Source of the DNA: Advenella mimigardefordensis DPN7
GTDB taxonomy: Bacteria; Pseudomonadota; Gammaproteobacteria; Burkholderiales; Burkholderiaceae_B
Length of the DNA: 64,000 nucleotides
NCBI RefSeq assembly: GCF_000521505.1
Contig: NZ_CP003915.1
Coordinates: 1,984,001-2,048,000 of the forward strand
Reading direction: 5' to 3'
Shown piece by piece: positions 1-64,000 of the stretch. The notes beneath the pieces are model-generated. The model did no database searches and was not told the origin of the DNA. It saw nothing but the letters and a program-made list of their open reading frames with translations. A program made the translations under genes and the position numbers. How positions within the stretch are numbered: the first letter of the stretch is position 1; each line of letters begins with the position of its first letter.

Positions 1-2
1 AT

Positions 3-419
3 TGCCTATATATGAGTGCCGTTCACGGCCGACCATCAAAAGCGACGGGTTCGGTTGATTCTGTGATGGCAGGGCTGGCTTGCGGCGAAGCCTCACCGCT
101 GGCCTGGCGCTTTTTAGAAAAAAGCGTGGATTTTTTCCAGACGATTAGCGATGTTGCGGCGATTCAGGCGATGAAAACCCTTTCCCGTGGAAGTGACGCA
201 GATATACCGGTGGTTGCGGGGGAGTCTGGGGTTGCCGGGTTGGCAGCACTTCAGAATTTGGCAGCGGCATCACAGGATGCGGTGAAGATGGGGTTGAACC
301 GGCAGTCACGCGTGCTGATGATTAATACTGAAGGCGCGACTGCGCCGACGGTGTATCGTGAGTTGGTTGGGGAGTCGGCGGAATCGGTGCTGGGGCGGCA
401 GCGGGCGTGGCGAGGGTAA
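3..419 (+). CDS. Diaminopropionate ammonia-lyase-like PLP enzyme, C-terminal part
   Basis: The frame is open to the left edge, so only about the last 138 residues are seen. The block MAGLACGE near the middle, the later GESG and the closing region with INTEGAT match the C-terminal third of 2,3-diaminopropionate ammonia-lyase (YgeX/DpaL type, fold type II PLP enzymes). There GESG-like loops line the cofactor phosphate and the STEG/NTEG segment closes the domain. The family makes pyruvate and ammonia from diaminopropionate. The catalytic lysine would lie upstream, outside the window. A related beta-replacing PLP enzyme cannot be excluded. The first ATG at position 12 is internal, not the true start. 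A perfect hairpin follows the stop. Confidence 0.72.
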   Translation, partial: CLYMSAVHGRPSKATGSVDSVMAGLACGEASPLAWRFLEKSVDFFQTISDVAAIQAMKTLSRGSDADIPVVAGESGVAGLAALQNLAAASQDAVKMGLNRQSRVLMINTEGATAPTVYRELVGESAESVLGRQRAWRG

Positions 420-445
420 CAATAAAACAGAATGGAGTATGCTGC

Positions 446-474
446 CTGAGATACAGCTATCTGCTGTATCTCAG
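446..474. terminator. Perfect 11-bp stem-loop after the PLP enzyme gene
   Basis: The arms CTGAGATACAG (446-456) and CTGTATCTCAG (464-474) are exact reverse complements around a 7-nt loop, 27 bases past the stop codon. No run of T follows on either strand, so it may be a transcript 3' end stabiliser rather than a classical rho-independent terminator. Apart from this, the 253-bp gap up to 673 shows only an AT-rich stretch, presumably holding the promoter of the LysR gene. Confidence 0.45.
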
Positions 475-672
475 CAGAAATCCTGTTTTCCGGTGGCGAT
501 GAGAGCCGGTAACATTTGTATTCCCCGGCAAATGTAATTAAAGTTGCGTACTACTTTGTCATGACATAGACCAAGCTGATTTATGGGCATACTATTTGCC
601 ACGGTTTACTATATGGCACTGTTTATCTGGCGCTAACTTTATTAATTATTTCATTGATGCATCTTCCCTAAC

Positions 673-1581
673 ATGGATACCTCCAACCATATTGCTCTTC
701 GTGTCAATTTCAAGCTGATGCACACTTTTCTGCTTGTAGCAGAACACAATAGCTTCAGGAAGGCTGCAGAACAGGCAGGGCGCTCCCAATCTGCTATCAG
801 TATGCAAATCAAGATGTTGGAGCAACAACTGGGTGTATCCCTTATTGTCAGAACCACGCGTAGCCTGCGCCTGACCGCCGAAGGGGAGCTGTTGTTGAAA
901 CAGGCCCGCCGAGCAATGCATGAGCTTGAATGGGGATTGTTGCATGTTGCTGAAGCGGCGGATTTGAAAAGGGGGAGGGTGACGATCGCCTGCTCTCCTG
1001 CCTTTGCTTCAACCCGGCTGCCGGCTATATTGTCAAGATTCCAGCAAGATTATTCCGGTATCCAGGTAATTCTAAAGGAGCATAAATCAGCGGAACTCCT
1101 TGAGGCTGTGCGGTCTGGAGAAGCCGACTTTGGCGTTGGACCGCAAATTCATGACAACAATCTGGAGTTTCAGCTCATTCAGTCTGAGCCATTGCTTGCG
1201 CTGGTTCCCAGGGTCCTGACTACCACAAATCGCAAAACGATTGAACTCAAAGAGCTGTCGCGATACCCGCTCATTTCTTTTCATCCCAATACAGTTTTGT
1301 ACAGGATTATCAGCCACGCAGCAAAAGATCACGGGTTCGAACTCAATATGCGGTATTTATGTATACAGGGCCAAACACTTGTTGCATTGGCAGAAGCAGG
1401 CCTGGGCGTCTCTTTACTAACAGAATCTGTTGCGGATCTTTCAAATTTGCAGAACGTGCAGAAGCTCGTGATAACCAATCCTCGGCTACAGCGGCATTTT
1501 GCCTTAATTCGTGCGCGGGGCCAGTTAATGTCAGCTGCCGCGCAGCGCTTATACGATTTGATTCTTGCCTACGCCAATTAA
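673..1581 (+). CDS. LysR-family transcriptional regulator
   Basis: This is a 302-residue protein of normal LysR length. An N-terminal winged helix-turn-helix lies at about residues 15-75, with the typical pattern SFRKAAEQAGRSQSAIS then LEQQLGV. The rest is a periplasmic-binding-protein-like effector domain. It lies just upstream of, and in the same direction as, the enolase-superfamily gene and the tct transporter operon, so it probably controls them, although most LysR genes are divergent from their targets. The start at 673 has no good ribosome-binding site; an in-frame ATG at 718 would remove residues before the HTH, so 673 is preferred. The inducer is unknown. Confidence 0.9.
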   Translation: MDTSNHIALRVNFKLMHTFLLVAEHNSFRKAAEQAGRSQSAISMQIKMLEQQLGVSLIVRTTRSLRLTAEGELLLKQARRAMHELEWGLLHVAEAADLKRGRVTIACSPAFASTRLPAILSRFQQDYSGIQVILKEHKSAELLEAVRSGEADFGVGPQIHDNNLEFQLIQSEPLLALVPRVLTTTNRKTIELKELSRYPLISFHPNTVLYRIISHAAKDHGFELNMRYLCIQGQTLVALAEAGLGVSLLTESVADLSNLQNVQKLVITNPRLQRHFALIRARGQLMSAAAQRLYDLILAYAN

Positions 1582-1644
1582 CTCCTTATTGTATTTATTG
1601 ATGCTCAAAACTGCATAATCCCTAAGAATTAGCAAATTTTCATG

Positions 1645-1687
1645 TGGCTCCTTTCATCTATACTGACTTTCATTATTAGAGGAGCCA
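1645..1687 (+). promoter_or_regulatory. Hairpin that would mask the ribosome-binding site of the enolase-superfamily gene
   Basis: TGGCTCCTTT (1645-1654) pairs with AGAGGAGCCA (1678-1687), ten pairs with one G-U, leaving a 23-nt loop. The right arm contains the Shine-Dalgarno sequence GAGGAG, three bases before the ATG at 1690. If the transcript starts upstream of 1645, the folded leader would hide the ribosome-binding site. This is read directly from the sequence; any regulatory role is inference. Confidence 0.45.
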
Positions 1688-1689
1688 GT

Positions 1690-2847
1690 ATGCTGAATCA
1701 GACGATGTTATATGAGACAAAAGTGTTAGAAAGCCGACAAAAGATCGTGCGGATCGAGTTACATAATTTGAGGAATATTCCTATTACTCCGCCTCCCTAT
1801 CGTGACCTGCCGAAGACGGAAGGCGCATTGTTACTGGAAGTGGAGACGAGCGATGGTATTGTTGGGTGGTCCACCAGTGGCTATACCCATCATGTGGTGG
1901 TGGATCTGATTAATAAATATATTGCACCGCGCATAATTGAACAGGGAGCGGATCCTTTTCGTACCGAGAGGATTCCAATGCTATTTGACCGACATACCTA
2001 CGAAAGGCCGCTAGGTCGGGCTCTCATTAGCGCGCTTGCCATGATTGATATTGCATGTTGGGATATCAAGGGAAAAACGCTAGGAAAACCGGTTCATCAT
2101 CTGCTTGGTGGTGCGCGAGATCGTGTACCCGTATATGTTACCCATGGTGCCGCCTATGATGGAGCTCCTGTTTATACTGCAAAAGAGCTTGCGGCAGAAG
2201 CAAAGCATTTGGCTGACTTGGGAGTGACTCATCTCAAAAATACGGTTGGGCGACAAGCTGTCCCGGATCCTTATGATGACTACAACCGTATGGCGGCGAT
2301 GCGTGAGGCTGTCGGGCCGAATGTGAGGTTGTCGATGGACGGAAACCTACGTATGTCCCTTCCAGACGCAGTTAAGCTGTGCACACTTTGTGAAGAGCTG
2401 GACATTAGTTTCATTGAAGAACCAATTCACTATAATGAGCCAGCTAATCTTGCGCATCTGAGATCCCGCACGAGTATTCGGGTGGCTGCAGCGGAAAACG
2501 AAAAATTCTCTGCCAAAGATTTGCTTTGTGCGGGTGCTATTGACATTCTTCAGCCTAACGTAAATAACGACGGTGGATTTACGGCAGGCCTGCGTTCGGC
2601 AAATCTGGCACGGGCATTCAATGTGGCGCTTGGCCATGGTAATGGGAACGGACCACACAATATCGCGCTGCATGCAGGCGTTGCCAATGGCGGACTGGTG
2701 GAGTACCACTTTCACAAATGGATGGCGTATAACGCGATCTTTAAGGAGGTACCACAGCCAGATGAGGGCTACTTGAATGTTTCCCAGGAACCAGGCTTGG
2801 GACTCGAACCGAAAGATGGCCTGATTCAGGAATTTAAAGTGTCGTAG
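1690..2847 (+). CDS. Enolase-superfamily (mandelate racemase/muconate lactonizing type) enzyme
   Basis: This is a 385-residue protein with the capping domain followed by a barrel of the enolase superfamily, whose members abstract a proton next to a carboxylate with Mg bound. Likely metal ligands are Asp217 (in DGN), Glu244 or Glu243 (in EEP) and Glu269/Glu271 (in AENE). The usual KxK pair reads Lys183-Asn-Thr185, so the second lysine is replaced. The Asp of the usual Asp/His dyad appears to be Asn290, while His316 is kept. The start at 1690 is chosen over 1642 because GAGGAG precedes it. The gene leads into tctCBA, so the substrate is probably a hydroxy acid or sugar acid brought in by that transporter. 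The reaction is unknown. Confidence 0.82.
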   Translation: MLNQTMLYETKVLESRQKIVRIELHNLRNIPITPPPYRDLPKTEGALLLEVETSDGIVGWSTSGYTHHVVVDLINKYIAPRIIEQGADPFRTERIPMLFDRHTYERPLGRALISALAMIDIACWDIKGKTLGKPVHHLLGGARDRVPVYVTHGAAYDGAPVYTAKELAAEAKHLADLGVTHLKNTVGRQAVPDPYDDYNRMAAMREAVGPNVRLSMDGNLRMSLPDAVKLCTLCEELDISFIEEPIHYNEPANLAHLRSRTSIRVAAAENEKFSAKDLLCAGAIDILQPNVNNDGGFTAGLRSANLARAFNVALGHGNGNGPHNIALHAGVANGGLVEYHFHKWMAYNAIFKEVPQPDEGYLNVSQEPGLGLEPKDGLIQEFKVS

Positions 2848-2857
2848 TAATAATAGA

Positions 2858-2882
2858 TTGCTCTGGCCGTGGGCCAGAGCAA
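2858..2882 (+). terminator. Strong stem-loop between the enolase-type gene and tctC
   Basis: TTGCTCTGGCC and GGCCAGAGCAA form an 11-bp perfect stem with a GTG loop, starting 11 bases past the stop. No T-run follows on the plus strand, so it may only partly terminate or may protect the upstream message, giving different levels of enzyme and transporter. Confidence 0.5.
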
Positions 2883-2941
2883 AACTCGTATTTATTTAAA
2901 AATCATCGGCCTATGGGGCTTGTATAAAGCATGGAGGAGAC

Positions 2942-3901
2942 ATGAGAAAGTATACGTTACTTGGAAAAATTGTTGGTGCGACGGCAATAGCAATATTGTC
3001 AGCGCATGCGGCTGTGGTTTCAGCTGCTTCCTATCCAGACAAAAATGTGACCTTAATTGTGCAGTCGTCGGCGGGAGGAGGTAGCGATATCTTCGCACGT
3101 ACGGTGGCCAACATTATTCAGAAAAAAAATCTGCTCGCTTCGCGCCTGCTGATTGAGAACCGTCCTGGCGGCGGAGGCGCTATCGCATACAACTTTATCG
3201 CAAAAAAGAAGAAGAATCCGTACTATTTGGGAACGCTTGCTACTTCCTTCTTCACTGCACCATTGCTTGGAAGAACGACAACAGGATATGACGACTTCAA
3301 ACTGGTTGCTGCTATCGCCGCGGATCCATTTGTTCTGGTGGCAAATAAAGACTCGTCAATTAAATCCATCGAAGATATTAAGAAGATGGACTCCATCCGT
3401 GTTGGCAATACCGGTGCTGTCACGGATCCGGCGATGCTGGGAGCACAGCTTGCTAAGCAGTTGGGCGTGGAGTTGCGAGCAGTTCCTTTTAACGGAGACG
3501 GAGAGGTAACAACAGCGTTATTAGGAAACCATATCGATCTCCAATTTGGAAACGCGTCAGAAGTGATGAGCCAAGTGCAGGCGGGCAGGGTCATTCCTTT
3601 AGGCGTGACTTCTGCATCCAGACTTGCCGTACTGCCAAACGTACCGACTCTGAAGGAACAGGGGGTCGATATAGAGCTACAGTTGTATCGTGGCTTTATG
3701 ATGCCAGCCGACGTTGCAGACGACGTTGTCAGTTTCTGGGAAAACGTCTTCAGGACGGTTGCAGAAAGCGAGGAGTGGAAAGAAGAATATCTGACGCGCA
3801 ACAATTCCTTTCCTGTATTTCTTGATTCCAGACAGTTTGAGGCTGAGCTTCCAAAAATAGTCAATCAGTACAAGGAATTCATCTCACAAAGCAAAAAATA
3901 G
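2942..3901 (+). CDS. tctC: Tripartite tricarboxylate transporter receptor (TctC/Bug family)
   Basis: This is a 319-residue periplasmic binding protein. It begins with a Sec signal peptide (charged MRKY, a hydrophobic stretch, cleavage after about HAAVVSAAS). The mature protein starts with the family signature YPDKNVTLIV, then a GGGSDIFAR loop and an ENRPGGGG segment, both of which line the carboxylate pocket in this family. It follows GGAGGAG closely. With the next two genes it forms a complete TctCBA system, the only receptor here that has its membrane partners. The ligand is unknown; co-localisation with an enolase-superfamily enzyme suggests a hydroxy acid. Confidence 0.9.
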   Translation: MRKYTLLGKIVGATAIAILSAHAAVVSAASYPDKNVTLIVQSSAGGGSDIFARTVANIIQKKNLLASRLLIENRPGGGGAIAYNFIAKKKKNPYYLGTLATSFFTAPLLGRTTTGYDDFKLVAAIAADPFVLVANKDSSIKSIEDIKKMDSIRVGNTGAVTDPAMLGAQLAKQLGVELRAVPFNGDGEVTTALLGNHIDLQFGNASEVMSQVQAGRVIPLGVTSASRLAVLPNVPTLKEQGVDIELQLYRGFMMPADVADDVVSFWENVFRTVAESEEWKEEYLTRNNSFPVFLDSRQFEAELPKIVNQYKEFISQSKK

Positions 3902-3966
3902 CTGGGTGAATTTTCCATGACACGAATATAGTACTTCGTGTCAGACCATTGGTGCGAGAGGCATAC

Positions 3967-4440
3967 ATGAAACTGAAGTACCTTGAACTGATTTTTGCCG
4001 TTATGGTGTTTGTGCTGGGTCTATATGTGTTGAGTACGTCCATAAGTTATGGGCTGACCGCAGAAACGGGTATGGGCACTGGCTTTTTTCCATTTATTAG
4101 CGGATTGATATTCACAATTTCGGCAGCGGGCATCATTCTTCGCCAACTGCGAAATACCTGCGTTCCAGATGGGAAAATAGGGTCATCTGAAGTGCAGACT
4201 GTTCTGCTGATGGTCGTTGCAACTGCAATATTTTTGCTGATTGTAGAAATCGTTGGATTTCTGATCCTGACGCCGTTTTACATCTTCTCTATGGCATCCA
4301 TCATAAAGCGGCCAACTCAAATGAAGACGCTTATGTCGCATTTCTTTGTGGCGGGCGGATTCACATTATTTGCCTACGGAATATTCGTTGTATTGCTTGA
4401 AACACCTATTCCGGGTGGGTGGTTTTTTCCGGAAAACTAA
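3967..4440 (+). CDS. tctB: Tripartite tricarboxylate transporter small membrane subunit
   Basis: This 157-residue protein has four hydrophobic helices (about residues 5-25, 40-60, 75-105 and 122-142), the normal layout of TctB, the small integral subunit of sodium-dependent TTT carriers. The N-terminal pairs of helices are joined by the GTGFFPF segment typical of the family. The start at 3967 is taken instead of 3949 because GAGAGG lies at the right distance and the protein then begins with the usual short charged stretch. Its end overlaps a longer version of the next frame, showing tight coupling with tctA. Confidence 0.88.
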   Translation: MKLKYLELIFAVMVFVLGLYVLSTSISYGLTAETGMGTGFFPFISGLIFTISAAGIILRQLRNTCVPDGKIGSSEVQTVLLMVVATAIFLLIVEIVGFLILTPFYIFSMASIIKRPTQMKTLMSHFFVAGGFTLFAYGIFVVLLETPIPGGWFFPEN

Positions 4441-4460
4441 TTTGGCGTTATGAGAAAAAA

Positions 4461-5957
4461 ATGGAATCTTTTGACCTTTTAATTAATGGGCTTTGGGCTG
4501 CCTTTGGTGCAGATATGCTGCTGGCTACGTTCCTGGGTGTTGTACTTGGTCTTGCTGTTGGCGTTCTGCCAGCATTGGGTCCAGCGGCAGCCGTAGCTAT
4601 TCTTTTACCCGTAATTGTACAATTTGAACCAGCGACCGCGATAGCTGGATTGGCCGGGGTTTATTATGGAGCCATGTACGGAGGAGCGGTCACTTCCATT
4701 TTACTAGGAATCCCCGGTGAGTCAGCCTCGCTTATGACAATGCTTGATGGCTATCCGCTTGCACAGCGTGGCGAAGCAGGCCGTGCATTAGGTATTAGTA
4801 TCTTTGCATCGTTCATTGGCGGGATGATAGCAATCGTGCTTTTCACTGCGGTTGCTGCGCCTTTTGCCGAGTTTGCGGTCAGATTTGGTCCGCCAGAAAT
4901 GACGGCTTTGATGATCATGGCGCTGGTGTTTTCGACTGCACTAGGCGGCGACGATGTGTGGAAAGGATTCGTTGCGTTGGGGCTTGGACTATGGCTGGGA
5001 ACAATGGGCCTGGATATTGTGTCGGGATTGCCAAGGTTCGACTTCGGAACGGTTGAATTGCTTGAAGGCATAGAGTTCGCTGTTGTTGCCATTGGTTTAT
5101 TCGGTCTGGGCGAAATTTTTGTTTCGATCAGTGAAAAGACTGAGCAAGTAGAGCGGCCTTCATATACTTTTCGTTCGCTTTTGCCGCGGATCAACGATAT
5201 TCTCGTTACCTGGAAGGACTGGCTTATGGGATCCGTTGTAGGATTTATTATTGGTGTATTGCCTGGTGCAGGCGCGACAGCATCAACAATTTTTTCCTAT
5301 TCCGTTTCAAAAAAAATGTCAAAGAATCCAGAGAAATTCGGTAAAGGTTCGCTCAGCGGTGTTGCTGCACCTGAATCAGCGAACAATGCATGTTCGTATT
5401 CGGCGATGATACCTCTGTTCACTTTGGGAATCCCGGGCTCGGGAACGACAGCGATCATGCTTGGTGGTCTCTTGATGCTTGGATTACAGCCTGGGCCGTT
5501 GTTATTTGAACAGCATGCGGATTTCATTTGGCCGGTTATAGGCACGTTCTATACGGGTAACCTGATATTGTTCGTTCTGACCATTTTACTGGTTCCGGTG
5601 TTGGCATCAATTGTGTTTATTCCTATACAGGTGCTTTTTCCTATTGTGACGGGGATCGTTCTTTATGGTGTATATGGTTTGAATAATAGTATTTTTGATA
5701 TTGGAGTAGCATTGTTTTTTGGTGTGCTTGGCTATGTGTTCAAAAAATTGCATTACCCGTCTGTTCCCGTACTTTTGGGTTTAGTATTAGGTCCGATATT
5801 GGAGCAGGGCGTGAGGCGTTCGTTGATCATGTCAGATGGAAATCCGTCGATTTTCTTTGAAAGCTATATTTCAGTTATGCTATTGCTGGCGACAGCTTCA
5901 TTGATCTTTATTCCATTGGTTAAGAAAGTCATGAGAGTTAGAGCAGGCACGTCCTGA
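4461..5957 (+). CDS. tctA: Tripartite tricarboxylate transporter large membrane subunit
   Basis: This 498-residue, very hydrophobic protein has about twelve membrane helices and is the channel-forming TctA subunit. The family blocks are clear: a glycine/proline-rich first repeat (GVLPALGPAAAVAIL, then GIPGESAS) and a second one (GVLPGAGATAS, then GIPGSGTTA). This shows the internal duplication of the family. ATG 4461 starts the normal MESFDLLINGL N-terminus; the upstream extension to 4419 overlaps tctB and is unlikely. It closes the tctCBA operon, and a two-way terminator follows. Confidence 0.93.
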   Translation: MESFDLLINGLWAAFGADMLLATFLGVVLGLAVGVLPALGPAAAVAILLPVIVQFEPATAIAGLAGVYYGAMYGGAVTSILLGIPGESASLMTMLDGYPLAQRGEAGRALGISIFASFIGGMIAIVLFTAVAAPFAEFAVRFGPPEMTALMIMALVFSTALGGDDVWKGFVALGLGLWLGTMGLDIVSGLPRFDFGTVELLEGIEFAVVAIGLFGLGEIFVSISEKTEQVERPSYTFRSLLPRINDILVTWKDWLMGSVVGFIIGVLPGAGATASTIFSYSVSKKMSKNPEKFGKGSLSGVAAPESANNACSYSAMIPLFTLGIPGSGTTAIMLGGLLMLGLQPGPLLFEQHADFIWPVIGTFYTGNLILFVLTILLVPVLASIVFIPIQVLFPIVTGIVLYGVYGLNNSIFDIGVALFFGVLGYVFKKLHYPSVPVLLGLVLGPILEQGVRRSLIMSDGNPSIFFESYISVMLLLATASLIFIPLVKKVMRVRAGTS

Positions 5958-6000
5958 TTTTATTTGAGGACACACTATTTCTGAGTAAAGATGGATTTGA

Positions 6001-6033
6001 AAAGAGCTGCGGAAGTGGATTTCGCAGCTCTTT
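6001..6033. terminator. Bidirectional rho-independent terminator between convergent genes
   Basis: AAAGAGCTGCG (6001-6011) and CGCAGCTCTTT (6023-6033) pair perfectly over 11 bp with an 11-nt loop. A/T runs on both outer sides provide U-tracts in both directions, fitting the convergent tctA and LysR genes. Confidence 0.75.
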
Positions 6034-6104
6034 CCACATAGGTATTATTGAAGAATCGGTGTGCTTGGTTTGGTATCTCCGGCGACGATACGCTGTATCC
6101 ACCG

Positions 6105-7007
6105 CTAATTTGCATATCCTTCCGCTTTCATAAATGCCTTTAACGTATCTATGAACGATTGAGATAATTGGGAGATGGGCTCATCGCTGATCCTCACTAA
6201 ATACGCTGTCAATCGGGGCGGGTTCTTTAAAGGGCGCGTCACAAAGCGATGTGCCGACCAGCTTTGAGCAGAGAACTGATCAACCAGGGCTAGCCCGGCT
6301 CCGGCCTGTACCAGCGCGCAGGCATTTTGAGGTGAGCCCACTTCCACAACGGGGCGCACGACATGGCCCTCTTTTTGAAACATCTCCTGTACCATTTGTC
6401 CAAATGACGATTCCCTGTCATAGGAAATCAGCGGATGGGGAAGTAAGTCGGCTATATCCAGGGTGGCGCGGCGAGAAAGAGGGTGGTTGTACGGGAGAAC
6501 ACAAACCATCTCAGCGTGACCGATTTCATCCTGCTCCAGATTCGGGTGAGACATTGGAAGAATCGTAATGGCCAGATCTGCCTGTCGTTTTAGCAATCGT
6601 TCAGTAAGTGGAAGATGCGTAAGATAGCGAAAGGTTAATTTAACATTGGGATGATTTTCCCTGTATTTGGTAATGACCGCCGGAATCAGCATCTGACCAA
6701 GACTGGGTGTGGCAATCAAATTCAGGATACCTTCCTGATTCTCGCGTAGTTCACGTGCCATTTCATTGACGCGTTGCACACCATCGTAGACCGTTTCCAC
6801 TTGATGAAAAAGTTTTTTGGCTTCAACGGTCGCGTGCAGTCGGCCTTTTATCCGTTCAAACAATGGGAAACCAATGCGACTTTCCAGATGAGAAAGCATG
6901 CGGCTTACTGCGGGCTGCGAGACATGTAGCAGTTCTGATGCGCCTCTGATCGAGCCGGTAATCATCACCGCCCGGAATACTTCAATTTGTCGCAAGTTCA
7001 ATTCCAT
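6105..7007 (-). CDS. LysR-family transcriptional regulator
   Basis: This protein of about 300 residues carries the N-terminal winged HTH (SIRGASELLHVSQPAVSRMLSHLE) and a type 2 periplasmic-like effector domain. It is divergent from the hydantoinase gene across a 233-bp region containing two palindromes, the classical layout for a LysR activator of that cluster. The start at 7007 gives the usual LNLRQIEVFRAV beginning; an in-frame ATG at 7019 adds four residues and cannot be ruled out. The inducer is unknown, probably the imported substrate of the downstream cluster. Confidence 0.88.
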   Translation of the reverse strand: MELNLRQIEVFRAVMITGSIRGASELLHVSQPAVSRMLSHLESRIGFPLFERIKGRLHATVEAKKLFHQVETVYDGVQRVNEMARELRENQEGILNLIATPSLGQMLIPAVITKYRENHPNVKLTFRYLTHLPLTERLLKRQADLAITILPMSHPNLEQDEIGHAEMVCVLPYNHPLSRRATLDIADLLPHPLISYDRESSFGQMVQEMFQKEGHVVRPVVEVGSPQNACALVQAGAGLALVDQFSAQSWSAHRFVTRPLKNPPRLTAYLVRISDEPISQLSQSFIDTLKAFMKAEGYAN

Positions 7008-7045
7008 CTGTCTGCCCATTTTAAAACATTAAGTTAATCACTATT

Positions 7046-7110
7046 GCGGTGCACAATTATTGAAACCAGTGCATGCACCGCACCAATAGAGGGAATTAAG
7101 GGAATTCCCT
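7046..7110. promoter_or_regulatory. Paired palindromes in the LysR/hydantoinase divergent promoter region
   Basis: GCGGTGCA (7046-7053) and TGCACCGC (7074-7081) form an exact inverted repeat. The right arm overlaps a perfect palindrome GTGCATGCAC (7069-7078). A second perfect palindrome, AGGGAATTCCCT, lies at 7099-7110. These are the best operator candidates for the divergent LysR protein. Confidence 0.4.
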
Positions 7111-7240
7111 AGTTATGTCCATAAATGGTTTTATTGGAATGATTAACATGATGTTAAGTATAACAATTGAAATATCAATAGGCAGCTGAAATAACAGACA
7201 CCATAATAATCACACATAAACCTTTTTCGAGTTTGAAGTG

Positions 7241-8746
7241 ATGACAGACAAGACCCCCGCCATTTCGCCAACCGAAGACAGCTTCGATCTGACGATTCGC
7301 AATGGAAGAATCAGTAATGCGGATAACACATTCCACGCCGACATAGGGATAAAAAACGGGGTGATTACAGCGATCGCAAAGAATCTGCCCAAAGGAGCGA
7401 AGGACGTTGATGCAACAGGACTGTGGGTCTTGCCAGGCGGGATTGACAGTCATACTCATATCGAACAGCTGTCTGGCATGGGGGTCATGTGCGCTGATGA
7501 TTTTTATTCGGGCACAGTCTCGGCGGCGTTTGGCGGCACGACAAGCATTCTTTCTTTCGCTGCTCAGCACCGCAAGGATCGGGTAAAGGACGTTCTGGAA
7601 GATTACACACGTCGGGCACAGGAAAAAGCGGTGATTGACTATGGGTTTCATTTGATCCTGACCAATCCGGACGAAGAAACATTGAGCCGGGACCTTCCTG
7701 ATGTGATCCGCGACGGGGTTACCTCGTTAAAAGTGTATATGACCTATGACGCACTCAAACTGGACGATTGCCAGTTGCTGGATGTATTGGCTGTCGCCGG
7801 AGAGCACGGTGCGATGGTGATGCTGCATGCAGAGAATCACGACATGATCCGCTGGATTGCGCGAAGGCTCCTGGAAAACGGCCATATAGCGCCGAAATAT
7901 CATGCAATCGCTCATGATGCCCTGGCCGAATCAGAGGCAACGCACCGGGCTATCACACTGTCGCGTCTTGTTGATGTTCCGGTGCTCATCGTTCACGTGG
8001 CGGGCAGCGAAACCGTTGAGATCATACGTCAGGCCCGGAATCTGGGTGCCTCGGTGTATGCAGAAAGCTGTCCTCAGTATTTGTTTCTGCAGGCTGAAGA
8101 TATCGATCGTGACGGGATGGAGGGTGCGAAATTCTGCTGCAGTCCTCCGCCTGGTGATGTGCGGTCTCAGGAGGCGATCTGGCAGGGTCTCAAGGATGGG
8201 ACATTGGCGGTGTATTCTTCTGACCATGCGCCTTATCGCTTTGACGGATCGGGTAAGTTGCCTAAAGGTGAACAGACCAGCTTTAAAGAAATGGCCAACG
8301 GTGTTCCGGGTGTTGAATTGCGACTACCGTTGTTGTTCTCGGAAGGAGTGATGAAAGGGCGGTTGACGATTGAGGAATTCGTTGCATTGACCTCGACTAA
8401 CCACGCGCATATGTATGGCATGGCTTCAAGAAAAGGCAGTATTCAAATAGGACTGGATGCCGATCTGGTGCTGTGGGATCCGGAGCACAAGGCTCAAGTC
8501 GCAGCCAGCAAACTGCATGACAACGTGGGGTACACCCCTTATGAAGGCCGTACTTTACAAGGCTGGCCCGTACAGGTGTATAGCCGCGGACGCTGTGTCG
8601 TGAAAGACAATACGCTGCAGGTAGAGCGTGGCAGTGGGCAATTTATTGCGCGAGATCGGCCAGCTCCAGTGGTACAGCGAACTGGTACTTCTCCAGGCAG
8701 AAATCTGTTCCGCCGCCTGACTCAGCTGGAGACGTTCAAAAAATAA
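7241..8746 (+). CDS. Hydantoinase/dihydropyrimidinase-like amidohydrolase
   Basis: This 501-residue cyclic amidohydrolase hydrolyses ring amides such as hydantoins or dihydropyrimidines. All metal-centre residues of the family are in place: His71 and His73 (HTH), the carboxylated Lys164 (SLKVYMTYD), His196 (HAEN), His252 (IVHVAGSE) and Asp328 (SSDHAPY). Length fits D-hydantoinase. A GTG at 7238 could add one residue; no strong ribosome-binding site is seen. It heads a run with an ABC amino acid importer and a hydantoin-type racemase, so a hydantoin or related cyclic imide is the likely substrate. No N-carbamoyl amino acid hydrolase is present nearby. Allantoinase or dihydroorotase activity is less likely from these motifs. 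Confidence 0.88.
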   Translation: MTDKTPAISPTEDSFDLTIRNGRISNADNTFHADIGIKNGVITAIAKNLPKGAKDVDATGLWVLPGGIDSHTHIEQLSGMGVMCADDFYSGTVSAAFGGTTSILSFAAQHRKDRVKDVLEDYTRRAQEKAVIDYGFHLILTNPDEETLSRDLPDVIRDGVTSLKVYMTYDALKLDDCQLLDVLAVAGEHGAMVMLHAENHDMIRWIARRLLENGHIAPKYHAIAHDALAESEATHRAITLSRLVDVPVLIVHVAGSETVEIIRQARNLGASVYAESCPQYLFLQAEDIDRDGMEGAKFCCSPPPGDVRSQEAIWQGLKDGTLAVYSSDHAPYRFDGSGKLPKGEQTSFKEMANGVPGVELRLPLLFSEGVMKGRLTIEEFVALTSTNHAHMYGMASRKGSIQIGLDADLVLWDPEHKAQVAASKLHDNVGYTPYEGRTLQGWPVQVYSRGRCVVKDNTLQVERGSGQFIARDRPAPVVQRTGTSPGRNLFRRLTQLETFKK

Positions 8747-8748
8747 AT

Positions 8749-8766
8749 CGGCTGTTTTTCCAGCCG
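8749..8766 (+). terminator. Short stem-loop after the amidohydrolase gene
   Basis: CGGCTG and CAGCCG form a 6-bp stem with a TTTTTC loop, starting just past the stop. No T-run follows, so it is more likely an intercistronic structure than a full terminator. Confidence 0.3.
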
Positions 8767-8804
8767 GGTGTGCTTAGCAGTAACTAATCGTATTGGAGAT
8801 TGAG

Positions 8805-9659
8805 ATGTACAAATTGGATGCACTATTTCGTCGCGGTGTTGCTGTTTGCGCGCTGTCTTTTTGTGTCACCGGCGTGTCGTGTGCAAACGACGCACCGCTG
8901 AGAACGGCGGTCGATGCCACATTTGCACCACACGCCATGCCAAAACTGGGCGGCGGCGTACAGGGTTTTAATGTTGACCTGGGAGAGGAAATTGCGAAAC
9001 GCCTGGGACGTAAGATTGTTGTTGAGGCAGCAGAGTTTTCAGGGTTGGTTCCAGGCCTTAACAGTAAAAGATATGATTTCTTGATTGCCCCCGTTACGGT
9101 TACGCCTGAGCGCTCCAAATCCCTGCTGTTCACAGAGGGTTATCTGGATACAGATTACACGTTCCTAGGCAGTGCAAAATCTGCTCCCATAGAGAATCTT
9201 GAACAGCTAAAAGGAAAAACCATTGCCGTTAACAAAGGTTCCAATTACGAAGGCTGGGCAAAAGAAAATGCAGGTAAATACGGCTTTCGTTATGACGTAT
9301 ATGGCACCAATGCGGATGCGGTACAGGCCATACAGGCCGGGCGTGCTGACTACAACCTTGCAGGTACGACGGTTGTTGCCTGGGCGGCAAAAAGGAATCC
9401 TGCACTCAAAACCAGCTACACAATCAAGACAGGACTGGTCTGGGCGCTCGCGTTCCGAAAAGATGATAAAGAGGGTCGCACTAGCGTATCCAATGCACTC
9501 AAATGCATGAAAAAAGACGGAACAGTAGCAAAACTGGCTCAGAAATGGTTTGGCTTCGAACCAGATGCAACGAACGCTGCTGTCAACATAACCCCAGGCA
9601 CAGGCGTTCCAGATATGGATGGTTATGACGCAACGCCGGTCACGCCAACATGTTCCTGA
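8805..9659 (+). CDS. Amino acid ABC transporter substrate-binding protein
   Basis: This 284-residue family 3 extracellular solute-binding protein has a signal peptide over about the first 27 residues (cleavage near VSCAND). The mature part shows the polar amino acid pattern: [15 protein letters not shown] at the start, [15 protein letters not shown], and a conserved AGRADY motif in the hinge region. The start at 8805 is preceded by GGAGA. It is followed by the ATPase and two permeases, forming a full importer. The ligand is unknown but is likely an amino acid or cyclic derivative handled by the flanking hydantoinase and racemase. Confidence 0.9.
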
Positions 9660-9694
9660 CAGGATCAATTGATACACATTCAAGGCTGAATATC

Positions 9695-10450
9695 ATGCAA
9701 ACGAATTCGACGATTCTGGACGTTAGCGGCTTGTGCAAAAAATATGGTAATACAGACGTATTGCGCGGTGTAAATCTTCAAGTGCGAGAGGGTGAGCTTG
9801 CGTGCATTATTGGTCCATCCGGATCGGGAAAGAGCACGATGTTACGCTGTTGTAACCTGCTTGAATCGCCAACGTCGGGAAATATAATCGCTGCATCACA
9901 TGAACTGATGAACCCAGAGATTGATATCAATCGCATGAGGCAGGATGTTGGTATGGTGTTTCAGCAGTTCAATCTCTATCCGCATCTAAGTGCGTTGAAT
10001 AACGTAACACTGGCCTTGCGGAAAGTTCAGAACAAGAGCAAGGATGAAGCGCAAGACATCGCCATGCAGGCTCTGGACCAGGTGGGACTGAAGAACAAGG
10101 CAATGTCAAAGCCGGGTGAATTGTCCGGCGGGCAACAACAACGGGTAGCGATTGCGCGAGCAGTGGCGCTAAAACCCAGGATCATTTTATTTGACGAGCC
10201 AACCAGTGCACTGGATCCGGAACTGGTTGATGATGTTCTCAATGTAATGTGTGATTTGCGAAAGCGCGGAATGACGATGGTGGTCGTCACGCATGAGATG
10301 GCATTCGCCCATGCTGCGGCCGATAAAGTGATCTTTATGGACGAAGGTGTCGTTGTTGAAAGCGGGACAGCTGCTGACATCTTTGAGCGACCACGTGAGG
10401 GCCGTACACAGGCATTTCTGGCTCGTTATGCAAACAGGATGAGACAGTAA
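9695..10450 (+). CDS. Polar amino acid ABC transporter ATP-binding protein
   Basis: This is a 251-residue ATPase of the GlnQ/HisP type. Walker A is GPSGSGKST, the Q-loop lies in FQQFNLYPH, the signature is LSGGQQQR, Walker B is [13 protein letters not shown], and the H-loop is VVTHEM. The internal ATG at 9695 is preferred to 9650, which would overlap the binding-protein gene and add a non-homologous tail. Its stop overlaps the ATG of the first permease (TAATG), showing translational coupling. Confidence 0.93.
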
Positions 10451-11127
10451 TGGACGCGGCAACTGGTTTCCTATTCACGTTTTTTAATATCGATGTTGCA
10501 CGGCAGTATGCCGACGTCATTGGTAAAGGTACGTTGATTACCCTTTCAGCAGGTCTCGCTGTCATTGTGACAGGAATCGTGCTGGGTACCCTATTGGCCA
10601 TTGTGCGTTCGCTCGGCTGTCGCCCTTTGTCACTGTTGATCGTGGCGTTTGCCGACATTATGCGTTCCTTGCCGCCATTGGTCCTGTTGATTATCCTTTA
10701 TTTCGGACTATCGGAAGTGGGTGTGCCATTGTCAGCTTTTGCAGTGACATGGATTTCGTTGTCTCTGGTGCTGGCGGCTTATGCCGAGGAAAGTGTCTGG
10801 GCTGGGATCACCTCCCTGCCAAAAGGGCAGATGGAAGCGGCGCGCTCTACCGGCATGAAATGGTGGCAGACAATGCGATGGGTCATCCTGCCACAAGGGA
10901 TCCGCAGGGCGATTCCACCACTGACGAATCGCGTCATTTCGATCACCAAGAATACGGCGCTGGGATCTGTTGTTTCACTCAATGAGATACTGAATAACGC
11001 ACAGGGCGCAAGCAGCTATTCGGGCAATCCAACACCCCTCATGATGGCTGCATTCGCGTATGTCGCTATTTTTCTTCCCCTCGTCATCTTTTCACGGTGG
11101 CTGGAACGGCGCTGGATTCAAAACTGA
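10450..11127 (+). CDS. Polar amino acid ABC transporter permease 1
   Basis: This 225-residue inner-membrane protein of the HisM/GlnP family has about five helices. The EAA loop that docks with the ATPase is seen near residues 135-160 (QMEAARSTGMKWWQTMRWVILPQ). It overlaps the ATPase gene by one base and is followed three bases later by the second permease, so the two are made together as a heterodimer. Confidence 0.92.
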   Translation: MDAATGFLFTFFNIDVARQYADVIGKGTLITLSAGLAVIVTGIVLGTLLAIVRSLGCRPLSLLIVAFADIMRSLPPLVLLIILYFGLSEVGVPLSAFAVTWISLSLVLAAYAEESVWAGITSLPKGQMEAARSTGMKWWQTMRWVILPQGIRRAIPPLTNRVISITKNTALGSVVSLNEILNNAQGASSYSGNPTPLMMAAFAYVAIFLPLVIFSRWLERRWIQN

Positions 11128-11130
11128 GAG

Positions 11131-11805
11131 ATGGCAATGGAAAATTTCATTCAGGGTTTCTTTAATTTGCAAGTATATGGCGAGGTTTTTCCTTTCCTTC
11201 TCAATGGCTTATGGACAACGATATGGCTATCGGCAATCGTGATTCCCATTGGTGCCATCTCAGGATTAATACTCGCCATTGGTATGACTCAGAAAAATAG
11301 CCGATTGGTGTATTGGCTGATCATCGTCTACGTTGACTTCTTCCGGGCATTCCCCCCGCTGGTTTTGCTGATACTTGTCTATTTTGGCTGGCCGTTTCTG
11401 GGCATTGAGTTGAACAAGCTGACTGCTGTTGTGATTGCATTCGGGTTGAATAATGCCAGCTATTACGCCGAAGTGTTCAGGGCCGGTCTGGAAGGTGTTT
11501 CAAAAGGACAAATGGAAGCGGCCCGCTCAACAGGGTTGAACAAACGCAAAGCACTTTTATATGTTGTCATTCCGCAGGCGGTTCGCAATGTGCTTCCCGA
11601 TCTCATTGGCAACAGCATAGAGGTCGTCAAGTTGACCACGATTGCAAGTGTGGTTGCTTTGCCAGAGCTGTTAAGAGCTGCCAGGGACGCACAATCTATT
11701 GTGTATAACCCGTCTCCGGTGATGCTGGCAGCGCTGATGTATTTGGCCCTACTGTGGCCGCTAACAAGATGGCTCGGTCGGCTGGAGCATAAGCGTGGTC
11801 AATGA
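11131..11805 (+). CDS. Polar amino acid ABC transporter permease 2
   Basis: This is a 224-residue paralogue of the preceding permease with the same five-helix layout and EAA loop (GQMEAARSTGLNKRKALLYV). The pair forms the membrane channel of the importer. The transport genes end here; the next gene starts after a 96-bp AT-rich gap. Confidence 0.92.
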   Translation: MAMENFIQGFFNLQVYGEVFPFLLNGLWTTIWLSAIVIPIGAISGLILAIGMTQKNSRLVYWLIIVYVDFFRAFPPLVLLILVYFGWPFLGIELNKLTAVVIAFGLNNASYYAEVFRAGLEGVSKGQMEAARSTGLNKRKALLYVVIPQAVRNVLPDLIGNSIEVVKLTTIASVVALPELLRAARDAQSIVYNPSPVMLAALMYLALLWPLTRWLGRLEHKRGQ

Positions 11806-11901
11806 ATATAGATGTTCGGCCCGTTTGAATCGAGAAAGAATATTCATATGCCTACGGCACTTCAATATTATTAATTCTATTATTTGCAGGAAATCATTAG
11901 C

Positions 11902-12837
11902 ATGAAAACCAATCAACCGATTATGAATGAACAATCCCGCGGCGTATTTGTGATCGCAGCGACACCATTTACAGATAGCGGTGAAGTGGATCTGGAAAGT
12001 ATTGATAGTCTGACCGAATTCTATCTGGAAAAAGGTGTTTCAGGCATGACCGTTCTTGGCATGATGGGCGAGGCACCAAAGCTAAGTGAATCAGAAACCA
12101 CATTGGTGATGGAGCGCTTTTTAAAACGCGTGAATGGGCGGGTGCCGGTCACTGTCGGTGTAAGTAGTGCTTCCAATCTGCGCTTGGAAAGACTGTCCAA
12201 AGAGGCAATGTCATTGGGTGCGGCAGGGGTGATGGTGGCGCCAATATCAAATCTGAAATTGGACGAGCAGGTGTACGGGTATTTTACAACTGTGGCCAAT
12301 TTGCTTGGCAAAGAGATTCCGATTTGCCTGCAGGACTTTCCCCAGGCAACTGGGGTGCATATGTCAGTCAATGTGATCAATCAGTTGACCGACGATTTTT
12401 CGCAGGTGGTTATGCTCAAGCACGAGGATTTTCCGGGTATGCGAAAACTGAGTCAAATCAGGGAACAAAGCAAAGCGAGCAATCGGCGTCGGATCAGCAT
12501 TCTGGTCGGCAACGGTGGCTTGTTTCTTCCACAGGAAATGCTGCGCGGCGCAGATGGTGCAATGACTGGCTTTGCCTACCCAGAAATGCTGGTTCAGGTT
12601 TGTGATCTTTTCGATGCGGGTAAGCCCAAGGAGGCCGAAGACTTATTCAATATCTATTTGCCTTTGTTGCGTCACGAATTTCAATATGGAATTGGTCTGG
12701 CACTGCGAAAAGAGACATTGCGTCGACGAGGCGCTATCAAATCGGCATTTGTTCGTCGCCCTGGTCCGGTATTGGACGCAAAGGATCTGGACGAGCTAAG
12801 TGCGTTAATTTCTCGTCTGGACTTCGAACTGGCGTAA
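11902..12837 (+). CDS. DapA-family (dihydrodipicolinate synthase-like) aldolase/lyase
   Basis: This 311-residue TIM-barrel protein belongs to the N-acetylneuraminate lyase/DapA family, which forms a Schiff base with a 2-oxo acid. Lys173 in MLKHED is the expected Schiff-base lysine, and GMMGEAP replaces the usual GTTGE phosphate or carboxylate loop. The tyrosine of true DapA appears replaced by Gln in CLQDFPQATG, a change seen in clades that are not dihydrodipicolinate synthases. Start 11902 follows AGGAAA. Context with racemase, FAD dehydrogenase and SDR suggests a catabolic lyase. The substrate is unknown. Confidence 0.82.
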   Translation: MKTNQPIMNEQSRGVFVIAATPFTDSGEVDLESIDSLTEFYLEKGVSGMTVLGMMGEAPKLSESETTLVMERFLKRVNGRVPVTVGVSSASNLRLERLSKEAMSLGAAGVMVAPISNLKLDEQVYGYFTTVANLLGKEIPICLQDFPQATGVHMSVNVINQLTDDFSQVVMLKHEDFPGMRKLSQIREQSKASNRRRISILVGNGGLFLPQEMLRGADGAMTGFAYPEMLVQVCDLFDAGKPKEAEDLFNIYLPLLRHEFQYGIGLALRKETLRRRGAIKSAFVRRPGPVLDAKDLDELSALISRLDFELA

Positions 12838-12869
12838 TTAATCGTGGGTCAATTGAATGAGGGGCTGAA

Positions 12870-13529
12870 ATGCCGAAAACGCTTTTTGTCATAAATCCGA
12901 ATTGCAATCGAAATGTGACGCAAGTCATGGATGCCGCGTTAACACCATTACGCCACGCAGATCTGCCCAGGATTCAATGTATTACCCTGAGCGCAGGGCC
13001 CGCAGCAATACAGTCTCAGAGTGATGTTGACATGGCTGCAGTACATGTCAGACGTTTCGCAGAGGAACATTTGGATGAAGCTGCAGGGTTTATTACCGCG
13101 TGCTTTAGCGATCCCGGGTTACACGCGCTGCGCGAGATCAAGGGGACCTTGAGCCTGGGTATTAGCGAATGCGCGATGTTGACTTCCTTGTCGATAGGTC
13201 AGCGAGTGGGCGTCATTGCCATGGTACCCGAGTCGATTCCAAGGCATTACCGGGCCTGGGGGGCAATGGGAATTTCACAGCGTGTAGTCGGTGAGGTTTC
13301 AATAGACCGTTCTGTTGCTGCCTTGTCTGAAGCCAGTGAGACGATCAAGGCCATGATCGAGTCCGGCCGACGTTTGAAAGAGGAATGTGGCGCAGATGTA
13401 CTCGTGATGGGCTGCGCCGGAATGGCGGCCTATCGTGATTCAGTTGAACAGGCAATAGGACTGCCCGTGGTGGAGCCAACGCAGGCAGCGGTATCAATGG
13501 CGCTTGCTCGATTAAGAATGGGATGGTAA
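12870..13529 (+). CDS. Hydantoin/aspartate-glutamate racemase family protein
   Basis: This 219-residue member of the Asp/Glu/hydantoin racemase family uses two cysteines as acid/base pair without a cofactor. They are visible as Cys78 (ITACFSDPG) and Cys182 (VMGCAGM). The N-terminal VINPNCN motif matches hydantoin racemases. With the hydantoinase upstream it would equilibrate both isomers of the substrate. Its stop touches the next start (TAAATG), so translation is coupled to the FAD enzyme. Confidence 0.85.
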   Translation: MPKTLFVINPNCNRNVTQVMDAALTPLRHADLPRIQCITLSAGPAAIQSQSDVDMAAVHVRRFAEEHLDEAAGFITACFSDPGLHALREIKGTLSLGISECAMLTSLSIGQRVGVIAMVPESIPRHYRAWGAMGISQRVVGEVSIDRSVAALSEASETIKAMIESGRRLKEECGADVLVMGCAGMAAYRDSVEQAIGLPVVEPTQAAVSMALARLRMGW

Positions 13530-14963
13530 ATGTCTATGTTGGATTTTGGCATACAGAGTAAAAGTAATTTGATAGCGCAGCTACTCCAAGTTGTGGGAAC
13601 CGAAGGCGTAATCACCGGGGAAAGCGATAAAAGGGCCTATGAGATTGACTGGTTAAACAAATGGAGTGGCCATAGCAGTCTCGTTGTCAGGCCTGCGAAT
13701 ACTCAGCAAACCGCTGAAGTGATGCGAATTTGCCATGCGAATCGTACGCCGGTTGTCGTGCAGGGCGGCAACACGGGCATGAGTGGTGGAGCAACACCAG
13801 ACGATAGTGGTGCTCAGGTGGTGCTAAGTATGACGCGTATGAATACGATCAGAGAGGTAGATAGTTTTAACAATACGATAACGGTCGAGTCTGGCGTTTT
13901 ACTCGCGCATATTCAGGAAGAGGCAGAGAGGAATAATCGTTTTTTTCCGCTCAGTCTTGGCTCTGAAGGAAGTTGCACGATTGGCGGAAATCTTGCGACC
14001 AATGCCGGAGGGGTGGCGGTCTTACGCTATGGCAATACCAGAGAGTTAACGTTGGGAATTGAAGTTGTGTTGCCGGACGGTCGAATCTGGAACGGTTTAA
14101 GAGCACTTAGGAAAGACAATACCGGCTACGATTTGCGGGATTTGTTCATTGGCTCTGAGGGCACATTGGGCGTTATTACGGCTGCGGTGCTTAAGCTGCA
14201 CCCTTTGCCGACTGCTCGATCAACAGCATGGGTGGGCGCAAAAGATATTCAGTCTCTAGTTCGTCTCATCGACGCTTGTCGTAGTCGATGCGGGGAACGA
14301 TTGTGCGCGTTTGAAATGATGACGCATGAGTCAGTGGCGCTCGTATTGCAACATGTCACTGATGTGTCGTACCCATTAACGTCGGATCATCCGGTACATG
14401 CATTAATCGAACTTGCCGATATGAATCAGGAAGGGCTGGCTAATATGCTTGAGTCGACTCTTGAGGAGGCGTTGGACAATGGCGATATAAGCGATGCGGT
14501 GATCAGCGCCAGTCTCAGACAGAGGCAGAACTTCTGGAAAATACGTGAGGGCATATCGCAGGCGCAAGTGCGTGCTGGAAAAACGATCAAGCACGATATT
14601 GCACTGCCCATTTCTGCAATATCGGATTTTGTGAGTGCAGCGACGGCGGCTATTGGTAAAGAGCAAAGTAATGCCAGGATTATTAACTTCGGTCATATCG
14701 GCGATGGGAATCTGCATTTCAATGTATTGATGCCGGCCGAAACCGATTACGCGACCATGACGCGGAATACTGCAAGCCTGAATCGCGTGGTGCATGATCT
14801 GGTCCATCAAGCCAACGGCAGCATCAGTGCAGAACACGGTGTCGGACAGCTACGCAGGGATGAGTTGCGGCATTATAAATCGGCAGTGGAACTGGATTTA
14901 ATGATGTGCATTAAGCAGTCCCTGGATCCACATCAGATCATGAACCCCGGAAAACTTATTTAA
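13530..14963 (+). CDS. FAD-linked 2-hydroxy acid dehydrogenase (GlcD/D2HGDH type)
   Basis: This 477-residue protein of the FAD-binding PCMH/vanillyl-alcohol oxidase fold resembles glycolate oxidase subunit GlcD and D-2-hydroxyglutarate dehydrogenase. The FAD-pyrophosphate loop VVQGGNTGMSGGATPD is near residues 71-86. The C-terminal domain has the metal-binding pattern NFGHIGDGNLHFN and the family ending SAEHGVGQ. It probably oxidises a D-2-hydroxy acid to a 2-oxo acid and passes electrons to a quinone or ETF. A 2-oxo acid product would suit the DapA-like lyase. The start directly abuts the racemase stop. Confidence 0.85.
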   Translation: MSMLDFGIQSKSNLIAQLLQVVGTEGVITGESDKRAYEIDWLNKWSGHSSLVVRPANTQQTAEVMRICHANRTPVVVQGGNTGMSGGATPDDSGAQVVLSMTRMNTIREVDSFNNTITVESGVLLAHIQEEAERNNRFFPLSLGSEGSCTIGGNLATNAGGVAVLRYGNTRELTLGIEVVLPDGRIWNGLRALRKDNTGYDLRDLFIGSEGTLGVITAAVLKLHPLPTARSTAWVGAKDIQSLVRLIDACRSRCGERLCAFEMMTHESVALVLQHVTDVSYPLTSDHPVHALIELADMNQEGLANMLESTLEEALDNGDISDAVISASLRQRQNFWKIREGISQAQVRAGKTIKHDIALPISAISDFVSAATAAIGKEQSNARIINFGHIGDGNLHFNVLMPAETDYATMTRNTASLNRVVHDLVHQANGSISAEHGVGQLRRDELRHYKSAVELDLMMCIKQSLDPHQIMNPGKLI

Positions 14964-14987
14964 CCTACCAATTAAGGAGATATCAGA

Positions 14988-15773
14988 ATGGATTTGGGAT
15001 TGTCGGGAAAAGTGGCATTGGTGTTTGGTGCGGGCGGTGGATTGGGCAGCGCGATTGCACAAACGCTGGCAAGCGAGGGAGCGGATGTTGTCTTGGCTGA
15101 TATTAATTTTGATGCGGCAGAATCAGTGGCGGCATCCATCCGTGATAACAACAAGCGTGCCCGGGCTTTGCAATGGGATTTGAACGACTTATCTGTCATC
15201 GACGCTCATATTAGCCAAATTGAGAAAGAGCTGGGGCCCGTGGATATTCTGGTGAATAATACCGGTGGACCACCGCCGACTCCTGTCGCGTACCAAACGC
15301 AGGACGTATGGAACAAACATTTCCAAAGCATGGTTCTCTCAGTTATTGCCATTGCGGACAGAGTGTTGCCGCAAATGCGAGCGCGTCAATTTGGCAGAAT
15401 TATAACGAGTTCGTCTTCGGGGGTGATTGCGCCCATCCCGAATCTCGGCTTATCGAATGCGTTACGGGTCAGTCTGCTTGGATGGTCCAAGACCTTATCG
15501 CGTGAAGTAGGAAAAGAGGGCGTTACGTGCAATGTCGTTGTTCCCGGCAGGATCGCCACGGGCAGAACAAAATTTCTGGACGAACAGAAAGCTAAAAGGG
15601 AAGGCCGGCCAATTGAAGATGTGTCGGACGAGAGCGCCAATACCATCGCGCTTGGCCGCTACGGCAATCCTCAGGAATATGCGGATGTGGTGACCTTTCT
15701 TGCCAGCACGCGCGCGTCTTATCTGACCGGTTCGGTGTTGCGCGTTGATGGCGGGATGATTGCGAATATATAG
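14988..15773 (+). CDS. Short-chain dehydrogenase-like protein lacking the YxxxK motif
   Basis: This is a 261-residue Rossmann-fold SDR. The cofactor loop GAGGGLG is near residues 13-19 and the NNTGG motif near 90. The catalytic Ser stretch is present (TSSSSGV), but where Tyr and Lys are expected the sequence reads LGLSNALR, so both general acid and lysine appear to be missing. The C-terminus ends normally with TGSVLRVDGG. It follows AAGGAGAT and closes the hydantoinase run. Loss of both residues suggests a changed or non-redox activity, such as isomerisation or binding only. Classification as SDR is secure; function is unknown. Confidence 0.85.
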   Translation: MDLGLSGKVALVFGAGGGLGSAIAQTLASEGADVVLADINFDAAESVAASIRDNNKRARALQWDLNDLSVIDAHISQIEKELGPVDILVNNTGGPPPTPVAYQTQDVWNKHFQSMVLSVIAIADRVLPQMRARQFGRIITSSSSGVIAPIPNLGLSNALRVSLLGWSKTLSREVGKEGVTCNVVVPGRIATGRTKFLDEQKAKREGRPIEDVSDESANTIALGRYGNPQEYADVVTFLASTRASYLTGSVLRVDGGMIANI

Positions 15774-15851
15774 AAGGCTGAAGTTACGTTCACAGTAAAC
15801 GGCTTGCATGGTCAATAAGCTCAACAGGATCGAATTGTGCGATCTGTAGAA

Positions 15852-16340
15852 TTATTCGTCAGGCGCCGTTTCCGATGGTACGCCAAGCCTTTGCTCAACT
15901 TGCTCAAGTAAGCGGTAAAGCTGCTCCAGTTCCGCATGCCCCAGCATTTTCTCAATCTGTGCATACGTCTCTTCTGAATGTGGTGCGATTTCTTCTACGA
16001 TATCGCAGCCTGCATCGGTCAGACCGAATTCGGATCCGCGCAGATCATCTGCGAGACGGCCGCGAGTGATCAGTTCTTTGGCTTCAAGTGTCTTAAGCAG
16101 GCGCGATAAGCTGGGCATGCTGATAAAAGTCATCTGTGCCAGGTCCATCGGGCGCAAACTGGATTCGGCGGCCGACATGGCACGCAAGACACGCCACTGT
16201 TGTTCTGTCAGATTATGCATCCGCAGCATAGGCCGAAAGCGCATCATGACTGATTCGCGGGCCTTCAGGAGAGCCATCGGGAGGGAGCGCGAAAAAGAAC
16301 GCATAGATTCGGACATGGCTTGAGTGATCAATATTGTCAT
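15852..16340 (-). CDS. hpaR: HpaR, MarR-type repressor of the homoprotocatechuate operon
   Basis: This 162-residue MarR-family regulator has HpaR's typical core: LLKARESVMMRFRPML followed by HNLTEQQWRVLRAMS, then the winged HTH (AQMTFISMPSLSRLLKTLE). The wing follows near residue 95. HpaR represses hpa meta-cleavage genes and is released by arylacetate ligands. Here it lies last in the minus-strand hpa run, 105 bp after hpaI, and probably also has its own promoter. Start uncertain: 16340 or the in-frame ATG at 16316. Confidence 0.88.
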   Translation of the reverse strand: MTILITQAMSESMRSFSRSLPMALLKARESVMMRFRPMLRMHNLTEQQWRVLRAMSAAESSLRPMDLAQMTFISMPSLSRLLKTLEAKELITRGRLADDLRGSEFGLTDAGCDIVEEIAPHSEETYAQIEKMLGHAELEQLYRLLEQVEQRLGVPSETAPDE

Positions 16341-16445
16341 AGAAATAGGGGAACACCCGATTGTACGCCAGTCCGGTTTAGTGCGACGCGCCAGACTGGT
16401 GGTGAAGCCAATTCAGTGCGTTGGCTGCACGTTTCCTTTCGGTAG

Positions 16446-17270
16446 CTAATAGGTACTACCCTGAGCGACCGCTGTCGTATTCTTGAAACGGCTGGCGAGC
16501 TGACTGGTGGCCTGTACCAGCAGGCTGGTGTCCAGGCCCACGGCGACAAAACTGCAGCCCTGTTCCAGGTACTGTCGTGCAAGATTTTCATTGGGCGTGA
16601 GAATGCCCGAAGCCTTGCCTGCTTTGTGAATCCGGCCTATCGCGTCGCTGATCGCAGCCTGAACTTCGGGATGACCAGGATCGCCGACATGGCTCATGGC
16701 TGCCGACAGGTCAGCGGGGCCAATAAACACGCCGTCTACGCCTTCCGTGGTGGCGATGGCATCCAGATTTTTTAGTCCTTCCAGCGATTCCACCTGGACC
16801 AGTACGCAAATCTGGGCATTGGCTTCCTGATAATAGTTGGCGCGGCGTCCCCATGCCGAGGCGCGCGCGCCGCCCATGCCGCGAATACCACCCTTGCCGT
16901 CGTTTTGGGGATAGCGTGTTGCCCGCACGATACGGGCGGCCTGCTCGGCTGTGTCTACCATCGGCAGCAGCAGCGTTTGTACGCCTATATCCAGATATTG
17001 CTTGATCAGCATTTCGCCGATTTCGCCATGACCCATGGGGACACGAGCGACGGGGTGAGAGGCCGAATAGGGGGCCACTGCCTGTAACTGCGCGAGCAAG
17101 GTGAGAGTATCGTTGGGACCGTGTTCGCCATCGATCAGCAGCCAGTCGAATCCTGCACCGGCGCATATCTCGGCAGAATACGGGCTGCCCAGGCTGACCC
17201 ATAAGCCGATTTGCGCCTGTTTCTGCGCCAGGGCGGTCTTGAATCGGTTAGTTGGCGTTGCCATTGTCAT
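16446..17270 (-). CDS. hpaI: 4-hydroxy-2-oxoheptane-1,7-dioate aldolase
   Basis: This 274-residue class II, metal-dependent aldolase of the HpcH/HpaI family splits 4-hydroxy-2-oxoheptanedioate into pyruvate and succinic semialdehyde, the last carbon-carbon cleavage of the pathway. Family blocks are visible: [31 protein letters not shown], a [14 protein letters not shown] strand, and a VQVESLEGL segment holding the metal-binding glutamate. AAGGAAAG precedes the start. The product is taken by the gabD-like enzyme encoded 12 bases upstream. Confidence 0.93.
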
Positions 17271-17282
17271 ATTCTTTCCTTT

Positions 17283-18737
17283 TTAAATGCCCATACACAG
17301 ATACTTGGTATCCACATATTCTTCGATGCCGGCTGCGCCGCCTTCGCGGCCGATGCCCGATTGTTTGACGCCGCCAAAAGGGGCGACCGCGGTGCTGATA
17401 ATGCCGCTGTTAATACCGACCATGCCATATTCGAGCGCTTCGCCGACACGCCACACGCGTCCCAGATCGCGCGCGTAGAAATAAGCAGCCAGTCCGAACT
17501 CCGTATCGTTGGCCATATGAATCGCTTCTTCTTCGGTTTTGAAGCGGAATAGCGGTGCGACCGGGCCGAAAACTTCTTCTTTGGCAATCCGCATGCCGGG
17601 CAAGGCATTGCCGAGAATTGTGGGTTCGTAAAAGCTATAGCCCAGGCTGCTGCGCCTGCCGCCGGTAATCAGTTGTGCGCCTTTGCCCAGCGCATCCTGC
17701 ACCAGTTCTTCGACTTTATCGACGGCGGCTTCGTCGATGAGTGGTCCTTGCGTCACACCGTCTTCTGCACCATTGCCAACTTTGAGGGCGGCCACTGCTG
17801 TGGTGAGTTTCGCAATAAAGGTATCATATACGCCATCCTGTACCAGCAGGCGGTTGGCGCAGACGCAGGTCTGGCCGGTATTGCGATACTTGGACGCCAT
17901 GACGCCCTCAATGGCAGCGTCCAGATCGGCGTCGTCGAAGACGATAAAAGGTGCGTTACCGCCCAGTTCCAGCGACATTTTTTTCAATGTCGGAGCGCAC
18001 TGTTCGGCCAGCACACGACCGACTTCGGTAGAACCCGTGAATGTCAGTTTACGCACGACGGGACTGGCGGTAAGGACGCCGCCGATGGCACGTGATGATC
18101 CGGTAAGTACGCTGAATACGCCTGCCGGTACGCCGGCGCGCTGCGCCAGTTCGGCCAGGGCCAGGGCAGAAAGTGGTGTCTGTTGTGCGGGCTTTACGAT
18201 GACGGTGCAACCCGCAGCTAGGGCCGGTGCGACTTTGCGTGTAATCATGGCAGCCGGGAAGTTCCAGGGCGTGATTGCAGCGCAGACGCCGACAGGTTCT
18301 TTGGTAACGACAATCCGCTTGTCAGTCCAGGGTGAAGGAACCGTTGAGCCATGGACGCGGCGCGCTTCTTCGGCAAACCATTGTATATAGGAGGCGGCAT
18401 AGGCAATTTCGCCACGCGCTTCGGTCAGCGGTTTGCCTTGTTCGGCGGTCATGATCAGCGCCAGATCTTCCTGGTGGTGCATTACCAGTTCAAACCACTT
18501 GCTCAGAATAGCAGCGCGTTGCTCTGCAGTGCGAGCTTTCCAACTGGTGAAGGCTCGTGCGGCAGCGGAGATAGCCGTTTCGGTCTCGCTCTGACCGAGC
18601 ATCGGGACGTGGGCGATCAGCGCAGCGGTGGCGGGATTGTTGACTGCAATGGTTTTGCCGTCGGCAGCCGAGAGCCAGTTGCCATCGACCAGGCATTGGG
18701 TTTTTAGCAGGGTTGAATCACGTAGTGGTAAAGACAT
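17283..18737 (-). CDS. gabD: Succinate-semialdehyde dehydrogenase
   Basis: This 484-residue NAD(P)-dependent aldehyde dehydrogenase is of the GabD type. The N-terminus LLKTQCLVDGNWLSAADGKT, the PWNFPAAMI cofactor region, the ELGGNAPF glutamate motif and the catalytic cysteine in NTGQTCVCANR are clear. It oxidises the succinic semialdehyde released by HpaI to succinate, linking the pathway to the TCA cycle. Many hpa clusters lack this gene, so its place between hpaH and hpaI makes the route self-contained. GabD and SSADH names are based on motif pattern only. Confidence 0.88.
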   Translation of the reverse strand: MSLPLRDSTLLKTQCLVDGNWLSAADGKTIAVNNPATAALIAHVPMLGQSETETAISAAARAFTSWKARTAEQRAAILSKWFELVMHHQEDLALIMTAEQGKPLTEARGEIAYAASYIQWFAEEARRVHGSTVPSPWTDKRIVVTKEPVGVCAAITPWNFPAAMITRKVAPALAAGCTVIVKPAQQTPLSALALAELAQRAGVPAGVFSVLTGSSRAIGGVLTASPVVRKLTFTGSTEVGRVLAEQCAPTLKKMSLELGGNAPFIVFDDADLDAAIEGVMASKYRNTGQTCVCANRLLVQDGVYDTFIAKLTTAVAALKVGNGAEDGVTQGPLIDEAAVDKVEELVQDALGKGAQLITGGRRSSLGYSFYEPTILGNALPGMRIAKEEVFGPVAPLFRFKTEEEAIHMANDTEFGLAAYFYARDLGRVWRVGEALEYGMVGINSGIISTAVAPFGGVKQSGIGREGGAAGIEEYVDTKYLCMGI

Positions 18738-18757
18738 GAAAAATTCCGGTTGTATCT

Positions 18758-18794
18758 GTCCAGGTAGTATCTATCTGTTGTCCAGTTAGTATCT
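18758..18794. repeat. Two 15-bp direct repeats between hpaH and gabD
   Basis: GTCCAGGTAGTATCT (18758-18772) and GTCCAGTTAGTATCT (18780-18794) differ at one base and are 22 bp apart, filling most of the 62-bp gap. Confidence 0.6.
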
Positions 18795-18799
18795 TTTAT

Positions 18800-19633
18800 T
18801 TAGTTAAAGCGAAACTGCAGTGTGCCCAGCGGGCCGTAGTCGGCCTCGAACAGGTCGCCTGATTTTGCGGCGACCGGGCGCGTGAATGAGCCTGCGAGGA
18901 TGATTTCCCCGGCGGCCAGCGATACGCCCCAGGGGGCAAGTTTGTTGGCCAGCCACGCCACGCCGATCGCCGGATGGCCTTGCACGCCGGCAGCAAGGCC
19001 GGTTTCCTCCACGATGCCGTTCTGCCGCAGGATAGCGCCGCACCAGGGCAGGTCCAGTGTCAGCGGGTCAGCGCGGTGACCGCCAACGACGATGCCCGCA
19101 TTGGCGGCGTTGTCGCTGATGGTGTCGAAGACCTTGCGCATGACTTTGCTGTGGCGATCGAACTGCTCGATGCGCGAATCGATGATCTCGATGGCGGGCG
19201 TTACATACTCGGTTGCATTCAATACATCGTCGACGGTGACCTCTTTGCCACCCGGCAGGCCTGGCCCGGCCAGGGGCGACTTAAGCACGAACGCCAGTTC
19301 CACTTCGACACGCGGCGCGATGAACTGTAGCGTGGGCAGCGTCAGCACTTCCCCGGGTGTACAGGTGAACAGCATGGAGTCAAGCAGTGTGCCGTAATCG
19401 GGTTCGTCGATTTGACTGGATATTTGCATAGCGCGCGAGGTCAGGCCGATTTTGTGGCCGATGACTTTGCGGCCGGCGGCGATCTGCATGCGTACCCATT
19501 CGCGCGAGACGCGATAACCATCTTCGATGGTCATGCCAGGATAGCGCTTGGAAAAGTGTTCGATCTGCTGGCGTGACTTCTCGCTTTCGTCGAGTTCCTG
19601 TGCGAGTTGGCTTAAAAGTTCGGCGGAAAACAT
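18800..19633 (-). CDS. hpaH: 2-oxo-hepta-3-ene-1,7-dioate hydratase
   Basis: This 277-residue member of the hydratase/decarboxylase (MhpD/HpaH, FAH-like) family adds water to 2-oxohept-3-enedioate to give 4-hydroxy-2-oxoheptanedioate. Visible marks are [16 protein letters not shown], the [12 protein letters not shown] loop, DYGTLLDSM and an [10 protein letters not shown] strand with the ExE metal ligands. It lies between hpaF and gabD, all on the minus strand. An AGGA precedes the start. Confidence 0.92.
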
Positions 19634-19639
19634 GAGTTA

Positions 19640-20080
19640 TTAATTCCTGGTAAAGAGGGGGTGCAGGGTGCTGTGTTTGCCGTCGTAGACCTGGCCAGGG
19701 GCTTCATCGATCTGCACCGTCAGCCCCAGGTGTTTGCCAGGTGTAGAGAATAGCGATTCCAGATGTGATTGGGCGCAGCTTAACAAGGCGTCTCCTGCCG
19801 CCTTCTTGACGGCGTCGGAGCGTCCCGAGCCCATGCGCAGATTGATGTAAATGAAGCCGTAATCACCATCGCCGCCAGCGGCGAGTCCCGCAGATCCGCC
19901 ATCGGAAACGGCATAGTGCTGCGCAGGATAGGCAAAAACGCGCGTGCCTCCAGTGGGGAAGACCGGCTTGCCGTCCTCGGAGCGGATGGTCAACATCGTG
20001 TCAGCCAGATTGCGGCACAAGACGCTCATGTCGGTGAGCGTTTCCAGGTTACCGGTGTAGAGAATAACAACGTGGGGCAT
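19640..20080 (-). CDS. hpaF: 5-carboxymethyl-2-hydroxymuconate delta-isomerase
   Basis: This small 146-residue tautomerase-like enzyme begins Met-Pro, exposing Pro as N-terminal catalytic base after Met removal, as in CHMI/HpaF. The family pattern PHVVILYTGNL at the start and IYINLRMGSGRS in the middle is clear. It isomerises 5-carboxymethyl-2-hydroxymuconate to its oxo form for HpaG. It is somewhat longer than the usual 126 residues because of a glycine-rich insert near 65-75. It lies six bases before hpaH. Confidence 0.9.
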   Translation of the reverse strand: MPHVVILYTGNLETLTDMSVLCRNLADTMLTIRSEDGKPVFPTGGTRVFAYPAQHYAVSDGGSAGLAAGGDGDYGFIYINLRMGSGRSDAVKKAAGDALLSCAQSHLESLFSTPGKHLGLTVQIDEAPGQVYDGKHSTLHPLFTRN

Positions 20081-20096
20081 GGTGAAAAGTTCCTGG

Positions 20097-21023
20097 TCAG
20101 AGTCGGCTGGTCAGTGCGAGGCCCGAGTGATCGGCGCTGGCTTGTGCGGTGGGGATGGCGCGACCATCCTGCGGCGTCACAGGAAAGACTGCGTTCAGCT
20201 GCCCGGTGCCGGAGGCGGCGAAATAGGGGGTAAGGACTTCAGCCTGACCATCGTAGGCAGACCAGCCCAGTGCGCCTAGCAGCATTGCAGTGTCGTGCAT
20301 AAACCCTTCACCGTGTCCTTTGGATGCATATTCGGGCAACATGCCGCAAAACGCCTCCCATTCGGCCGCTTGCCACATGCGTATGACCTGGCGGTCCAGT
20401 TGTTCCAGAAACGGGCTCCATATTTTGAAAGCAAAATCGGGCGCCTGACCATTTTGGGCGAAGCGGTGAGATAGCGATCCGCTGGCCAGAATCGCGACGG
20501 TGCCGTCATACTCGTCGTCAATGGCGCGGCGGATTGCCCAGCCCAGACGGGCACTATCGTTCAGATAATGTGCCATGCATAAGGCAGAGACCGAGATGAC
20601 TTTAAAATGTCCGTCGTCATTCATATACCGCATCGGCACGAGCGTGCCGTATTCTGGCCCCAGTGAGGTTGCATCATGCGCCTGAGTAGTTACTCCCAGT
20701 TGGTTGGCAGCCTGAGCCAGGAGCCTGCCCAGCTGTGGATTACCTGGAAATTCATAATCCATATTGCTGATAAAATGTGGCAACTCGTTGCTGGTATATA
20801 AGCCTTTGAAATGCGGGGCGCAATTGATGTGGTAGTCAGCGTTGACCAGCCAGTGCGTGTCGAATACCACGATGGTATCCACACCCAAGTCACGGCAACG
20901 CCTGCCGATTTCCCGCAGACCGTCAATAGCGTCCTGCCGTGTGCCTTTTCGTGGTCCATCCTGTTCACTCAGATACAGGGAGGGAACGTGCGTAATTTTG
21001 GCGGCAAGTGCAATTTTTCCCAT
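20097..21023 (-). CDS. hpaD: 3,4-dihydroxyphenylacetate 2,3-dioxygenase
   Basis: This 308-residue class III (LigB-fold) extradiol dioxygenase opens homoprotocatechuate next to its hydroxyls. The N-terminal THVPSLYLSEQDGP contains the first metal-binding histidine, VFDTHWLVN the second, and SGSLSHRF and EGFMHD further conserved histidines. This is the E. coli-type HpaD, unrelated in sequence to the vicinal-oxygen-chelate HpcB of Gram-positives. A tail of about 25 residues rich in Ala and Ser extends beyond the core. AAGGAA precedes the start. This gene fixes the substrate of the cluster. Confidence 0.93.
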   Translation of the reverse strand: MGKIALAAKITHVPSLYLSEQDGPRKGTRQDAIDGLREIGRRCRDLGVDTIVVFDTHWLVNADYHINCAPHFKGLYTSNELPHFISNMDYEFPGNPQLGRLLAQAANQLGVTTQAHDATSLGPEYGTLVPMRYMNDDGHFKVISVSALCMAHYLNDSARLGWAIRRAIDDEYDGTVAILASGSLSHRFAQNGQAPDFAFKIWSPFLEQLDRQVIRMWQAAEWEAFCGMLPEYASKGHGEGFMHDTAMLLGALGWSAYDGQAEVLTPYFAASGTGQLNAVFPVTPQDGRAIPTAQASADHSGLALTSRL

Positions 21024-21070
21024 GGCGATTCCTTATAAAAACATGCATGTGCTATCGATGTAGCGCACAC

Positions 21071-22045
21071 TTAACCCATGCTAATGTTTGCGCGACGGAT
21101 GATGTCGCTGTATTTTGCTATTTCGCTGTTTACAAATTCGGTAAACTGCGCGACCGATCCTGCTTGCGATACGACGCCGCTTTTGGCAAACACTTCGACC
21201 ACGTTCGGCGCAGACAGTGCCTTGTTGACTTCAGCGTTAAGGCGCTGCACGATCTCATCGGGCGTGCCAGTGCGGGCCAGCAGTCCCTGCCAGGAGTTCG
21301 ATTCCAGCGTAACGCCTTGTTCGGCCAGGGTCGGTACATTGGGTGCGAAGCGTGAGCGTTCGCGCGTGGCCATGCCAAGCGCGACCAGCTTGCCATTTTC
21401 GATATGACTGCGAAACTCCGACCAGTTACCGAACATCACATTCACCTGGCCGCCCAGTAAATCGACCAGTGCCGGCCCCTGACCTTTGTATGGGACGTGA
21501 ACCATGTCAATACCCATCATCTGGCACAGTAGCGCGCCCGACAAATGGGCTGACGTACCATTGCCAAATGATGCGTAAGTCAGCGAACCGGGTTTTGCCC
21601 GGGCCGCTTTTCCGAGATCGTCCAGGTTTTTCAGGCCAGTATCAGGGTGAGCGGCGAGCACATGCTCGGAAAGCCCCATGAGAGCAACCGGTTGCAAATC
21701 TCCGGTGGTATCGTAAGGCAGTGTTTTGATCAGTGTTTTATTCGCTGTAAAGCTGTTGGCGACGCAGACGAAACGGTATCCGTCGGCAGGCTGCTTGACG
21801 ACTGAGTCAACACCGATCACGGTGCCGGCGCCGGGTTTATTTTCGACGATAACACTCTGGTCGAACTGTCGGGCTAATTCCGTACTGATCAGGCGTGCCA
21901 CCATATCCGTGGTGCCGCCAGGTGTAAATGGGACGACAATGCGTATGGGTTTTTCCGGCCACGATCCGGACTGGGCCAGGCCGGAACGGCTTGCGGATAA
22001 GAACGCTGCGGCTGAGCAGGCCTGTAGAAATTGACGACGTTGCAT
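21071..22045 (-). CDS. Bug/TctC-type periplasmic receptor inside the hpa operon
   Basis: This 324-residue receptor resembles TctC: IRIVVPFTPGGTTDMVARL, ENKPGAGTVIG, and a DLLGGQVNVMF segment. Its signal peptide starts MQRRQFLQACSAAAF, a twin-arginine-like motif, and ends with an LAQS cleavage site, so Tat export is possible. No TctA or TctB gene is adjacent. Its place between hpaD and hpaE suggests that it binds an arylacetate or a pathway acid and works with a transporter elsewhere or in signalling. GGAGA precedes the start. Confidence 0.88.
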   Translation of the reverse strand: MQRRQFLQACSAAAFLSASRSGLAQSGSWPEKPIRIVVPFTPGGTTDMVARLISTELARQFDQSVIVENKPGAGTVIGVDSVVKQPADGYRFVCVANSFTANKTLIKTLPYDTTGDLQPVALMGLSEHVLAAHPDTGLKNLDDLGKAARAKPGSLTYASFGNGTSAHLSGALLCQMMGIDMVHVPYKGQGPALVDLLGGQVNVMFGNWSEFRSHIENGKLVALGMATRERSRFAPNVPTLAEQGVTLESNSWQGLLARTGTPDEIVQRLNAEVNKALSAPNVVEVFAKSGVVSQAGSVAQFTEFVNSEIAKYSDIIRRANISMG

Positions 22046-22123
22046 GAAAGTCTCCGTTTAAGGTATTGGCGCTGCCTTGCTCCAATATAAGGGGACATGG
22101 CAGCGTGCTATTGATTTTTTTTG

Positions 22124-23581
22124 TTATTTGCCCCAATGAGGAATGTGATGTGAACCCATTGATACGGCAATATTTTTGGGCTCCAGAAATACCTCGTAGC
22201 TCCAGGTACCGCCTTCACGTCCCACGCCGGAGGCTTTGGACCCCCCAAACGGCTGGCGCAGGTCCCGCACATTCTGACTATTGACGAAGCACATCCCTGC
22301 TTCAATGGCTGCCGCCACCCGATGCGCCTTACCGATATTTTCGGTCCATACATAACTGGACAGGCCATAGGCGATGTCATTGGCGATACGGATGGCGTCG
22401 GCTTCATCCTTGAAGGGAATCAGGCTGGCTACAGGGCCAAAGATTTCGTCCTGAGCAATTTTCATGCGATTGTCCACATCAGCGAAAACAGTGGGCAACA
22501 CGAAGTTGCCTTTTTTCACACGATCGGATACTTCAGGCGTATCCAAACCACCACATAGCAGGGTGGCGCCTTCTTTCTGGCCCAGTTCAATATAGCTGCG
22601 CACTTTATTCAGATGACCTGGAGAGATCATCGGGCCGACAATAATGTTTTCGTCCAGCGGGTCACCGACCGTGATGCGTTTGGCGCGCGCGACGAATTTC
22701 TCTACAAAATCTGCGTAGATGTTTTGTTGCACCAGAATCCTGCTGCCAGCAGTGCAGCGTTCGCCGTTATTGGAGAAGATCATGAATACGGCAGCGTCCA
22801 GTGCACGATCCAGATCGGCATCGTCAAAAATAACAAAAGGACTTTTACCCCCCAGCTCCATGCTGAATTTCTTCAGGCCCGATGCCTGCACGATTCGGTT
22901 CCCCGTGGCTGTGGAACCAGTGAACGACACGGCTCGTACATCGGGGTGACTGCACAGTGGTTCACCCGCTTCTTTGCCGTAGCCATGCACAATATTGAGT
23001 ACTCCTGCGGGAATGCCGGCTTCAAGGGCAAGTTCCCCAAGGCGAGATGCCGTCAGTGGCGACAATTCGCTCATCTTCAATACTGCCGTATTACCAAATG
23101 CCAGACAGGGGGCAATCTTCCAGGTGGATGTCATGAAGGGCACATTCCATGGGGAGATTAGCGCGCAGACGCCTACCGGATGAAACAAGGTGTAGTTCAG
23201 ATGTGTCGGTGTTGGATAAGTGTGGCCGTCCACGCGCGTGCACATTTCGGCGAAGTAGTAGAAGTTGTCGGCAGAGCGGGGCACCAGTTGTTTACCGGTC
23301 TGATTGATGGTTTGGCCCGTGTCATTGGTTTCGGTCTGGGCAATCTCCGGTACGTATTTTGTAATCAGGTCGCCCAGCTTGCGCATGAGTTTCGCGCGCT
23401 CTGTCGCGGGCAGTCTTGCCCACGCCGGGAAAGCGTCTTTGGCTGCCTGAACGGCTGCATTGACCTGTGTCTGGTCACCAGAAGCGACTTGCGCAAGCAC
23501 GTCCTGCGTGGCCGGATTAATGGTTTCAAAGTAGTCAGTACCGGCAATTGTCCTGCCGTTGATCAGGTGATCGATTTTCAT
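22124..23581 (-). CDS. hpaE: 5-carboxymethyl-2-hydroxymuconate-semialdehyde dehydrogenase
   Basis: This is a 485-residue aldehyde dehydrogenase with HpaE marks: MKIDHLINGRTIAGTDYF at the start, SPWNVPFMTSTWKIAPCLA, the ELGGKSPF glutamate motif and the catalytic cysteine in NNGERCTAGSR. It oxidises the ring-cleavage semialdehyde with NAD. The start at 23581 is chosen because it matches the family N-terminus; the frame continues to 23614, where it would overlap the upstream receptor gene. The gene sits between two Bug receptor genes, an unusual arrangement. Confidence 0.93.
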   Translation of the reverse strand: MKIDHLINGRTIAGTDYFETINPATQDVLAQVASGDQTQVNAAVQAAKDAFPAWARLPATERAKLMRKLGDLITKYVPEIAQTETNDTGQTINQTGKQLVPRSADNFYYFAEMCTRVDGHTYPTPTHLNYTLFHPVGVCALISPWNVPFMTSTWKIAPCLAFGNTAVLKMSELSPLTASRLGELALEAGIPAGVLNIVHGYGKEAGEPLCSHPDVRAVSFTGSTATGNRIVQASGLKKFSMELGGKSPFVIFDDADLDRALDAAVFMIFSNNGERCTAGSRILVQQNIYADFVEKFVARAKRITVGDPLDENIIVGPMISPGHLNKVRSYIELGQKEGATLLCGGLDTPEVSDRVKKGNFVLPTVFADVDNRMKIAQDEIFGPVASLIPFKDEADAIRIANDIAYGLSSYVWTENIGKAHRVAAAIEAGMCFVNSQNVRDLRQPFGGSKASGVGREGGTWSYEVFLEPKNIAVSMGSHHIPHWGK

Positions 23582-23610
23582 AGTGTGCTCGTTAATAAAG
23601 TCTATCGGTT

Positions 23611-24588
23611 TCAATCCAGGCTGATATTTCGGCTTTTAATCAATGCGTGCCATTTTTTTCGTTCGCTATTAACGTACGAGACCATGTCCTGGGCGTTGGT
23701 GGGGCGGGCTTCCCAACCCGAGTCATAAAGTTTTTGGCGCACCTCGGGGTCCCGCATCGCTTCCTGTAATTCTGCGCTCAGCTTTTCCTGCACTGTTGTT
23801 GGTGTGGCGGCAGGTACGGCCAGTCCCTGCCAGGTATAGGCCTCAACATTGGCGAAGCCCAGTTCTTTGGCGGTCGGAACGTTAGGCAACTGAGGAATAC
23901 GTTCGCCCGACATGGCCAGCAACGGTATGACTTTGCCGGCCTTGACTGCGCCGATACCGCTAGGCAGGTCCAGCATCATCAGTGGTACTTGCCCACCCAT
24001 CAGGTCTTGCAGTGCCTGAGCACCACCTTTGTAGGGTATGTGCAGCATCGAGATACCGGTTTCGCGCTGAAACAGTTCCAGCGCCAGATGGTGTGGACTA
24101 CCTATGCCAGCTGTGGCAATACTATATTTGTCCGGCGACTTGCGCAGCTCGTTCATCAGTGCGGTGGCGTCAGTCAGCCCCGAGGCGGGGGACGTGGTAA
24201 TGACCAGCGGAGAGCGGCCCATCATGCCCAGCAGCGCAAAGTCTTTTTGTGGTTCGTAGTTGAGTTTCTTATAGAGCGCGCTGTTGTATACCAGAACGCC
24301 ATTGTCAGCAGACAAAATGGTGTATCCATCTGCTCGTGCCCGTGCGACGAATTCTGATGCGATGATGGCACCCGCACCTGGACGGTTGTCGACTACAATA
24401 GGTTGGGATAACTGCTTAGATAGTTGCGCACCCGTAGTCCGTGCGAGAAAGTCGGTGCCACCGCCAGCAGGATAACCCACCACCCAGCGTAGGGGTTGAT
24501 TAGGATACGTTTGGGCGGCAGCACCAAAGCTTGCGAAAGTAGTGGTAAGCACCAAGAGGGCGCTGGCAATGTGGAAGGGACGGCTCAT
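23611..24588 (-). CDS. Bug/TctC-type periplasmic receptor inside the hpa operon
   Basis: This 325-residue receptor has a normal Sec signal peptide (MSRPFHIASALLVL... ending near AAAQT). The pocket motifs are RWVVGYPAGGGTDFLAR and DNRPGAGAIIAS. No membrane partners are near. It lies between hpaG2 and hpaE and is a distant paralogue of the receptor encoded after hpaE, so the operon carries two different orphan receptors. GGGAGA precedes the start. The ligand is likely an aromatic acid; this is inference from context only. Confidence 0.88.
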   Translation of the reverse strand: MSRPFHIASALLVLTTTFASFGAAAQTYPNQPLRWVVGYPAGGGTDFLARTTGAQLSKQLSQPIVVDNRPGAGAIIASEFVARARADGYTILSADNGVLVYNSALYKKLNYEPQKDFALLGMMGRSPLVITTSPASGLTDATALMNELRKSPDKYSIATAGIGSPHHLALELFQRETGISMLHIPYKGGAQALQDLMGGQVPLMMLDLPSGIGAVKAGKVIPLLAMSGERIPQLPNVPTAKELGFANVEAYTWQGLAVPAATPTTVQEKLSAELQEAMRDPEVRQKLYDSGWEARPTNAQDMVSYVNSERKKWHALIKSRNISLD

Positions 24589-24639
24589 GCGTTTTTTCTC
24601 CCGTTATTGTGTTTAAGTTTTACAAATGCGTTTGTGAAC

Positions 24640-25395
24640 TCAGGCTTCAACCAGAGTGTTAATGAGAGTGCCTATGCTGTCGATCTCGGTTTCAACAACA
24701 TCGCCAATATTCACGTTGACCACACCGTCTGGCGTACCGGTCAGGATGACGTCGCCGGGCTGTAGTGTCATAAAGCCACTCAGGTACTCGATCAGTTCTG
24801 GAACTCGGTGAATCATGTCGCTGGTGCTGCCGCTTTGCGTAACCTGGCCGTTAACTCGCGTACGTAATCCCAATGCGTGAGGATCAGGCACATCGGCGGC
24901 GTCGACCAGCCAGGGACCAATTACGGTGCAGGCGTCCCGGTTCTTTACTCGAAGGTTCGGGCGGTAGAAGTTTTCCAGATAATCACGGATGGCATAGTCG
25001 TTGCTAACTGTATAGCCCAACACATAATCCATGGCATCCGCTGCCTTGATCCGCTTTGCCTCGCGCCCGATAACGACTGCCAGCTCGCATTCATAGTGCA
25101 TGAAGGTCGCGTCACTAGGGCGGGGCGTTTGTCCGCGATGGCCGACCAGAGAGTTAGGGCCTTTAAGGAAAACCAAGGGTGCGTCTTTAGTGGTGACGGT
25201 CAGTTCCTTTGATAGTTCCTTAACGTGATCCGCATAGTTCAGGCCAAGTGCGATAATGGTGCCGAAGGCTACCGGAGGCAGCCACTGCACTTCTGTTGCA
25301 GCCAATTGACGTCCATCCTGCAGTCGAACTGATCCGCTATCTCCCTCAGTGACAGTGACGGTTTTCCCTTCAAAGAGAATGCGTCCGTGTTTCAT
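24640..25395 (-). CDS. hpaG2: HpaG2, C-terminal-type isomerase/decarboxylase subunit
   Basis: This 251-residue fumarylacetoacetate-hydrolase-fold protein corresponds to the C-terminal half of the fused HpaG of enterobacteria: 2-hydroxyhepta-2,4-diene-1,7-dioate isomerase / 5-oxopent-3-ene-1,2,5-tricarboxylate decarboxylase. The metal motif ExE is seen in MHYECELAVVIG, with the distal acid in VSNDYAIRDY. The C-terminus has PGDVILTGTPDGV. Its ATG overlaps the hpaG1 stop (ATGA), so the two halves are made together. Confidence 0.92.
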   Translation of the reverse strand: MKHGRILFEGKTVTVTEGDSGSVRLQDGRQLAATEVQWLPPVAFGTIIALGLNYADHVKELSKELTVTTKDAPLVFLKGPNSLVGHRGQTPRPSDATFMHYECELAVVIGREAKRIKAADAMDYVLGYTVSNDYAIRDYLENFYRPNLRVKNRDACTVIGPWLVDAADVPDPHALGLRTRVNGQVTQSGSTSDMIHRVPELIEYLSGFMTLQPGDVILTGTPDGVVNVNIGDVVETEIDSIGTLINTLVEA

Positions 25396-26069
25396 GCCAG
25401 CACCTCCTCTGCCACGCTGTGATTCAATTGGCCCAGGTTGGGCACGGTGATAGTGATTCGGTCTCCCGGACGGGCATTGGGCGATCCTTCTCCCGGACCC
25501 AGCAGCAGGACGTCGCCGGCAGTGAGCGTCATGAATTCGGTCACATCGACAATAAGTTGCGCTGCTGGGCGTATCAGCGTAGCGAAGCTTCGCTCGTAAA
25601 CAGGCTGATCATTAACACTGACTGACAGGCTAGCCTGGTCCGGAGAAAATCCCTCGGTCAAGGCAAACATGCGACTCATCGGGCAGAAGCCGTCACGGTT
25701 GCGTTGTACGATCGCAGGGCGATAATAATTCTCATGAGGAAGTGTCAGATCGCTGACGATAATAAAGCCTGCGACAAAAGTCATAGCCTCACTGACCGAT
25801 ACGCGTGTGGCGTTACGGCCGATCACCAGGCCGAGAGTTGCATCGACGCGAACCAGAGCCGGATCGCTGGGGATGGACACAACGCTTCCGTCGCCAGCAA
25901 AGGTATTACGCGGCTTGATGTACAGTACAGGCGCCTTTGGAGCCGCCCTGTACGGCGGACTGTCAAATTGTGACGCCAGGCGTTCGATGGTGGCGCGATC
26001 GTTGAGCAACGTGCCGTATACGGTGCCTAAACGCAAATCTTTACTAAGAAATGAGTATTGTGCTTGCAT
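25392..26069 (-). CDS. hpaG1: HpaG1, N-terminal-type isomerase/decarboxylase subunit
   Basis: This 225-residue FAH-fold protein matches the N-terminal half of fused HpaG (LYIKPRNTFAGDG, PHENYYRPAI, AGDVLLLGPGEGSP). In place of the ExE metal pair found in HpaG2 it has VRVDATLGLVIG, so it may not bind metal and could be the non-catalytic or specialised half. It is first in the hpa operon. There is no recognisable Shine-Dalgarno: the bases before ATG are only A and T. The start lies just inside the operator-like inverted repeat. Confidence 0.9.
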   Translation of the reverse strand: MQAQYSFLSKDLRLGTVYGTLLNDRATIERLASQFDSPPYRAAPKAPVLYIKPRNTFAGDGSVVSIPSDPALVRVDATLGLVIGRNATRVSVSEAMTFVAGFIIVSDLTLPHENYYRPAIVQRNRDGFCPMSRMFALTEGFSPDQASLSVSVNDQPVYERSFATLIRPAAQLIVDVTEFMTLTAGDVLLLGPGEGSPNARPGDRITITVPNLGQLNHSVAEEVLA

Positions 26070-26074
26070 GATTT

Positions 26075-26113
26075 ATTTATTTAACATGTGAATAATTAAC
26101 ATGTTAAATAAAT
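26075..26113. promoter_or_regulatory. 15-bp perfect inverted repeat, probable HpaR operator
   Basis: ATTTATTTAACATGT (26075-26089) and ACATGTTAAATAAAT (26099-26113) are exact reverse complements around nine bases. Each arm centres on a 12-bp near-palindrome, TTAACATGTGAA and TTAACATGTTAA, whose centres are 15 bp apart. The site lies 6 bp upstream of the hpaG1 start and thus over its leader. MarR dimers bind such sites, so HpaR is the obvious candidate. Confidence 0.65.
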
Positions 26114-26165
26114 TGAAGTGGCTGTGATATTAGGGTTTACGCTGATTTAATAGGGCGACCGCATT

Positions 26166-27149
26166 TCAGGGTTTGAAGCCGGACTCCTGGATCGTCGGCG
26201 CCCATGATTTAAGTTCCTGGTCCTGGAGTTTTTTGAAATCCGGGCTTGAGAGATAGGCAGGTTGGATAACCAATTGATTTAATTTCTTTACAAATTCGGC
26301 GTCTGTCATCGTTTTGCCCAAGGCTTCATCGAGTTTGTGCACGACAGCAGGATCCGTTGCGGCGGGTACGTAGGCGCCATACCAGCCTTCTACATTTAAA
26401 CCTTTGACCCCCTGTTCTTCCAACGTTGGAATTTCCGGAGCAAGTGCGTAGCGTTGTTGACTAAAAAGTCCCAGAATTCTTAGATTGCCGGCTTTGAATT
26501 GCTCATGGTGATCTATTAGTGTGTCGATGCCTGCGACGATATGGTCACCCAAAATACCATTTATCAAGGGTGATCCGCCATTGAAGGCGACGTGAGTCCA
26601 GTTTACGTTTGCTGCTTTACCGTAGAGTAATCCTGAAAAATGAGCCATTCCGCCAGCGGAAGACGAGCCATAATTCGATTGTTCAGGATGATTTTGCAGC
26701 CATTGATTCAGGTCAGCTACATTTTTTATGTCCGATTTTGCGTTGACCGACAGGGCAAACGGATAAGATGCGAGCCGCGATACCGGAGTGAAATCTTTGG
26801 TAATGTCATATGTGAGTTTGCCGTCATACACTAATGTCTGAATAGTCGTGAGTGCGTTTGGTGCAATCATCACCACGCTCCCGTCGGTCGAAGCATGTTT
26901 GGTTGTTCCGGCTGCAATTCGACCTCCCGCACCTGGCCGGTTTTCAATGATGACATTTTTACCCAGAGTTTTTGATAGAGGCTGGGCAAGCAAACGGGCA
27001 ACGATATCCACGCTACCGCCCGGCGGATATCCGACAATCAATTTAATAGTTTCGGGTAAATTCGGTTCTTCGGCATGGGCCGGAGTTATGTTCAGCGTTG
27101 TGATGGCGATTGCCCAGCGCATCCAAAAAGTTGTGCCTGTTTTGTACAT
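26166..27149 (-). CDS. Bug/TctC-type periplasmic receptor upstream of the hpa operon
   Basis: This is a 327-residue receptor; the start at 27149 is set by GGAGACAAGGAAC just upstream and by the signal peptide that follows (hydrophobic stretch to about THAHAEE). Family motifs are IKLIVGYPPGGSVDIVAR, ENRPGAGGRIA and SSAGGMAHFSG. It lies 96 bp upstream of hpaG1 on the same strand, so it may be read into the operon or have its own promoter in the 270-bp gap before the LysR gene, where I see no strong promoter or repeat. Ligand unknown. Confidence 0.87.
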   Translation of the reverse strand: MYKTGTTFWMRWAIAITTLNITPAHAEEPNLPETIKLIVGYPPGGSVDIVARLLAQPLSKTLGKNVIIENRPGAGGRIAAGTTKHASTDGSVVMIAPNALTTIQTLVYDGKLTYDITKDFTPVSRLASYPFALSVNAKSDIKNVADLNQWLQNHPEQSNYGSSSAGGMAHFSGLLYGKAANVNWTHVAFNGGSPLINGILGDHIVAGIDTLIDHHEQFKAGNLRILGLFSQQRYALAPEIPTLEEQGVKGLNVEGWYGAYVPAATDPAVVHKLDEALGKTMTDAEFVKKLNQLVIQPAYLSSPDFKKLQDQELKSWAPTIQESGFKP

Positions 27150-27419
27150 GTTCCTTGTCTCCTGTGTCTGGATTTTTGTTTGGAATTGAAAAGGCCATTC
27201 TTTATTTTTTAATTTACTGGTCAATTCGGATTCAGCAATCGTGAACACCAACTGGAATCACCTGGATGATGAGCAGTCATGCCAGTCTGAAATTGTCCGC
27301 TTTATAACAGAGAGAACCGTGCAGCTTCTTTAATGTGGACTATTGTTTCTATTGAAAATACAGGCAAATTTTGAGGATATGACAGTTGCAATGGGCGGTT
27401 TGTCTTTTTGCTGACTCAA

Positions 27420-28337
27420 TCAGGATAGTTGCAGGAGGCGCGAAAACGACTTGAGCATGGAAACCAGTTGTACTGCTTCCTTGCTGAGCCTTCGTCCTGC
27501 TTTGTAAATAATGCCCATTTCATAGTGAAATTGCAGCTGCTCTTTCACATTAATAGCACTTAATGAGTGAGCCGCCAAAGGATGATTCAGCAATGCAACT
27601 GGTAATCTTGCAACGCAATCAGATTCAAGAAGCATGGACATAGCACCGAACAAAGAATCCGAGACTGCCGCAATTCGTGGCCTTCCAAGACGTTGCCCCA
27701 GAAAGAGTTCCTGCACGCTTTCATCGAGTTGGGCTGATCTGGCAGGGTCACCAACGACGACCCATTCACAGTGCGCGAGCTCGTGTATGGAAGTCGCGTA
27801 TTGCAATGGATGGCCTTTTCTGGCGACGATGACTGCCGATGATTTATAAAGTACATCAACGCGCAAGTCGCGCGAATCCAGGTTGTCCGGAATGCGTGTT
27901 ACTGCTATGTCCAGGCGATTATCCCGAATTGCAGCGACCAGTTCGGACGCGGCCCGTCGGGTCAGGTGGATTGTCGCGTCCGGAAATGCAGCCCTGAAAT
28001 CTTTAAGCACTACAGGTGCCAGACGCAACGATGGGTCGATGGAAACCCCCAGCTTGACCTGAACCGGTATTGGATTTTTCAAACTATGCAGCCATTCCTC
28101 TGCACGATTTGTTTCCATGAGAATCGCTCTTGCATGATCCACGAATATTTCCCCTTCCGGCGTTAACACAATTCCCTTCGCGGTTCGTTGCAATAGTGAA
28201 ACGCCATACTCTTCTTCCAATCTTGACAGGCTTTTGGTGAGGCCAGCCTGTGAGACATTCAGCGCGCGAGCGGCCGCGCGGTAACCGCCGTTGGAAACCA
28301 CGGCAAGAAGATCATTTAATTGTTGTAATGTCATCAT
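27420..28337 (-). CDS. LysR-family regulator divergent from the aminotransferase operon
   Basis: This protein of about 305 residues has the HTH in YRAAARALNVSQAGLTKSLS and an effector-binding domain after it. It is divergent from the aminotransferase / ThDP enzyme / aldehyde dehydrogenase genes with about 90 bp between starts, so it is their likely regulator. Starts at 28337, 28334 and 28370 are all possible; none has a clear ribosome-binding site, and 28337 gives the family-typical MMTLQQLNDLLAV. A regulator of aromatic amino acid or arylpyruvate use is an inference from neighbours. Confidence 0.87.
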   Translation of the reverse strand: MMTLQQLNDLLAVVSNGGYRAAARALNVSQAGLTKSLSRLEEEYGVSLLQRTAKGIVLTPEGEIFVDHARAILMETNRAEEWLHSLKNPIPVQVKLGVSIDPSLRLAPVVLKDFRAAFPDATIHLTRRAASELVAAIRDNRLDIAVTRIPDNLDSRDLRVDVLYKSSAVIVARKGHPLQYATSIHELAHCEWVVVGDPARSAQLDESVQELFLGQRLGRPRIAAVSDSLFGAMSMLLESDCVARLPVALLNHPLAAHSLSAINVKEQLQFHYEMGIIYKAGRRLSKEAVQLVSMLKSFSRLLQLS

Positions 28338-28425
28338 GTGGATTGGAGTTAGTTGCAGGGTGATTTCCATAAGTTATCACGAACAAGTATAGACGCTGTT
28401 CAAAATTAAATATTACAAGCATCAT

Positions 28426-29562
28426 ATGCTTATGAAAAATCCTACCGATACTATCACTTATCCCGCACATATTGCGCCCCTCAATCCTTACATCCCCGGT
28501 GTGCCGATTGCAGATCTGGCTCGCCGCAAAAAAATAGATCCTGGAAAAATTGCAAAGCTGGCTTCCAATGAGAATCCGCTAGGCCCCAGCCCGGCTGCAC
28601 TGCAGGCACTGGCTGCAAAAAACATTGATTTTTCCCGATATCCGGATAACAACTGCACCGAACTGGTTAGCGCTCTGGCATTATTTCATGACGTGCCTGA
28701 AGAATGGATTGTGATCGGAGCCGGATCTGAGAGCGTGATTGCCAATACGGTTGCAACAGTACTTGCAGAGGGTCGCAAGACCGCTTATTCACAATTTTCA
28801 TTTCAGGCATATATCAACGCCGCGCAAAAGGTGGGGGCGCAACATATTGTGGTTCCTTCACCTGAGTTCGTTGTGGATCTTGATGCTCTATATAGCGTAG
28901 TAGATCAGGATCCCTCACTTATTTATATTGCCAATCCCGGCAATCCGACGGGTACATGCTTGAATCCGGGTGACCTGATGGACTTCATGAGCAAAATACC
29001 CAAACATATTGTGGTGTTGCTGGACGAAGCCTATTTCGAATTTTTGCCGGATTCATTTCGACCCGACTCCATTGTCTGGGTAAGACTCTTTCCCAATCTG
29101 ATCATTACCAGAACCTTCTCCAAAGCATATGGATTAGCCGGTTTGCGCATAGGCTATGGCATTGCTCAGCAAGGCTTAGCCGATATGTTGAGGCGAGTCC
29201 GTCCGCCATTTACGGTTTCGGAATCGGCTCAGATCGCTGCGATCGCAGCGTTGCAGGATACGACATTTCTTGAAAACACGCTGAGGATCAATCAGGAGAG
29301 CAAGAGTCTGCTTACCGACGGTTTGCGTGCCAGAGGGTATAGATACCTGGAGTCTGAAACGAATTTTTTGCTGGTTAACGTAGGCGACGGTGTGGCCTGG
29401 ACACGTGCAATGGAAAAGCACGGGCTGATCGTACGTCCTGTTAATTCATATGGATTACCGGCATGGGTACGAATCAGTCTTGGTATGCCGGATGAAATGC
29501 GAAGACTGTTTGATGCTATGGATACATTTACACCGAACTCCGTAGAGGACGTTTCCCTTTAA
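28426..29562 (+). CDS. HisC-like fold type I aminotransferase
   Basis: This 378-residue class I/II PLP aminotransferase resembles histidinol-phosphate aminotransferase: KLASNENPLGPSP near residue 46, NPGNPTGT near 180, DEAYFEF, and the PLP lysine in TRTFSKAYGLAGLRIG. A second HisC in the window (62760-63833) sits among housekeeping genes, so this copy is likely catabolic. HisC-like enzymes often accept tyrosine and phenylalanine. With the next two genes it can form an aminotransferase, decarboxylase, aldehyde dehydrogenase series (amino acid to arylacetate). Substrate is inferred. Confidence 0.87.
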   Translation: MLMKNPTDTITYPAHIAPLNPYIPGVPIADLARRKKIDPGKIAKLASNENPLGPSPAALQALAAKNIDFSRYPDNNCTELVSALALFHDVPEEWIVIGAGSESVIANTVATVLAEGRKTAYSQFSFQAYINAAQKVGAQHIVVPSPEFVVDLDALYSVVDQDPSLIYIANPGNPTGTCLNPGDLMDFMSKIPKHIVVLLDEAYFEFLPDSFRPDSIVWVRLFPNLIITRTFSKAYGLAGLRIGYGIAQQGLADMLRRVRPPFTVSESAQIAAIAALQDTTFLENTLRINQESKSLLTDGLRARGYRYLESETNFLLVNVGDGVAWTRAMEKHGLIVRPVNSYGLPAWVRISLGMPDEMRRLFDAMDTFTPNSVEDVSL

Positions 29563-29582
29563 TTATTTCACCAACAACAAAT

Positions 29583-31277
29583 ATGAACGAGACACAAACT
29601 ATCACCGGCGGGCAAGCGCTGGTATCCAATCTGATCAACAAGCAAGTTGAAGACCTGTTTATGATCCCAGGCATTCAGCTGGACTGGGCGGTTGATGCCC
29701 TCAGACAACGCAGTGATGCTGTACGCCTCTATATTCCCCGGCACGAACAGACTACCACCTACATGGCAGACGGCTACTACCGGGCAACTGGAAAAGTTGG
29801 TGCTGCGATGGTGGTTCCCGGCCCTGGTGCGCTGAATGCCGGTGCAGGTTTGGCAACCGCTTACGCCTCAAATTCCAAAGTCCTGTTCATTACGGGGCAA
29901 ATACATTCTTCGGGTATCGGCAAGGGCTGCGGTCTTCTGCATGAGATCAAGGATCAGACTGGCTTCGTGCGTGGCCTGACCAAATGGAATCATTTAGTCT
30001 CTTCGGCACAAGACATTGCACCGTCAGTTGATCAGGCATTTCATCAATTGCAATCTGGTCGCCCACGCCCCGTAGGGCTTGAAATTCCACATGATTTCCT
30101 GAGCGAGCGATTATCCGGGCAATTCGAATCGGATACCGCGCCGTTGCCATTGCAGTCAACGTGCCTGGAAGAGAGTTTCGTATCCGAGCTGGATCAGGCC
30201 GCACAACTGATAGATCAGGCACGTTTTCCGGTGATCTATGTTGGAGGAGGTATCATTTCCAGTAATGCGACTGAAGAATTAGCAGTGTTGGCCAATAAAA
30301 TTCATGCACCGGTAGTCATGAGTGATAATGGCCGGGGAGCATTGAGTGACAGACATCCACTGGCGATGAATGCCTTAGCAGGCCGCGCTGTCTTCCAACA
30401 TGCAGATGTGGTTCTGGTTATTGGTAGCCGGTTTGTTGACGCCTTGACGCCTACCTTATCCTGGCCAGCAGGACGTATTCGCTTTATCCATATCAATATT
30501 GATGCCGACGATCTTGGATCGCCCCGTACGCCTGAGATTGCCATTGCCGCTGATGCTGCACTGGTGTTACCGATATTGTGTGAGCGTGTTACGTCTCGCA
30601 TGGTGATCTCAGCCGAGAAAGCGCAGGATGTGAAAGCCTGGGCGCAAAGGCAGATCGATCAGATTGAACCACAAGCGTCATATATAAGAGCCTTGAGACA
30701 AGCCATTCCAGAAGACGGTATTTTTGTGAATGAGTTGACGCAGGTTGGATATTTGGCCCGTATCGCATATCCGGTCTACGAATCCCGCAGTTATATCGGT
30801 CCAGGATATCAAGGAACCCTGGGCTACGGTTTTCCCGTAGCTCTGGGCGCTGCTGTGGGAGCCAAAGGTCGTCGCGTAGTGTCCATTACCGGAGATGGCG
30901 GCTTCGGCTGGAATCTGCAGGAGCTTGCTACGGCACAGCGATACAAGTTGCCAATTACATTGATCGTATTCAATGACGGCCATTATGGAAATGTACGAGC
31001 CATTCAGAAGCGGGAGTTCGGCGCCGAGGTCGCTGTCGATTTGGCCAATCCCGATTTCGGTCTGCTTGCCAGAGCATTTGGTGTTGCATTCGAATCTGTC
31101 GATACACCCGAAGCGTTGAGTGGCGCGGTAAGGCAGGCTAATTCACATGATGGGCCTGTCATGATCGAAGTTAAAATCGGCGTCGTACCCAGCCCCTGGC
31201 ATCTGCTGCGGTTGCAACCAATGAAAGGCATGACGGGTCCTGCAGCACCGGTAAATCCCTTGGGTGAGGTGGTCTGA
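29583..31277 (+). CDS. ThDP-dependent enzyme, acetolactate synthase/2-oxo acid decarboxylase family
   Basis: This 564-residue enzyme has three ThDP domains. The catalytic Glu of the Pyr domain is in YIPRHEQTT (about residue 53), and the PP domain has the motif GDGGFGWNLQEL with NDGHYGN, which binds diphosphate and Mg. The family covers acetolactate synthases, arylpyruvate and benzoylformate decarboxylases. No small regulatory subunit is nearby, and the next gene is an aldehyde dehydrogenase, so decarboxylation of a 2-oxo acid is more likely than acetolactate formation. Its TGA overlaps the next ATG (TGATG). Confidence 0.85.
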   Translation: MNETQTITGGQALVSNLINKQVEDLFMIPGIQLDWAVDALRQRSDAVRLYIPRHEQTTTYMADGYYRATGKVGAAMVVPGPGALNAGAGLATAYASNSKVLFITGQIHSSGIGKGCGLLHEIKDQTGFVRGLTKWNHLVSSAQDIAPSVDQAFHQLQSGRPRPVGLEIPHDFLSERLSGQFESDTAPLPLQSTCLEESFVSELDQAAQLIDQARFPVIYVGGGIISSNATEELAVLANKIHAPVVMSDNGRGALSDRHPLAMNALAGRAVFQHADVVLVIGSRFVDALTPTLSWPAGRIRFIHINIDADDLGSPRTPEIAIAADAALVLPILCERVTSRMVISAEKAQDVKAWAQRQIDQIEPQASYIRALRQAIPEDGIFVNELTQVGYLARIAYPVYESRSYIGPGYQGTLGYGFPVALGAAVGAKGRRVVSITGDGGFGWNLQELATAQRYKLPITLIVFNDGHYGNVRAIQKREFGAEVAVDLANPDFGLLARAFGVAFESVDTPEALSGAVRQANSHDGPVMIEVKIGVVPSPWHLLRLQPMKGMTGPAAPVNPLGEVV

Positions 31278-32695
31278 TGTACTTATACAGCAAATTCTAT
31301 TCTGATGGCGAATTTAAATCCGCTACCGGTGCGATACATTTAGATGTTGTCAATCCATCCACGGGCCAGAAAATAGCAGATGTCGCGACATGCTCGTCTA
31401 TTGATGTTGAGCAGGCAGTGCAAAGCGCCCGTAGAGGCTTCGAAGTATGGTCCAAATCCAGTGTTGCTGAGCGCAGACGGGTCCTGTATGAGCTGCGAGA
31501 CCAGATCACTGCAGCAGCTGACCGAGCCGTATTGTTGCTTGCCCAGGAAATGGGATGCCCGGTATGGCTCGGGAAGAATATGCAGTTGCCCATGGCGCTG
31601 AAGGGATTGGAACTCGCTGCTGAGGGATTGGATCAAATAAAGTGGCAAGAAAAAATCGGAAATGGCATCGTCGAAAAAGTTCCCTGCGGTGTCGTCGTTG
31701 CTATAACGCCCTGGAATTTTCCATTCCATCAGATTGTGGCTAAAGTAGCTGCGGCTATCGCAGCAGGTTGCGCAGTCGTCTTGAAGCCAAGCGAAGTCGC
31801 GCCGGGAGCGGCACAGGTTTTCATGGAAGCGGTAAATGCGGCTGGTATTCCGGCTGGCGTAGTCAATCTCGTGTGGGGCGGCCCGGCAGTAGGCGAGCAA
31901 CTGGTGACCCATCCACTTGTCGATCGCATCAGTTTTACTGGCTCCACGCAAGTGGGCAGGCGTATTATGGCGAGCGCCGCAGAGGGCATCAAACCCGTCA
32001 CGCTGGAACTTGGTGGCAAATCGGCTGCTATCCTTCTTGATGACGCAGATATAGAGAAATCTGTTGCGTCGGTCACGCGGTTGTCTCTCGCTAATTCCGG
32101 GCAAGCCTGCGTGAGCCAATCCAGACTGATTGCTCCACGACACCGAGTGACCGACATTATAGACCATTGGCGCGCTTGTGCTTCCCAATGGCCTTTAGGT
32201 AATCCGACGGACGAGACCACTCGTTTAGGGCCTGTTGCAACGTCGATGCAGCATGCGCGCGTGCTTGGCATGATTGAGTTTGCTCAAAATCGGGGAGCGG
32301 CTTTGGTCGCCGGTGGAATCGACAGGCCCGTGTCACTCAATCAAGGTTTTTACGTACAGCCAACACTTCTAGCCAATGTATCGCAGGATATGGAGATTGC
32401 CCAGGAAGAAATTTTTGGGCCGGTTCTGGCGATAATGCCTTACGACACTGAAGATCAGGCCATTGATATTGCAAACTCGACGCGATATGGCTTATCCGGG
32501 GCAGTATGGTCGCGTGACGCCGAGCATGCATTGGCGGTTGCCCGACGCATGAAAACCGGACAGGTTGTGATCAACGGGGCTACTCAAAATCTGGCAACAC
32601 CATTCGGTGGTTGCGGTTGGTCCGGTTTTGGCCGGGAGAATGGACGTTTTGGTATAGAGGAGATGTTGAACTATCGATCCTTGCATTCTGCCTGA
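31277..32695 (+). CDS. Aldehyde dehydrogenase
   Basis: This 472-residue NAD-dependent aldehyde dehydrogenase has a TPWNFPFHQIV cofactor loop, the ELGGKSAA glutamate motif, and the catalytic cysteine in NSGQACVSQSR. It overlaps the ThDP enzyme gene by one base, so aldehyde made there is probably oxidised here. In a tyrosine or phenylalanine route this would be arylacetaldehyde to arylacetate. A hairpin with a bulge lies at 32747-32772 (AGCGGACTGC / GCAG-AT-TCCGCT) about 50 bp past the stop; no T-run follows. Confidence 0.87.
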   Translation: MYLYSKFYSDGEFKSATGAIHLDVVNPSTGQKIADVATCSSIDVEQAVQSARRGFEVWSKSSVAERRRVLYELRDQITAAADRAVLLLAQEMGCPVWLGKNMQLPMALKGLELAAEGLDQIKWQEKIGNGIVEKVPCGVVVAITPWNFPFHQIVAKVAAAIAAGCAVVLKPSEVAPGAAQVFMEAVNAAGIPAGVVNLVWGGPAVGEQLVTHPLVDRISFTGSTQVGRRIMASAAEGIKPVTLELGGKSAAILLDDADIEKSVASVTRLSLANSGQACVSQSRLIAPRHRVTDIIDHWRACASQWPLGNPTDETTRLGPVATSMQHARVLGMIEFAQNRGAALVAGGIDRPVSLNQGFYVQPTLLANVSQDMEIAQEEIFGPVLAIMPYDTEDQAIDIANSTRYGLSGAVWSRDAEHALAVARRMKTGQVVINGATQNLATPFGGCGWSGFGRENGRFGIEEMLNYRSLHSA

Positions 32696-32830
32696 CACAG
32701 CAAAGGTTGTTGAATCAGGACTTGTGCCGGATTGTGGAGAAGTAATAGCGGACTGCGCAGGCAGATTCCGCTAAAGGCATTGTCGGGTCATATTATTTTG
32801 CCCGTGCGTGTTGGCCGATTTTTAGCGATG

Positions 32831-32876
32831 AAGGTACTGAGGTGCCTTGCATTCGCAAGGCGTGTTTGGATACCTT
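32831..32876. terminator. Two-tier stem-loop between convergent genes
   Basis: AAGGTA/TACCTT (32831-32836, 32871-32876) form an outer stem. Inside lies GCCTTGC/GCAAGGC (32844-32850, 32855-32861) with an ATTC loop. Located between the convergent aldehyde dehydrogenase and Bug genes, it could mark the 3' ends of both. No T-run is present. The rest of this 252-bp gap shows nothing beyond the bulged hairpin at 32747-32772. Confidence 0.35.
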
Positions 32877-32947
32877 CCGATATATGCGATCTGGCAGAAT
32901 CCGCTTGACTGGTGGATAACTGTCAGATCTTGCCCGATTATGTCAAT

Positions 32948-33919
32948 CTATTTTTCAGATGGCGGCATTTCCTTTATGACCTGCGCCCACTTATCGGACT
33001 CCTGGGTAATGAAGGATTGGAACGATTTTGCGTCCGCAAATGCCGGTTCAACGGCAATTTTGACAAATTGACTCTGCAGTGAAGGATTGGCTATCGCCTC
33101 ACTTACCGCGTAAGACAATTTGTCGCGAATCGCAACTGGTGTTTTTGCCGGAACAAATAATCCCATCCACCCGGATGCTGAATAGCCCTTAATTCCGGCT
33201 TCGTCAATAGTGGGTATGTCCGGCGCGACTTTACTGCGACTGGCGCTTGTCACTCCCAGGGCTGTTAGCTTTCCGGCTCTGATGTGCGGATAGGCTGAGG
33301 TCAGATCAACGACGGCGGCCGGAATATAACCGCCCAGCAGATCGGTAACCGCAGGGCCGCTGCCTTTATAAGGTACTGCCAATAACTGTACCTGAGCCAT
33401 GTTTGCAAGCAATTGGCCGGCAAGATGCTGGGATGTGTACTGGCCTGCATGTCCAAATGAAACAGTACCTGGGGAGCTACGCGCAGCCTTCAGCAATGCC
33501 TGTAAATTGGGATATCCGTTGGAAACATTGGAAACCAGAACCAGCGGAATATCTGCCAGTTTTGCAACCGGAGCGAGATCTCGCTCGGGCTTCAGGGGAG
33601 GCGCGTCCGGCAGATGAGGGCTGACGGCGATCGCGCCAGTAGCACCCAGGCCAATTGCGTAGCCATCGGCGGGCATTTTCGAGAGCGCCATCAGACCAAG
33701 CGATCCACCCGCTCCTGGTTTATTTTCCACGACTACAGGTTGACCCAGGCTGGAAGAGAGTTCGCGACCGACTGCTCTTGCAATCAGATCAGCAGATGCG
33801 CCAGGCGCAAACGGAACAATGAGTGTAATGGGCTTTTCAGGATAGCTCTGGGCCGTTGCGCCATGTGACACAACGGCAAGGCTTGCGCCTAGCACAGCAC
33901 GGAATAGGGAAGTGAACAT
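32948..33919 (-). CDS. Bug/TctC-type periplasmic receptor (second of tandem pair)
   Basis: This 323-residue receptor has a Sec signal peptide (to about VSHGATAQS), then YPEKPITLIVPFAPGASADLIAR, ENKPGAGGSLG and DLLGGYIPAAVVD. AAGGAG precedes the start, which lies 15 bp after the stop of the other receptor gene, so both are in one transcript. The upstream operator sites suggest control by the nearby IclR protein, linking the pair to the dioxygenase operon. No TctAB in the vicinity. Confidence 0.88.
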   Translation of the reverse strand: MFTSLFRAVLGASLAVVSHGATAQSYPEKPITLIVPFAPGASADLIARAVGRELSSSLGQPVVVENKPGAGGSLGLMALSKMPADGYAIGLGATGAIAVSPHLPDAPPLKPERDLAPVAKLADIPLVLVSNVSNGYPNLQALLKAARSSPGTVSFGHAGQYTSQHLAGQLLANMAQVQLLAVPYKGSGPAVTDLLGGYIPAAVVDLTSAYPHIRAGKLTALGVTSASRSKVAPDIPTIDEAGIKGYSASGWMGLFVPAKTPVAIRDKLSYAVSEAIANPSLQSQFVKIAVEPAFADAKSFQSFITQESDKWAQVIKEMPPSEK

Positions 33920-33934
33920 TATGGCTCCTTGGCA

Positions 33935-34939
33935 TTATTCAGGTTTGAGGTGTGCTGATGTGGCCACCTTATCCCATCGGGCAATATCCTGAACAATACG
34001 CTGACCGAGCGCGGCGGAATCGGCATCGCCCGGATCCATGCCAAGAGAGTGCAATTTCTGGATGAGTTCCTTATCTTTCAGAATGTCCGTTACAGCGCTG
34101 CGCAATTTTGCCAGTACGGGTTCAGGTGTTCCCTTTGGGGCCATTAAGGCTGTCCAAATGGTGACGTCGTAGCCAGGATATCCATTTTCTGCTACGGTCG
34201 GTATATCAGGAAAGGCGGCTGAGCGTTTCCCGGTTGTCACTGCGAGGGCACGCAGCTTGCCTGCCTTCACTTGTGGTGCGATGGCGGCACTGTCCAGAAC
34301 ACCTACCTGAATTTCCTGGCCTAGGAGAGCCGTGACCACCGGGCCTGATCCGCGGTACGAAATATGGTTGAATTTGATTCCGGATGCTTCTGAGAGTGTT
34401 TCTGCGACAAGTTGAAATGAAGACGAGGCAACACCGTGATCAAGTTGGCCATCTTTATGATTTTTGCCGTATTGCTCGAGCTCTTTAAGATTCTTTACCG
34501 GCAGTGCACTTGGAACAGTCACAATCAGCGGGAAAGAGCCGAGTAAGGCGATAGGCTCGAGATCTTTTACGGGATCATACGATATCGACTTCATCATAAT
34601 GGGATTAACGGTAAGTCCGCCACTGGATGATACCAGAAGCGTATAGCCGTCCGGTTTTGCTTTAGCCACATAACCAGTGCCGATAGCAGAACTGGCCCCG
34701 GGTTTATTTTCAACGACAAAACTTTGTTTCAGGTGCTCTTGCAACTTGGCCGAAATAAGACGTGCCAGTATATCGTTGGTTCCGCCGGGGGCAAAACCAA
34801 CAACGATATTTACTGCGTGGTCGGGGTATGTGTCAGCGGCAAGCGCCGACTGGCTACAGACTGACAGTGCGGTACCCGCAATGGCTGCACAGATCGCGTG
34901 AAGGGACGCCCGACGGGTTCGGGAGTAACGGTTGAACAT
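33935..34939 (-). CDS. Bug/TctC-type periplasmic receptor (first of tandem pair)
   Basis: This 334-residue receptor has an R-rich signal peptide (MFNRYSRTRRASLH then a hydrophobic run ending near ALAAD). Pocket motifs are NIVVGFAPGGTNDILAR and ENKPGASSAIG. The start at 34939 is preferred to 34972 because GAGGAGA lies seven bases before it. Two TCCG-N5-CGGA palindromes lie at 34977-34993 and 35046-35060 upstream. Related receptors bind aromatic carboxylates such as terephthalate; that function here is inferred. Confidence 0.88.
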   Translation of the reverse strand: MFNRYSRTRRASLHAICAAIAGTALSVCSQSALAADTYPDHAVNIVVGFAPGGTNDILARLISAKLQEHLKQSFVVENKPGASSAIGTGYVAKAKPDGYTLLVSSSGGLTVNPIMMKSISYDPVKDLEPIALLGSFPLIVTVPSALPVKNLKELEQYGKNHKDGQLDHGVASSSFQLVAETLSEASGIKFNHISYRGSGPVVTALLGQEIQVGVLDSAAIAPQVKAGKLRALAVTTGKRSAAFPDIPTVAENGYPGYDVTIWTALMAPKGTPEPVLAKLRSAVTDILKDKELIQKLHSLGMDPGDADSAALGQRIVQDIARWDKVATSAHLKPE

Positions 34940-34976
34940 GGAATGTCTCCTCTGTTTATTCGAACTAATCAATAAA

Positions 34977-34993
34977 TATCCGTCAAGCGGATA
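34977..34993. promoter_or_regulatory. IclR-type operator candidate, Bug side, proximal
   Basis: This is a perfect palindrome TATCCG-TCAAG-CGGATA, 38 bp before the Bug start. It has the same TCCG-N5-CGGA core and 5-bp spacer as the sites before the dioxygenase operon. Confidence 0.6.
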
Positions 34994-35045
34994 TCAGTCC
35001 ATTTTCGGATAGTTCTTGATGTGGGTCAATTATTTTGATAATAAA

Positions 35046-35060
35046 GTCCGTCTGTCGGAC
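35046..35060. promoter_or_regulatory. IclR-type operator candidate, Bug side, distal
   Basis: This is a perfect palindrome GTCCG-TCTGT-CGGAC with the same core and spacing as the proximal site, whose centre is 68 bp away. Confidence 0.6.
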
Positions 35061-35192
35061 ATGATATTCTTGATCATTAAGTTCCATCACAGCAAAGGAC
35101 TAGCAGGGACGCGAGCGCGGCGACTGCTCAGAAAGACCCCGTTTTTACATAGACAAAGAGGATTTTGCTTATCGGGTTAACTGGCGAACAAG

Positions 35193-35263
35193 ATAAAAGA
35201 GGGTAATTGATACGCGTGGGCATGCGAAAAAAGCCGAGTTTCGCATTGCCCTTGCAATTACCC
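35193..35263 (-). terminator. Two-tier hairpin, probable terminator of the iclR-type gene
   Basis: The outer arms GGGTAATTG (35201-35209) and CAATTACCC (35255-35263) are perfect. The inner arms GGGCATGCGAAA (35218-35229) and TTTCGCATTGCCC (35239-35251) pair with one bulged base. Read on the minus strand the outer stem is followed by TCTTTTAT, which would serve as a U-rich tail about 110 bp after the regulator stop. Confidence 0.45.
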
Positions 35264-35374
35264 CGGTTGCACAGGTTTATGCCCATCACCTGGGTATCTA
35301 TTCATTTGCCGATCGTTTGTTTTTAGTTTAAGTGAGTTAATTTGATCTGCTTGTAAACAATGCAGACGCAATAA

Positions 35375-36142
35375 TCACGATGGCGTGTTTGAGTATCCGA
35401 GCATGTTTGACAGGATGGCCGATTCACTTTTGAGCAGTTGAGCAAGTTGCTTCAGTTTATTTGCATTGAGCCTCACTTCGGGGCCGAAGATGCCAATGGA
35501 ACCGGCGACCGCAGCGTTTCGGTCAAAAAAAGGAACAGCAATCGCGACCGCACCAGAGATGAGTTCATTGTGACTAGTGGCATAGCCACGTCTGCGCGTC
35601 TGAGTCAGACCATCCTGCAGTATTTTGAGATCAATATCAGAATCCTGGACATAGCGTTGCAGCTCGTCTTCTGTGGTTGGTAAATACGCCAGAATGGCCC
35701 GGCCGGAAGCACCACGCACGATACGTTCCGTGTAGCCGACGCCTCTTTTGAAATTAAGAGGTTGTGGGCTGGGTAGCTCTGCGACACAAAGACGCAGATG
35801 ACCTTGCGGAACAAACATGGCAACAGTTTCTCCCGTTTCACGCCAGATTTTCTGGAGTATGGGATTGGCTATCTGGGATAAGTCCAGACTCGAACTCCAG
35901 ATATGAGCCAATCTGGCAACGGAGGGGCCAAGGCGGAAGCGTTGTGGTTCCCCAACGGACACCAGGAATCCGTGTTCCTCAAGGGTATACAGCAGGCGAT
36001 AGAGCGTGGGCCGAGATAGATCAACCCGCTTTAGCAATTCGCCGGGAGAAAGCTCGACATCCTGTGAGGTAAATGCAAGCAGAATTTCCAATGCGCGGCC
36101 TACCGCACGTACGTTTTCATTTTTTTCGACGGGTTTCACCAT
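35375..36142 (-). CDS. IclR-family transcriptional regulator
   Basis: This 255-residue regulator has an N-terminal winged HTH (RALEILLAFTSQDVELSPGELL, then DLSRPTLYRLLYTLEEHGFL) and a GAF-like effector domain with RGASGRAILAYLP and RRGYATSHNELI. IclR proteins bind short palindromes and often respond to aromatic acids (PcaR, PobR, MhpR types). It is divergent from the dioxygenase operon across 127 bp holding three TCCG-N5-CGGA sites, and two similar sites precede the Bug pair, so it probably controls both. Whether it activates or represses is not visible. Confidence 0.9.
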   Translation of the reverse strand: MVKPVEKNENVRAVGRALEILLAFTSQDVELSPGELLKRVDLSRPTLYRLLYTLEEHGFLVSVGEPQRFRLGPSVARLAHIWSSSLDLSQIANPILQKIWRETGETVAMFVPQGHLRLCVAELPSPQPLNFKRGVGYTERIVRGASGRAILAYLPTTEDELQRYVQDSDIDLKILQDGLTQTRRRGYATSHNELISGAVAIAVPFFDRNAAVAGSIGIFGPEVRLNANKLKQLAQLLKSESAILSNMLGYSNTPS

Positions 36143-36182
36143 GGTTGTAGCTCCTGTTTCTGCGAATTATAAACCGTAATTT

Positions 36183-36197
36183 GTCCGCCAGGCAGAC
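36183..36197. promoter_or_regulatory. IclR-type operator candidate 1 before the dioxygenase operon
   Basis: GTCCG-CCAGG-CAGAC, a palindrome with one mismatch, ends three bases before the -35 box. Confidence 0.5.
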
Positions 36198-36200
36198 ATG

Positions 36201-36230
36201 TTGACAAATAATTAAATATATCCGTACAAT
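36201..36230 (+). promoter_or_regulatory. Sigma-70 promoter of the dioxygenase operon
   Basis: TTGACA (36201-36206), an 18-bp spacer and TACAAT (36225-36230) form a near-consensus promoter. The start of transcription is expected near 36237, giving a leader of about 33 nt before the reductase ATG. Confidence 0.65.
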
Positions 36231-36255
36231 GGATTAAATGTCCATAAAGCGGATA
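36219..36255. promoter_or_regulatory. IclR-type operator candidates 2 and 3 over the promoter
   Basis: TATCCG-TACAA-TGGATT (36219-36235) covers the -10 box. TGTCCA-TAAAG-CGGATA (36239-36255) lies over the expected transcription start. Both share the core and 5-bp spacer of the other sites with one or two mismatches. Their centres are 20 bp apart, about two helical turns, favouring side-by-side binding and repression. Confidence 0.6.
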
Positions 36256-36269
36256 AAAGGAGACTGAAT

Positions 36270-37265
36270 ATGAATAACGTCATCCCTGTTACGTTGCTAT
36301 TTGCCGATGGGGTATCACATCGTTTAGACGTGGCCTGTGGCCAGAGTCTGGTCAACGCGGCAACTGCGTCAGGTTTGAATTTATTGACCGATTGTTCTAA
36401 CGGTCAATGTGGCACCTGTACTGCCCAGTTGCTATCAGGCGAAGTGGAACTGGCGGATTATGATCCGGCGGTACTACCGGACGATGAGCGCGAAGCCGGT
36501 GTGATCTTGCCCTGCGTCTGCCATATTAAAAAATCATGCGTGGTGGAATTTCCGTACGATTCCAGTGAGGCTCTGAGCGAAGAGGCGCCGCCCATTGCAG
36601 GGGAGGTTGTATCTGTAATCCAGATTGCCGCAGAAATCATGAAACTGGAAATTTCAGTTAACGAGAAGTTGCTCTTCGAGCCTGGTCAGTATGTTCGGAT
36701 TCAGCCGGAAGGTACGCAATTTTCGCGTTCATACTCGATGGCCAATCCACCGGGTAGCAATCTGCTTGAGTTCTATATACGCGTGGTATCGGATGGCGCC
36801 TTTTCCAATTGGCTGCTCAATACGCAAGTCGGCGACAAAGTATCGCTCAGTGCGCCTCATGGCACTTTCTTCTTGCGTGATGAAACCAGACCGCGCCTAT
36901 TTGTTGCGGGCGGTAGTGGTATGGCGCCGTTTCTATCAATGTTACGCGCTATGAAAGGACAGACCCAATCGGTTCCTACAACCGTGTTAATCGGCGCACG
37001 CACTCCTGAGCATTTATTTGCGCTGGACGAACTACAGAGTTTGCGTAGTGATATACCTCAATTACAAGTGAAATTTGCACTTGAAGAAGGCGAGTGTCCT
37101 GACAGCTATGCCGGTTATCCAACCGATTTGATCTGTCGTCTTGGGCTGGATGCTGCCACTCGCGTTTATCTGTGCGGTCCGCCGCCTATGGTTGAAGCCG
37201 GTCGTGCAGCGGCACAAGAAGCGGGAATGCCGCGCGGCGATGTGTTGTGCGAGCGCTTTAACTGA
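36270..37265 (+). CDS. Ring-hydroxylating dioxygenase reductase with N-terminal ferredoxin domain
   Basis: This 331-residue BenC-like (class IB) electron-transfer protein starts with a plant-type 2Fe-2S domain: CSNGQCGTC (C-x4-C-x2-C) near residues 42-50 and a fourth cysteine near residue 84. Then come the FAD motif RSYSMANPP and the NAD-binding GGSGMAPFLSML. It passes electrons from NADH to the oxygenase encoded next, so no separate ferredoxin is needed. It is the first gene of the operon, following AAAGGAG. Confidence 0.92.
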   Translation: MNNVIPVTLLFADGVSHRLDVACGQSLVNAATASGLNLLTDCSNGQCGTCTAQLLSGEVELADYDPAVLPDDEREAGVILPCVCHIKKSCVVEFPYDSSEALSEEAPPIAGEVVSVIQIAAEIMKLEISVNEKLLFEPGQYVRIQPEGTQFSRSYSMANPPGSNLLEFYIRVVSDGAFSNWLLNTQVGDKVSLSAPHGTFFLRDETRPRLFVAGGSGMAPFLSMLRAMKGQTQSVPTTVLIGARTPEHLFALDELQSLRSDIPQLQVKFALEEGECPDSYAGYPTDLICRLGLDAATRVYLCGPPPMVEAGRAAAQEAGMPRGDVLCERFN

Positions 37266-37334
37266 ATAGAAATTTTCCAATAGAACGCGTCATGGATGCG
37301 AAACACTTCAACGTCGAATAGTGAGAGACAACCA

Positions 37335-38702
37335 ATGATCCCTATTACTCCTGAATCCAGATACAACGCTTTGATCAACCTTCGCAAGGGCGAGATTGGT
37401 CGGGAAATATTTTCCAGCCGTGAAATCTACGAGGAAGAGCTGGAGCGAGTTTTTACGCGCGCCTGGCTGTTTGTCGGGCATGAGAGCCAGATTCCGAATC
37501 CCGGCGATTACTTTACGTCACGCATGGGTGCCGAGTCGGTGATTCTGGCTCGTGATAAAAAGAAAAAAGTCCACGTTTTCCTGAACTCCTGCCGGCATCG
37601 TGGTATGAAAGTGTGCCAGTACGATCACGGCAATACGCAACTCTTCACTTGCCCCTACCATAGCTGGAGCTATACGACCGAAGGTAAGCTTTTTGGTGTG
37701 CCACAGTTTAAAAATCTGTACGAAGGCTGTATGGAGAAAGAGGACTGGTCACTGATTGAAGTTCCCAAGATGGAAATTTACAAGGGAACCGTGTGGGCTA
37801 CCTGGGATGACAACGCGCCGGATCTGATGACCTATCTTGGCGATGCCAAAACTCATCTGGATCTGGCGCTTGACTGTCGCGATGGACGCGAAGGTGGGTC
37901 CGAGGTGTTGTTCGGTGTTCACAAGTGGATTATTCCCTGCAACTGGAAGTTCGCCGCAGAAAATTTTCTGGGTGATACCTACCATAATGTGAGTCATCGT
38001 TCAGTGGATTTGATTGGTATTGGCCCAAGCGCTGAAGCGGGTGTGAAGGGACGTCGTGATAACGAATTGGAAAAAGCGCAGCATGTGTGGGCTAACTTTC
38101 CCGCGGGTCATGGTGTACATAGTGCGATCATGCCGGAAACCTGGGAATTCCTTGATACATATAAGAATAACCCAGTAGTGGCTGAATACTTTCGCGAAGC
38201 ACATGCCAGGCGCAAGGAGCGGCTGGGCGCGGAACAACACCGTTTAGTGCCATTCGTGGGCACCATTTATCCCAACACATCATTCCACGGCAACCAGCCG
38301 CGTAATTTGTGTGTCTGGCACCCTCATGGTCCGGAGTCGACTGAAGCCTGGCGCTTTTTCCTGGTAGACGCTGATGCGCCTCAGGAAGTCAAGGATTTCC
38401 TGCGTAGCTACTATATGCGGTATTCGGGCCCTGCCGGTATGACGGAGCAGGACGATATGGAAAACTGGAATTACGCGACAGCAGGTAGTCGCGGCGTTAT
38501 CGCCAAACGCTATCCCTATAACTATACGCAGTCCCTCGGTAAAGTTCAGACTTCCGGCCCAGTGTCGGGGAATGTCAGCTTGCAGGTCAGCGAAGAGAAT
38601 CCTCGTCAATTTTATCGGCGCTGGCGCGATTATATGAATGGCGCTGATTGGGACACTTTGCTGGGACGTAAGGACCAGGGTCCTGCCAGTCTGGCGGCTT
38701 GA
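37335..38702 (+). CDS. Aromatic ring-hydroxylating dioxygenase, alpha subunit
   Basis: This is a 455-residue catalytic subunit. The Rieske 2Fe-2S motif is CRHRGMKVC...CPYHSW (C-x-H, 17 residues, C-x2-H) near residues 87-109. The mononuclear iron ligands lie in NFLGDTYHNVSH near 210-222, with a likely third acid in EQDDMENW near 370. It adds O2 to an aromatic ring to give a cis-dihydrodiol. The start at 37335 is preferred; 37296 is in frame upstream. The presence of an SDR and a decarboxylase-like gene suggests an aromatic carboxylate of phthalate or cumate type, which is inference. Confidence 0.92.
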   Translation: MIPITPESRYNALINLRKGEIGREIFSSREIYEEELERVFTRAWLFVGHESQIPNPGDYFTSRMGAESVILARDKKKKVHVFLNSCRHRGMKVCQYDHGNTQLFTCPYHSWSYTTEGKLFGVPQFKNLYEGCMEKEDWSLIEVPKMEIYKGTVWATWDDNAPDLMTYLGDAKTHLDLALDCRDGREGGSEVLFGVHKWIIPCNWKFAAENFLGDTYHNVSHRSVDLIGIGPSAEAGVKGRRDNELEKAQHVWANFPAGHGVHSAIMPETWEFLDTYKNNPVVAEYFREAHARRKERLGAEQHRLVPFVGTIYPNTSFHGNQPRNLCVWHPHGPESTEAWRFFLVDADAPQEVKDFLRSYYMRYSGPAGMTEQDDMENWNYATAGSRGVIAKRYPYNYTQSLGKVQTSGPVSGNVSLQVSEENPRQFYRRWRDYMNGADWDTLLGRKDQGPASLAA

Positions 38703-38706
38703 CGCT

Positions 38707-39522
38707 ATGAGTACAGTTATTGTTACCGGCGGCACATTTGGTCTTGGACTGTCCATCACCGTTGAACTAGCGCGCCGAGGGCATAAGGTTGTTGCGTTCG
38801 GACTTGCACAGCTGCAGGTCTCAAGCACAGCAAATGGCTTTGAGTCGCTGCTGAATGCGTTGCAGGAGGCGGGCTGCACTGCTGATGTGCTTGAGGCGGA
38901 TGTGTCGAATGCCGCTGATGTACAGCGGGTTACGGATTATGCTGTCGAGCGCTATGGCGCCATTCATGGACTTGTCAATAATGCAGCAGTTGGCCCGCTA
39001 GGCACGGTGCTCGACACAGATGAGGCTTTATTCGATCGCATCATCTCGGTGAACCTCAAGGGCACCTATCTAATGAGTCGTGCGGTCGTGCCGCACATGC
39101 AACAGGCCGGGGGAGGCGCCATCGTCAACATTGGATCCGGAGCCGGTTGGGGGAAACCCAACATGGCTGCGTACAGTGCAAGCAAAGGTGGAATAGTCGC
39201 CCTTAGTACGGCGATGGCGTACGATCATTTTCATGATCATATACGTGTCAATGTCGCTATACCGGGAGGCGGAGGCATCATCTCGGGAATGAGCGTGGGC
39301 CGCTTTGGTGGCGATACCGATGCGTTTACGAGAAAACCGGCAGCGGGCACCGCAGCAGGCAGGCCGTTGTCAGGGCAGGACCTGGCTAATACCGTCGCCT
39401 TTCTATTATCTGATGAAGCAGCAACGATCTCAGGCAGCGTGATCGATGTTGGCTGCTTCGCCAATCAGGGCGGTCCTGTCCCGTCTCGTCCTGAAAAAAT
39501 TCAAAGGAGTAAACATGTCTGA
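38707..39522 (+). CDS. SDR, probable cis-dihydrodiol dehydrogenase
   Basis: This 271-residue short-chain dehydrogenase has cofactor loop TGGTFGLG, NNAAVG near residue 90, Ser in IGSGAGWG and the intact catalytic YSASKGG. Placed between alpha and beta subunit genes of the oxygenase, it most likely rearomatises the dihydrodiol to a diol. The start at 38707 gives the normal MSTVIVTGG N-terminus, five bases after the alpha stop. Its last eight bases overlap the beta start. Confidence 0.9.
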   Translation: MSTVIVTGGTFGLGLSITVELARRGHKVVAFGLAQLQVSSTANGFESLLNALQEAGCTADVLEADVSNAADVQRVTDYAVERYGAIHGLVNNAAVGPLGTVLDTDEALFDRIISVNLKGTYLMSRAVVPHMQQAGGGAIVNIGSGAGWGKPNMAAYSASKGGIVALSTAMAYDHFHDHIRVNVAIPGGGGIISGMSVGRFGGDTDAFTRKPAAGTAAGRPLSGQDLANTVAFLLSDEAATISGSVIDVGCFANQGGPVPSRPEKIQRSKHV

Positions 39523-40105
39523 GATTATTGAAGAAACCGCAGCGGTCTCAAAGCCGGTAGCGCACGTTGTGCGCGATGCCCGCTATTACGAAATAAAACG
39601 TGAGATTGAAGAGTTTTTGTACGACGAAGCCAATATGCTCGACGAACGCCGCTTTCAAGAGTGGCTGGATACGCTGGCGGATGACCTGAGTTATTTCATG
39701 CCCATGGAATATAACGTGAAAGCCGGCGAACATGCGACGCGTGAATTTACCACTCGTGAAAATCAGATGAGTTGGTTCAATGAAGGGAAATGGACGCTAA
39801 TGAAGCGGGCCGAGCAAATCATGACTGGCGTGCATTGGGCAGAGGAACCTCTGTCGCGGGTGTGCCGACTGGTTAGCAATATCCAACTGACCCGTATTGT
39901 GAACAATGCTGATGGCGAGCTTGAGGTCGGCGTATCCAGTCGCTTTCTGATTTACCAGAATCGCTGTGAGTATGAGCAGTATTTCTTCGTCGGTGACCGC
40001 GTTGATAGCATGCGCCTCACATCGGACGGCTGGAAATTGACTAGCCGCGAAGTTCATATCCATCAGAACGTGTTGCTTGCTAAAAATCTGACCGTTTTCT
40101 TTTAG
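39515..40105 (+). CDS. Aromatic ring-hydroxylating dioxygenase, beta subunit
   Basis: This 196-residue small subunit of the alpha3beta3 oxygenase has an NTF2-like fold. Family marks are EIEEFLYDEANMLDERRFQEWLDTLADD near residues 25-52 (the DERRFxEWL block) and SRFLIYQNR near 145. The start at 39515 follows AAAGGAG and overlaps the SDR stop. Its TAG stop overlaps the ribosome-binding site of the next small gene. Confidence 0.92.
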   Translation: MSEIIEETAAVSKPVAHVVRDARYYEIKREIEEFLYDEANMLDERRFQEWLDTLADDLSYFMPMEYNVKAGEHATREFTTRENQMSWFNEGKWTLMKRAEQIMTGVHWAEEPLSRVCRLVSNIQLTRIVNNADGELEVGVSSRFLIYQNRCEYEQYFFVGDRVDSMRLTSDGWKLTSREVHIHQNVLLAKNLTVFF

Positions 40106-40114
40106 GAGGACACA

Positions 40115-40285
40115 ATGCTCAATTTAATGAATGTGCAAACAGGGCAGATTATCCGCCTGAAAGCCGGGACCAACGCAGAGGTTGTGGAGAATCTTGGCGA
40201 TGGCATGTGGCTCAACGTCAGGCTTGAAAGCGGCGAAGAAGAGCTTGTCTTTTGTGAAGATATTGAGAGTGTTGTCGAAGCGTAG
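40115..40285 (+). CDS. 56-residue protein of unknown function in the dioxygenase operon
   Basis: I do not recognise this protein. It begins MLNLMNVQTGQIIRLK and ends FCEDIESVVEA, with one cysteine, no signal peptide and no membrane segment. The alternating polar/hydrophobic pattern in the middle (AEVVENLGDG, WLNVRLESGEEE) reads like a small SH3- or KOW-like beta barrel. A perfect AGGAGGA (40104-40110) overlaps the beta-subunit stop and lies four bases before the ATG, giving strong, coupled translation. It is too short to be a ferredoxin and lacks the needed cysteines. A role in oxygenase assembly or substrate handling is possible. Confidence 0.75.
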   Translation: MLNLMNVQTGQIIRLKAGTNAEVVENLGDGMWLNVRLESGEEELVFCEDIESVVEA

Positions 40286-40541
40286 GTATGTAGCGGTGCT
40301 GTCCTCTAATCCCCTTTGTTTCACCCGGTATCGACAACTTTGTTTCGAGATTATCGGGCGGGGCAATGAGGGGTTATTGGGACAATCAAGAATAATCTTT
40401 AATTGAAGGCGACAAATCAATTCCGTTTTTCCGGTTACTTAGCAAGATGATCAGGCTAGTTCCGGTGTACAGACATTTTGTGCAAAAGGATTTGCTGCCA
40501 TATCACATTTGCCAATGTCAGTTCATAAAAAAGGAATATGC

Positions 40542-41271
40542 ATGCATACCGAATTGCAATATCGCCAGGACCTGGCCGCCTGTTATCGCCTGTTCGACTG
40601 GCTGGGGTGGACCGAACTGATTTTCAACCATATCACTTTGCGGGTCCCTCAACGTGAAAATCAACCAGCGGAATATCTCATCAATCCGTTTGGGCTCCAT
40701 TATTCTGAGGTGACTGCCTCCAATCTGGTTCGAATTACGGTCGATGGAACCGTGACCGACGATAGTCAATCCCTGGTGAATCAGGCTGGCTTTGTCATTC
40801 ATAGTGCCATACATGCGTCGAGACCAGACGCTCATTGCATCATCCATGTACACACAACGGCAGGATGCGCCATATCATGCAAGGAAGAGGGCTTGCGCCA
40901 TGATAATTTTTACAGCGCCATGCTGTATGGCGATATTGCCTACCACGATTACGAAGGCGTTACCACGAGCCTTGATGAGCAACCACGTCTGGTCGCGTCG
41001 CTGGGTTCCTGCAATCACCTGATCCTCAGAAACCACGGCTTACTGGTTGTTGCAGAGGATCTACCAACTGCTTTTTAACCGGCTATGGACATTGCAGCGA
41101 GCGTGTGAAATCCAACTGGCCTCAGATTCTGCTGGCGGGTCTAATATCGAAATCTCGCCTTCTATTCTTGCCCGTGTTCCCCAAACCCGTGTCGCCGGCA
41201 GGACTTCCACCAATCAAATGATCTTCGATGCCATGTTGCGGCGGGCGGGAATTGATCGAGCACGTCTGTAA
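40542..41271 (+). pseudogene. Class II aldolase/adducin-type protein, frameshifted
   Basis: The first 178 residues (40542-41078) carry the class II aldolase fold with HVHT metal histidines near residue 106 and the RNHGLLVV strand. The frame then stops at TAA inside five T residues (41072-41076). The +1 frame continues NRLWTLQRACEIQLA... to 41271, exactly the expected C-terminal part, so one extra T breaks the gene. An intact protein would have about 242 residues. Relatives include 3,4-dihydroxyphthalate and 2,3-dihydroxy-p-cumate decarboxylases. The start follows AAGGA. A sequencing error in the T-run is possible. The 256-bp gap before it holds no gene I can support. Confidence 0.82.
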
Positions 41272-41416
41272 TCCGGCGTTTATGCAGTGAAAAAATCTCG
41301 TTTCTGCTCAGTGGAAAATTGGATTTGAGTAAATTCGGTTTTTATCGGCTCTGATCCATAAAATTTACTTGATGATCGACCAGAAAAACTCGATTTATTT
41401 GTTATGTCAAATGTGT

Positions 41417-41465
41417 TCGAATAGTCAGGTTGAATAACCTTAATAATTACTAACTGACTATTCGA
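41417..41465. promoter_or_regulatory. 12-bp perfect inverted repeat just before the FAD monooxygenase gene
   Basis: TCGAATAGTCAG (41417-41428) and CTGACTATTCGA (41454-41465) are exact reverse complements, 25 bases apart. Nested inside is AGGTT-GAAT-AACCT (41427-41440). The right arm ends six bases before the ATG, where a ribosome-binding site should be, so the element could act as operator or as an RNA hairpin. Confidence 0.55.
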
Positions 41466-41471
41466 GCAAAA

Positions 41472-43127
41472 ATGATGTCTGATCCAAATTCTATTGAAAC
41501 TGATGTACTCATTGCCGGAGCCGGTCCGGTCGGACTTGTACTTGCCATGGTGCTGGCCAAGCGGGGCGTGCGTGTTGCCATGCTGGAGCCCCGCAGACGC
41601 CTCGAGCCTCCTAGTGTCAAGTGCAATCACGTGTCGGCCCGTTCCATGGAAATATTCAGGAGACTTGGGGTAGCAAATCTGGTGCGCAATGCCGGTTTAC
41701 CAGAAGACTACCCTCATGATATTTCTTATCGCACAACAGCGACAGGGGTAGAACTAACCCGGATTCCCATTCCTTGTCGAAGAGACCGTTATACAGATAA
41801 ATCGGGTCCGGATGCAAACTGGCCAACATCGGAACCGCCACATCGAATCAATCAGATATACCTGGAGCCAATATTGTTCGAATATGCCGAGGGGCAACAG
41901 AACATTCGTATTCTGAATCGGGAAGCACTGATTTCATTCTCACAGGATGAAAATAGTGTATCGATTATCAGCAAGAATGAGGATACGGGAAAGGAGTCAA
42001 CGTATAACGCAAGATATCTGGTTGGATGCGATGGTGGAAAGTCTATTGTTCGCAAAATGATTGGCTCCAGGCTGGAAGGAGATGCTGTTGTGCAGCGGGT
42101 TCAGTCTACCCTGATCAGGGCTCCTGGTTTGTTGTCGTTGTTTAAGCAAGCACCAGCCTGGGCTACTTTCTCGCTTAATCCTCGTCGTTGCGGCAACACC
42201 TACGCAATTGACGGCAAGGAAATGTGGCTCGTGCATAACTATTTACGGGACGGTGAGCCTGATTTTGATGCGGTTGACAGGGATGCGTGCCTGCGAGAAA
42301 TACTCGGCGTAGATGAGAAATTTCAGTACGAAATGCTCAGTAAGGAAGACTGGTTTGGCCGTCGACTGTTGGCAAATAAGTTTAGAGATCGTAGAGTATT
42401 CATTTGTGGCGATGCAGCTCATCTGTGGGTTCCATACGCCGGCTATGGGATGAATGCGGGTATTGCCGATGCAGAGAATCTGGGGTGGACGTTGGCTGCG
42501 AGAATTCAAGGCTGGGGCGGTGAGGCAATTCTGGATGCATATGAAGCCGAACGGCGACCAATTACCGAACAGGTTTCCTATTTCGCCATGAATCATGCTC
42601 AAGCCATGTCACAACAACGTACCAGTGTTCCTCCAGGCATAGAGGAGCAGAGCGACGAAGGGGCTGAATTGAGAAGCAAACTTGGTACAGCAGCATATGA
42701 ATTAAATGTCCAGCAATATTGTTGTGCTGGCCTGAATTTTGGTTATTTTTATGATCAGTCCCCCCTTGTCGTGTATGACGGTGAAGCCTTTCCTCCGTAT
42801 ACCATGGGCTCGTATGAGGCTTCGAGTGTGCCTGGATGTCGCACTCCTTACGTCGAACTAGAGGGTGGCACTCCACTGTACGACGTGCTGGGTATTGGTT
42901 ATACGATGTTAAGATTTGACGCTAATGTTGATGTTACAGATTTCGAAGCGCTGGCGCGCGAAAGAGGGATGCCTCTTATGATCGTGGATATACATAGCCA
43001 CGATTCCCGATGCAATGCATATTCTCACAAGCTTGTATTGTCCCGTCCAGATCAGCATATTGCATGGCGAGGTGATAAATTGCCTGAGAACGTCGCAGGT
43101 CTTATCGATAAGATTTGTGCTGCTTGA
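41472..43127 (+). CDS. FAD-dependent aromatic monooxygenase (MhpA/PHBH-like)
   Basis: This 551-residue class A flavoprotein hydroxylase has the ADP-binding GAGPVGLVLA near residue 17, the DG-type motif VGCDGGKS near 180 and the second FAD motif GDAAHLWVPYAGYGMNAG near 315, followed by DAENLGWTLA. The C-terminal thioredoxin-like domain of the PheA/MhpA branch is present. It likely hydroxylates a phenolic acid using NAD(P)H. It follows the broken aldolase gene after 200 bp and has its own inverted-repeat control region. Its last 26 bases overlap the convergent LysR gene. It might supply the ring hydroxylation missing from the hpa cluster, but this is speculation. Confidence 0.88.
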   Translation: MMSDPNSIETDVLIAGAGPVGLVLAMVLAKRGVRVAMLEPRRRLEPPSVKCNHVSARSMEIFRRLGVANLVRNAGLPEDYPHDISYRTTATGVELTRIPIPCRRDRYTDKSGPDANWPTSEPPHRINQIYLEPILFEYAEGQQNIRILNREALISFSQDENSVSIISKNEDTGKESTYNARYLVGCDGGKSIVRKMIGSRLEGDAVVQRVQSTLIRAPGLLSLFKQAPAWATFSLNPRRCGNTYAIDGKEMWLVHNYLRDGEPDFDAVDRDACLREILGVDEKFQYEMLSKEDWFGRRLLANKFRDRRVFICGDAAHLWVPYAGYGMNAGIADAENLGWTLAARIQGWGGEAILDAYEAERRPITEQVSYFAMNHAQAMSQQRTSVPPGIEEQSDEGAELRSKLGTAAYELNVQQYCCAGLNFGYFYDQSPLVVYDGEAFPPYTMGSYEASSVPGCRTPYVELEGGTPLYDVLGIGYTMLRFDANVDVTDFEALARERGMPLMIVDIHSHDSRCNAYSHKLVLSRPDQHIAWRGDKLPENVAGLIDKICAA

Positions 43128-44022
43128 GTGAAACAGAATCTGCGACATATTTTAAAACATCAATCAGTGCCTGGGCCGCGGGCGTAAGGGTAACGCCTTT
43201 CGGCCGAATAAGATAGACGTTTCTCTCGACTAGCGGATCCTGAATGCTCTTTATGACGAGATTGGAATGATGAAAGGATTCGATCAGATACGCTGGCAGA
43301 ACTGCTACGCCGAGACCCTTCAGGGTCAGGGCGAGCGCTGTGGATAAATAGGAGACTTCCCATTTCGGTTTGAAATCAATGCCGGCTTTGACCATAGCGG
43401 TATCGATCAAGGTACGGATTTCATTTCCCGAACGTACGCTTATTATTGGCAAATCGCTGAGGCTGCGCCAGTCTGTTATTTTCTTCTGCGGGATAGCGCT
43501 GTTTTTTAAGTAGATTGCCGAAAGGTGATCCGTAAGCAAGGTCTCGAACACCACATCAGATGCACCGGAACTGGTTGTGCCTATGCTGAATTCAACTTTT
43601 CTCTCCTGTATTGGGGAGATGATTTGTTCTGGCCCTGTGTCATGTATAACTAATTTAATATCAGGATATTGCTTTTCAAACAGTGATATTGCCTCTGGCA
43701 ATATAGTTGCCGCAACGGCAGTTGCAACGCCGAAGTGCAGTACGCCATGCCTTTTCTCCGCTATACCGCGCGTGTTATTTACAAGAGTATTAACATTATC
43801 CAGAATGTTCGATGCCATCTCAAATGTTTCATGAGCAATTGCTGTGGGTCTTAAAGAACGAGAGGTACGCTCAAATAGTGTTACCCCCAGATTCTCCTCC
43901 AGCTGTTGCAACAATAGGCTGAGTGCTGACTGCGTAAGATGCATGGCTTTGGATGCTTGAGTCAGGCTTCCCAGCTTGTATATATACGCGAATGCCTGTA
44001 ATTGTCGAATAGTTGGTGTCAT
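43102..44022 (-). CDS. LysR-family transcriptional regulator
   Basis: This 306-residue LysR protein has the HTH in SLTQASKAMHLTQSALSLLLQQLE and a normal effector domain. It is convergent with the FAD monooxygenase gene, overlapping its 3' end by 26 bp, and may regulate it through the inverted repeat at 41417-41465; LysR sites usually have such dyad symmetry. Its own promoter should lie in the 521-bp gap upstream. Confidence 0.88.
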   Translation of the reverse strand: MTPTIRQLQAFAYIYKLGSLTQASKAMHLTQSALSLLLQQLEENLGVTLFERTSRSLRPTAIAHETFEMASNILDNVNTLVNNTRGIAEKRHGVLHFGVATAVAATILPEAISLFEKQYPDIKLVIHDTGPEQIISPIQERKVEFSIGTTSSGASDVVFETLLTDHLSAIYLKNSAIPQKKITDWRSLSDLPIISVRSGNEIRTLIDTAMVKAGIDFKPKWEVSYLSTALALTLKGLGVAVLPAYLIESFHHSNLVIKSIQDPLVERNVYLIRPKGVTLTPAAQALIDVLKYVADSVSLKQHKSYR

Positions 44023-44543
44023 CGTATTATTTCATTGGATAATTTGCATTCAACGCTATTGCGATCTGGATTGAATCGCCGGTGAGTGCGGCTATCCTGA
44101 TAGCATCTAATAGTATCTGTATTGGGCTTGAAGGTGCAAGTTGTGGCAAGACATCGCAAAGTAAGCTGCAAGATGCGTCGTTGAGTGTGTGCGGTTGATG
44201 CTCCTGCGCGGTTGTTCGCAGTGCATAAAGTAACTCAGCCACTGCGCACAATTTCCTCTACCTTTTCTTTTGCTTCCTTTTTATGTTGCTTTCTGCAGGC
44301 TGGCAGCGGGACCAGTCGCGCACCAATTCAAGCCGGACACGACAGCAGTTCGCGGAGTTTCGCCAAAATAGCCTACCAACAGGCGCCATCACTTCTCCGT
44401 TCATCACGATAATTTTTCTTTCTTTTTCTTACATTTCGTACACTAATAATCAGTATTCAAACTGGTTTGACACCAATAATTCGATCGCATATGATTAGGA
44501 CTGAAATGATTTTTTAGGGAAATAATTTCTCTGTAAATTAATT
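44023..44543. other. 521-bp gap between LysR gene and ectR
   Basis: No gene is supported: small frames here lack ribosome-binding sites and recognisable sequence. The right end holds a T-rich stretch (about 44410-44435), a palindrome and the ect promoter. The left part presumably carries the LysR promoter. Confidence 0.6.
44457..44495 (+). promoter_or_regulatory. ect operon promoter with overlapping palindrome
   Basis: TTGACA (44467-44472), 17-bp spacer and TATGAT (44490-44495) make a near-consensus sigma-70 promoter, with a leader of about 40 nt. TCAAAC-TG-GTTTGA (44457-44470), a perfect palindrome, overlaps the -35 box and is a good candidate for the MarR-type EctR operator. Confidence 0.65.
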
Positions 44544-45089
44544 ATGAGTAAAACAATTAATATGCAAACTCAATATGACATCCGTATTCTCAGCGCGCTG
44601 CGCCGCATCACGCGGGCCATCGCTGTGCATTCGCGGCAACTTGCGGCGTATAACAATGTGACCGCACCGCAGTTAATCTGCCTGGGCGCCATTGTTGAGA
44701 ACGGACCCATTACGGCGACAGCCATCAGCCGCAAAATACACGTGAGCCCCAGCACCGTGGTCGGCATTCTGGATCGTCTGGAAGACAAGGGCTGGATTCG
44801 TCGGGAACGCGGCAGAGAAGACCGCCGCATTGTTTTTATTACTGCGACACAGGCGGGTATTGAACTGGTTCGGGCAACGCCATCGCCCATTCAGACCAAG
44901 TTGACAGAAGCGCTGAAGGATCTGCCGGAAACAGAACAGGCCGCCATCACTACGTCGCTTGAAAAAATTGTCATGCTCATGGAGGCGCACAGTGTTGTCG
45001 CCCATGAGGTTTCCAATGAACCGGCATCACCCATCCTGGATGTACCAGTGGCTGATACCTCGCACCCAGAATCCGGAATTTTAATTTGA
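44544..45089 (+). CDS. ectR: EctR, MarR-type regulator of the ectoine operon
   Basis: This 181-residue MarR-family protein has the winged [37 protein letters not shown] near residues 53-87 and a DRR wing motif. It lies directly upstream of ectA in the same direction, the arrangement found in methylotrophs and other proteobacteria where EctR represses the ect genes at low salt. The TGA overlaps the ectA TTG start, so regulator and enzymes share a transcript. A C-terminal tail of about 30 residues is poorly conserved. Confidence 0.9.
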
Positions 45090-45652
45090 TTGATACGGCA
45101 CTTAACACCTCTCAAACGTATTCGCAACATTCGCAAGCAGAAGGGGCGGCGCAAAACAATTCGCACCAACTGCGAGCACCTGCCAGAGCCGACGGTTATG
45201 ACATCTGGCAACTCATCTCCCAGTGTCCGCCGCTGGATTTGAATTCGGTATATAGCTATCTGCTCCTGTGTGAGCATTTTGACAAAACCTGCGTGGTCGC
45301 GCAGGCAAATGGGCAAATCGATGGATTTGTCTCCGCCTATCAGCCTCCTGATAAGGCCGATGTATTGTTCATCTGGCAGGTCGCCGTTCACGAGCGTGGG
45401 CGCGGCCATGGACTGGGTCAGCAAATGCTCAGCAGTCTGCTGGAACGACCAAACCTGGCGCATATCCGTTACCTTGAAACCACTGTAGGTCCGGACAACG
45501 CCGCTTCTCGTCGCATGTTCGCGGCCGTCGCTCGCAACATGGGCGCCGGCATCGAAGAAAGCCCGCTATTTGAACCAGAATTATTCGGGCCCGAGGCGCA
45601 TGACGATGAACGTCTTTTAAAGATTGGGCCGCTCAGGCCAACGCCGGGCTGA
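45086..45652 (+). CDS. ectA: L-2,4-diaminobutyrate acetyltransferase
   Basis: This 188-residue GNAT acetyltransferase makes N-gamma-acetyl-diaminobutyrate from acetyl-CoA. Recognisable blocks are [19 protein letters not shown], the acetyl-CoA-binding [14 protein letters not shown] and [21 protein letters not shown]. There is no in-frame ATG near the start; TTG 45086, four bases inside the ectR end and behind CCGGAA, is the best choice. The first 30 residues are low-complexity and not part of the fold, so the exact start is uncertain. Confidence 0.92.
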
Positions 45653-45699
45653 AGTTCACCCAGGGCGTGCCCGGCGTCCGAATGCCAGTGACAGGCATT
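45641..45699 (+). other. Two stem-loops between ectA and ectB
   Basis: ACGCCGGGC (45641-45649) pairs with GCCCGGCGT (45669-45677). AATGCC (45681-45686) pairs with GGCATT (45694-45699), followed by GTCTTTT. The first stem begins inside the ectA 3' end. They may tune mRNA decay or partial termination within the operon. Confidence 0.45.
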
Positions 45700-45731
45700 G
45701 TCTTTTAATACTTAATCAAATAGGAAAAATC

Positions 45732-47030
45732 ATGGATTTAGAAATTTTCGACCGCATGGAGTCTGAAGTGCGTGGTTACGTACGTTCATTCCCCGTCATA
45801 TTCAATCAGGCCAAAGGCTCTGTACTGACTGACGAATCAGGAAAGGAATACATCGATTTTTTCAGTGGTGCAGGTACCTTGAATTACGGACATAACAATC
45901 CGATCCTTAAGAAGAAGCTGATTGAATACTTAAACACAGACGGCGTGGTGCATGGTTTGGATATGGCTACGTCGGCAAAAAAATATTTCATGGAAACATT
46001 TGAGCGCGTGTTGCTGAAACCGCGCAAAATGAATTACACACTGCAATTTACCGGCCCCACCGGTACCAATGCCGTGGAGGCGGCACTCAAACTGGCGCGT
46101 CAGGTGAAGGGGCGTTCCAATGTTGTGTCGTTTACCCATGGTTTTCATGGCGTAAGTGGTGGTTCTCTGGCGGTGACAGCCAATGAGAAATTCCGTGATG
46201 CCGCTGGTGTCTCGCTGCATAACACCGCCTTTATGCCTTTCGATGGGTATATCGGCCCCGATGTAGATACCATCGCCTATTTCGAACGCATGCTGGAAGA
46301 TCCCAGCAGTGGTCTGGACTTGCCGGCGGCCGTGATTGTGGAGACGGTCCAGGGAGAGGGCGGCGTTAATGTGGCCAGCTGGCGCTGGATTCGTGAGCTG
46401 GAAAAACTCTGCCGCAAGTTCGATATGCTGCTGATTGTGGACGATATCCAGGTTGGTTGCGGTCGTACCGGCAGCTTTTTCAGCTTTGAAGCAGCCGGTA
46501 TCAAACCCGACATTATTACGCTGTCCAAGTCGCTGTCCGGCTTTGGTCTGCCTATGTCACTTGTGTTACTGAAGCCCGAGCTGGACGTGTGGAAGCCTGG
46601 TCAGCACAGTGGCACCTTCCGCGGCAACAACCTGGCTTTTGTTACAGCGGCTCAGGCACTGGATAGTTATTGGAGCGATGATCAGTTTCAGAACGAAACG
46701 CGACGCAAGGAACGGATTGTGCGCGACTGGCTGGAGAACATCGTGCATAGCTTCCCGGAAGCCGGTTTCAGTGTACGTGGCCGCGGCCTGATCCAGGGGC
46801 TGGTATGTGATGCGACACCCGAGCTGGCCAATAAAATTGCCAAGCAGGCCTTTGCCCATGGGCTGGTGATTGAAACCTCCGGCGCTCAGGATGAAGTCCT
46901 GAAAATTTTGCCGGCGCTCACGATCGAGGATGCGCAATTGACGCGAGGCCTTGAGTTGATTGAGCGCAGCGTCGCAGAGGTCCTTAAGCAGGAAGGCAAA
47001 AAATCCAAAGTTCTCAAATTCGGAGCGTAA
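45732..47030 (+). CDS. ectB: Diaminobutyrate-2-oxoglutarate aminotransferase
   Basis: This 432-residue class III PLP aminotransferase turns aspartate semialdehyde plus glutamate into L-2,4-diaminobutyrate. EctB marks: FDRMESEVRGYVRSFPV at the start, FSGAGTLNYGHNNP, QFTGPTGTNAVEAALKLAR and the PLP lysine near 266 in TLSKSLSGFG. The start at 45732 is behind AGGAAAA; the upstream open frame is the ectA shadow. The next gene follows after five bases. Confidence 0.95.
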   Translation: MDLEIFDRMESEVRGYVRSFPVIFNQAKGSVLTDESGKEYIDFFSGAGTLNYGHNNPILKKKLIEYLNTDGVVHGLDMATSAKKYFMETFERVLLKPRKMNYTLQFTGPTGTNAVEAALKLARQVKGRSNVVSFTHGFHGVSGGSLAVTANEKFRDAAGVSLHNTAFMPFDGYIGPDVDTIAYFERMLEDPSSGLDLPAAVIVETVQGEGGVNVASWRWIRELEKLCRKFDMLLIVDDIQVGCGRTGSFFSFEAAGIKPDIITLSKSLSGFGLPMSLVLLKPELDVWKPGQHSGTFRGNNLAFVTAAQALDSYWSDDQFQNETRRKERIVRDWLENIVHSFPEAGFSVRGRGLIQGLVCDATPELANKIAKQAFAHGLVIETSGAQDEVLKILPALTIEDAQLTRGLELIERSVAEVLKQEGKKSKVLKFGA

Positions 47031-47035
47031 GAAAT

Positions 47036-47434
47036 ATGATAGTTAGAAATGTGAAAGATGTGATTGGTACTGATCTTGAAGTGAAAACCGACACCTGGCT
47101 TAGCCGTCGTGTGCTGCTGGCCAAAGACGGTATGGGATTTTCGTTTCACGAGACGGTTATTTTTCCCGGCACGGAAACCCATATTCATTATCAGAATCAC
47201 CTGGAGGCGGTATGGTGCGTGGAAGGGGACGGCGAGATCGAAACGATCGCCGATGGCAAGAAATACGCGCTGGGTCCGGGCGTGGTCTATGCTCTGAATG
47301 AACATGACGAGCACTGGCTGCGCGGTGGCAAAGAGCCGCTGCGTGTCATTTGCGTTTTCAATCCCCCCGTTACCGGCCTTGAGGTGCATGACGAAGACGG
47401 TGTTTATCCGGCCATGACCGAGGAAACCGCCTGA
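47036..47434 (+). CDS. ectC: Ectoine synthase
   Basis: This 132-residue cupin cyclises acetyl-diaminobutyrate to ectoine. EctC blocks: MIVRNVKDVIGTD at the start, FHETVIFPGTETHIHYQNHLEAVWC with metal-binding residues, and YALNEHDEHWLRGG. Length is standard. It lies between ectB and ectD with short gaps. Confidence 0.96.
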   Translation: MIVRNVKDVIGTDLEVKTDTWLSRRVLLAKDGMGFSFHETVIFPGTETHIHYQNHLEAVWCVEGDGEIETIADGKKYALGPGVVYALNEHDEHWLRGGKEPLRVICVFNPPVTGLEVHDEDGVYPAMTEETA

Positions 47435-47459
47435 ACTGTAAATAGATAAGGAGTACAAG

Positions 47460-48377
47460 ATGGTCGTAACCGACATTTATGAATCACGTACCAGCGGTAC
47501 TGCCGCCATTATCGCCAGACAGGAACCCGTGGTGTACGGAAACGGCGATTATGCCGATGCGCTCTCAGCCGAACAGGTTGCAGCGTACGAGCGCGATGGC
47601 TTTCTGGTGCTGGACAGCCTGTTTAGCGAGCAGGAAGTGACTGCGTTAATGAACGAAGTGCTGGCGATGGCGAACAACAGCAAAATCGCCGCCAGCGATG
47701 AGGCGATTACCGAGCCGGGCAGCAATGCGGTTCGTTCCATTTTCAAGGTACATGCCTTGAATAAGGTGATAGACAAGCTTTCACGCGATCCGCGTCTGAT
47801 TCATGTTGCACGTCAGATACTGGGATCGGAAGTCTATCTGCACCAGTCACGCGCCAATCTGAAGCCTGGGTTCAAGGGCAAGGAGTTTTACTGGCATTCA
47901 GACTTTGAAACATGGCACACGGAAGACGGCATGCCTGCGATGCGCGCCCTGAGTTGTTCAGTACTGCTCACTGACAACAACGAATGCAATGGTCCGCTGA
48001 TGGTGGTGCCGGGGTCACACCGGCAGTTCATTTCCTGCCGGGGCATCACGCCCGATGAGAATTATAAAAAATCGCTGAAGGCGCAGGAATATGGCGTGCC
48101 CGATCCGCTCAGCCTGGAGTTGCTGGCAGAGCAGGGCGGCATCAAAGCCATTACCGGCAAAGCCGGCTCAGTGGTGTTTTTCGATTGCAATACCATGCAC
48201 GGTTCCAATGGCAATATTTCGCCATGGCCGCGTGCCAACGTATTCATGGTGTATAACAGCGTTGAAAATACGCTGAATGCGCCTAAATACGGTTTGGCAC
48301 CACGTCCTGAATACATTGCGACACGGGCCTTCGAGGGCGCGCTGGAGCCTCTGGAGGCGCTGCAGGAAGTCGCCTGA
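47460..48377 (+). CDS. ectD: Ectoine hydroxylase
   Basis: This 305-residue Fe(II)/2-oxoglutarate dioxygenase converts ectoine to 5-hydroxyectoine. The iron ligands His146 and Asp148 (WHSDFETWH) and His247 (NTMHGSNGN) are in place, and the EctD signature continues EDGMPAMRALSCS. It is last in the operon, behind AAGGAG, with a terminator about 115 bp later. No ectoine-specific aspartokinase gene is present. Confidence 0.96.
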   Translation: MVVTDIYESRTSGTAAIIARQEPVVYGNGDYADALSAEQVAAYERDGFLVLDSLFSEQEVTALMNEVLAMANNSKIAASDEAITEPGSNAVRSIFKVHALNKVIDKLSRDPRLIHVARQILGSEVYLHQSRANLKPGFKGKEFYWHSDFETWHTEDGMPAMRALSCSVLLTDNNECNGPLMVVPGSHRQFISCRGITPDENYKKSLKAQEYGVPDPLSLELLAEQGGIKAITGKAGSVVFFDCNTMHGSNGNISPWPRANVFMVYNSVENTLNAPKYGLAPRPEYIATRAFEGALEPLEALQEVA

Positions 48378-48490
48378 TGGTTGACGCTGAGAGGATTGCT
48401 GCAGTTGAATGCGTATGGAATGGCCATGGCTTGGGCCTAATGTGTGAGCCTATGGGTATGTCAATATCGCAGTAGCAATATGAGCGAACG

Positions 48491-48522
48491 AATGGCCCCG
48501 ATTTTTCCGGGGCCATTTTTTT
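48491..48522 (+). terminator. Rho-independent terminator of the ect operon
   Basis: AATGGCCCCG pairs with CGGGGCCATT around a 7-nt loop, and seven T residues follow (48516-48522). This is the clearest terminator in the window. Confidence 0.9.
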
Positions 48523-48597
48523 GCCCGGAAAGTACGCTGTGATGTGACGCGATAGGGTGTTGCTGCCTGAAATAGCTGATATTTTCTGCAAATTGCA

Positions 48598-48631
48598 TAT
48601 AATCAGTCGATAGAGTGGGAAATCACACTCT
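48598..48631 (+). promoter_or_regulatory. Possible promoter/operator of the toxin-like pair
   Basis: TATAAT (48598-48603) is a good -10 box, but no -35 box is seen at the right distance. AGAGTG/CACTCT (48612-48617, 48626-48631) lies just after the expected start, where an antitoxin operator would sit. Confidence 0.35.
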
Positions 48632-48734
48632 CATATGTTTGATATTAGGCGATGCTTTCGTACGGTGAAGTGGATGGTGCCTTTGTTGTCATAAGAAGAA
48701 GCAGGCAACATGCTGCTGTACGGTGAGGTGAAGT

Positions 48735-48992
48735 ATGGAAATGAAGCTGGAAAATCTGGAAGCCATGACAGACGTGGAAGAAAAGGTATTCTGGAGAATG
48801 TTTGATGTAAGGATCGTGCGCGACGACGGCGCGGCTGCGCGCGCACACCTGCAGGCCGGCCGCCCGGTTTATTATCGCGAAGACAGTACGCCGCCCGGTC
48901 TGATCATCAAGGAGTTTCCCGATGGCCGGCGCCAGCTCGTGCGTTTTATCGATGGAGTCGAACAGACGGTAGACGATACGGCTGCGCGATGA
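48735..48992 (+). CDS. Small protein, possible antitoxin partner
   Basis: This is an 85-residue protein I do not recognise. It is charged, with acid-rich start (LENLEAMTDVEEKVFW) and a C-terminal half with alternating strands (PVYYRED, LIIKEFPDG, QLVRFIDGVEQ). No DNA-binding motif is evident. It follows GGTGAGG and its TGA overlaps the ATG of the zeta-like toxin gene (ATGA), the usual layout of toxin-antitoxin pairs. The antitoxin role rests on context alone. Confidence 0.7.
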   Translation: MEMKLENLEAMTDVEEKVFWRMFDVRIVRDDGAAARAHLQAGRPVYYREDSTPPGLIIKEFPDGRRQLVRFIDGVEQTVDDTAAR

Positions 48993-49606
48993 GTGCACCA
49001 AAACTCTGGGTGGTCGCCGGCCCGAACGGCGCGGGCAAAACGACGCTAACACGACTGCATCTGACGGGTCATCTGCCGGTGGTTAATCCGGATGATATTG
49101 CAGAGCAGCTTGATATTCACAATCGCAATACTGCACTGGTGCAAATGCGCGCTGGCAGGCTGGCCTTGCTGGCGAGAGATAAACTGCTTGCCGGCGGGCG
49201 CAGCTTTGCAATAGAAACAACGCTTAGCGGCAACTCTGAGCTAGATCTGATGTATCGCGCCCGCCGCGCGGGGTATCAGGTTATTCTGGCGTTTGTTGGC
49301 GTAGACGATGTGGGATTGCTTATTGCGCGGGTCAAGTCGCGTGTTGCTGATGGTGGTCATGCGGTTCCGCTTGAAGCGATACAGCGGCGTTACCGCCGCA
49401 GCATGGATAACCTGGGGTTTGCACTGCAGATTGCAGACCGTGCCTGGGTATTCGAAAACAAGCGCAAAAGAGGGCGCCGCACGCTACTGATTCGCGAGGC
49501 AGATCGTCTGAAGTATGTCAGCCAGTCGTTGCCGATGTGGGCGCGACAGGCTATTCCGACTGCGTTGCGCAAGCGCGACTGGCATCATAAAAAGAAAAAT
49601 GCCTAG
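48989..49606 (+). CDS. Zeta-toxin-like P-loop kinase
   Basis: This is a 205-residue P-loop protein. Walker A is GPNGAGKTT near residues 11-19; VNPDDIAEQL and AIETTLSGNSELD match the zeta toxin/UDP-N-acetylglucosamine kinase fold, where the Asp near 37 would be the catalytic base; an Arg-rich C-terminal part follows. Zeta toxins phosphorylate UDP-GlcNAc or related sugars and block cell-wall synthesis. Chromosomal relatives with different small partners are common. Toxicity is not shown by sequence. Confidence 0.8.
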   Translation: MSAPKLWVVAGPNGAGKTTLTRLHLTGHLPVVNPDDIAEQLDIHNRNTALVQMRAGRLALLARDKLLAGGRSFAIETTLSGNSELDLMYRARRAGYQVILAFVGVDDVGLLIARVKSRVADGGHAVPLEAIQRRYRRSMDNLGFALQIADRAWVFENKRKRGRRTLLIREADRLKYVSQSLPMWARQAIPTALRKRDWHHKKKNA

Positions 49607-49621
49607 CGTCGCGCAGGGCTT

Positions 49622-49693
49622 CAATCCGCACTGCAATCAGCGCTTCAGTCAGTACATCAATCAGCGGCTCAATCAACACTTCAATCAGGAATC
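49622..49693. repeat. Six imperfect 12-bp tandem repeats
   Basis: The consensus is CAATCA plus six variable bases. Units start at 49622, 49634, 49646, 49658, 49670 and 49682 and keep strict 12-bp phase. The last unit lies in the 3' end of the aldo/keto reductase gene, including its stop codon; the others fill the gap after the zeta-like gene. Confidence 0.8.
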
Positions 49694-50538
49694 GGCATAC
49701 TCATCAGCTTGGCGATCCATTCCGGATCCTTCGGGTCTCCGGCGCTGCGCTGGTTGGTGTCCAGGGCATTGATGGCTGCCATCTGATCATCGCTTAATTC
49801 GAAGTCATAGATCTGGAAGTTGCTGGCGACCCGGCTTGGTTTGCTGGAGCGCGGAATCGCCAGCGAACCGCGTTGCAGGTGCCAGCGCAGAATCACCTGG
49901 CCCACATCCTTGCCGTGGGCGCTGGCGATTTCCTGCAGAACCGGATTGGTCAGCAGTGTCGCGTCACCTCGGCCCAGGGGTGACCAGGCTTCCAGCAGAA
50001 TATCCTGTTCGTTCATATAGTTAAGCAGGGCACGCTGTTGAAACAGCGGATGCGTTTCCACCTGGTTGAGGACTGGCTTGTTGTTGGAGCTGGCCGCCAG
50101 CGCCTGCAGGTGGTCGATTTCAAAGTTGCAGACGCCAATGGCTTTGGTGAGCCCTTCGTCCTGCAGTTTTTCCAGCGCCTTCCAGCTTTCCCTGAAGCCT
50201 TCTACCGGCCAGTGCAGCAAATAAAGGTCTACGTAATCCAACCCGAGTTTTTTGAGCGATTTGTCAAAGGCGCGCAGGGTTTGCTCGTAGCCGAAGTCGG
50301 TGACCCATACTTTTGTGGTCAGGTGGTAGTCTTCGCGCTTCAATCCGGATTCAGTCAGTGCTTTGCCCACGAACGCTTCGTTCATATAACGAGCGGCCGT
50401 ATCAATAACGCGATAGCCGGTTTGCAGCGCCTGGGTGACCGCAGGTACGCAGATTTCTTCCTTATCCAGTTCCCATGTTCCAAAGCCCAGCGAAGCAATG
50501 GTTTGACCGTTATTCAGCGTAAATGTTTTCAATGACAT
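49681..50538 (-). CDS. Aldo/keto reductase (2,5-diketogluconate reductase type)
   Basis: This 285-residue NADPH-dependent carbonyl reductase is an (alpha/beta)8 barrel. The catalytic tetrad is visible as Asp in VIDTAARY, Tyr in AARYMNEAFVG, Lys in LTTKVWV and His in LLHWPV. C-terminal cofactor-binding IPRSSKPSRVASN is present. AAGGAATAACAG precedes the start. The stop codon lies in a run of 12-bp repeats, and a 20-bp tandem repeat lies 43 bp before the start. Substrate unknown. Confidence 0.9.
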   Translation of the reverse strand: MSLKTFTLNNGQTIASLGFGTWELDKEEICVPAVTQALQTGYRVIDTAARYMNEAFVGKALTESGLKREDYHLTTKVWVTDFGYEQTLRAFDKSLKKLGLDYVDLYLLHWPVEGFRESWKALEKLQDEGLTKAIGVCNFEIDHLQALAASSNNKPVLNQVETHPLFQQRALLNYMNEQDILLEAWSPLGRGDATLLTNPVLQEIASAHGKDVGQVILRWHLQRGSLAIPRSSKPSRVASNFQIYDFELSDDQMAAINALDTNQRSAGDPKDPEWIAKLMSMPIPD

Positions 50539-50580
50539 CTGTTATTCCTTGTCTGGTAGATTGGTTGAAAGTGCGGAATG

Positions 50581-50620
50581 CGTATGGTTGAGCTTATTAC
50601 CGTATGGTTGAGCCTATTAC
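50581..50620. repeat. 20-bp tandem duplication upstream of the aldo/keto reductase gene
   Basis: CGTATGGTTGAGCTTATTAC and CGTATGGTTGAGCCTATTAC are adjacent, with one difference. The 20-bp period is about two helical turns, so a regulator could bind both on the same face. Confidence 0.7.
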
Positions 50621-50713
50621 AGTTACCATACCAAAAACAAACGTCAGTTGTCTGACAATTTTGTTATGAAGCAAATGTTTGATGGCTTTTGTTTCCCAGC
50701 TAGCTGGAATAAG

Positions 50714-50749
50714 ACAAGTGGGTTGAAGCAAACAAGTGGGTTGAGGCAA
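50714..50749. repeat. 18-bp tandem duplication
   Basis: ACAAGTGGGTTGAAGCAA (50714-50731) is followed directly by ACAAGTGGGTTGAGGCAA (50732-50749), one mismatch. Confidence 0.7.
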
Positions 50750-50783
50750 AAGGCGTGTCCCGGGTCATCAAAATCGCTGGCAC

Positions 50784-50835
50784 AAAAAAATGCACCACCC
50801 AATTCGGCATCTTCCTGCCGTCTCTGGTGGTGCAT
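50784..50835 (-). terminator. Rho-independent terminator of the OsmC gene
   Basis: ATGCACCACC (50790-50799) pairs with GGTGGTGCAT (50826-50835). The 26-nt loop holds a second stem, CGGCA/TGCCG. On the minus strand the stem runs into a stretch of T, as needed for termination. Confidence 0.75.
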
Positions 50836-50915
50836 TCGGTCCGTGTCGTTTGCTGGCTGGTGCAGGGAACAGGATTCACCGACGCCGTTTAGCAAACGTG
50901 TTTACGGGTGCTGAA

Positions 50916-51467
50916 TTACTTGTCTTTCAGACTGATTTCAAATGCAATCGGATTGCGCATGGTGTTGGCAACAGGAGAGTAGTGGTTGGCATGTTGCACA
51001 ATGTCGTCCAGCTCTTCGCGCGTCGCATCGCCTTCGATATCTACTTTGACACGAATGGCCTGAAAGCCCATCTGAGCGGGTTCGCGCTCGGCGCCGCCGG
51101 CACCCCAGGCTGCACTGTTGCCGATATCGCCTTCAAGAAACACTTCGAGCTTGCTTAACTTCACGTTGCGCCATGTCGCAACAGCGGTAATGCCGACGGC
51201 AAGGCAGCCACCCAGGGCTGACAGAACGACTTCGCCTGGTGCGGGGGCGGTGTTTTCGCCCAGCAGGTGGTAGGGCTCGTCCACAACGACAGCCGGATGG
51301 CTGGGGTCGCGATTGGTCAGATAGCTGAGGGTGCGATATTGACCCACGGAGATGGTCTGGACCTTGTTGGTGCCGCGACGATCCGGGTTGTTGCGTCCCA
51401 TTTCAGAGAACTTTTCCAAACCCGCCCGGTCAATGGGGCGCAGATATTTTTTTTCCTCAGTACTCAT
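50916..51467 (-). CDS. OsmC-family protein
   Basis: This is a 183-residue OsmC/Ohr-fold protein. The cysteine in SALGGCLAVGITA corresponds to one of the two redox cysteines of peroxidase members; the partner cysteine normally found nearer the N-terminus is not evident, so peroxide reduction is uncertain. It starts behind AAGGAAATGAT and ends before a strong terminator, thus likely a single-gene unit. Confidence 0.87.
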   Translation of the reverse strand: MSTEEKKYLRPIDRAGLEKFSEMGRNNPDRRGTNKVQTISVGQYRTLSYLTNRDPSHPAVVVDEPYHLLGENTAPAPGEVVLSALGGCLAVGITAVATWRNVKLSKLEVFLEGDIGNSAAWGAGGAEREPAQMGFQAIRVKVDIEGDATREELDDIVQHANHYSPVANTMRNPIAFEISLKDK

Positions 51468-51497
51468 ATCATTTCCTTTTTAAGATTCGCCAAGAAG

Positions 51498-51529
51498 GGG
51501 CTGATCGCTATTTCATGTGTGATCAGCCC
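51498..51529. terminator. Stem-loop between valS and the OsmC gene
   Basis: GGGCTGATC (51498-51506) and GATCAGCCC (51521-51529) pair perfectly. On the minus strand the tail is C/T mixed rather than a T-run, so termination after valS may be partial. Confidence 0.4.
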
Positions 51530-51542
51530 GTGTATTGCATTA

Positions 51543-54383
51543 CTACTGTAGTTTCGCCTGCTGACCGCGAATGCCTTCCAGGCGTTCGGTGAACTGAGCC
51601 AGGCGCTCTTTTTCCTGCTCGATGACATGACCCGGCGCGCGCGCAACAAAGCCCTCGTTGGAGAGTTTGCCCTGGGCCTTGGCAATTTCTCCTTCCAGTC
51701 GCTGGGCCTCTTTGGCCAGTCGCGCCAGTTCCGCTTCCTTGTCAATTTCCACATTGAGCATCAGGCGGGTGTTGTCCAGGATTTGTACCGGCGCACCCAG
51801 GTCGGGCAACAGTTCAACGACCTGCACCTCGCCGAGTTTGGCCAGGGCCATCAGGTAGGGCGCATGCAGATTAAGCATGTCGGCGTCGCCTTCGGCGAAC
51901 AGCGGTACCTTCTGTGCCGGTGACAGGTTCATTTCGCCGCGCAGCGCCCGGATGGCTTCTACCTGCGCCTTAAGTGTAGCAACCTGGGTTTCGGCAGCTT
52001 CATCAATCAACTCGCTGTTGGCCAGGGGGTAGGGCTGAACGCTGATGCTGGCTGTCGCGCCCGCCGCTTTTTTACCAGCCACTGTTGCCACTTTTTGCCA
52101 TAGCGCTTCTGTAATAAACGGAATGATGGGATGGGCCATGCGCAAAATGGCTTCCAGCACCCGGATCAGGGTACGGCGCGTGCCGTTTTGTTGCGCCTGA
52201 TGGCCGCGCTGGATCTGGACCTTGGCCAGTTCAACATACCAGTCGCAGTATTCGTCCCAGACAAACCGATATATTGCATTTGCAATCATGTCGAAGCGGT
52301 ATTCATTAAACCCTTTCTGGATATCCTGCAGCGTTTGCTGCAGACGGCTGGTGATCCAGCGATCGGCGAAGGACAGCTCGTTGTCTTCCTGCGTGACTGC
52401 CGCAGCGTCGGGCACGTTCATCAGCACAAAGCGACTGGCATTCCACAGCTTGTTGCAGAAATTGCGGTAGCCTTCGCAGCGCTTCAGGTCAAAGTTCATG
52501 TTGCGGCCCAGCGTGGCGTAGGCCGACATGGTAAAGCGCAGGGCGTCGGCGCCGTAAGAGGCAATGCCATCAGGAAAGGCCTTGCGGGTATCCTTTTCAA
52601 TCTTGCCGGCCTGTTTCGGGTTCATGAGGCCCGAAGTGCGTTTGGCAACAAGCGTGTCCAGGTCAACGCCGTCGATCAGATCCACCGGATCCAGCGTGTT
52701 GCCCTTGGATTTGCTCATTTTCTGGCCGTAGGCATCCAGAATCAGCCCGTGCACGTATACGTGACGGAAAGGGACCTGGCCGGTCAGGTGCATGCTCATC
52801 ATGATCATGCGCGCGACCCAGAAAAAGATGATGTCAAAGCCGGTCACCAGCACGTTGGATGGCATATAGCGTTTGAAATCTTCTGTTTCGGCCGGCCAGC
52901 CCATGGTGGTGAAGGGCACCAGAGCAGCTGAAAACCAGGTATCCAGCACATCGTCGTCGCGACGCAGCGGCCCGGTTACGCCGGCTTTTTTAGCCTTGAT
53001 CTGCGCTTCTTCTTCTGTGCGTGCAACGAAAATCTGACCGTCTTCTGCGTACCAGGCCGGAATCTGATGACCCCACCACAACTGCCGGGAAATACACCAG
53101 TCCTGGATGTTTTCCAGCCACTGGTTATAGGTATTGCTCCAGTTTTCCGGGAAAAAGCGTACTTCGCCGTCACGTACCACGTCCAGTGCGACCTGGGTAA
53201 TGCTTTTGCCCGGATTGTATGTGCCTTCGGGGGCAGGCTTGCTCATGGCGACAAACCACTGATCGGTCAGCATGGGTTCAATGACCGATTTGGTCCGGTC
53301 GCCCCGCGGCACCATGAGTTTGTGCGGCTTGATGCTCTCCATGAACGATTGTTCTTCGAGCTCTGCCACAATCTGCTTGCGCGCTTCGAAGCGGTCCAGG
53401 CCCTGGAACCTCGCAGGGGCGTCTTCGCTGATTTTGGCGTCCAGCGTCAGAATGCTGATCATGTCCAGCTGATGGCGCTGGCCCACGGCATAGTCATTGA
53501 AATCGTGCGCAGGCGTGACTTTTACGACGCCGGTACCGAATTCACGGTCAACATAGTCGTCGGCAATGATCGGGATGTCGCGATCGCACAGAGGCAGGCG
53601 TACTGATTTGCCGATCAGATGGCTGTAGCGCTCGTCTTCGGGATGAACCATAACGGCCACGTCGCCCAGCATGGTTTCGGGACGGGTGGTGGCTACAACC
53701 AGATATTCCAGTCCGTTTACCGGTTCGGTAAGCGGATAGCGAATATGCCACAGAAAACCATCTTCTTCCTGGCTTTCCACTTCCAGGTCGGAAACGGCGG
53801 TACCCAGTATCGGATCCCAGTTGACCAGTCGTTTGCCACGGTAAATCAGACCCTGCTCGTGCAGGCGGACAAAGGTTTCAACCACGCCAAGGGACATCTG
53901 GCTGTCCATGGTGAAATATTCACGCGGCCAGTCTGCCGAGGCGCCCAGACGGCGTACCTGGGCGGTAATGGTGTTGCCCGATTGTTCCTTCCATTCCCAG
54001 ACGCGCTTGATAAAGGCTTCGCGGCCCAGGTCGTGCCGCGTGGTTTTCTGGGCATCCAGCTGGCGTTCAACCACAATTTGCGTAGCGATGCCGGCATGGT
54101 CTGTGCCAGGCACCAGCACGGTGTCACAGCCCAGCATGCGATGGTAGCGGGTCAGGCCATCCATGATGGTGTGATTGAAGGCATGCCCCATATGGAGCGT
54201 GCCGGTTACATTTGGCGGCGGAAACTGGATGGTATAGGGTTCGCCACTTTCCGGTGCGTTGGTGGACGTGTGACGGCCGGCCCGAAAGACGCCCATGCGT
54301 TCCCATTCCTGGTACCAGGTGCGTTCAAGCTCCTTGGGTTCAAAACTTTTGGGCAATTCATCGGGGGCAGGTGTTTGAGTCAT
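51543..54383 (-). CDS. valS: Valyl-tRNA synthetase
   Basis: This 946-residue class Ia tRNA synthetase is full length. The HIGH motif is [12 protein letters not shown] near residue 65 and the KMSKS motif is [14 protein letters not shown] near 555. The editing domain (CP1) lies between them and a C-terminal coiled coil ([20 protein letters not shown]) ends the protein, as in bacterial ValS. Essential for translation. It is divergent from ndk across 180 bp. No ribosome-binding site is clear. Confidence 0.97.
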
Positions 54384-54563
54384 AGTATCAACAGTGGATG
54401 GGCTGGCGGTTTATGGCCGTCAGGCCCAAAGTCAGCAAAATGGTGAGTCTTTATCGAAAACCCTTATTTTAAGGTGTAGTGCCGTAATTTTGCATGTTAA
54501 AATGGCGAGTTAGTTAAAACTTCGTTGAAGTAATTGTTTTCATTGAATATTTGGAGTAATTAA

Positions 54564-54971
54564 ATGGCTGTTGAACGTACGCTCTCTATCATCAAACCCG
54601 ATGCTGTTGCCAAAAATGTGATTGGTGAAATTATTTCCCGCTTTGAAAAAGCCGGCCTTAAAGTGGTTGAAGCCCGCATGCAGCAACTGAGCCAGGCCGA
54701 AGCCGAAGGCTTTTACGCCGTTCACAAAGAGCGTCCTTTTTTCAACGATCTGGTCAAATTCATGATTTCCGGTCCTGTCTTTATTCAGGTTCTGGAGGGT
54801 GAAAACGCCATCGCTAAAAACCGCGAGCTCATGGGCGCTACCGATCCCAAGAAAGCCGACGCCGGTACCATTCGCGCCGACTTCGCCGACAGCATCGATG
54901 CCAACGCAGTACACGGCTCCGACGCTGCTGAAACAGCAGCCAACGAAATTGCTTACTTCTTCAGCAAGTAA
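54564..54971 (+). CDS. ndk: Nucleoside diphosphate kinase
   Basis: This 135-residue enzyme exchanges the terminal phosphate between NTPs and NDPs. [15 protein letters not shown] opens the protein, and the phospho-acceptor histidine is in [14 protein letters not shown] precedes the start. First gene of the conserved run to hfq. Confidence 0.97.
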
Positions 54972-55014
54972 GCGGCTCGCTGAAAACGTGCTTCACATTC
55001 CGCAAAAGGCTGCT

Positions 55015-56193
55015 ATGACCACTACCGATCAACGCATCAATCTTCTGGGAGTCGAGTCCAATTCGCTCGTCAGGCAGGTGGGTGCCTGGGGTAACAAGCC
55101 TTTTCGCGCGAAACAATTGCTGCGCTGGGTACACCAGCGCGGCATTGCCGATTTTGACCAGATGACAGACCTGGCCAAGGGCTTTCGCAGTACGCTGACA
55201 GAAAACTGCACGCTGCAAACGCCACCGGTGATTACCCAGAAAGTGTCTACCGACGGCACCCGCAAGTGGCTGTTCGATGTAGGCAACAATAATGCTGTCG
55301 AAACCGTATTTATTCCGGAAGATGACAGGGGAACCCTGTGCATTTCCAGTCAGGCCGGTTGTACCGTGGCCTGCCGTTTCTGCTCTACCGGACACCAGGG
55401 ATTCAACCGAAACCTCACCACGGCAGAAATCGTGGGTCAATTGTGGCAAGCCCGTCACGATATCATGCAGGATATGCCTGCTGCCCGTTTAGCCGCTGCA
55501 GGAGAGGGCGCCACGTCTGCCGCGACTCATGAGCAGGACCTGCGCGTCATCAGCAACGTGGTTATGATGGGCATGGGCGAACCGCTGCTGAATTATGATC
55601 AGTTGCTGCCTGCCTTGCAGCTGATGCTCGACGACAATGCCTATGGGCTGTCGCGCCGGCGCGTGACGGTCTCCACATCGGGTGTTGTCCCGTTTATGGA
55701 TCGTCTGGCACACGATTGCCCGGTTGCGTTGGCCGTGTCGCTGCATGCGCCGAATGATGCCTTGCGCGATCAGCTGGTTCCGCTCAATCGCAAGTATCCG
55801 CTGGCCGAGCTTATTGCCGCCTGTAATCGCTACCTTGAGCGTGCACCGCGTGATTTCATCACATTCGAATATGTCATGCTCGATGGTGTGAATGATTCGG
55901 ATGAACATGCCCGGCAATTGGTTGAAATTACACGCCAGGTCAAGTGCAAGCTGAATCTGATCCCGTTCAATCCGTTTCCGGAGTCGGGGCTGGGTCGCTC
56001 CAGCAATGCACGCATACGCCAGTTTTCCAGCTTGCTGGTGGATCAGGGCGTGATTACCACTGTGCGCAAAACCCGAGGCGAAGATATTGATGCCGCCTGT
56101 GGCCAGCTCGCGGGCGACGTTAAAGACCGTACCCGCATCAGCGAACGCATGCAGGCCTTCAAATCCATTCCTATTACCGAGATTTCTTCATGA
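55015..56193 (+). CDS. rlmN: Dual-specificity RNA methyltransferase RlmN
   Basis: This 392-residue radical-SAM enzyme methylates C2 of A2503 in 23S rRNA and A37 in some tRNAs. The cluster cysteines Cys116, Cys120 and Cys123 are in CTVACRFC. Other marks are [11 protein letters not shown], the SAM-binding VSTSGVVP and [10 protein letters not shown] 55015 gives the known [16 protein letters not shown] start; the open frame extends upstream through ndk as a shadow. A short Thr/Ala insert lies near residues 165-180. It overlaps rodZ by four bases. Confidence 0.95.
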
Positions 56194-56714
56194 CCATTGA
56201 AACAGATATCGCCGCTGATACCCCCCGTGAAGAGCCCGCCTCCGTGCAATCGCTGGGCCAGACGCTCGCGACACTGAGGGCTGCCCGCGGCCTTACGCTG
56301 GCCGAAATCTCCAATCGCATCAAATTTTCTGAGACGCAGCTGCGCGCACTGGAAAGTCAGAATTGGGCGTCATTGCCTACCGGTTTTATGTTGCGTGGCA
56401 TGGTCAGGAAATATGCGCAGGTCGTTGAGGCAGACGAACAGCCATTGTTGCAGTTGCTGGGCCAGCAGCCCGGCATCGAGCGTGGTCAGTCGGCTGTTCC
56501 TGCTTCTGCAGCAGGCACCAATATCAACCTGAAACGCAGCACCGATTATGAAATCCGGGACAGTTATTCCCGCTCCGGTCGCTCCAGTGGCACCGGATTG
56601 TGGCTGTTTGTTATTCTGCTTGTACTGGTTGTGATTGCCGTTTACGGCTTTACCCGGGGCTGGTACACCCTGCAGGATCTCGGGCTGGAAAGCCTGCAGC
56701 ACTGGTTTGAATAA
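56190..56714 (+). CDS. Short RodZ-like protein (HTH plus single membrane helix)
   Basis: This 174-residue protein has a Cro/C1-type HTH ([34 protein letters not shown]) near residues 25-60, a linker, and one membrane helix near residues 133-152. RodZ, which links MreB to the elongation machinery, has this topology but normally carries a periplasmic domain of over 100 residues; here only about 22 residues remain after the helix. The rlmN-rodZ-ispG position fits RodZ. It may be a reduced form that keeps only the MreB-binding part. Confidence 0.78.
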
Positions 56715-56796
56715 CTGCCTCAATGGTGTCGCTGTTGTCGCTGCAGTGCGCTGACCCGACTTCGGCCATACCACTCTGTTTAAGACTGACACTACC

Positions 56797-58098
56797 ATGA
56801 GCATCGTTGAACAATCGCCGTTTCCCATTGGCCAGCTGAACCGCCGTTCCACACGCGGGGCGCGTGTCGTGTGGGGCGACAAGCAGGTCCGGATCGGCGG
56901 TGGTGCGCCGGTCGTGGTGCAATCCATGACCAATACGGATACAGCTGATCCGATCGCCACGGCCATACAGGTCAAAGAGCTGGCGCAGGCGGGTTCCGAG
57001 CTGGTTCGTATCACCGTCAATACCCCCGAAGCGGCAAAAGAGGTGCCGGCGATTCGTGAACAACTGGATCGCATGGGCGTCGCCGTTCCGCTGGTGGGTG
57101 ATTTCCATTACAACGGACACAAGCTGCTGACCCAGTTTCCGGAATGCGCGCAGGCACTGTCCAAATACCGGATCAACCCGGGCAATATGGGTGGAGGCAA
57201 AAAGCGCGACGATAATTTCGCGCAAATGATCGAAGTGGCCTGCCGCTATGAAAAGCCGGTACGCATCGGCGTTAACTGGGGCAGTCTGGATCATGAGCTG
57301 ATGGCGCGCATGATGGACGACAACAATCGGCGCAGCGTACCCTGGGATGCTTCTGCCGTGATGCGCGAAGCGCTGGTGGTGTCTGCTATCACCAATGCGG
57401 CACGTGCCGAAGAGCTGGGTCTGGCCGGAGACGCCATTATCCTGTCCTGTAAGGTAAGTCACGTACAGGATCTGATTTCGGTTTACCGGAACCTGTCTGC
57501 CCGTTGTGATTATCCATTGCACTTGGGTTTAACCGAAGCCGGCATGGGCAGCAAGGGCATTGTGGCCTCAACGGCTGCGCTGTCTGTACTGCTTCAGGAA
57601 GGGATCGGTGATACGATCCGTATTTCCTTAACGCCTGAACCAGGCGGGGATCGCACCCGCGAAGTGATCGTGGCGCAGGAAATACTGCAGACCATGGGCT
57701 TGCGGGCGTTTACACCCATGGTGGTGGCATGTCCCGGCTGTGGTCGCACCAGCAGCACCTATTTTCAGGAACTGGCTGACAGCATTCAGGCATACCTGCG
57801 TCGGCAAATGCCGGTGTGGAAGGCGCAATACCCTGGTGTTGAAACCATGAACGTTGCGGTTATGGGCTGTGTCGTGAACGGGCCTGGCGAAAGTCGTCAT
57901 GCTGATATCGGCATTAGCTTGCCGGGTACGGGTGAGGTACCTTCTGCGCCGGTGTTTATTGACGGGGAACGTAGCGTCACCCTGAAGGGCGATACGATTG
58001 CCGAGGAGTTTCAGGAAATCGTGCGCAATTACGTTCACCGGCGTTACGGCGTACAGGGTTCGGGTGTAGCCGGACAGAACAGCAATAATTTGAACTGA
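56797..58098 (+). CDS. ispG: 4-hydroxy-3-methylbut-2-enyl diphosphate synthase (flavodoxin)
   Basis: This 433-residue 4Fe-4S enzyme of the MEP isoprenoid route makes HMBPP from methylerythritol cyclodiphosphate. Cluster cysteines are in [11 protein letters not shown] and [10 protein letters not shown]. The TIM-barrel part begins [11 protein letters not shown] and contains NPGNMGGG. Length matches the beta-proteobacterial form with an insert. It lies between rodZ and hisS. Confidence 0.96.
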
Positions 58099-58112
58099 TA
58101 AGAGTAACTATT

Positions 58113-59420
58113 TTGAGTAACACAACTGCATTCCAGAAGGTCACGGCTTTACGCGGAATGAACGATATCCTGCCGGGTGAGTCGGCCCAGTGGGAAGCGC
58201 TGGAAGCCATGCTCCGGCAGTGGCTGAGCTTGTATGGCTATCAGAACGTTCGTACCCCTGTGCTGGAACAAACACGTTTGTTTGCGCGTGGTATTGGCGA
58301 GGTGACCGATATTGTAGAGAAGGAAATGTATACCTTCAGCATGTCGGCTGACCGGCAGGAACTGATGACCATGCGCCCGGAATTTACTGCCGGTATTGTG
58401 CGCGCCGCGATTGAGCACAATATGCTGTATGACCGTGCGCAACGCCTGTATACCATGGGGCCGGTATTTCGCCATGAACGGCCACAGAAAGGGCGCTATC
58501 GCCAGTTTCACCAGATTTCGGTCGAGGCGCTGGGTTTTCCCGGTCCCGATGTTGACGCCGAGCAAATCATCATGCTGGCGCGCCTGTGGAAGCAATTGGG
58601 TATCAATGATATTCGCCTGGAACTCAATTCGCTTGGGCAACTGGAAGAAAGACGGGCGCACCGGGAAGCGCTGATCGCACATCTGGAAAAGCACAAGGAT
58701 ATTCTGGATGCCGACGGGCAGCGCCGCATGTACAGCAACCCCTTGCGCGTACTTGACACCAAAAACCCGGCGATGCAGCAAATGGCCAACGAGGCGCCCA
58801 AGCTGTTTGATTTCCTGGGCACTGAATCCAAAGCGCACTTTGATGCTATCTGCCAGCGACTGGACGATGCCGGTATTGGCTATACATTGAATCCACGACT
58901 GGTGCGTGGACTGGACTATTACAATCTGACTGTTTTTGAATGGGTCACCGACAGACTGGGCGCCCAGGGCACCGTCTGCGGGGGCGGGCGCTATGATGGC
59001 CTGTTTGAGCTGCTGGGTGGTAAAACGGCGCCGGCTATCGGCTTTGCCATCGGGCTGGAACGACTACTGGCATTGTGGCAGGATGTTGCGAAAGTGCAGA
59101 CGGCGGCCGAATGTGATGTATATTTCGTCCATAGCGATGCGCAATCGGCCCGAGCCGCTGCAACCCTGGCTGAAGCGGCCAGAAATCTTGGTGTGCGCTG
59201 TATTGTGCATCCTGGTTCTGCCTCGTTTAAATCGCAGTTTAAACGTGCCGATGCCAGCGGTGCGCGCCTGGCAGTGATTTTGGGGGAAAGTGAAATGGCT
59301 GAGGGTAAGGCATCCGTGAAGTTTTTGCGTGCCGATGCCCAGGGCGCAACCGCGGCGCAATTTAGCGTAGCGCAAAGCGAACTGGCGACTGCATTGACGG
59401 GTAAGCTGCAGGATCAGTAA
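58113..59420 (+). CDS. hisS: Histidyl-tRNA synthetase
   Basis: This 435-residue class II synthetase has motif 1 near [16 protein letters not shown], motif 2 as [20 protein letters not shown] and the His-specific [13 protein letters not shown]. The start is TTG 58113: no ATG lies between the upstream stop and the [12 protein letters not shown] block, and AAGAG is eight bases before it. The C-terminal anticodon domain is complete. Confidence 0.95.
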
Positions 59421-59494
59421 ATAATTAACAATCAACAGCAGGCACTATTGCTTGCTGATCTGTTTGAAAAATCTGTAAAGGATAGTTGAAGAAT

Positions 59495-60136
59495 ATGGCT
59501 TTTGACCTCGAAGAACAGGAAAAGATCGACACGCTAAAGGGGTGGTGGGACCGTTTTGGGAACACCATTTTGACCGCTTTGATTGTCGTCATGCTGGGCA
59601 TACTGGCGTGGTACGGCTGGAATTGGTACCAATCCTCGCAGGTCAAGCAGGCACTTGGCTATTATGAAATAGTCCAGACGTCTGCCGTGTCTTCCGATGC
59701 AGATAGTCAGGCCAGACTTGAACAGGCAGCGGCCGAACTCAAAAAGAGTTATGGCGATACGGCCTATGCCGCTCGCGGTGCTTTACTGGCAGCCGATTTT
59801 TATATCCGTGGCAGCCACTATGACAAGGCCGAACAGGAACTTGCCTGGCTGGCCGAACACGGCAGTGATTTTCCTGAACTCCTGCCCGTCGCAAAATTGC
59901 GGCTGGCCAGTGTCTATGCAGATCAGAAAAAGTTCGATGAAGCGCTGGCACAATTGAATAATCCGCCCGAAGCGTTCAGCGCGCTCTATGAGGATCGTAA
60001 AGGCGATGTCCTGATTGCCCAGGGCAAGAAGCAGGAGGCCGTTGCAGCATGGAAAGCGGCGCTTTCCAGCACGCAATTGCCACCCGCATTTGTAAACACC
60101 ATTCAATTGAAAATCAGTGCTTTAGGTGGAGAATAA
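59495..60136 (+). CDS. yfgM: YfgM/TPR-type SecYEG ancillary protein
   Basis: This 213-residue protein has an N-terminal cytoplasmic stretch (MAFDLEEQEKIDTLKGWW), one membrane helix near residues 25-42 and periplasmic tetratricopeptide-like repeats. YfgM associates with SecYEG and PpiD. It sits between hisS and bamB, as in E. coli. The start at 59495 gives the conserved N-terminus. The TTG at 59486 is possible but less likely. Confidence 0.9.
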   Translation: MAFDLEEQEKIDTLKGWWDRFGNTILTALIVVMLGILAWYGWNWYQSSQVKQALGYYEIVQTSAVSSDADSQARLEQAAAELKKSYGDTAYAARGALLAADFYIRGSHYDKAEQELAWLAEHGSDFPELLPVAKLRLASVYADQKKFDEALAQLNNPPEAFSALYEDRKGDVLIAQGKKQEAVAAWKAALSSTQLPPAFVNTIQLKISALGGE

Positions 60137-60138
60137 TC

Positions 60139-61296
60139 ATGATGTTTCAACATACGCCTCGTCGTTTTATGAAACTTACGGTGCTGCTGGGCGCGCTGGC
60201 GCTCGGCGGTTGCGGCCTGTTTGACAACCCGTCGCAGTTTGAGCCGGTTGACCTGACCGACTATACCCAGACCACGGTGCCGGCTGCTGCATGGACCACC
60301 TCTATCGGTTCCGGTAGCGGCGTTGGTTTTGCTCCGGCTGTCGCTGGCGACAGCGTCTTTGCCGCGACGCCCGATGGCTCGGTAGCCCGGGTTGCACTGT
60401 CTAATGGCGCCCTGCAGTGGAAAACATCCGTAGGCGATGCCTTATCGGCCGGCGTCGGAACCGATGGCAACATCGCCGTTGTTGCGGCACCTGACGGTAC
60501 GATCACCGCGCTGGATACGGCGGGCAAAAAGTTGTGGACGGCCAAAGCCAGCACACGGGTATCAACGCCACCTGCTGTCGGGCAGGGTGTTGTCGTGGTG
60601 CGGGCCGATGATTATCGTGTTCAGGGTTTCGATGCCGGCAGTGGCGAATTGCTGTGGAATTATCAGCGAACCAATGCGGCGCTGGCGTTGCGTGCGGTTT
60701 CCCGTATGATTATCGACAAGGGTCATGTTCTGGTTGCCGTGCCCAGCGGTCGACTGGTTGCGCTGGACCTGAAAACCGGCAGATTGCAGTGGGATATTCT
60801 GGCTGGCCCTATTCGCGGCGTGACCGATCTTGACAGCGTGACCGATGTGGTTGGCGCACCGGTACTGGTTGGCAACGGCGTGTGCGTCGCCACCTATGAA
60901 GGTAATGCCGGCTGCTACACACCTGGCCAGAATAACGGGCAGGCATTGTGGTCTCAGTCATTCTCCAGTGCGACAGGCCTCACGCTGAACAATAACTCGC
61001 TGTACGCCACCGGCATCCATGGCGAAGTCGTACGCATGGCATTGGGTAACGGGCAGCAGCAATGGCTCAATCAGGTGCTGAAAAACCGCGGCCTGACCAA
61101 TGCGGTGTCCAATGGCAATATTGTTGCTGTCGGGGACTATGAAGGCTATATCCATTATCTGTCTGATGCCGATGGGCATCTGCTTGGCAGATCCGAATTT
61201 GGTGGCGATGCGATGCTATCGCCGCTGACCGCGACCGCCCAGGGTATCCTGGTTCAAACCGGTGCGGGTAATCTTGTTATGCTTGGTGCACGTTGA
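60139..61296 (+). CDS. bamB: Outer membrane protein assembly factor BamB
   Basis: This 385-residue lipoprotein has a signal ending in LALGGCG, the lipid-bearing cysteine being near residue 26. The rest is an eight-bladed beta-propeller with PQQ-like repeats ([51 protein letters not shown]). It is part of the Bam complex that inserts beta-barrel proteins. GGTGGAG precedes the start. The next gene overlaps its stop. Confidence 0.95.
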
Positions 61297-62756
61297 GTAC
61301 TGTTTCCTTTAAGCCCGTGGTATCGCTGGTTGGCCGGCCCAATGTGGGCAAGTCAACCCTGTTTAACCGCCTGACGCGTTCCAGGGCGGCGCTGGTGGCC
61401 GACTATGCCGGCCTTACACGGGATCGGCACTATGGCGAAGGCCGGGTAGGCGATATTCCGTTTCTGGTCGTGGATACCGGCGGCTTCGAGCCCGTGGCGA
61501 AAAGCGGCATCCTGATGGAAATGGCTAGGCAAACCAGCCTGGCCATTTCTGAGTCGGACGTCGTGATCTTCCTGGTGGACGCGCGCGCTGGCGTGAATGC
61601 CCACGATCATGAAATTGCCCGACTGTTGCGCAAAACCCGGGCGCATGTTTTTCTGGCTGTTAATAAGGCTGAGGGCATGAACCATGGCGTTGCTACGGCA
61701 GACTTTCATGAGCTTGGCCTGGGTGAGCCCTATGCGATTTCATCTGCGCATGGCGATGGCGTTGTTGATCTGATTGAGACCGCGCTGGCCGAGGTGCTGG
61801 CAAAGAATCAGCCAGTCGAGCAGCTGGCACACCGTGACGACGAGCAGGCTGATGAAGCGGAACTCTCTGATGAGCAGATCGCCGAGGTGCTGGCGGCGCC
61901 CGACACGGCGGAGGACAAGGCTGAGGCTGAGCCTGAGGAATTTACCGATCATAGACTGAAACTGGCTATTGTGGGTCGCCCCAACGTGGGCAAGTCCACG
62001 CTTATCAATACGCTGCTGGGTGAAGAGCGGGTCATCGCCTTCGATATGCCGGGTACAACGCGTGATGCGATTGAGATTGAATTTGAACGCAATGGTCGTC
62101 TGTACACCCTGATCGATACAGCAGGCTTGCGCAAACGCGGCAAGGTGTTCGAATCTATCGAAAAGTTCTCGGTGATCAAAACATTACAGGCCATTGAAGC
62201 CAGTAATGTGGTCGTGCTCATGCTGGATGCGCAAAGTGAGATTTCCGAACAGGACGCACACATTGCCGGGTTTGTGCTGGAGACCGGCAGGGCGCTGGTA
62301 GTGGCAATCAATAAATGGGACGGGCTGGATCGCGATAAGCGTGACTGGATCGAGCGCGAGTTTGAACGCAAGCTGCGTTTCCTGTCATTTGCAAAAATGC
62401 ATACCATTTCCGCGCTTAAAGGCGGAGGTATTACGCAATTGATGCGTTCGGTACATGAAGCGCATGCTGCCGCGTTTGCCAAATTGTCAACGCCCAAACT
62501 GACCCGAGAACTGCATGCGGCAGTAGAGCAGCAGCAACCCCCGCGCAAGGGCATTTTCCGGCCCAAAATGCGTTATGCGCATCAGGGCGGACAGAATCCG
62601 CCGCTCATTGTCATTCATGGCAATGCGCTGGACGCCATTCCGGAATCATACCGACGTTATCTGGAATCCAGAATGCGTGCAGCATTCAAGCTGGATGGTA
62701 CGCCGTTGCGGATCGAATTCAAGTCTTCGAAAAATCCATACAAAAAAGCAGAGTAA
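61293..62756 (+). CDS. der: Ribosome assembly GTPase Der (EngA)
   Basis: This 487-residue tandem GTPase acts in 50S assembly. First G domain: [12 protein letters not shown] near residue 14, DTGGF, NKAEG. Second: [15 protein letters not shown] near residue 230, [17 protein letters not shown]-like domain follows. The linker between domains is long and acidic (about residues 180-218). Its start is TTG 61293, overlapping the bamB TGA by three bases. Confidence 0.96.
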
Positions 62757-62759
62757 AGA

Positions 62760-63833
62760 ATGAGTGCGTACTGGAGTGATTTTGTCAAAACACTGGATCC
62801 CTATGTGCCTGGTGAGCAGCCTAAACAGACGGATCTGATCAAGCTGAACACCAATGAATCGCCCTTTGCGCCGTCACCTGCGGTGCTTGAGGCGATTCGT
62901 CAGGCAACGGCAGATCAGCTGCGGCTTTACCCAAGCCCGGAGAGTGACCGCCTGAGAACGGCAGTGGGCAGGTATTACGATTTGCCTGCAGATCATGTGT
63001 TTCCAGGCAATGGCTCCGACGAAGTGCTGGCGCATTTGTTTTTGAGCCTGTTCCGTCATCGCGGCCAGCAGATTTTGTTTCCGGATATTAGCTACAGTTT
63101 CTATCCGGTGTACTGCCGGCTGTACGATATTGACTATCAAAATGTGCCATTGGCAGATGACTTCAGTGTTCGGCTTCAGGATTATCTGGCGGTGCCGCCC
63201 GAGTCTGTCTGTGCCGTTATTTTCCCCAACCCGAATGCACCCACCGGTATCGCGCTTAAGCGCGCCGAGATCGAGCAACTGCTGATTCAGCGCCCGCAGT
63301 GGGTGATTGCTGTGGATGAGGCCTATGTTGATTTCGGCGCCGAGTCCTGTGTGCCGCTGATCAAAAAGTACAAGAATCTGGTTGTGTTGCAAACGCTTTC
63401 AAAATCGCGCTCGCTGGCCGGCTTGCGGGTCGGCTTTGCACTGGGTCAGCCTGAACTCCTGGAAGGGCTGGTGCGGGTTAAGAACAGTTTTAATTCGTAT
63501 CCGGTTGATCGTCTTGCTGAAGCAGGTGCCATTGCCGCATTTGAAGATCAGGCATACTTCGAACAGACCACGGGTGAGGTGATTGCCACGCGTGATGCAT
63601 TGACCGAGGCATTGCAAAAACTGGGTTTTGTGGTGTTGCCATCGAAAGCAAATTTTGTTTTCATATCGCATCCGCGGCATGACGCGGCGCAGTTGCTAGC
63701 GGCATTGCGTGCCAACGCCATTTTGGTGCGACACTTTCGTCATCCTCGTATATCTTCATTTCTACGTGTTACGATTGGCACAAAAAAACAGTGCGAAACA
63801 CTCATTAAGTCATTGTCTGAAATAGTATCTTAA
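62760..63833 (+). CDS. hisC: Histidinol-phosphate aminotransferase
   Basis: This 357-residue PLP aminotransferase of histidine synthesis shows [41 protein letters not shown] and the PLP lysine in [15 protein letters not shown]. It follows der after three bases and precedes hfq, an unusual insertion in the der-hfq neighbourhood and far from other his genes (not in this window). A role in aromatic transamination besides histidine is possible. Confidence 0.9.
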
Positions 63834-63961
63834 TCTAATATAGCAAATTGCTGCTTTTTTTCTGATTGATCCTGTGTTGTCTTTTGTGGCTGATCAGTAA
63901 TCAGGTGAATCAGTAAAGTCGTTTTCAGTTGTAAACCCAAATAACATATGGAGCCTAGCCA

Positions 63962-64000
63962 ATGAGCACTAAAGGGCAATCACTACAAGATCCTTTCCTG
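63962..64000 (+). CDS. hfq: RNA chaperone Hfq, first 13 codons
   Basis: Only MSTKGQSLQDPFL is seen before the window ends. This matches the N-terminus of beta-proteobacterial Hfq, the Sm-like hexamer that joins small RNAs to mRNAs. GGAG lies at about 63950. The 128-bp gap after hisC must hold its promoter; a weak AGCA/TGCT hairpin with seven T residues lies at about 63842-63862. Confidence 0.88.
   Translation, partial: MSTKGQSLQDPFL

Follow-up and report, generated by a model that had tools for sequence, protein, structure and literature searches.

One IclR regulon probably joins an orphan Bug receptor pair to a ring-hydroxylating dioxygenase operon in Advenella mimigardefordensis DPN7

The window, by which we mean the whole stretch of 64,000 nucleotides analysed from the genome of Advenella mimigardefordensis DPN7, harbors an iclR gene followed in the same direction, on the minus strand, by two genes coding for Bug-type periplasmic receptors, and divergent from a dioxygenase operon, red-alpha-SDR-beta (Table 1). 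The regulator thus lies between its two presumed targets, as the initial annotation had placed it. Its product is a member of the IclR family of transcription factors, with both domains above the Pfam cut-offs (PF09339 HTH_IclR, 49.4 bits for a cut-off of 22; PF01614 IclR_C, 81.3 bits for a cut-off of 24). Its score with TIGR02431, the model of the PcaR/PcaU/PobR subfamily, is below the cut-off (97.7 bits, cut-off 284.75 bits). For bug2 we retained the ATG at 34939-34941, which is preceded by GGAG, as the start codon, where the gene caller has a TTG at 34972. Both bug genes code for the TctC domain, which we take to be COG3181, without an adjacent TctA gene. Seven TctA matches are present in the whole genome for 129 of the TctC type, and the nearest lies about 27 kb from the pair (4518-5777 of the window), which justifies the earlier description of these receptors as orphans.

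The best NCBIfam score of the reductase is 256.3 bits, under the equivalog cut-off of 500 of that model. The closest PDB relatives of the alpha subunit are biphenyl, benzene and 3-phenylpropionate dioxygenases, and it is HcaE-like, yet it scores under all six NCBIfam cut-offs displayed. The beta subunit does clear a subfamily model, named for 3-phenylpropionate/cinnamate dioxygenase (Table 1). The SDR is presumed to be a cis-diol dehydrogenase. Located 3' of this row are a class II aldolase-like gene, a flavin monooxygenase gene and, on the minus strand, a LysR gene. The aldolase-like gene (40509-41253) has a frame break near 41074 and is uninterrupted in three relatives (240-245 aa); the break may reflect real decay or an assembly error.

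Five palindromes with the core TCCG-N5-CGGA and a constant spacer of 5 bp had been reported from the initial reading of this region, and all five were found again at the same positions. The two located before the bug pair are perfect. The three before the dioxygenase operon are imperfect as reported, each with a single mismatch to the core. Moreover, a sixth site absent from that list, bug site B, was identified between the two perfect ones. It reads TCCA-TTTT-CGGA on the plus strand and TCCG-AAAA-TGGA on the minus strand, and its shortened spacer may represent a true loss or an assembly error. Three sites, termed A, B and C, are therefore present on each side of iclR. A better description of the motif is GTCCR-N5-YGGAC, since the R/Y positions remove two of the three single mismatches and leave one in red site A alone.

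Table 1. Genes, putative operators and promoter elements around iclR. Positions are those of the window; sites are given by the bases of the TCCG-N5-CGGA core (13, except in the damaged bug site B).
Feature	Position	Strand	Remarks
bug1	32948..33919	-	second TctC/Bug-type receptor of the pair; PF03401, 225.7 bits
bug2	33935..34941	-	leading gene of the pair; periplasmic receptor of the TctC/Bug type; PF03401, 229.6 bits
bug site C	34979..34991	-	TCCGN5CGGA without mismatch; its start is 18 bp from that of B, versus 20 bp in relatives
bug site B	34998..35009	-	damaged, spacer 4; spacer 5 in 5/5 relatives
Fnr-type box TTGACCCACATCAA	35016..35029	-	over the bug -35 hexamer (35024-35029); one base off consensus
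bug site A	35047..35059	-	perfect TCCGN5CGGA
iclR	35375..36142	-	255 aa, presumed regulator; Pfam HTH_IclR and IclR_C
red site A	36184..36196	+	1 mismatch; lies 42-54 bp ahead of the start codon of iclR
Dioxygenase operon promoter TTGACA-N18-TACAAT	36201..36230	+	11/12 consensus matches
red site B	36221..36233	+	1 mismatch to TCCG-N5-CGGA; contains the -10 box TACAAT
red site C	36241..36253	+	1 mismatch to TCCG-N5-CGGA
red	36270..37265	+	ferredoxin/FAD/NAD reductase, BenC/MmoC-like; PF00111, PF00970, PF00175
alpha	37296..38702	+	Rieske ring-hydroxylating dioxygenase large subunit; PF00355 and PF00848
SDR	38638..39522	+	PF00106
beta	39446..40105	+	dioxygenase small subunit; PF00866; PRK10069, 210.6 bits (cut-off 145)

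The last two palindromes before the dioxygenase operon had been said to cover the -10 box and start site of a near-consensus promoter. The promoter-like hexamers are indeed present and the -10 box lies within the middle site; transcription would start near 36237, which would place red site C at about +5 to +17. The bug sites are found at a promoter between co-directional genes, outside any divergent region. There, the best -10 hexamer in the window is a poor GAAAAT (35001-35006) at a spacing of 17 bp, within the damaged site B. Regulation of the bug genes may be altered in this strain, given the 4-bp spacer, the B-C distance of 18 bp and the weakened -10 hexamer. The gap between iclR and bug2 is also longer in the window than in the five relatives described below (432 bp and 148-171 bp, respectively), the extra DNA (35061-35374) lying upstream of site A.

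A scan of genome contigs identified an iclR gene 68-80% identical to that of the window in five loci, from Verticiella sediminum, Xenophilus azovorans, a proteobacterial MAG, Limnohabitans and Ramlibacter (L016 to L020). All five have a bug2 orthologue (66-77% identical) directly behind iclR and the divergent reductase-alpha-SDR-beta row; a bug1 orthologue (63-68% identical) follows bug2 in L018, L019 and L020 and is missing in L016 and L017. A further locus, L022, was excluded from the comparison because its identities and site letters are the same as those of L016. In this comparison of both flanks among related genomes, which had been suggested as a check, three sites A-B-C are present at each of the 12 promoters of the six genomes, window included. 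The pattern TCCRN5YGGA is perfect in 31 of these 36 sites and has one mismatch in four (red A in the window and L017, red B in L016, bug A in L017); the remaining one is the damaged bug site B of the window. All six reductase promoters have an A-B distance of 37 bp and a B-C distance of 20 bp. In the bug promoters, 48-50 bp separate A from B throughout, while B-C measures 20 bp in five genomes and 18 bp in the window. Beyond these loci, a search of 399 genomes of the order at E <= 1e-105 returned no further orthologue besides that of the own genome, and a search with alpha among 200 genomes of the order gave one further genome (64% and 61% identity).

The promoter elements are conserved together with the sites. 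The -35 element is TTGAC in all 12 promoters, and in 11 of them a -10 hexamer (TATAAT, TACAAT, TAGAAT or TAAAAT) follows after 18 bp and lies inside site B; the TTGAC-N18 spacing is found at the reductase promoter of all six genomes. The only promoter without an 18-bp-spaced -10 hexamer inside an intact site B is the bug promoter of the window. An identical arrangement at two promoters beside an orthologous iclR in five further genomes supports what the initial annotation had proposed, namely that a single IclR regulon spans the bug pair and the dioxygenase operon, as far as this can be judged from sequence comparison.

The expectation that the motif would stand out from background in a genome scan was borne out by the array and not by the bare core. 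Exact TCCG-N5-CGGA occurs 72 times in the 4.76 Mb of the genome, close to the ~73 copies expected at equal base frequencies and below the 139 copies of a reversed control, and with up to one mismatch allowed 31 sites are present in the window, for 25.4 expected. The core alone is thus uninformative and of no use as a regulon finder, whereas its clustering is informative: five sites were never reached when the two intergenic regions were dinucleotide-shuffled 5000 times. The longer RTCCRN5YGGAY is not enriched either (95 copies, 134 for its control). By contrast, the 20-bp pair TCCRN5YGGA-N7-TCCRN5YGGA with no mismatch is present once in the genome, at the dioxygenase promoter; the damaged bug promoter of the window fails to match this pattern. 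Relaxing the pair to two mismatches gave no sign of further targets in the genome (15 places, 12 for the control, none with one mismatch), which points to a local regulon of two promoters. Across the 268 genomes of the family the perfect pair was found in seven, and its reversed control also in seven among those listed. The seven include the own genome and one (G226) whose match has the letters of the bug promoter of L016. Being no commoner than its control, the pair by itself is neither a proof nor a finder, and it is its position beside iclR that counts.

None of 1000 shuffles reached the observed triplet in 11 of the 12 regions, and seven of 1000 did so in the bug region of the window with its damaged site B. 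When both strands of the window and of the five loci (18.8-20.8 kb) were scanned for triplets spaced in this way, those having no more than one mismatch were confined to these promoters, the bug promoter of the window not being among them; weaker triplets with two or three mismatches fall inside or overlap the same two regions.

More distant homologues were used to follow the sites away from this gene set. An iclR match at E <= 1e-60 is present in 28 of the 268 family genomes, with 32 match places of which two without a locus were left out. Upstream regions were compared for 29 family loci and for a Variovorax plasmid (L083). These 30 regions include near-duplicates (L024/L025; L029, L030, L031, L033 and L034) as well as L022, which is like L016, and the counts are accordingly not independent. 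With this proviso, a pair at exactly 20 bp with at most two mismatches is present in 14 of the 30 (near-duplicates included), for a null mean of 0.03, and 20 bp is the sole peak among spacings of 13-60, every other spacing occurring in at most two regions. At least one perfect TCCRN5YGGA was found in 23 regions (null mean 0.8), and seven hold none. As the neighboring genes vary among these loci, the sites go with iclR. Site A is rarer: with at most one mismatch and at 36-38 or 47-50 bp, it is found in three of the 23 regions having a pair with at most three mismatches (L022, L043 and L050), or in two of 22 (L043 and L050) once L022, which agrees with L016, is removed. In L029, L038, L041, L042 and L048, site C is asymmetric, with one half TGTCCG and the other TGATA or TGAGA, and site B is intact.

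The sites, their spacing, the promoter-like hexamers and their conservation make the following scheme probable, in which binding by IclR, its repressive action, the effector, the start points and the role of site A are inferred. IclR would act on two neighboring promoters, the divergent dioxygenase promoter and the bug promoter behind its own gene. A tetramer, made of two dimers, would occupy B and C, which are separated by 20 bp, face the same side of the helix and cover the -10 box and the transcription start, and it would thereby block RNA polymerase. An effector, most likely an aromatic acid or its first product, would release IclR, and periplasmic capture and ring attack would be switched on together. 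The location of B and C, combined with the reported relation of tandem sites to tetramers (PMC8222616), makes repression with release by an effector the most likely sign of control. Site A would be an extra upstream site, centered at about -47 at one promoter and at about -58 to -60 at the other, and the place of red site A ahead of the iclR start codon makes autoregulation of iclR likely. DNA looping between A and B is not favored, 37 bp being 3.5 turns by simple arithmetic.

The sign of control could be the opposite. The same IclR, with the same sites, could be a dual regulator whose main action is effector-dependent activation from site A, B and C being used only to tune the promoter or to keep it silent when effector is missing. 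Site A is present at both promoters in all six genomes. It lies either just upstream of the -35 element or roughly one turn of the helix beyond, where activators make contact with RNA polymerase. An activating role is described for the comparable regulator TphR (PMC8556258), and activators, repressors and dual regulators all occur in the IclR family (PMC8222616). However, site A is rare among the wider homologues that keep the B-C pair (2 of 22), and at the divergent promoter it is explicable by autoregulation of iclR. The core promoters are also good as they stand, 10 of 12 having TTGAC with TATAAT, TACAAT or TAAAAT, which fits repression better. We consider activation from site A possible and rather unlikely.

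It is much less likely that the sites belong to another regulator, either an IclR paralogue or a protein of a different family, with iclR a bystander. Paralogues probably exist, as 22 loose candidates for the IclR protein were obtained at first look in the own genome, and binding by the IclR of the window is a prediction; against this, sites follow iclR in 23 of 30 loci with varied neighbors, the motif is of the IclR type, and the pair without mismatch is present just once in the own genome. The inverted repeats could, finally, form RNA hairpins, as in a terminator or attenuator between iclR and bug, and bug sites A and C are indeed flagged as terminator-like on the minus strand by a scanner, which reports three such structures in the region for 1.3 in shuffles. 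This reading was rejected as highly improbable, because T runs are missing after A and C in the sequences of the relatives, the same array recurs in the divergent region, and fixed distances of 20 and 37 bp are not needed by RNA hairpins. Repression of both promoters by the neighboring IclR is therefore retained as the working scheme.

A further sequence element recurs at these promoters. Fnr boxes have a TTGAT-N4-ATCAA-like consensus, and TTGAY-N4-RTCAA overlaps the -35 element in 10 of the 12 promoters, being absent at the reductase promoters of the window and L016. As the left half of this box coincides with the -35 element, the right half alone is extra evidence. The pattern has 29 copies in the genome, for four of a reversed control. 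Fifteen of the 29 were inspected, and several of these (L091, L093, L094, L096 and L097) lie within frames. One copy is located 59 bp before the ccoN frame, and another at the front of an Fnr-like gene, within the called frame and ahead of the part matching the Fnr model, this gene scoring 223.8 bits, just below the model cut-off of 228. The center of a third copy lies 67 bp ahead of a gene of the Crp/Fnr type, which likewise scores below the cut-offs of the models it matches. The pattern looks like the Fnr box of A. mimigardefordensis, which is to be taken as a lead and not as a result, and a box over the -35 element would be expected to cause repression without oxygen. A two-key switch can tentatively be imagined, although we regard it as doubtful: if, at both promoters, the middle IclR operator includes the -10 hexamer (TCCR-TAnAAT-GGA) and the -35 element is overlapped by an Fnr-type box, RNA polymerase would start only once substrate has removed IclR and oxygen has removed Fnr. 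The uptake receptor and the oxygen-needing dioxygenase would then be gated jointly by substrate and oxygen, and the box itself offers a testable link from oxygen to an oxygenase operon.

Several elements of this control are already in print. A TGT-11-ACA motif class with the consensus TGTYCRYW3RYGRACA has been described in the IclR family, and tandem sites at a distance of 18-22 nt, reported for 94 orthologous groups, have been related to tetramers; aromatic metabolism is overrepresented in this class and COG3181 is named as associated with aromatic metabolism (PMC8222616). The window resembles this class by its consensus-like sites beside the regulator gene and by their 20-nt distance (PMC8222616). 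The six-genome site counts given above, scored with the shorter TCCRN5YGGA, agree with the class motif, and the B-C distance, 20 bp in 11 of 12 promoters and 18 bp between site starts in the remaining one, that of the bug genes in the window, falls within the 18-22 nt reported between centers. The gene set of the window, the third site A and the -10 box inside the middle site are not described in the part of that account available to us (PMC8222616).

The closest precedent for the joining of receptor and dioxygenase is the terephthalate operon tphR/tphC-A2A3BA1 of Comamonas, where an IclR-type regulator is head-to-head with the catabolic operon and a TTT receptor is co-expressed with a ring-hydroxylating dioxygenase, the membrane part being encoded elsewhere (PMC8556258, PMC9888244). 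As described there, that system has one promoter for receptor and enzymes, whereas the window has matching arrays of three sites at each of two promoters and codes for two receptors, and the TphR motif, TTTTTGCGCATAGCGCAAAAA (PMC8222616, Table 1), is unlike that of the window. A TphA2-type terminal oxygenase was also rejected for alpha: the chain of the terephthalate dioxygenase is a distant match (7q04, 70.5 bits), biphenyl (1uli, 324.5 bits) and 3-phenylpropionate dioxygenases being closer. PobR of Acinetobacter baylyi has the motif TTGTCCGATSATCGGACAR with an identical TCCG-N5-CGGA core (PMC8222616, Table 1), but the IclR of the window is below the PcaR/PcaU/PobR cut-off and the targets differ. 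PheR of Sphingobium is a single IclR repressor for both phenanthrene uptake and first ring attack, although uptake is there by TonB-type receptors and the operator core, GCAACG in a 44-bp footprint, is unlike that of the window (PMC13273656). No prior account of this gene set was found in titles and abstract openings of the open-licence literature, and it may have been published elsewhere. We regard the locus as a solid new case of an already known type of regulation, to which it adds, to our knowledge, this set of genes, the paired arrays of three sites, the placement of the -10 box within the middle operator of either promoter, and the Fnr-type box.

The ligands of orphan Bug receptors, and the reason why some bacteria have so many, are discussed in PMC5994714, which describes such an excess of TctC-type receptors in Bordetella and Advenella. 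The shared putative operators would tie two orphan receptors to one aromatic pathway, making ligand, carrier and inducer testable together, and the operator pair beside iclR is a possible clue for assigning other orphan receptors. Bug2 resembles, among others, the terephthalate-binding protein 8hka (7.9e-52), receptors with other or unstated ligands scoring higher. Independent evidence that receptor and enzyme belong together comes from four of the wider loci (L037, L039, L048 and L083), where a bug gene precedes the reductase gene in the same orientation, as in a single operon, both being divergent from iclR. In the last of these, on plasmid CP063167.1 of Variovorax paradoxus, the receptor gene heads the reductase-alpha-SDR-beta row, and beta is followed by two hypothetical genes, a second receptor gene and a class II aldolase gene.
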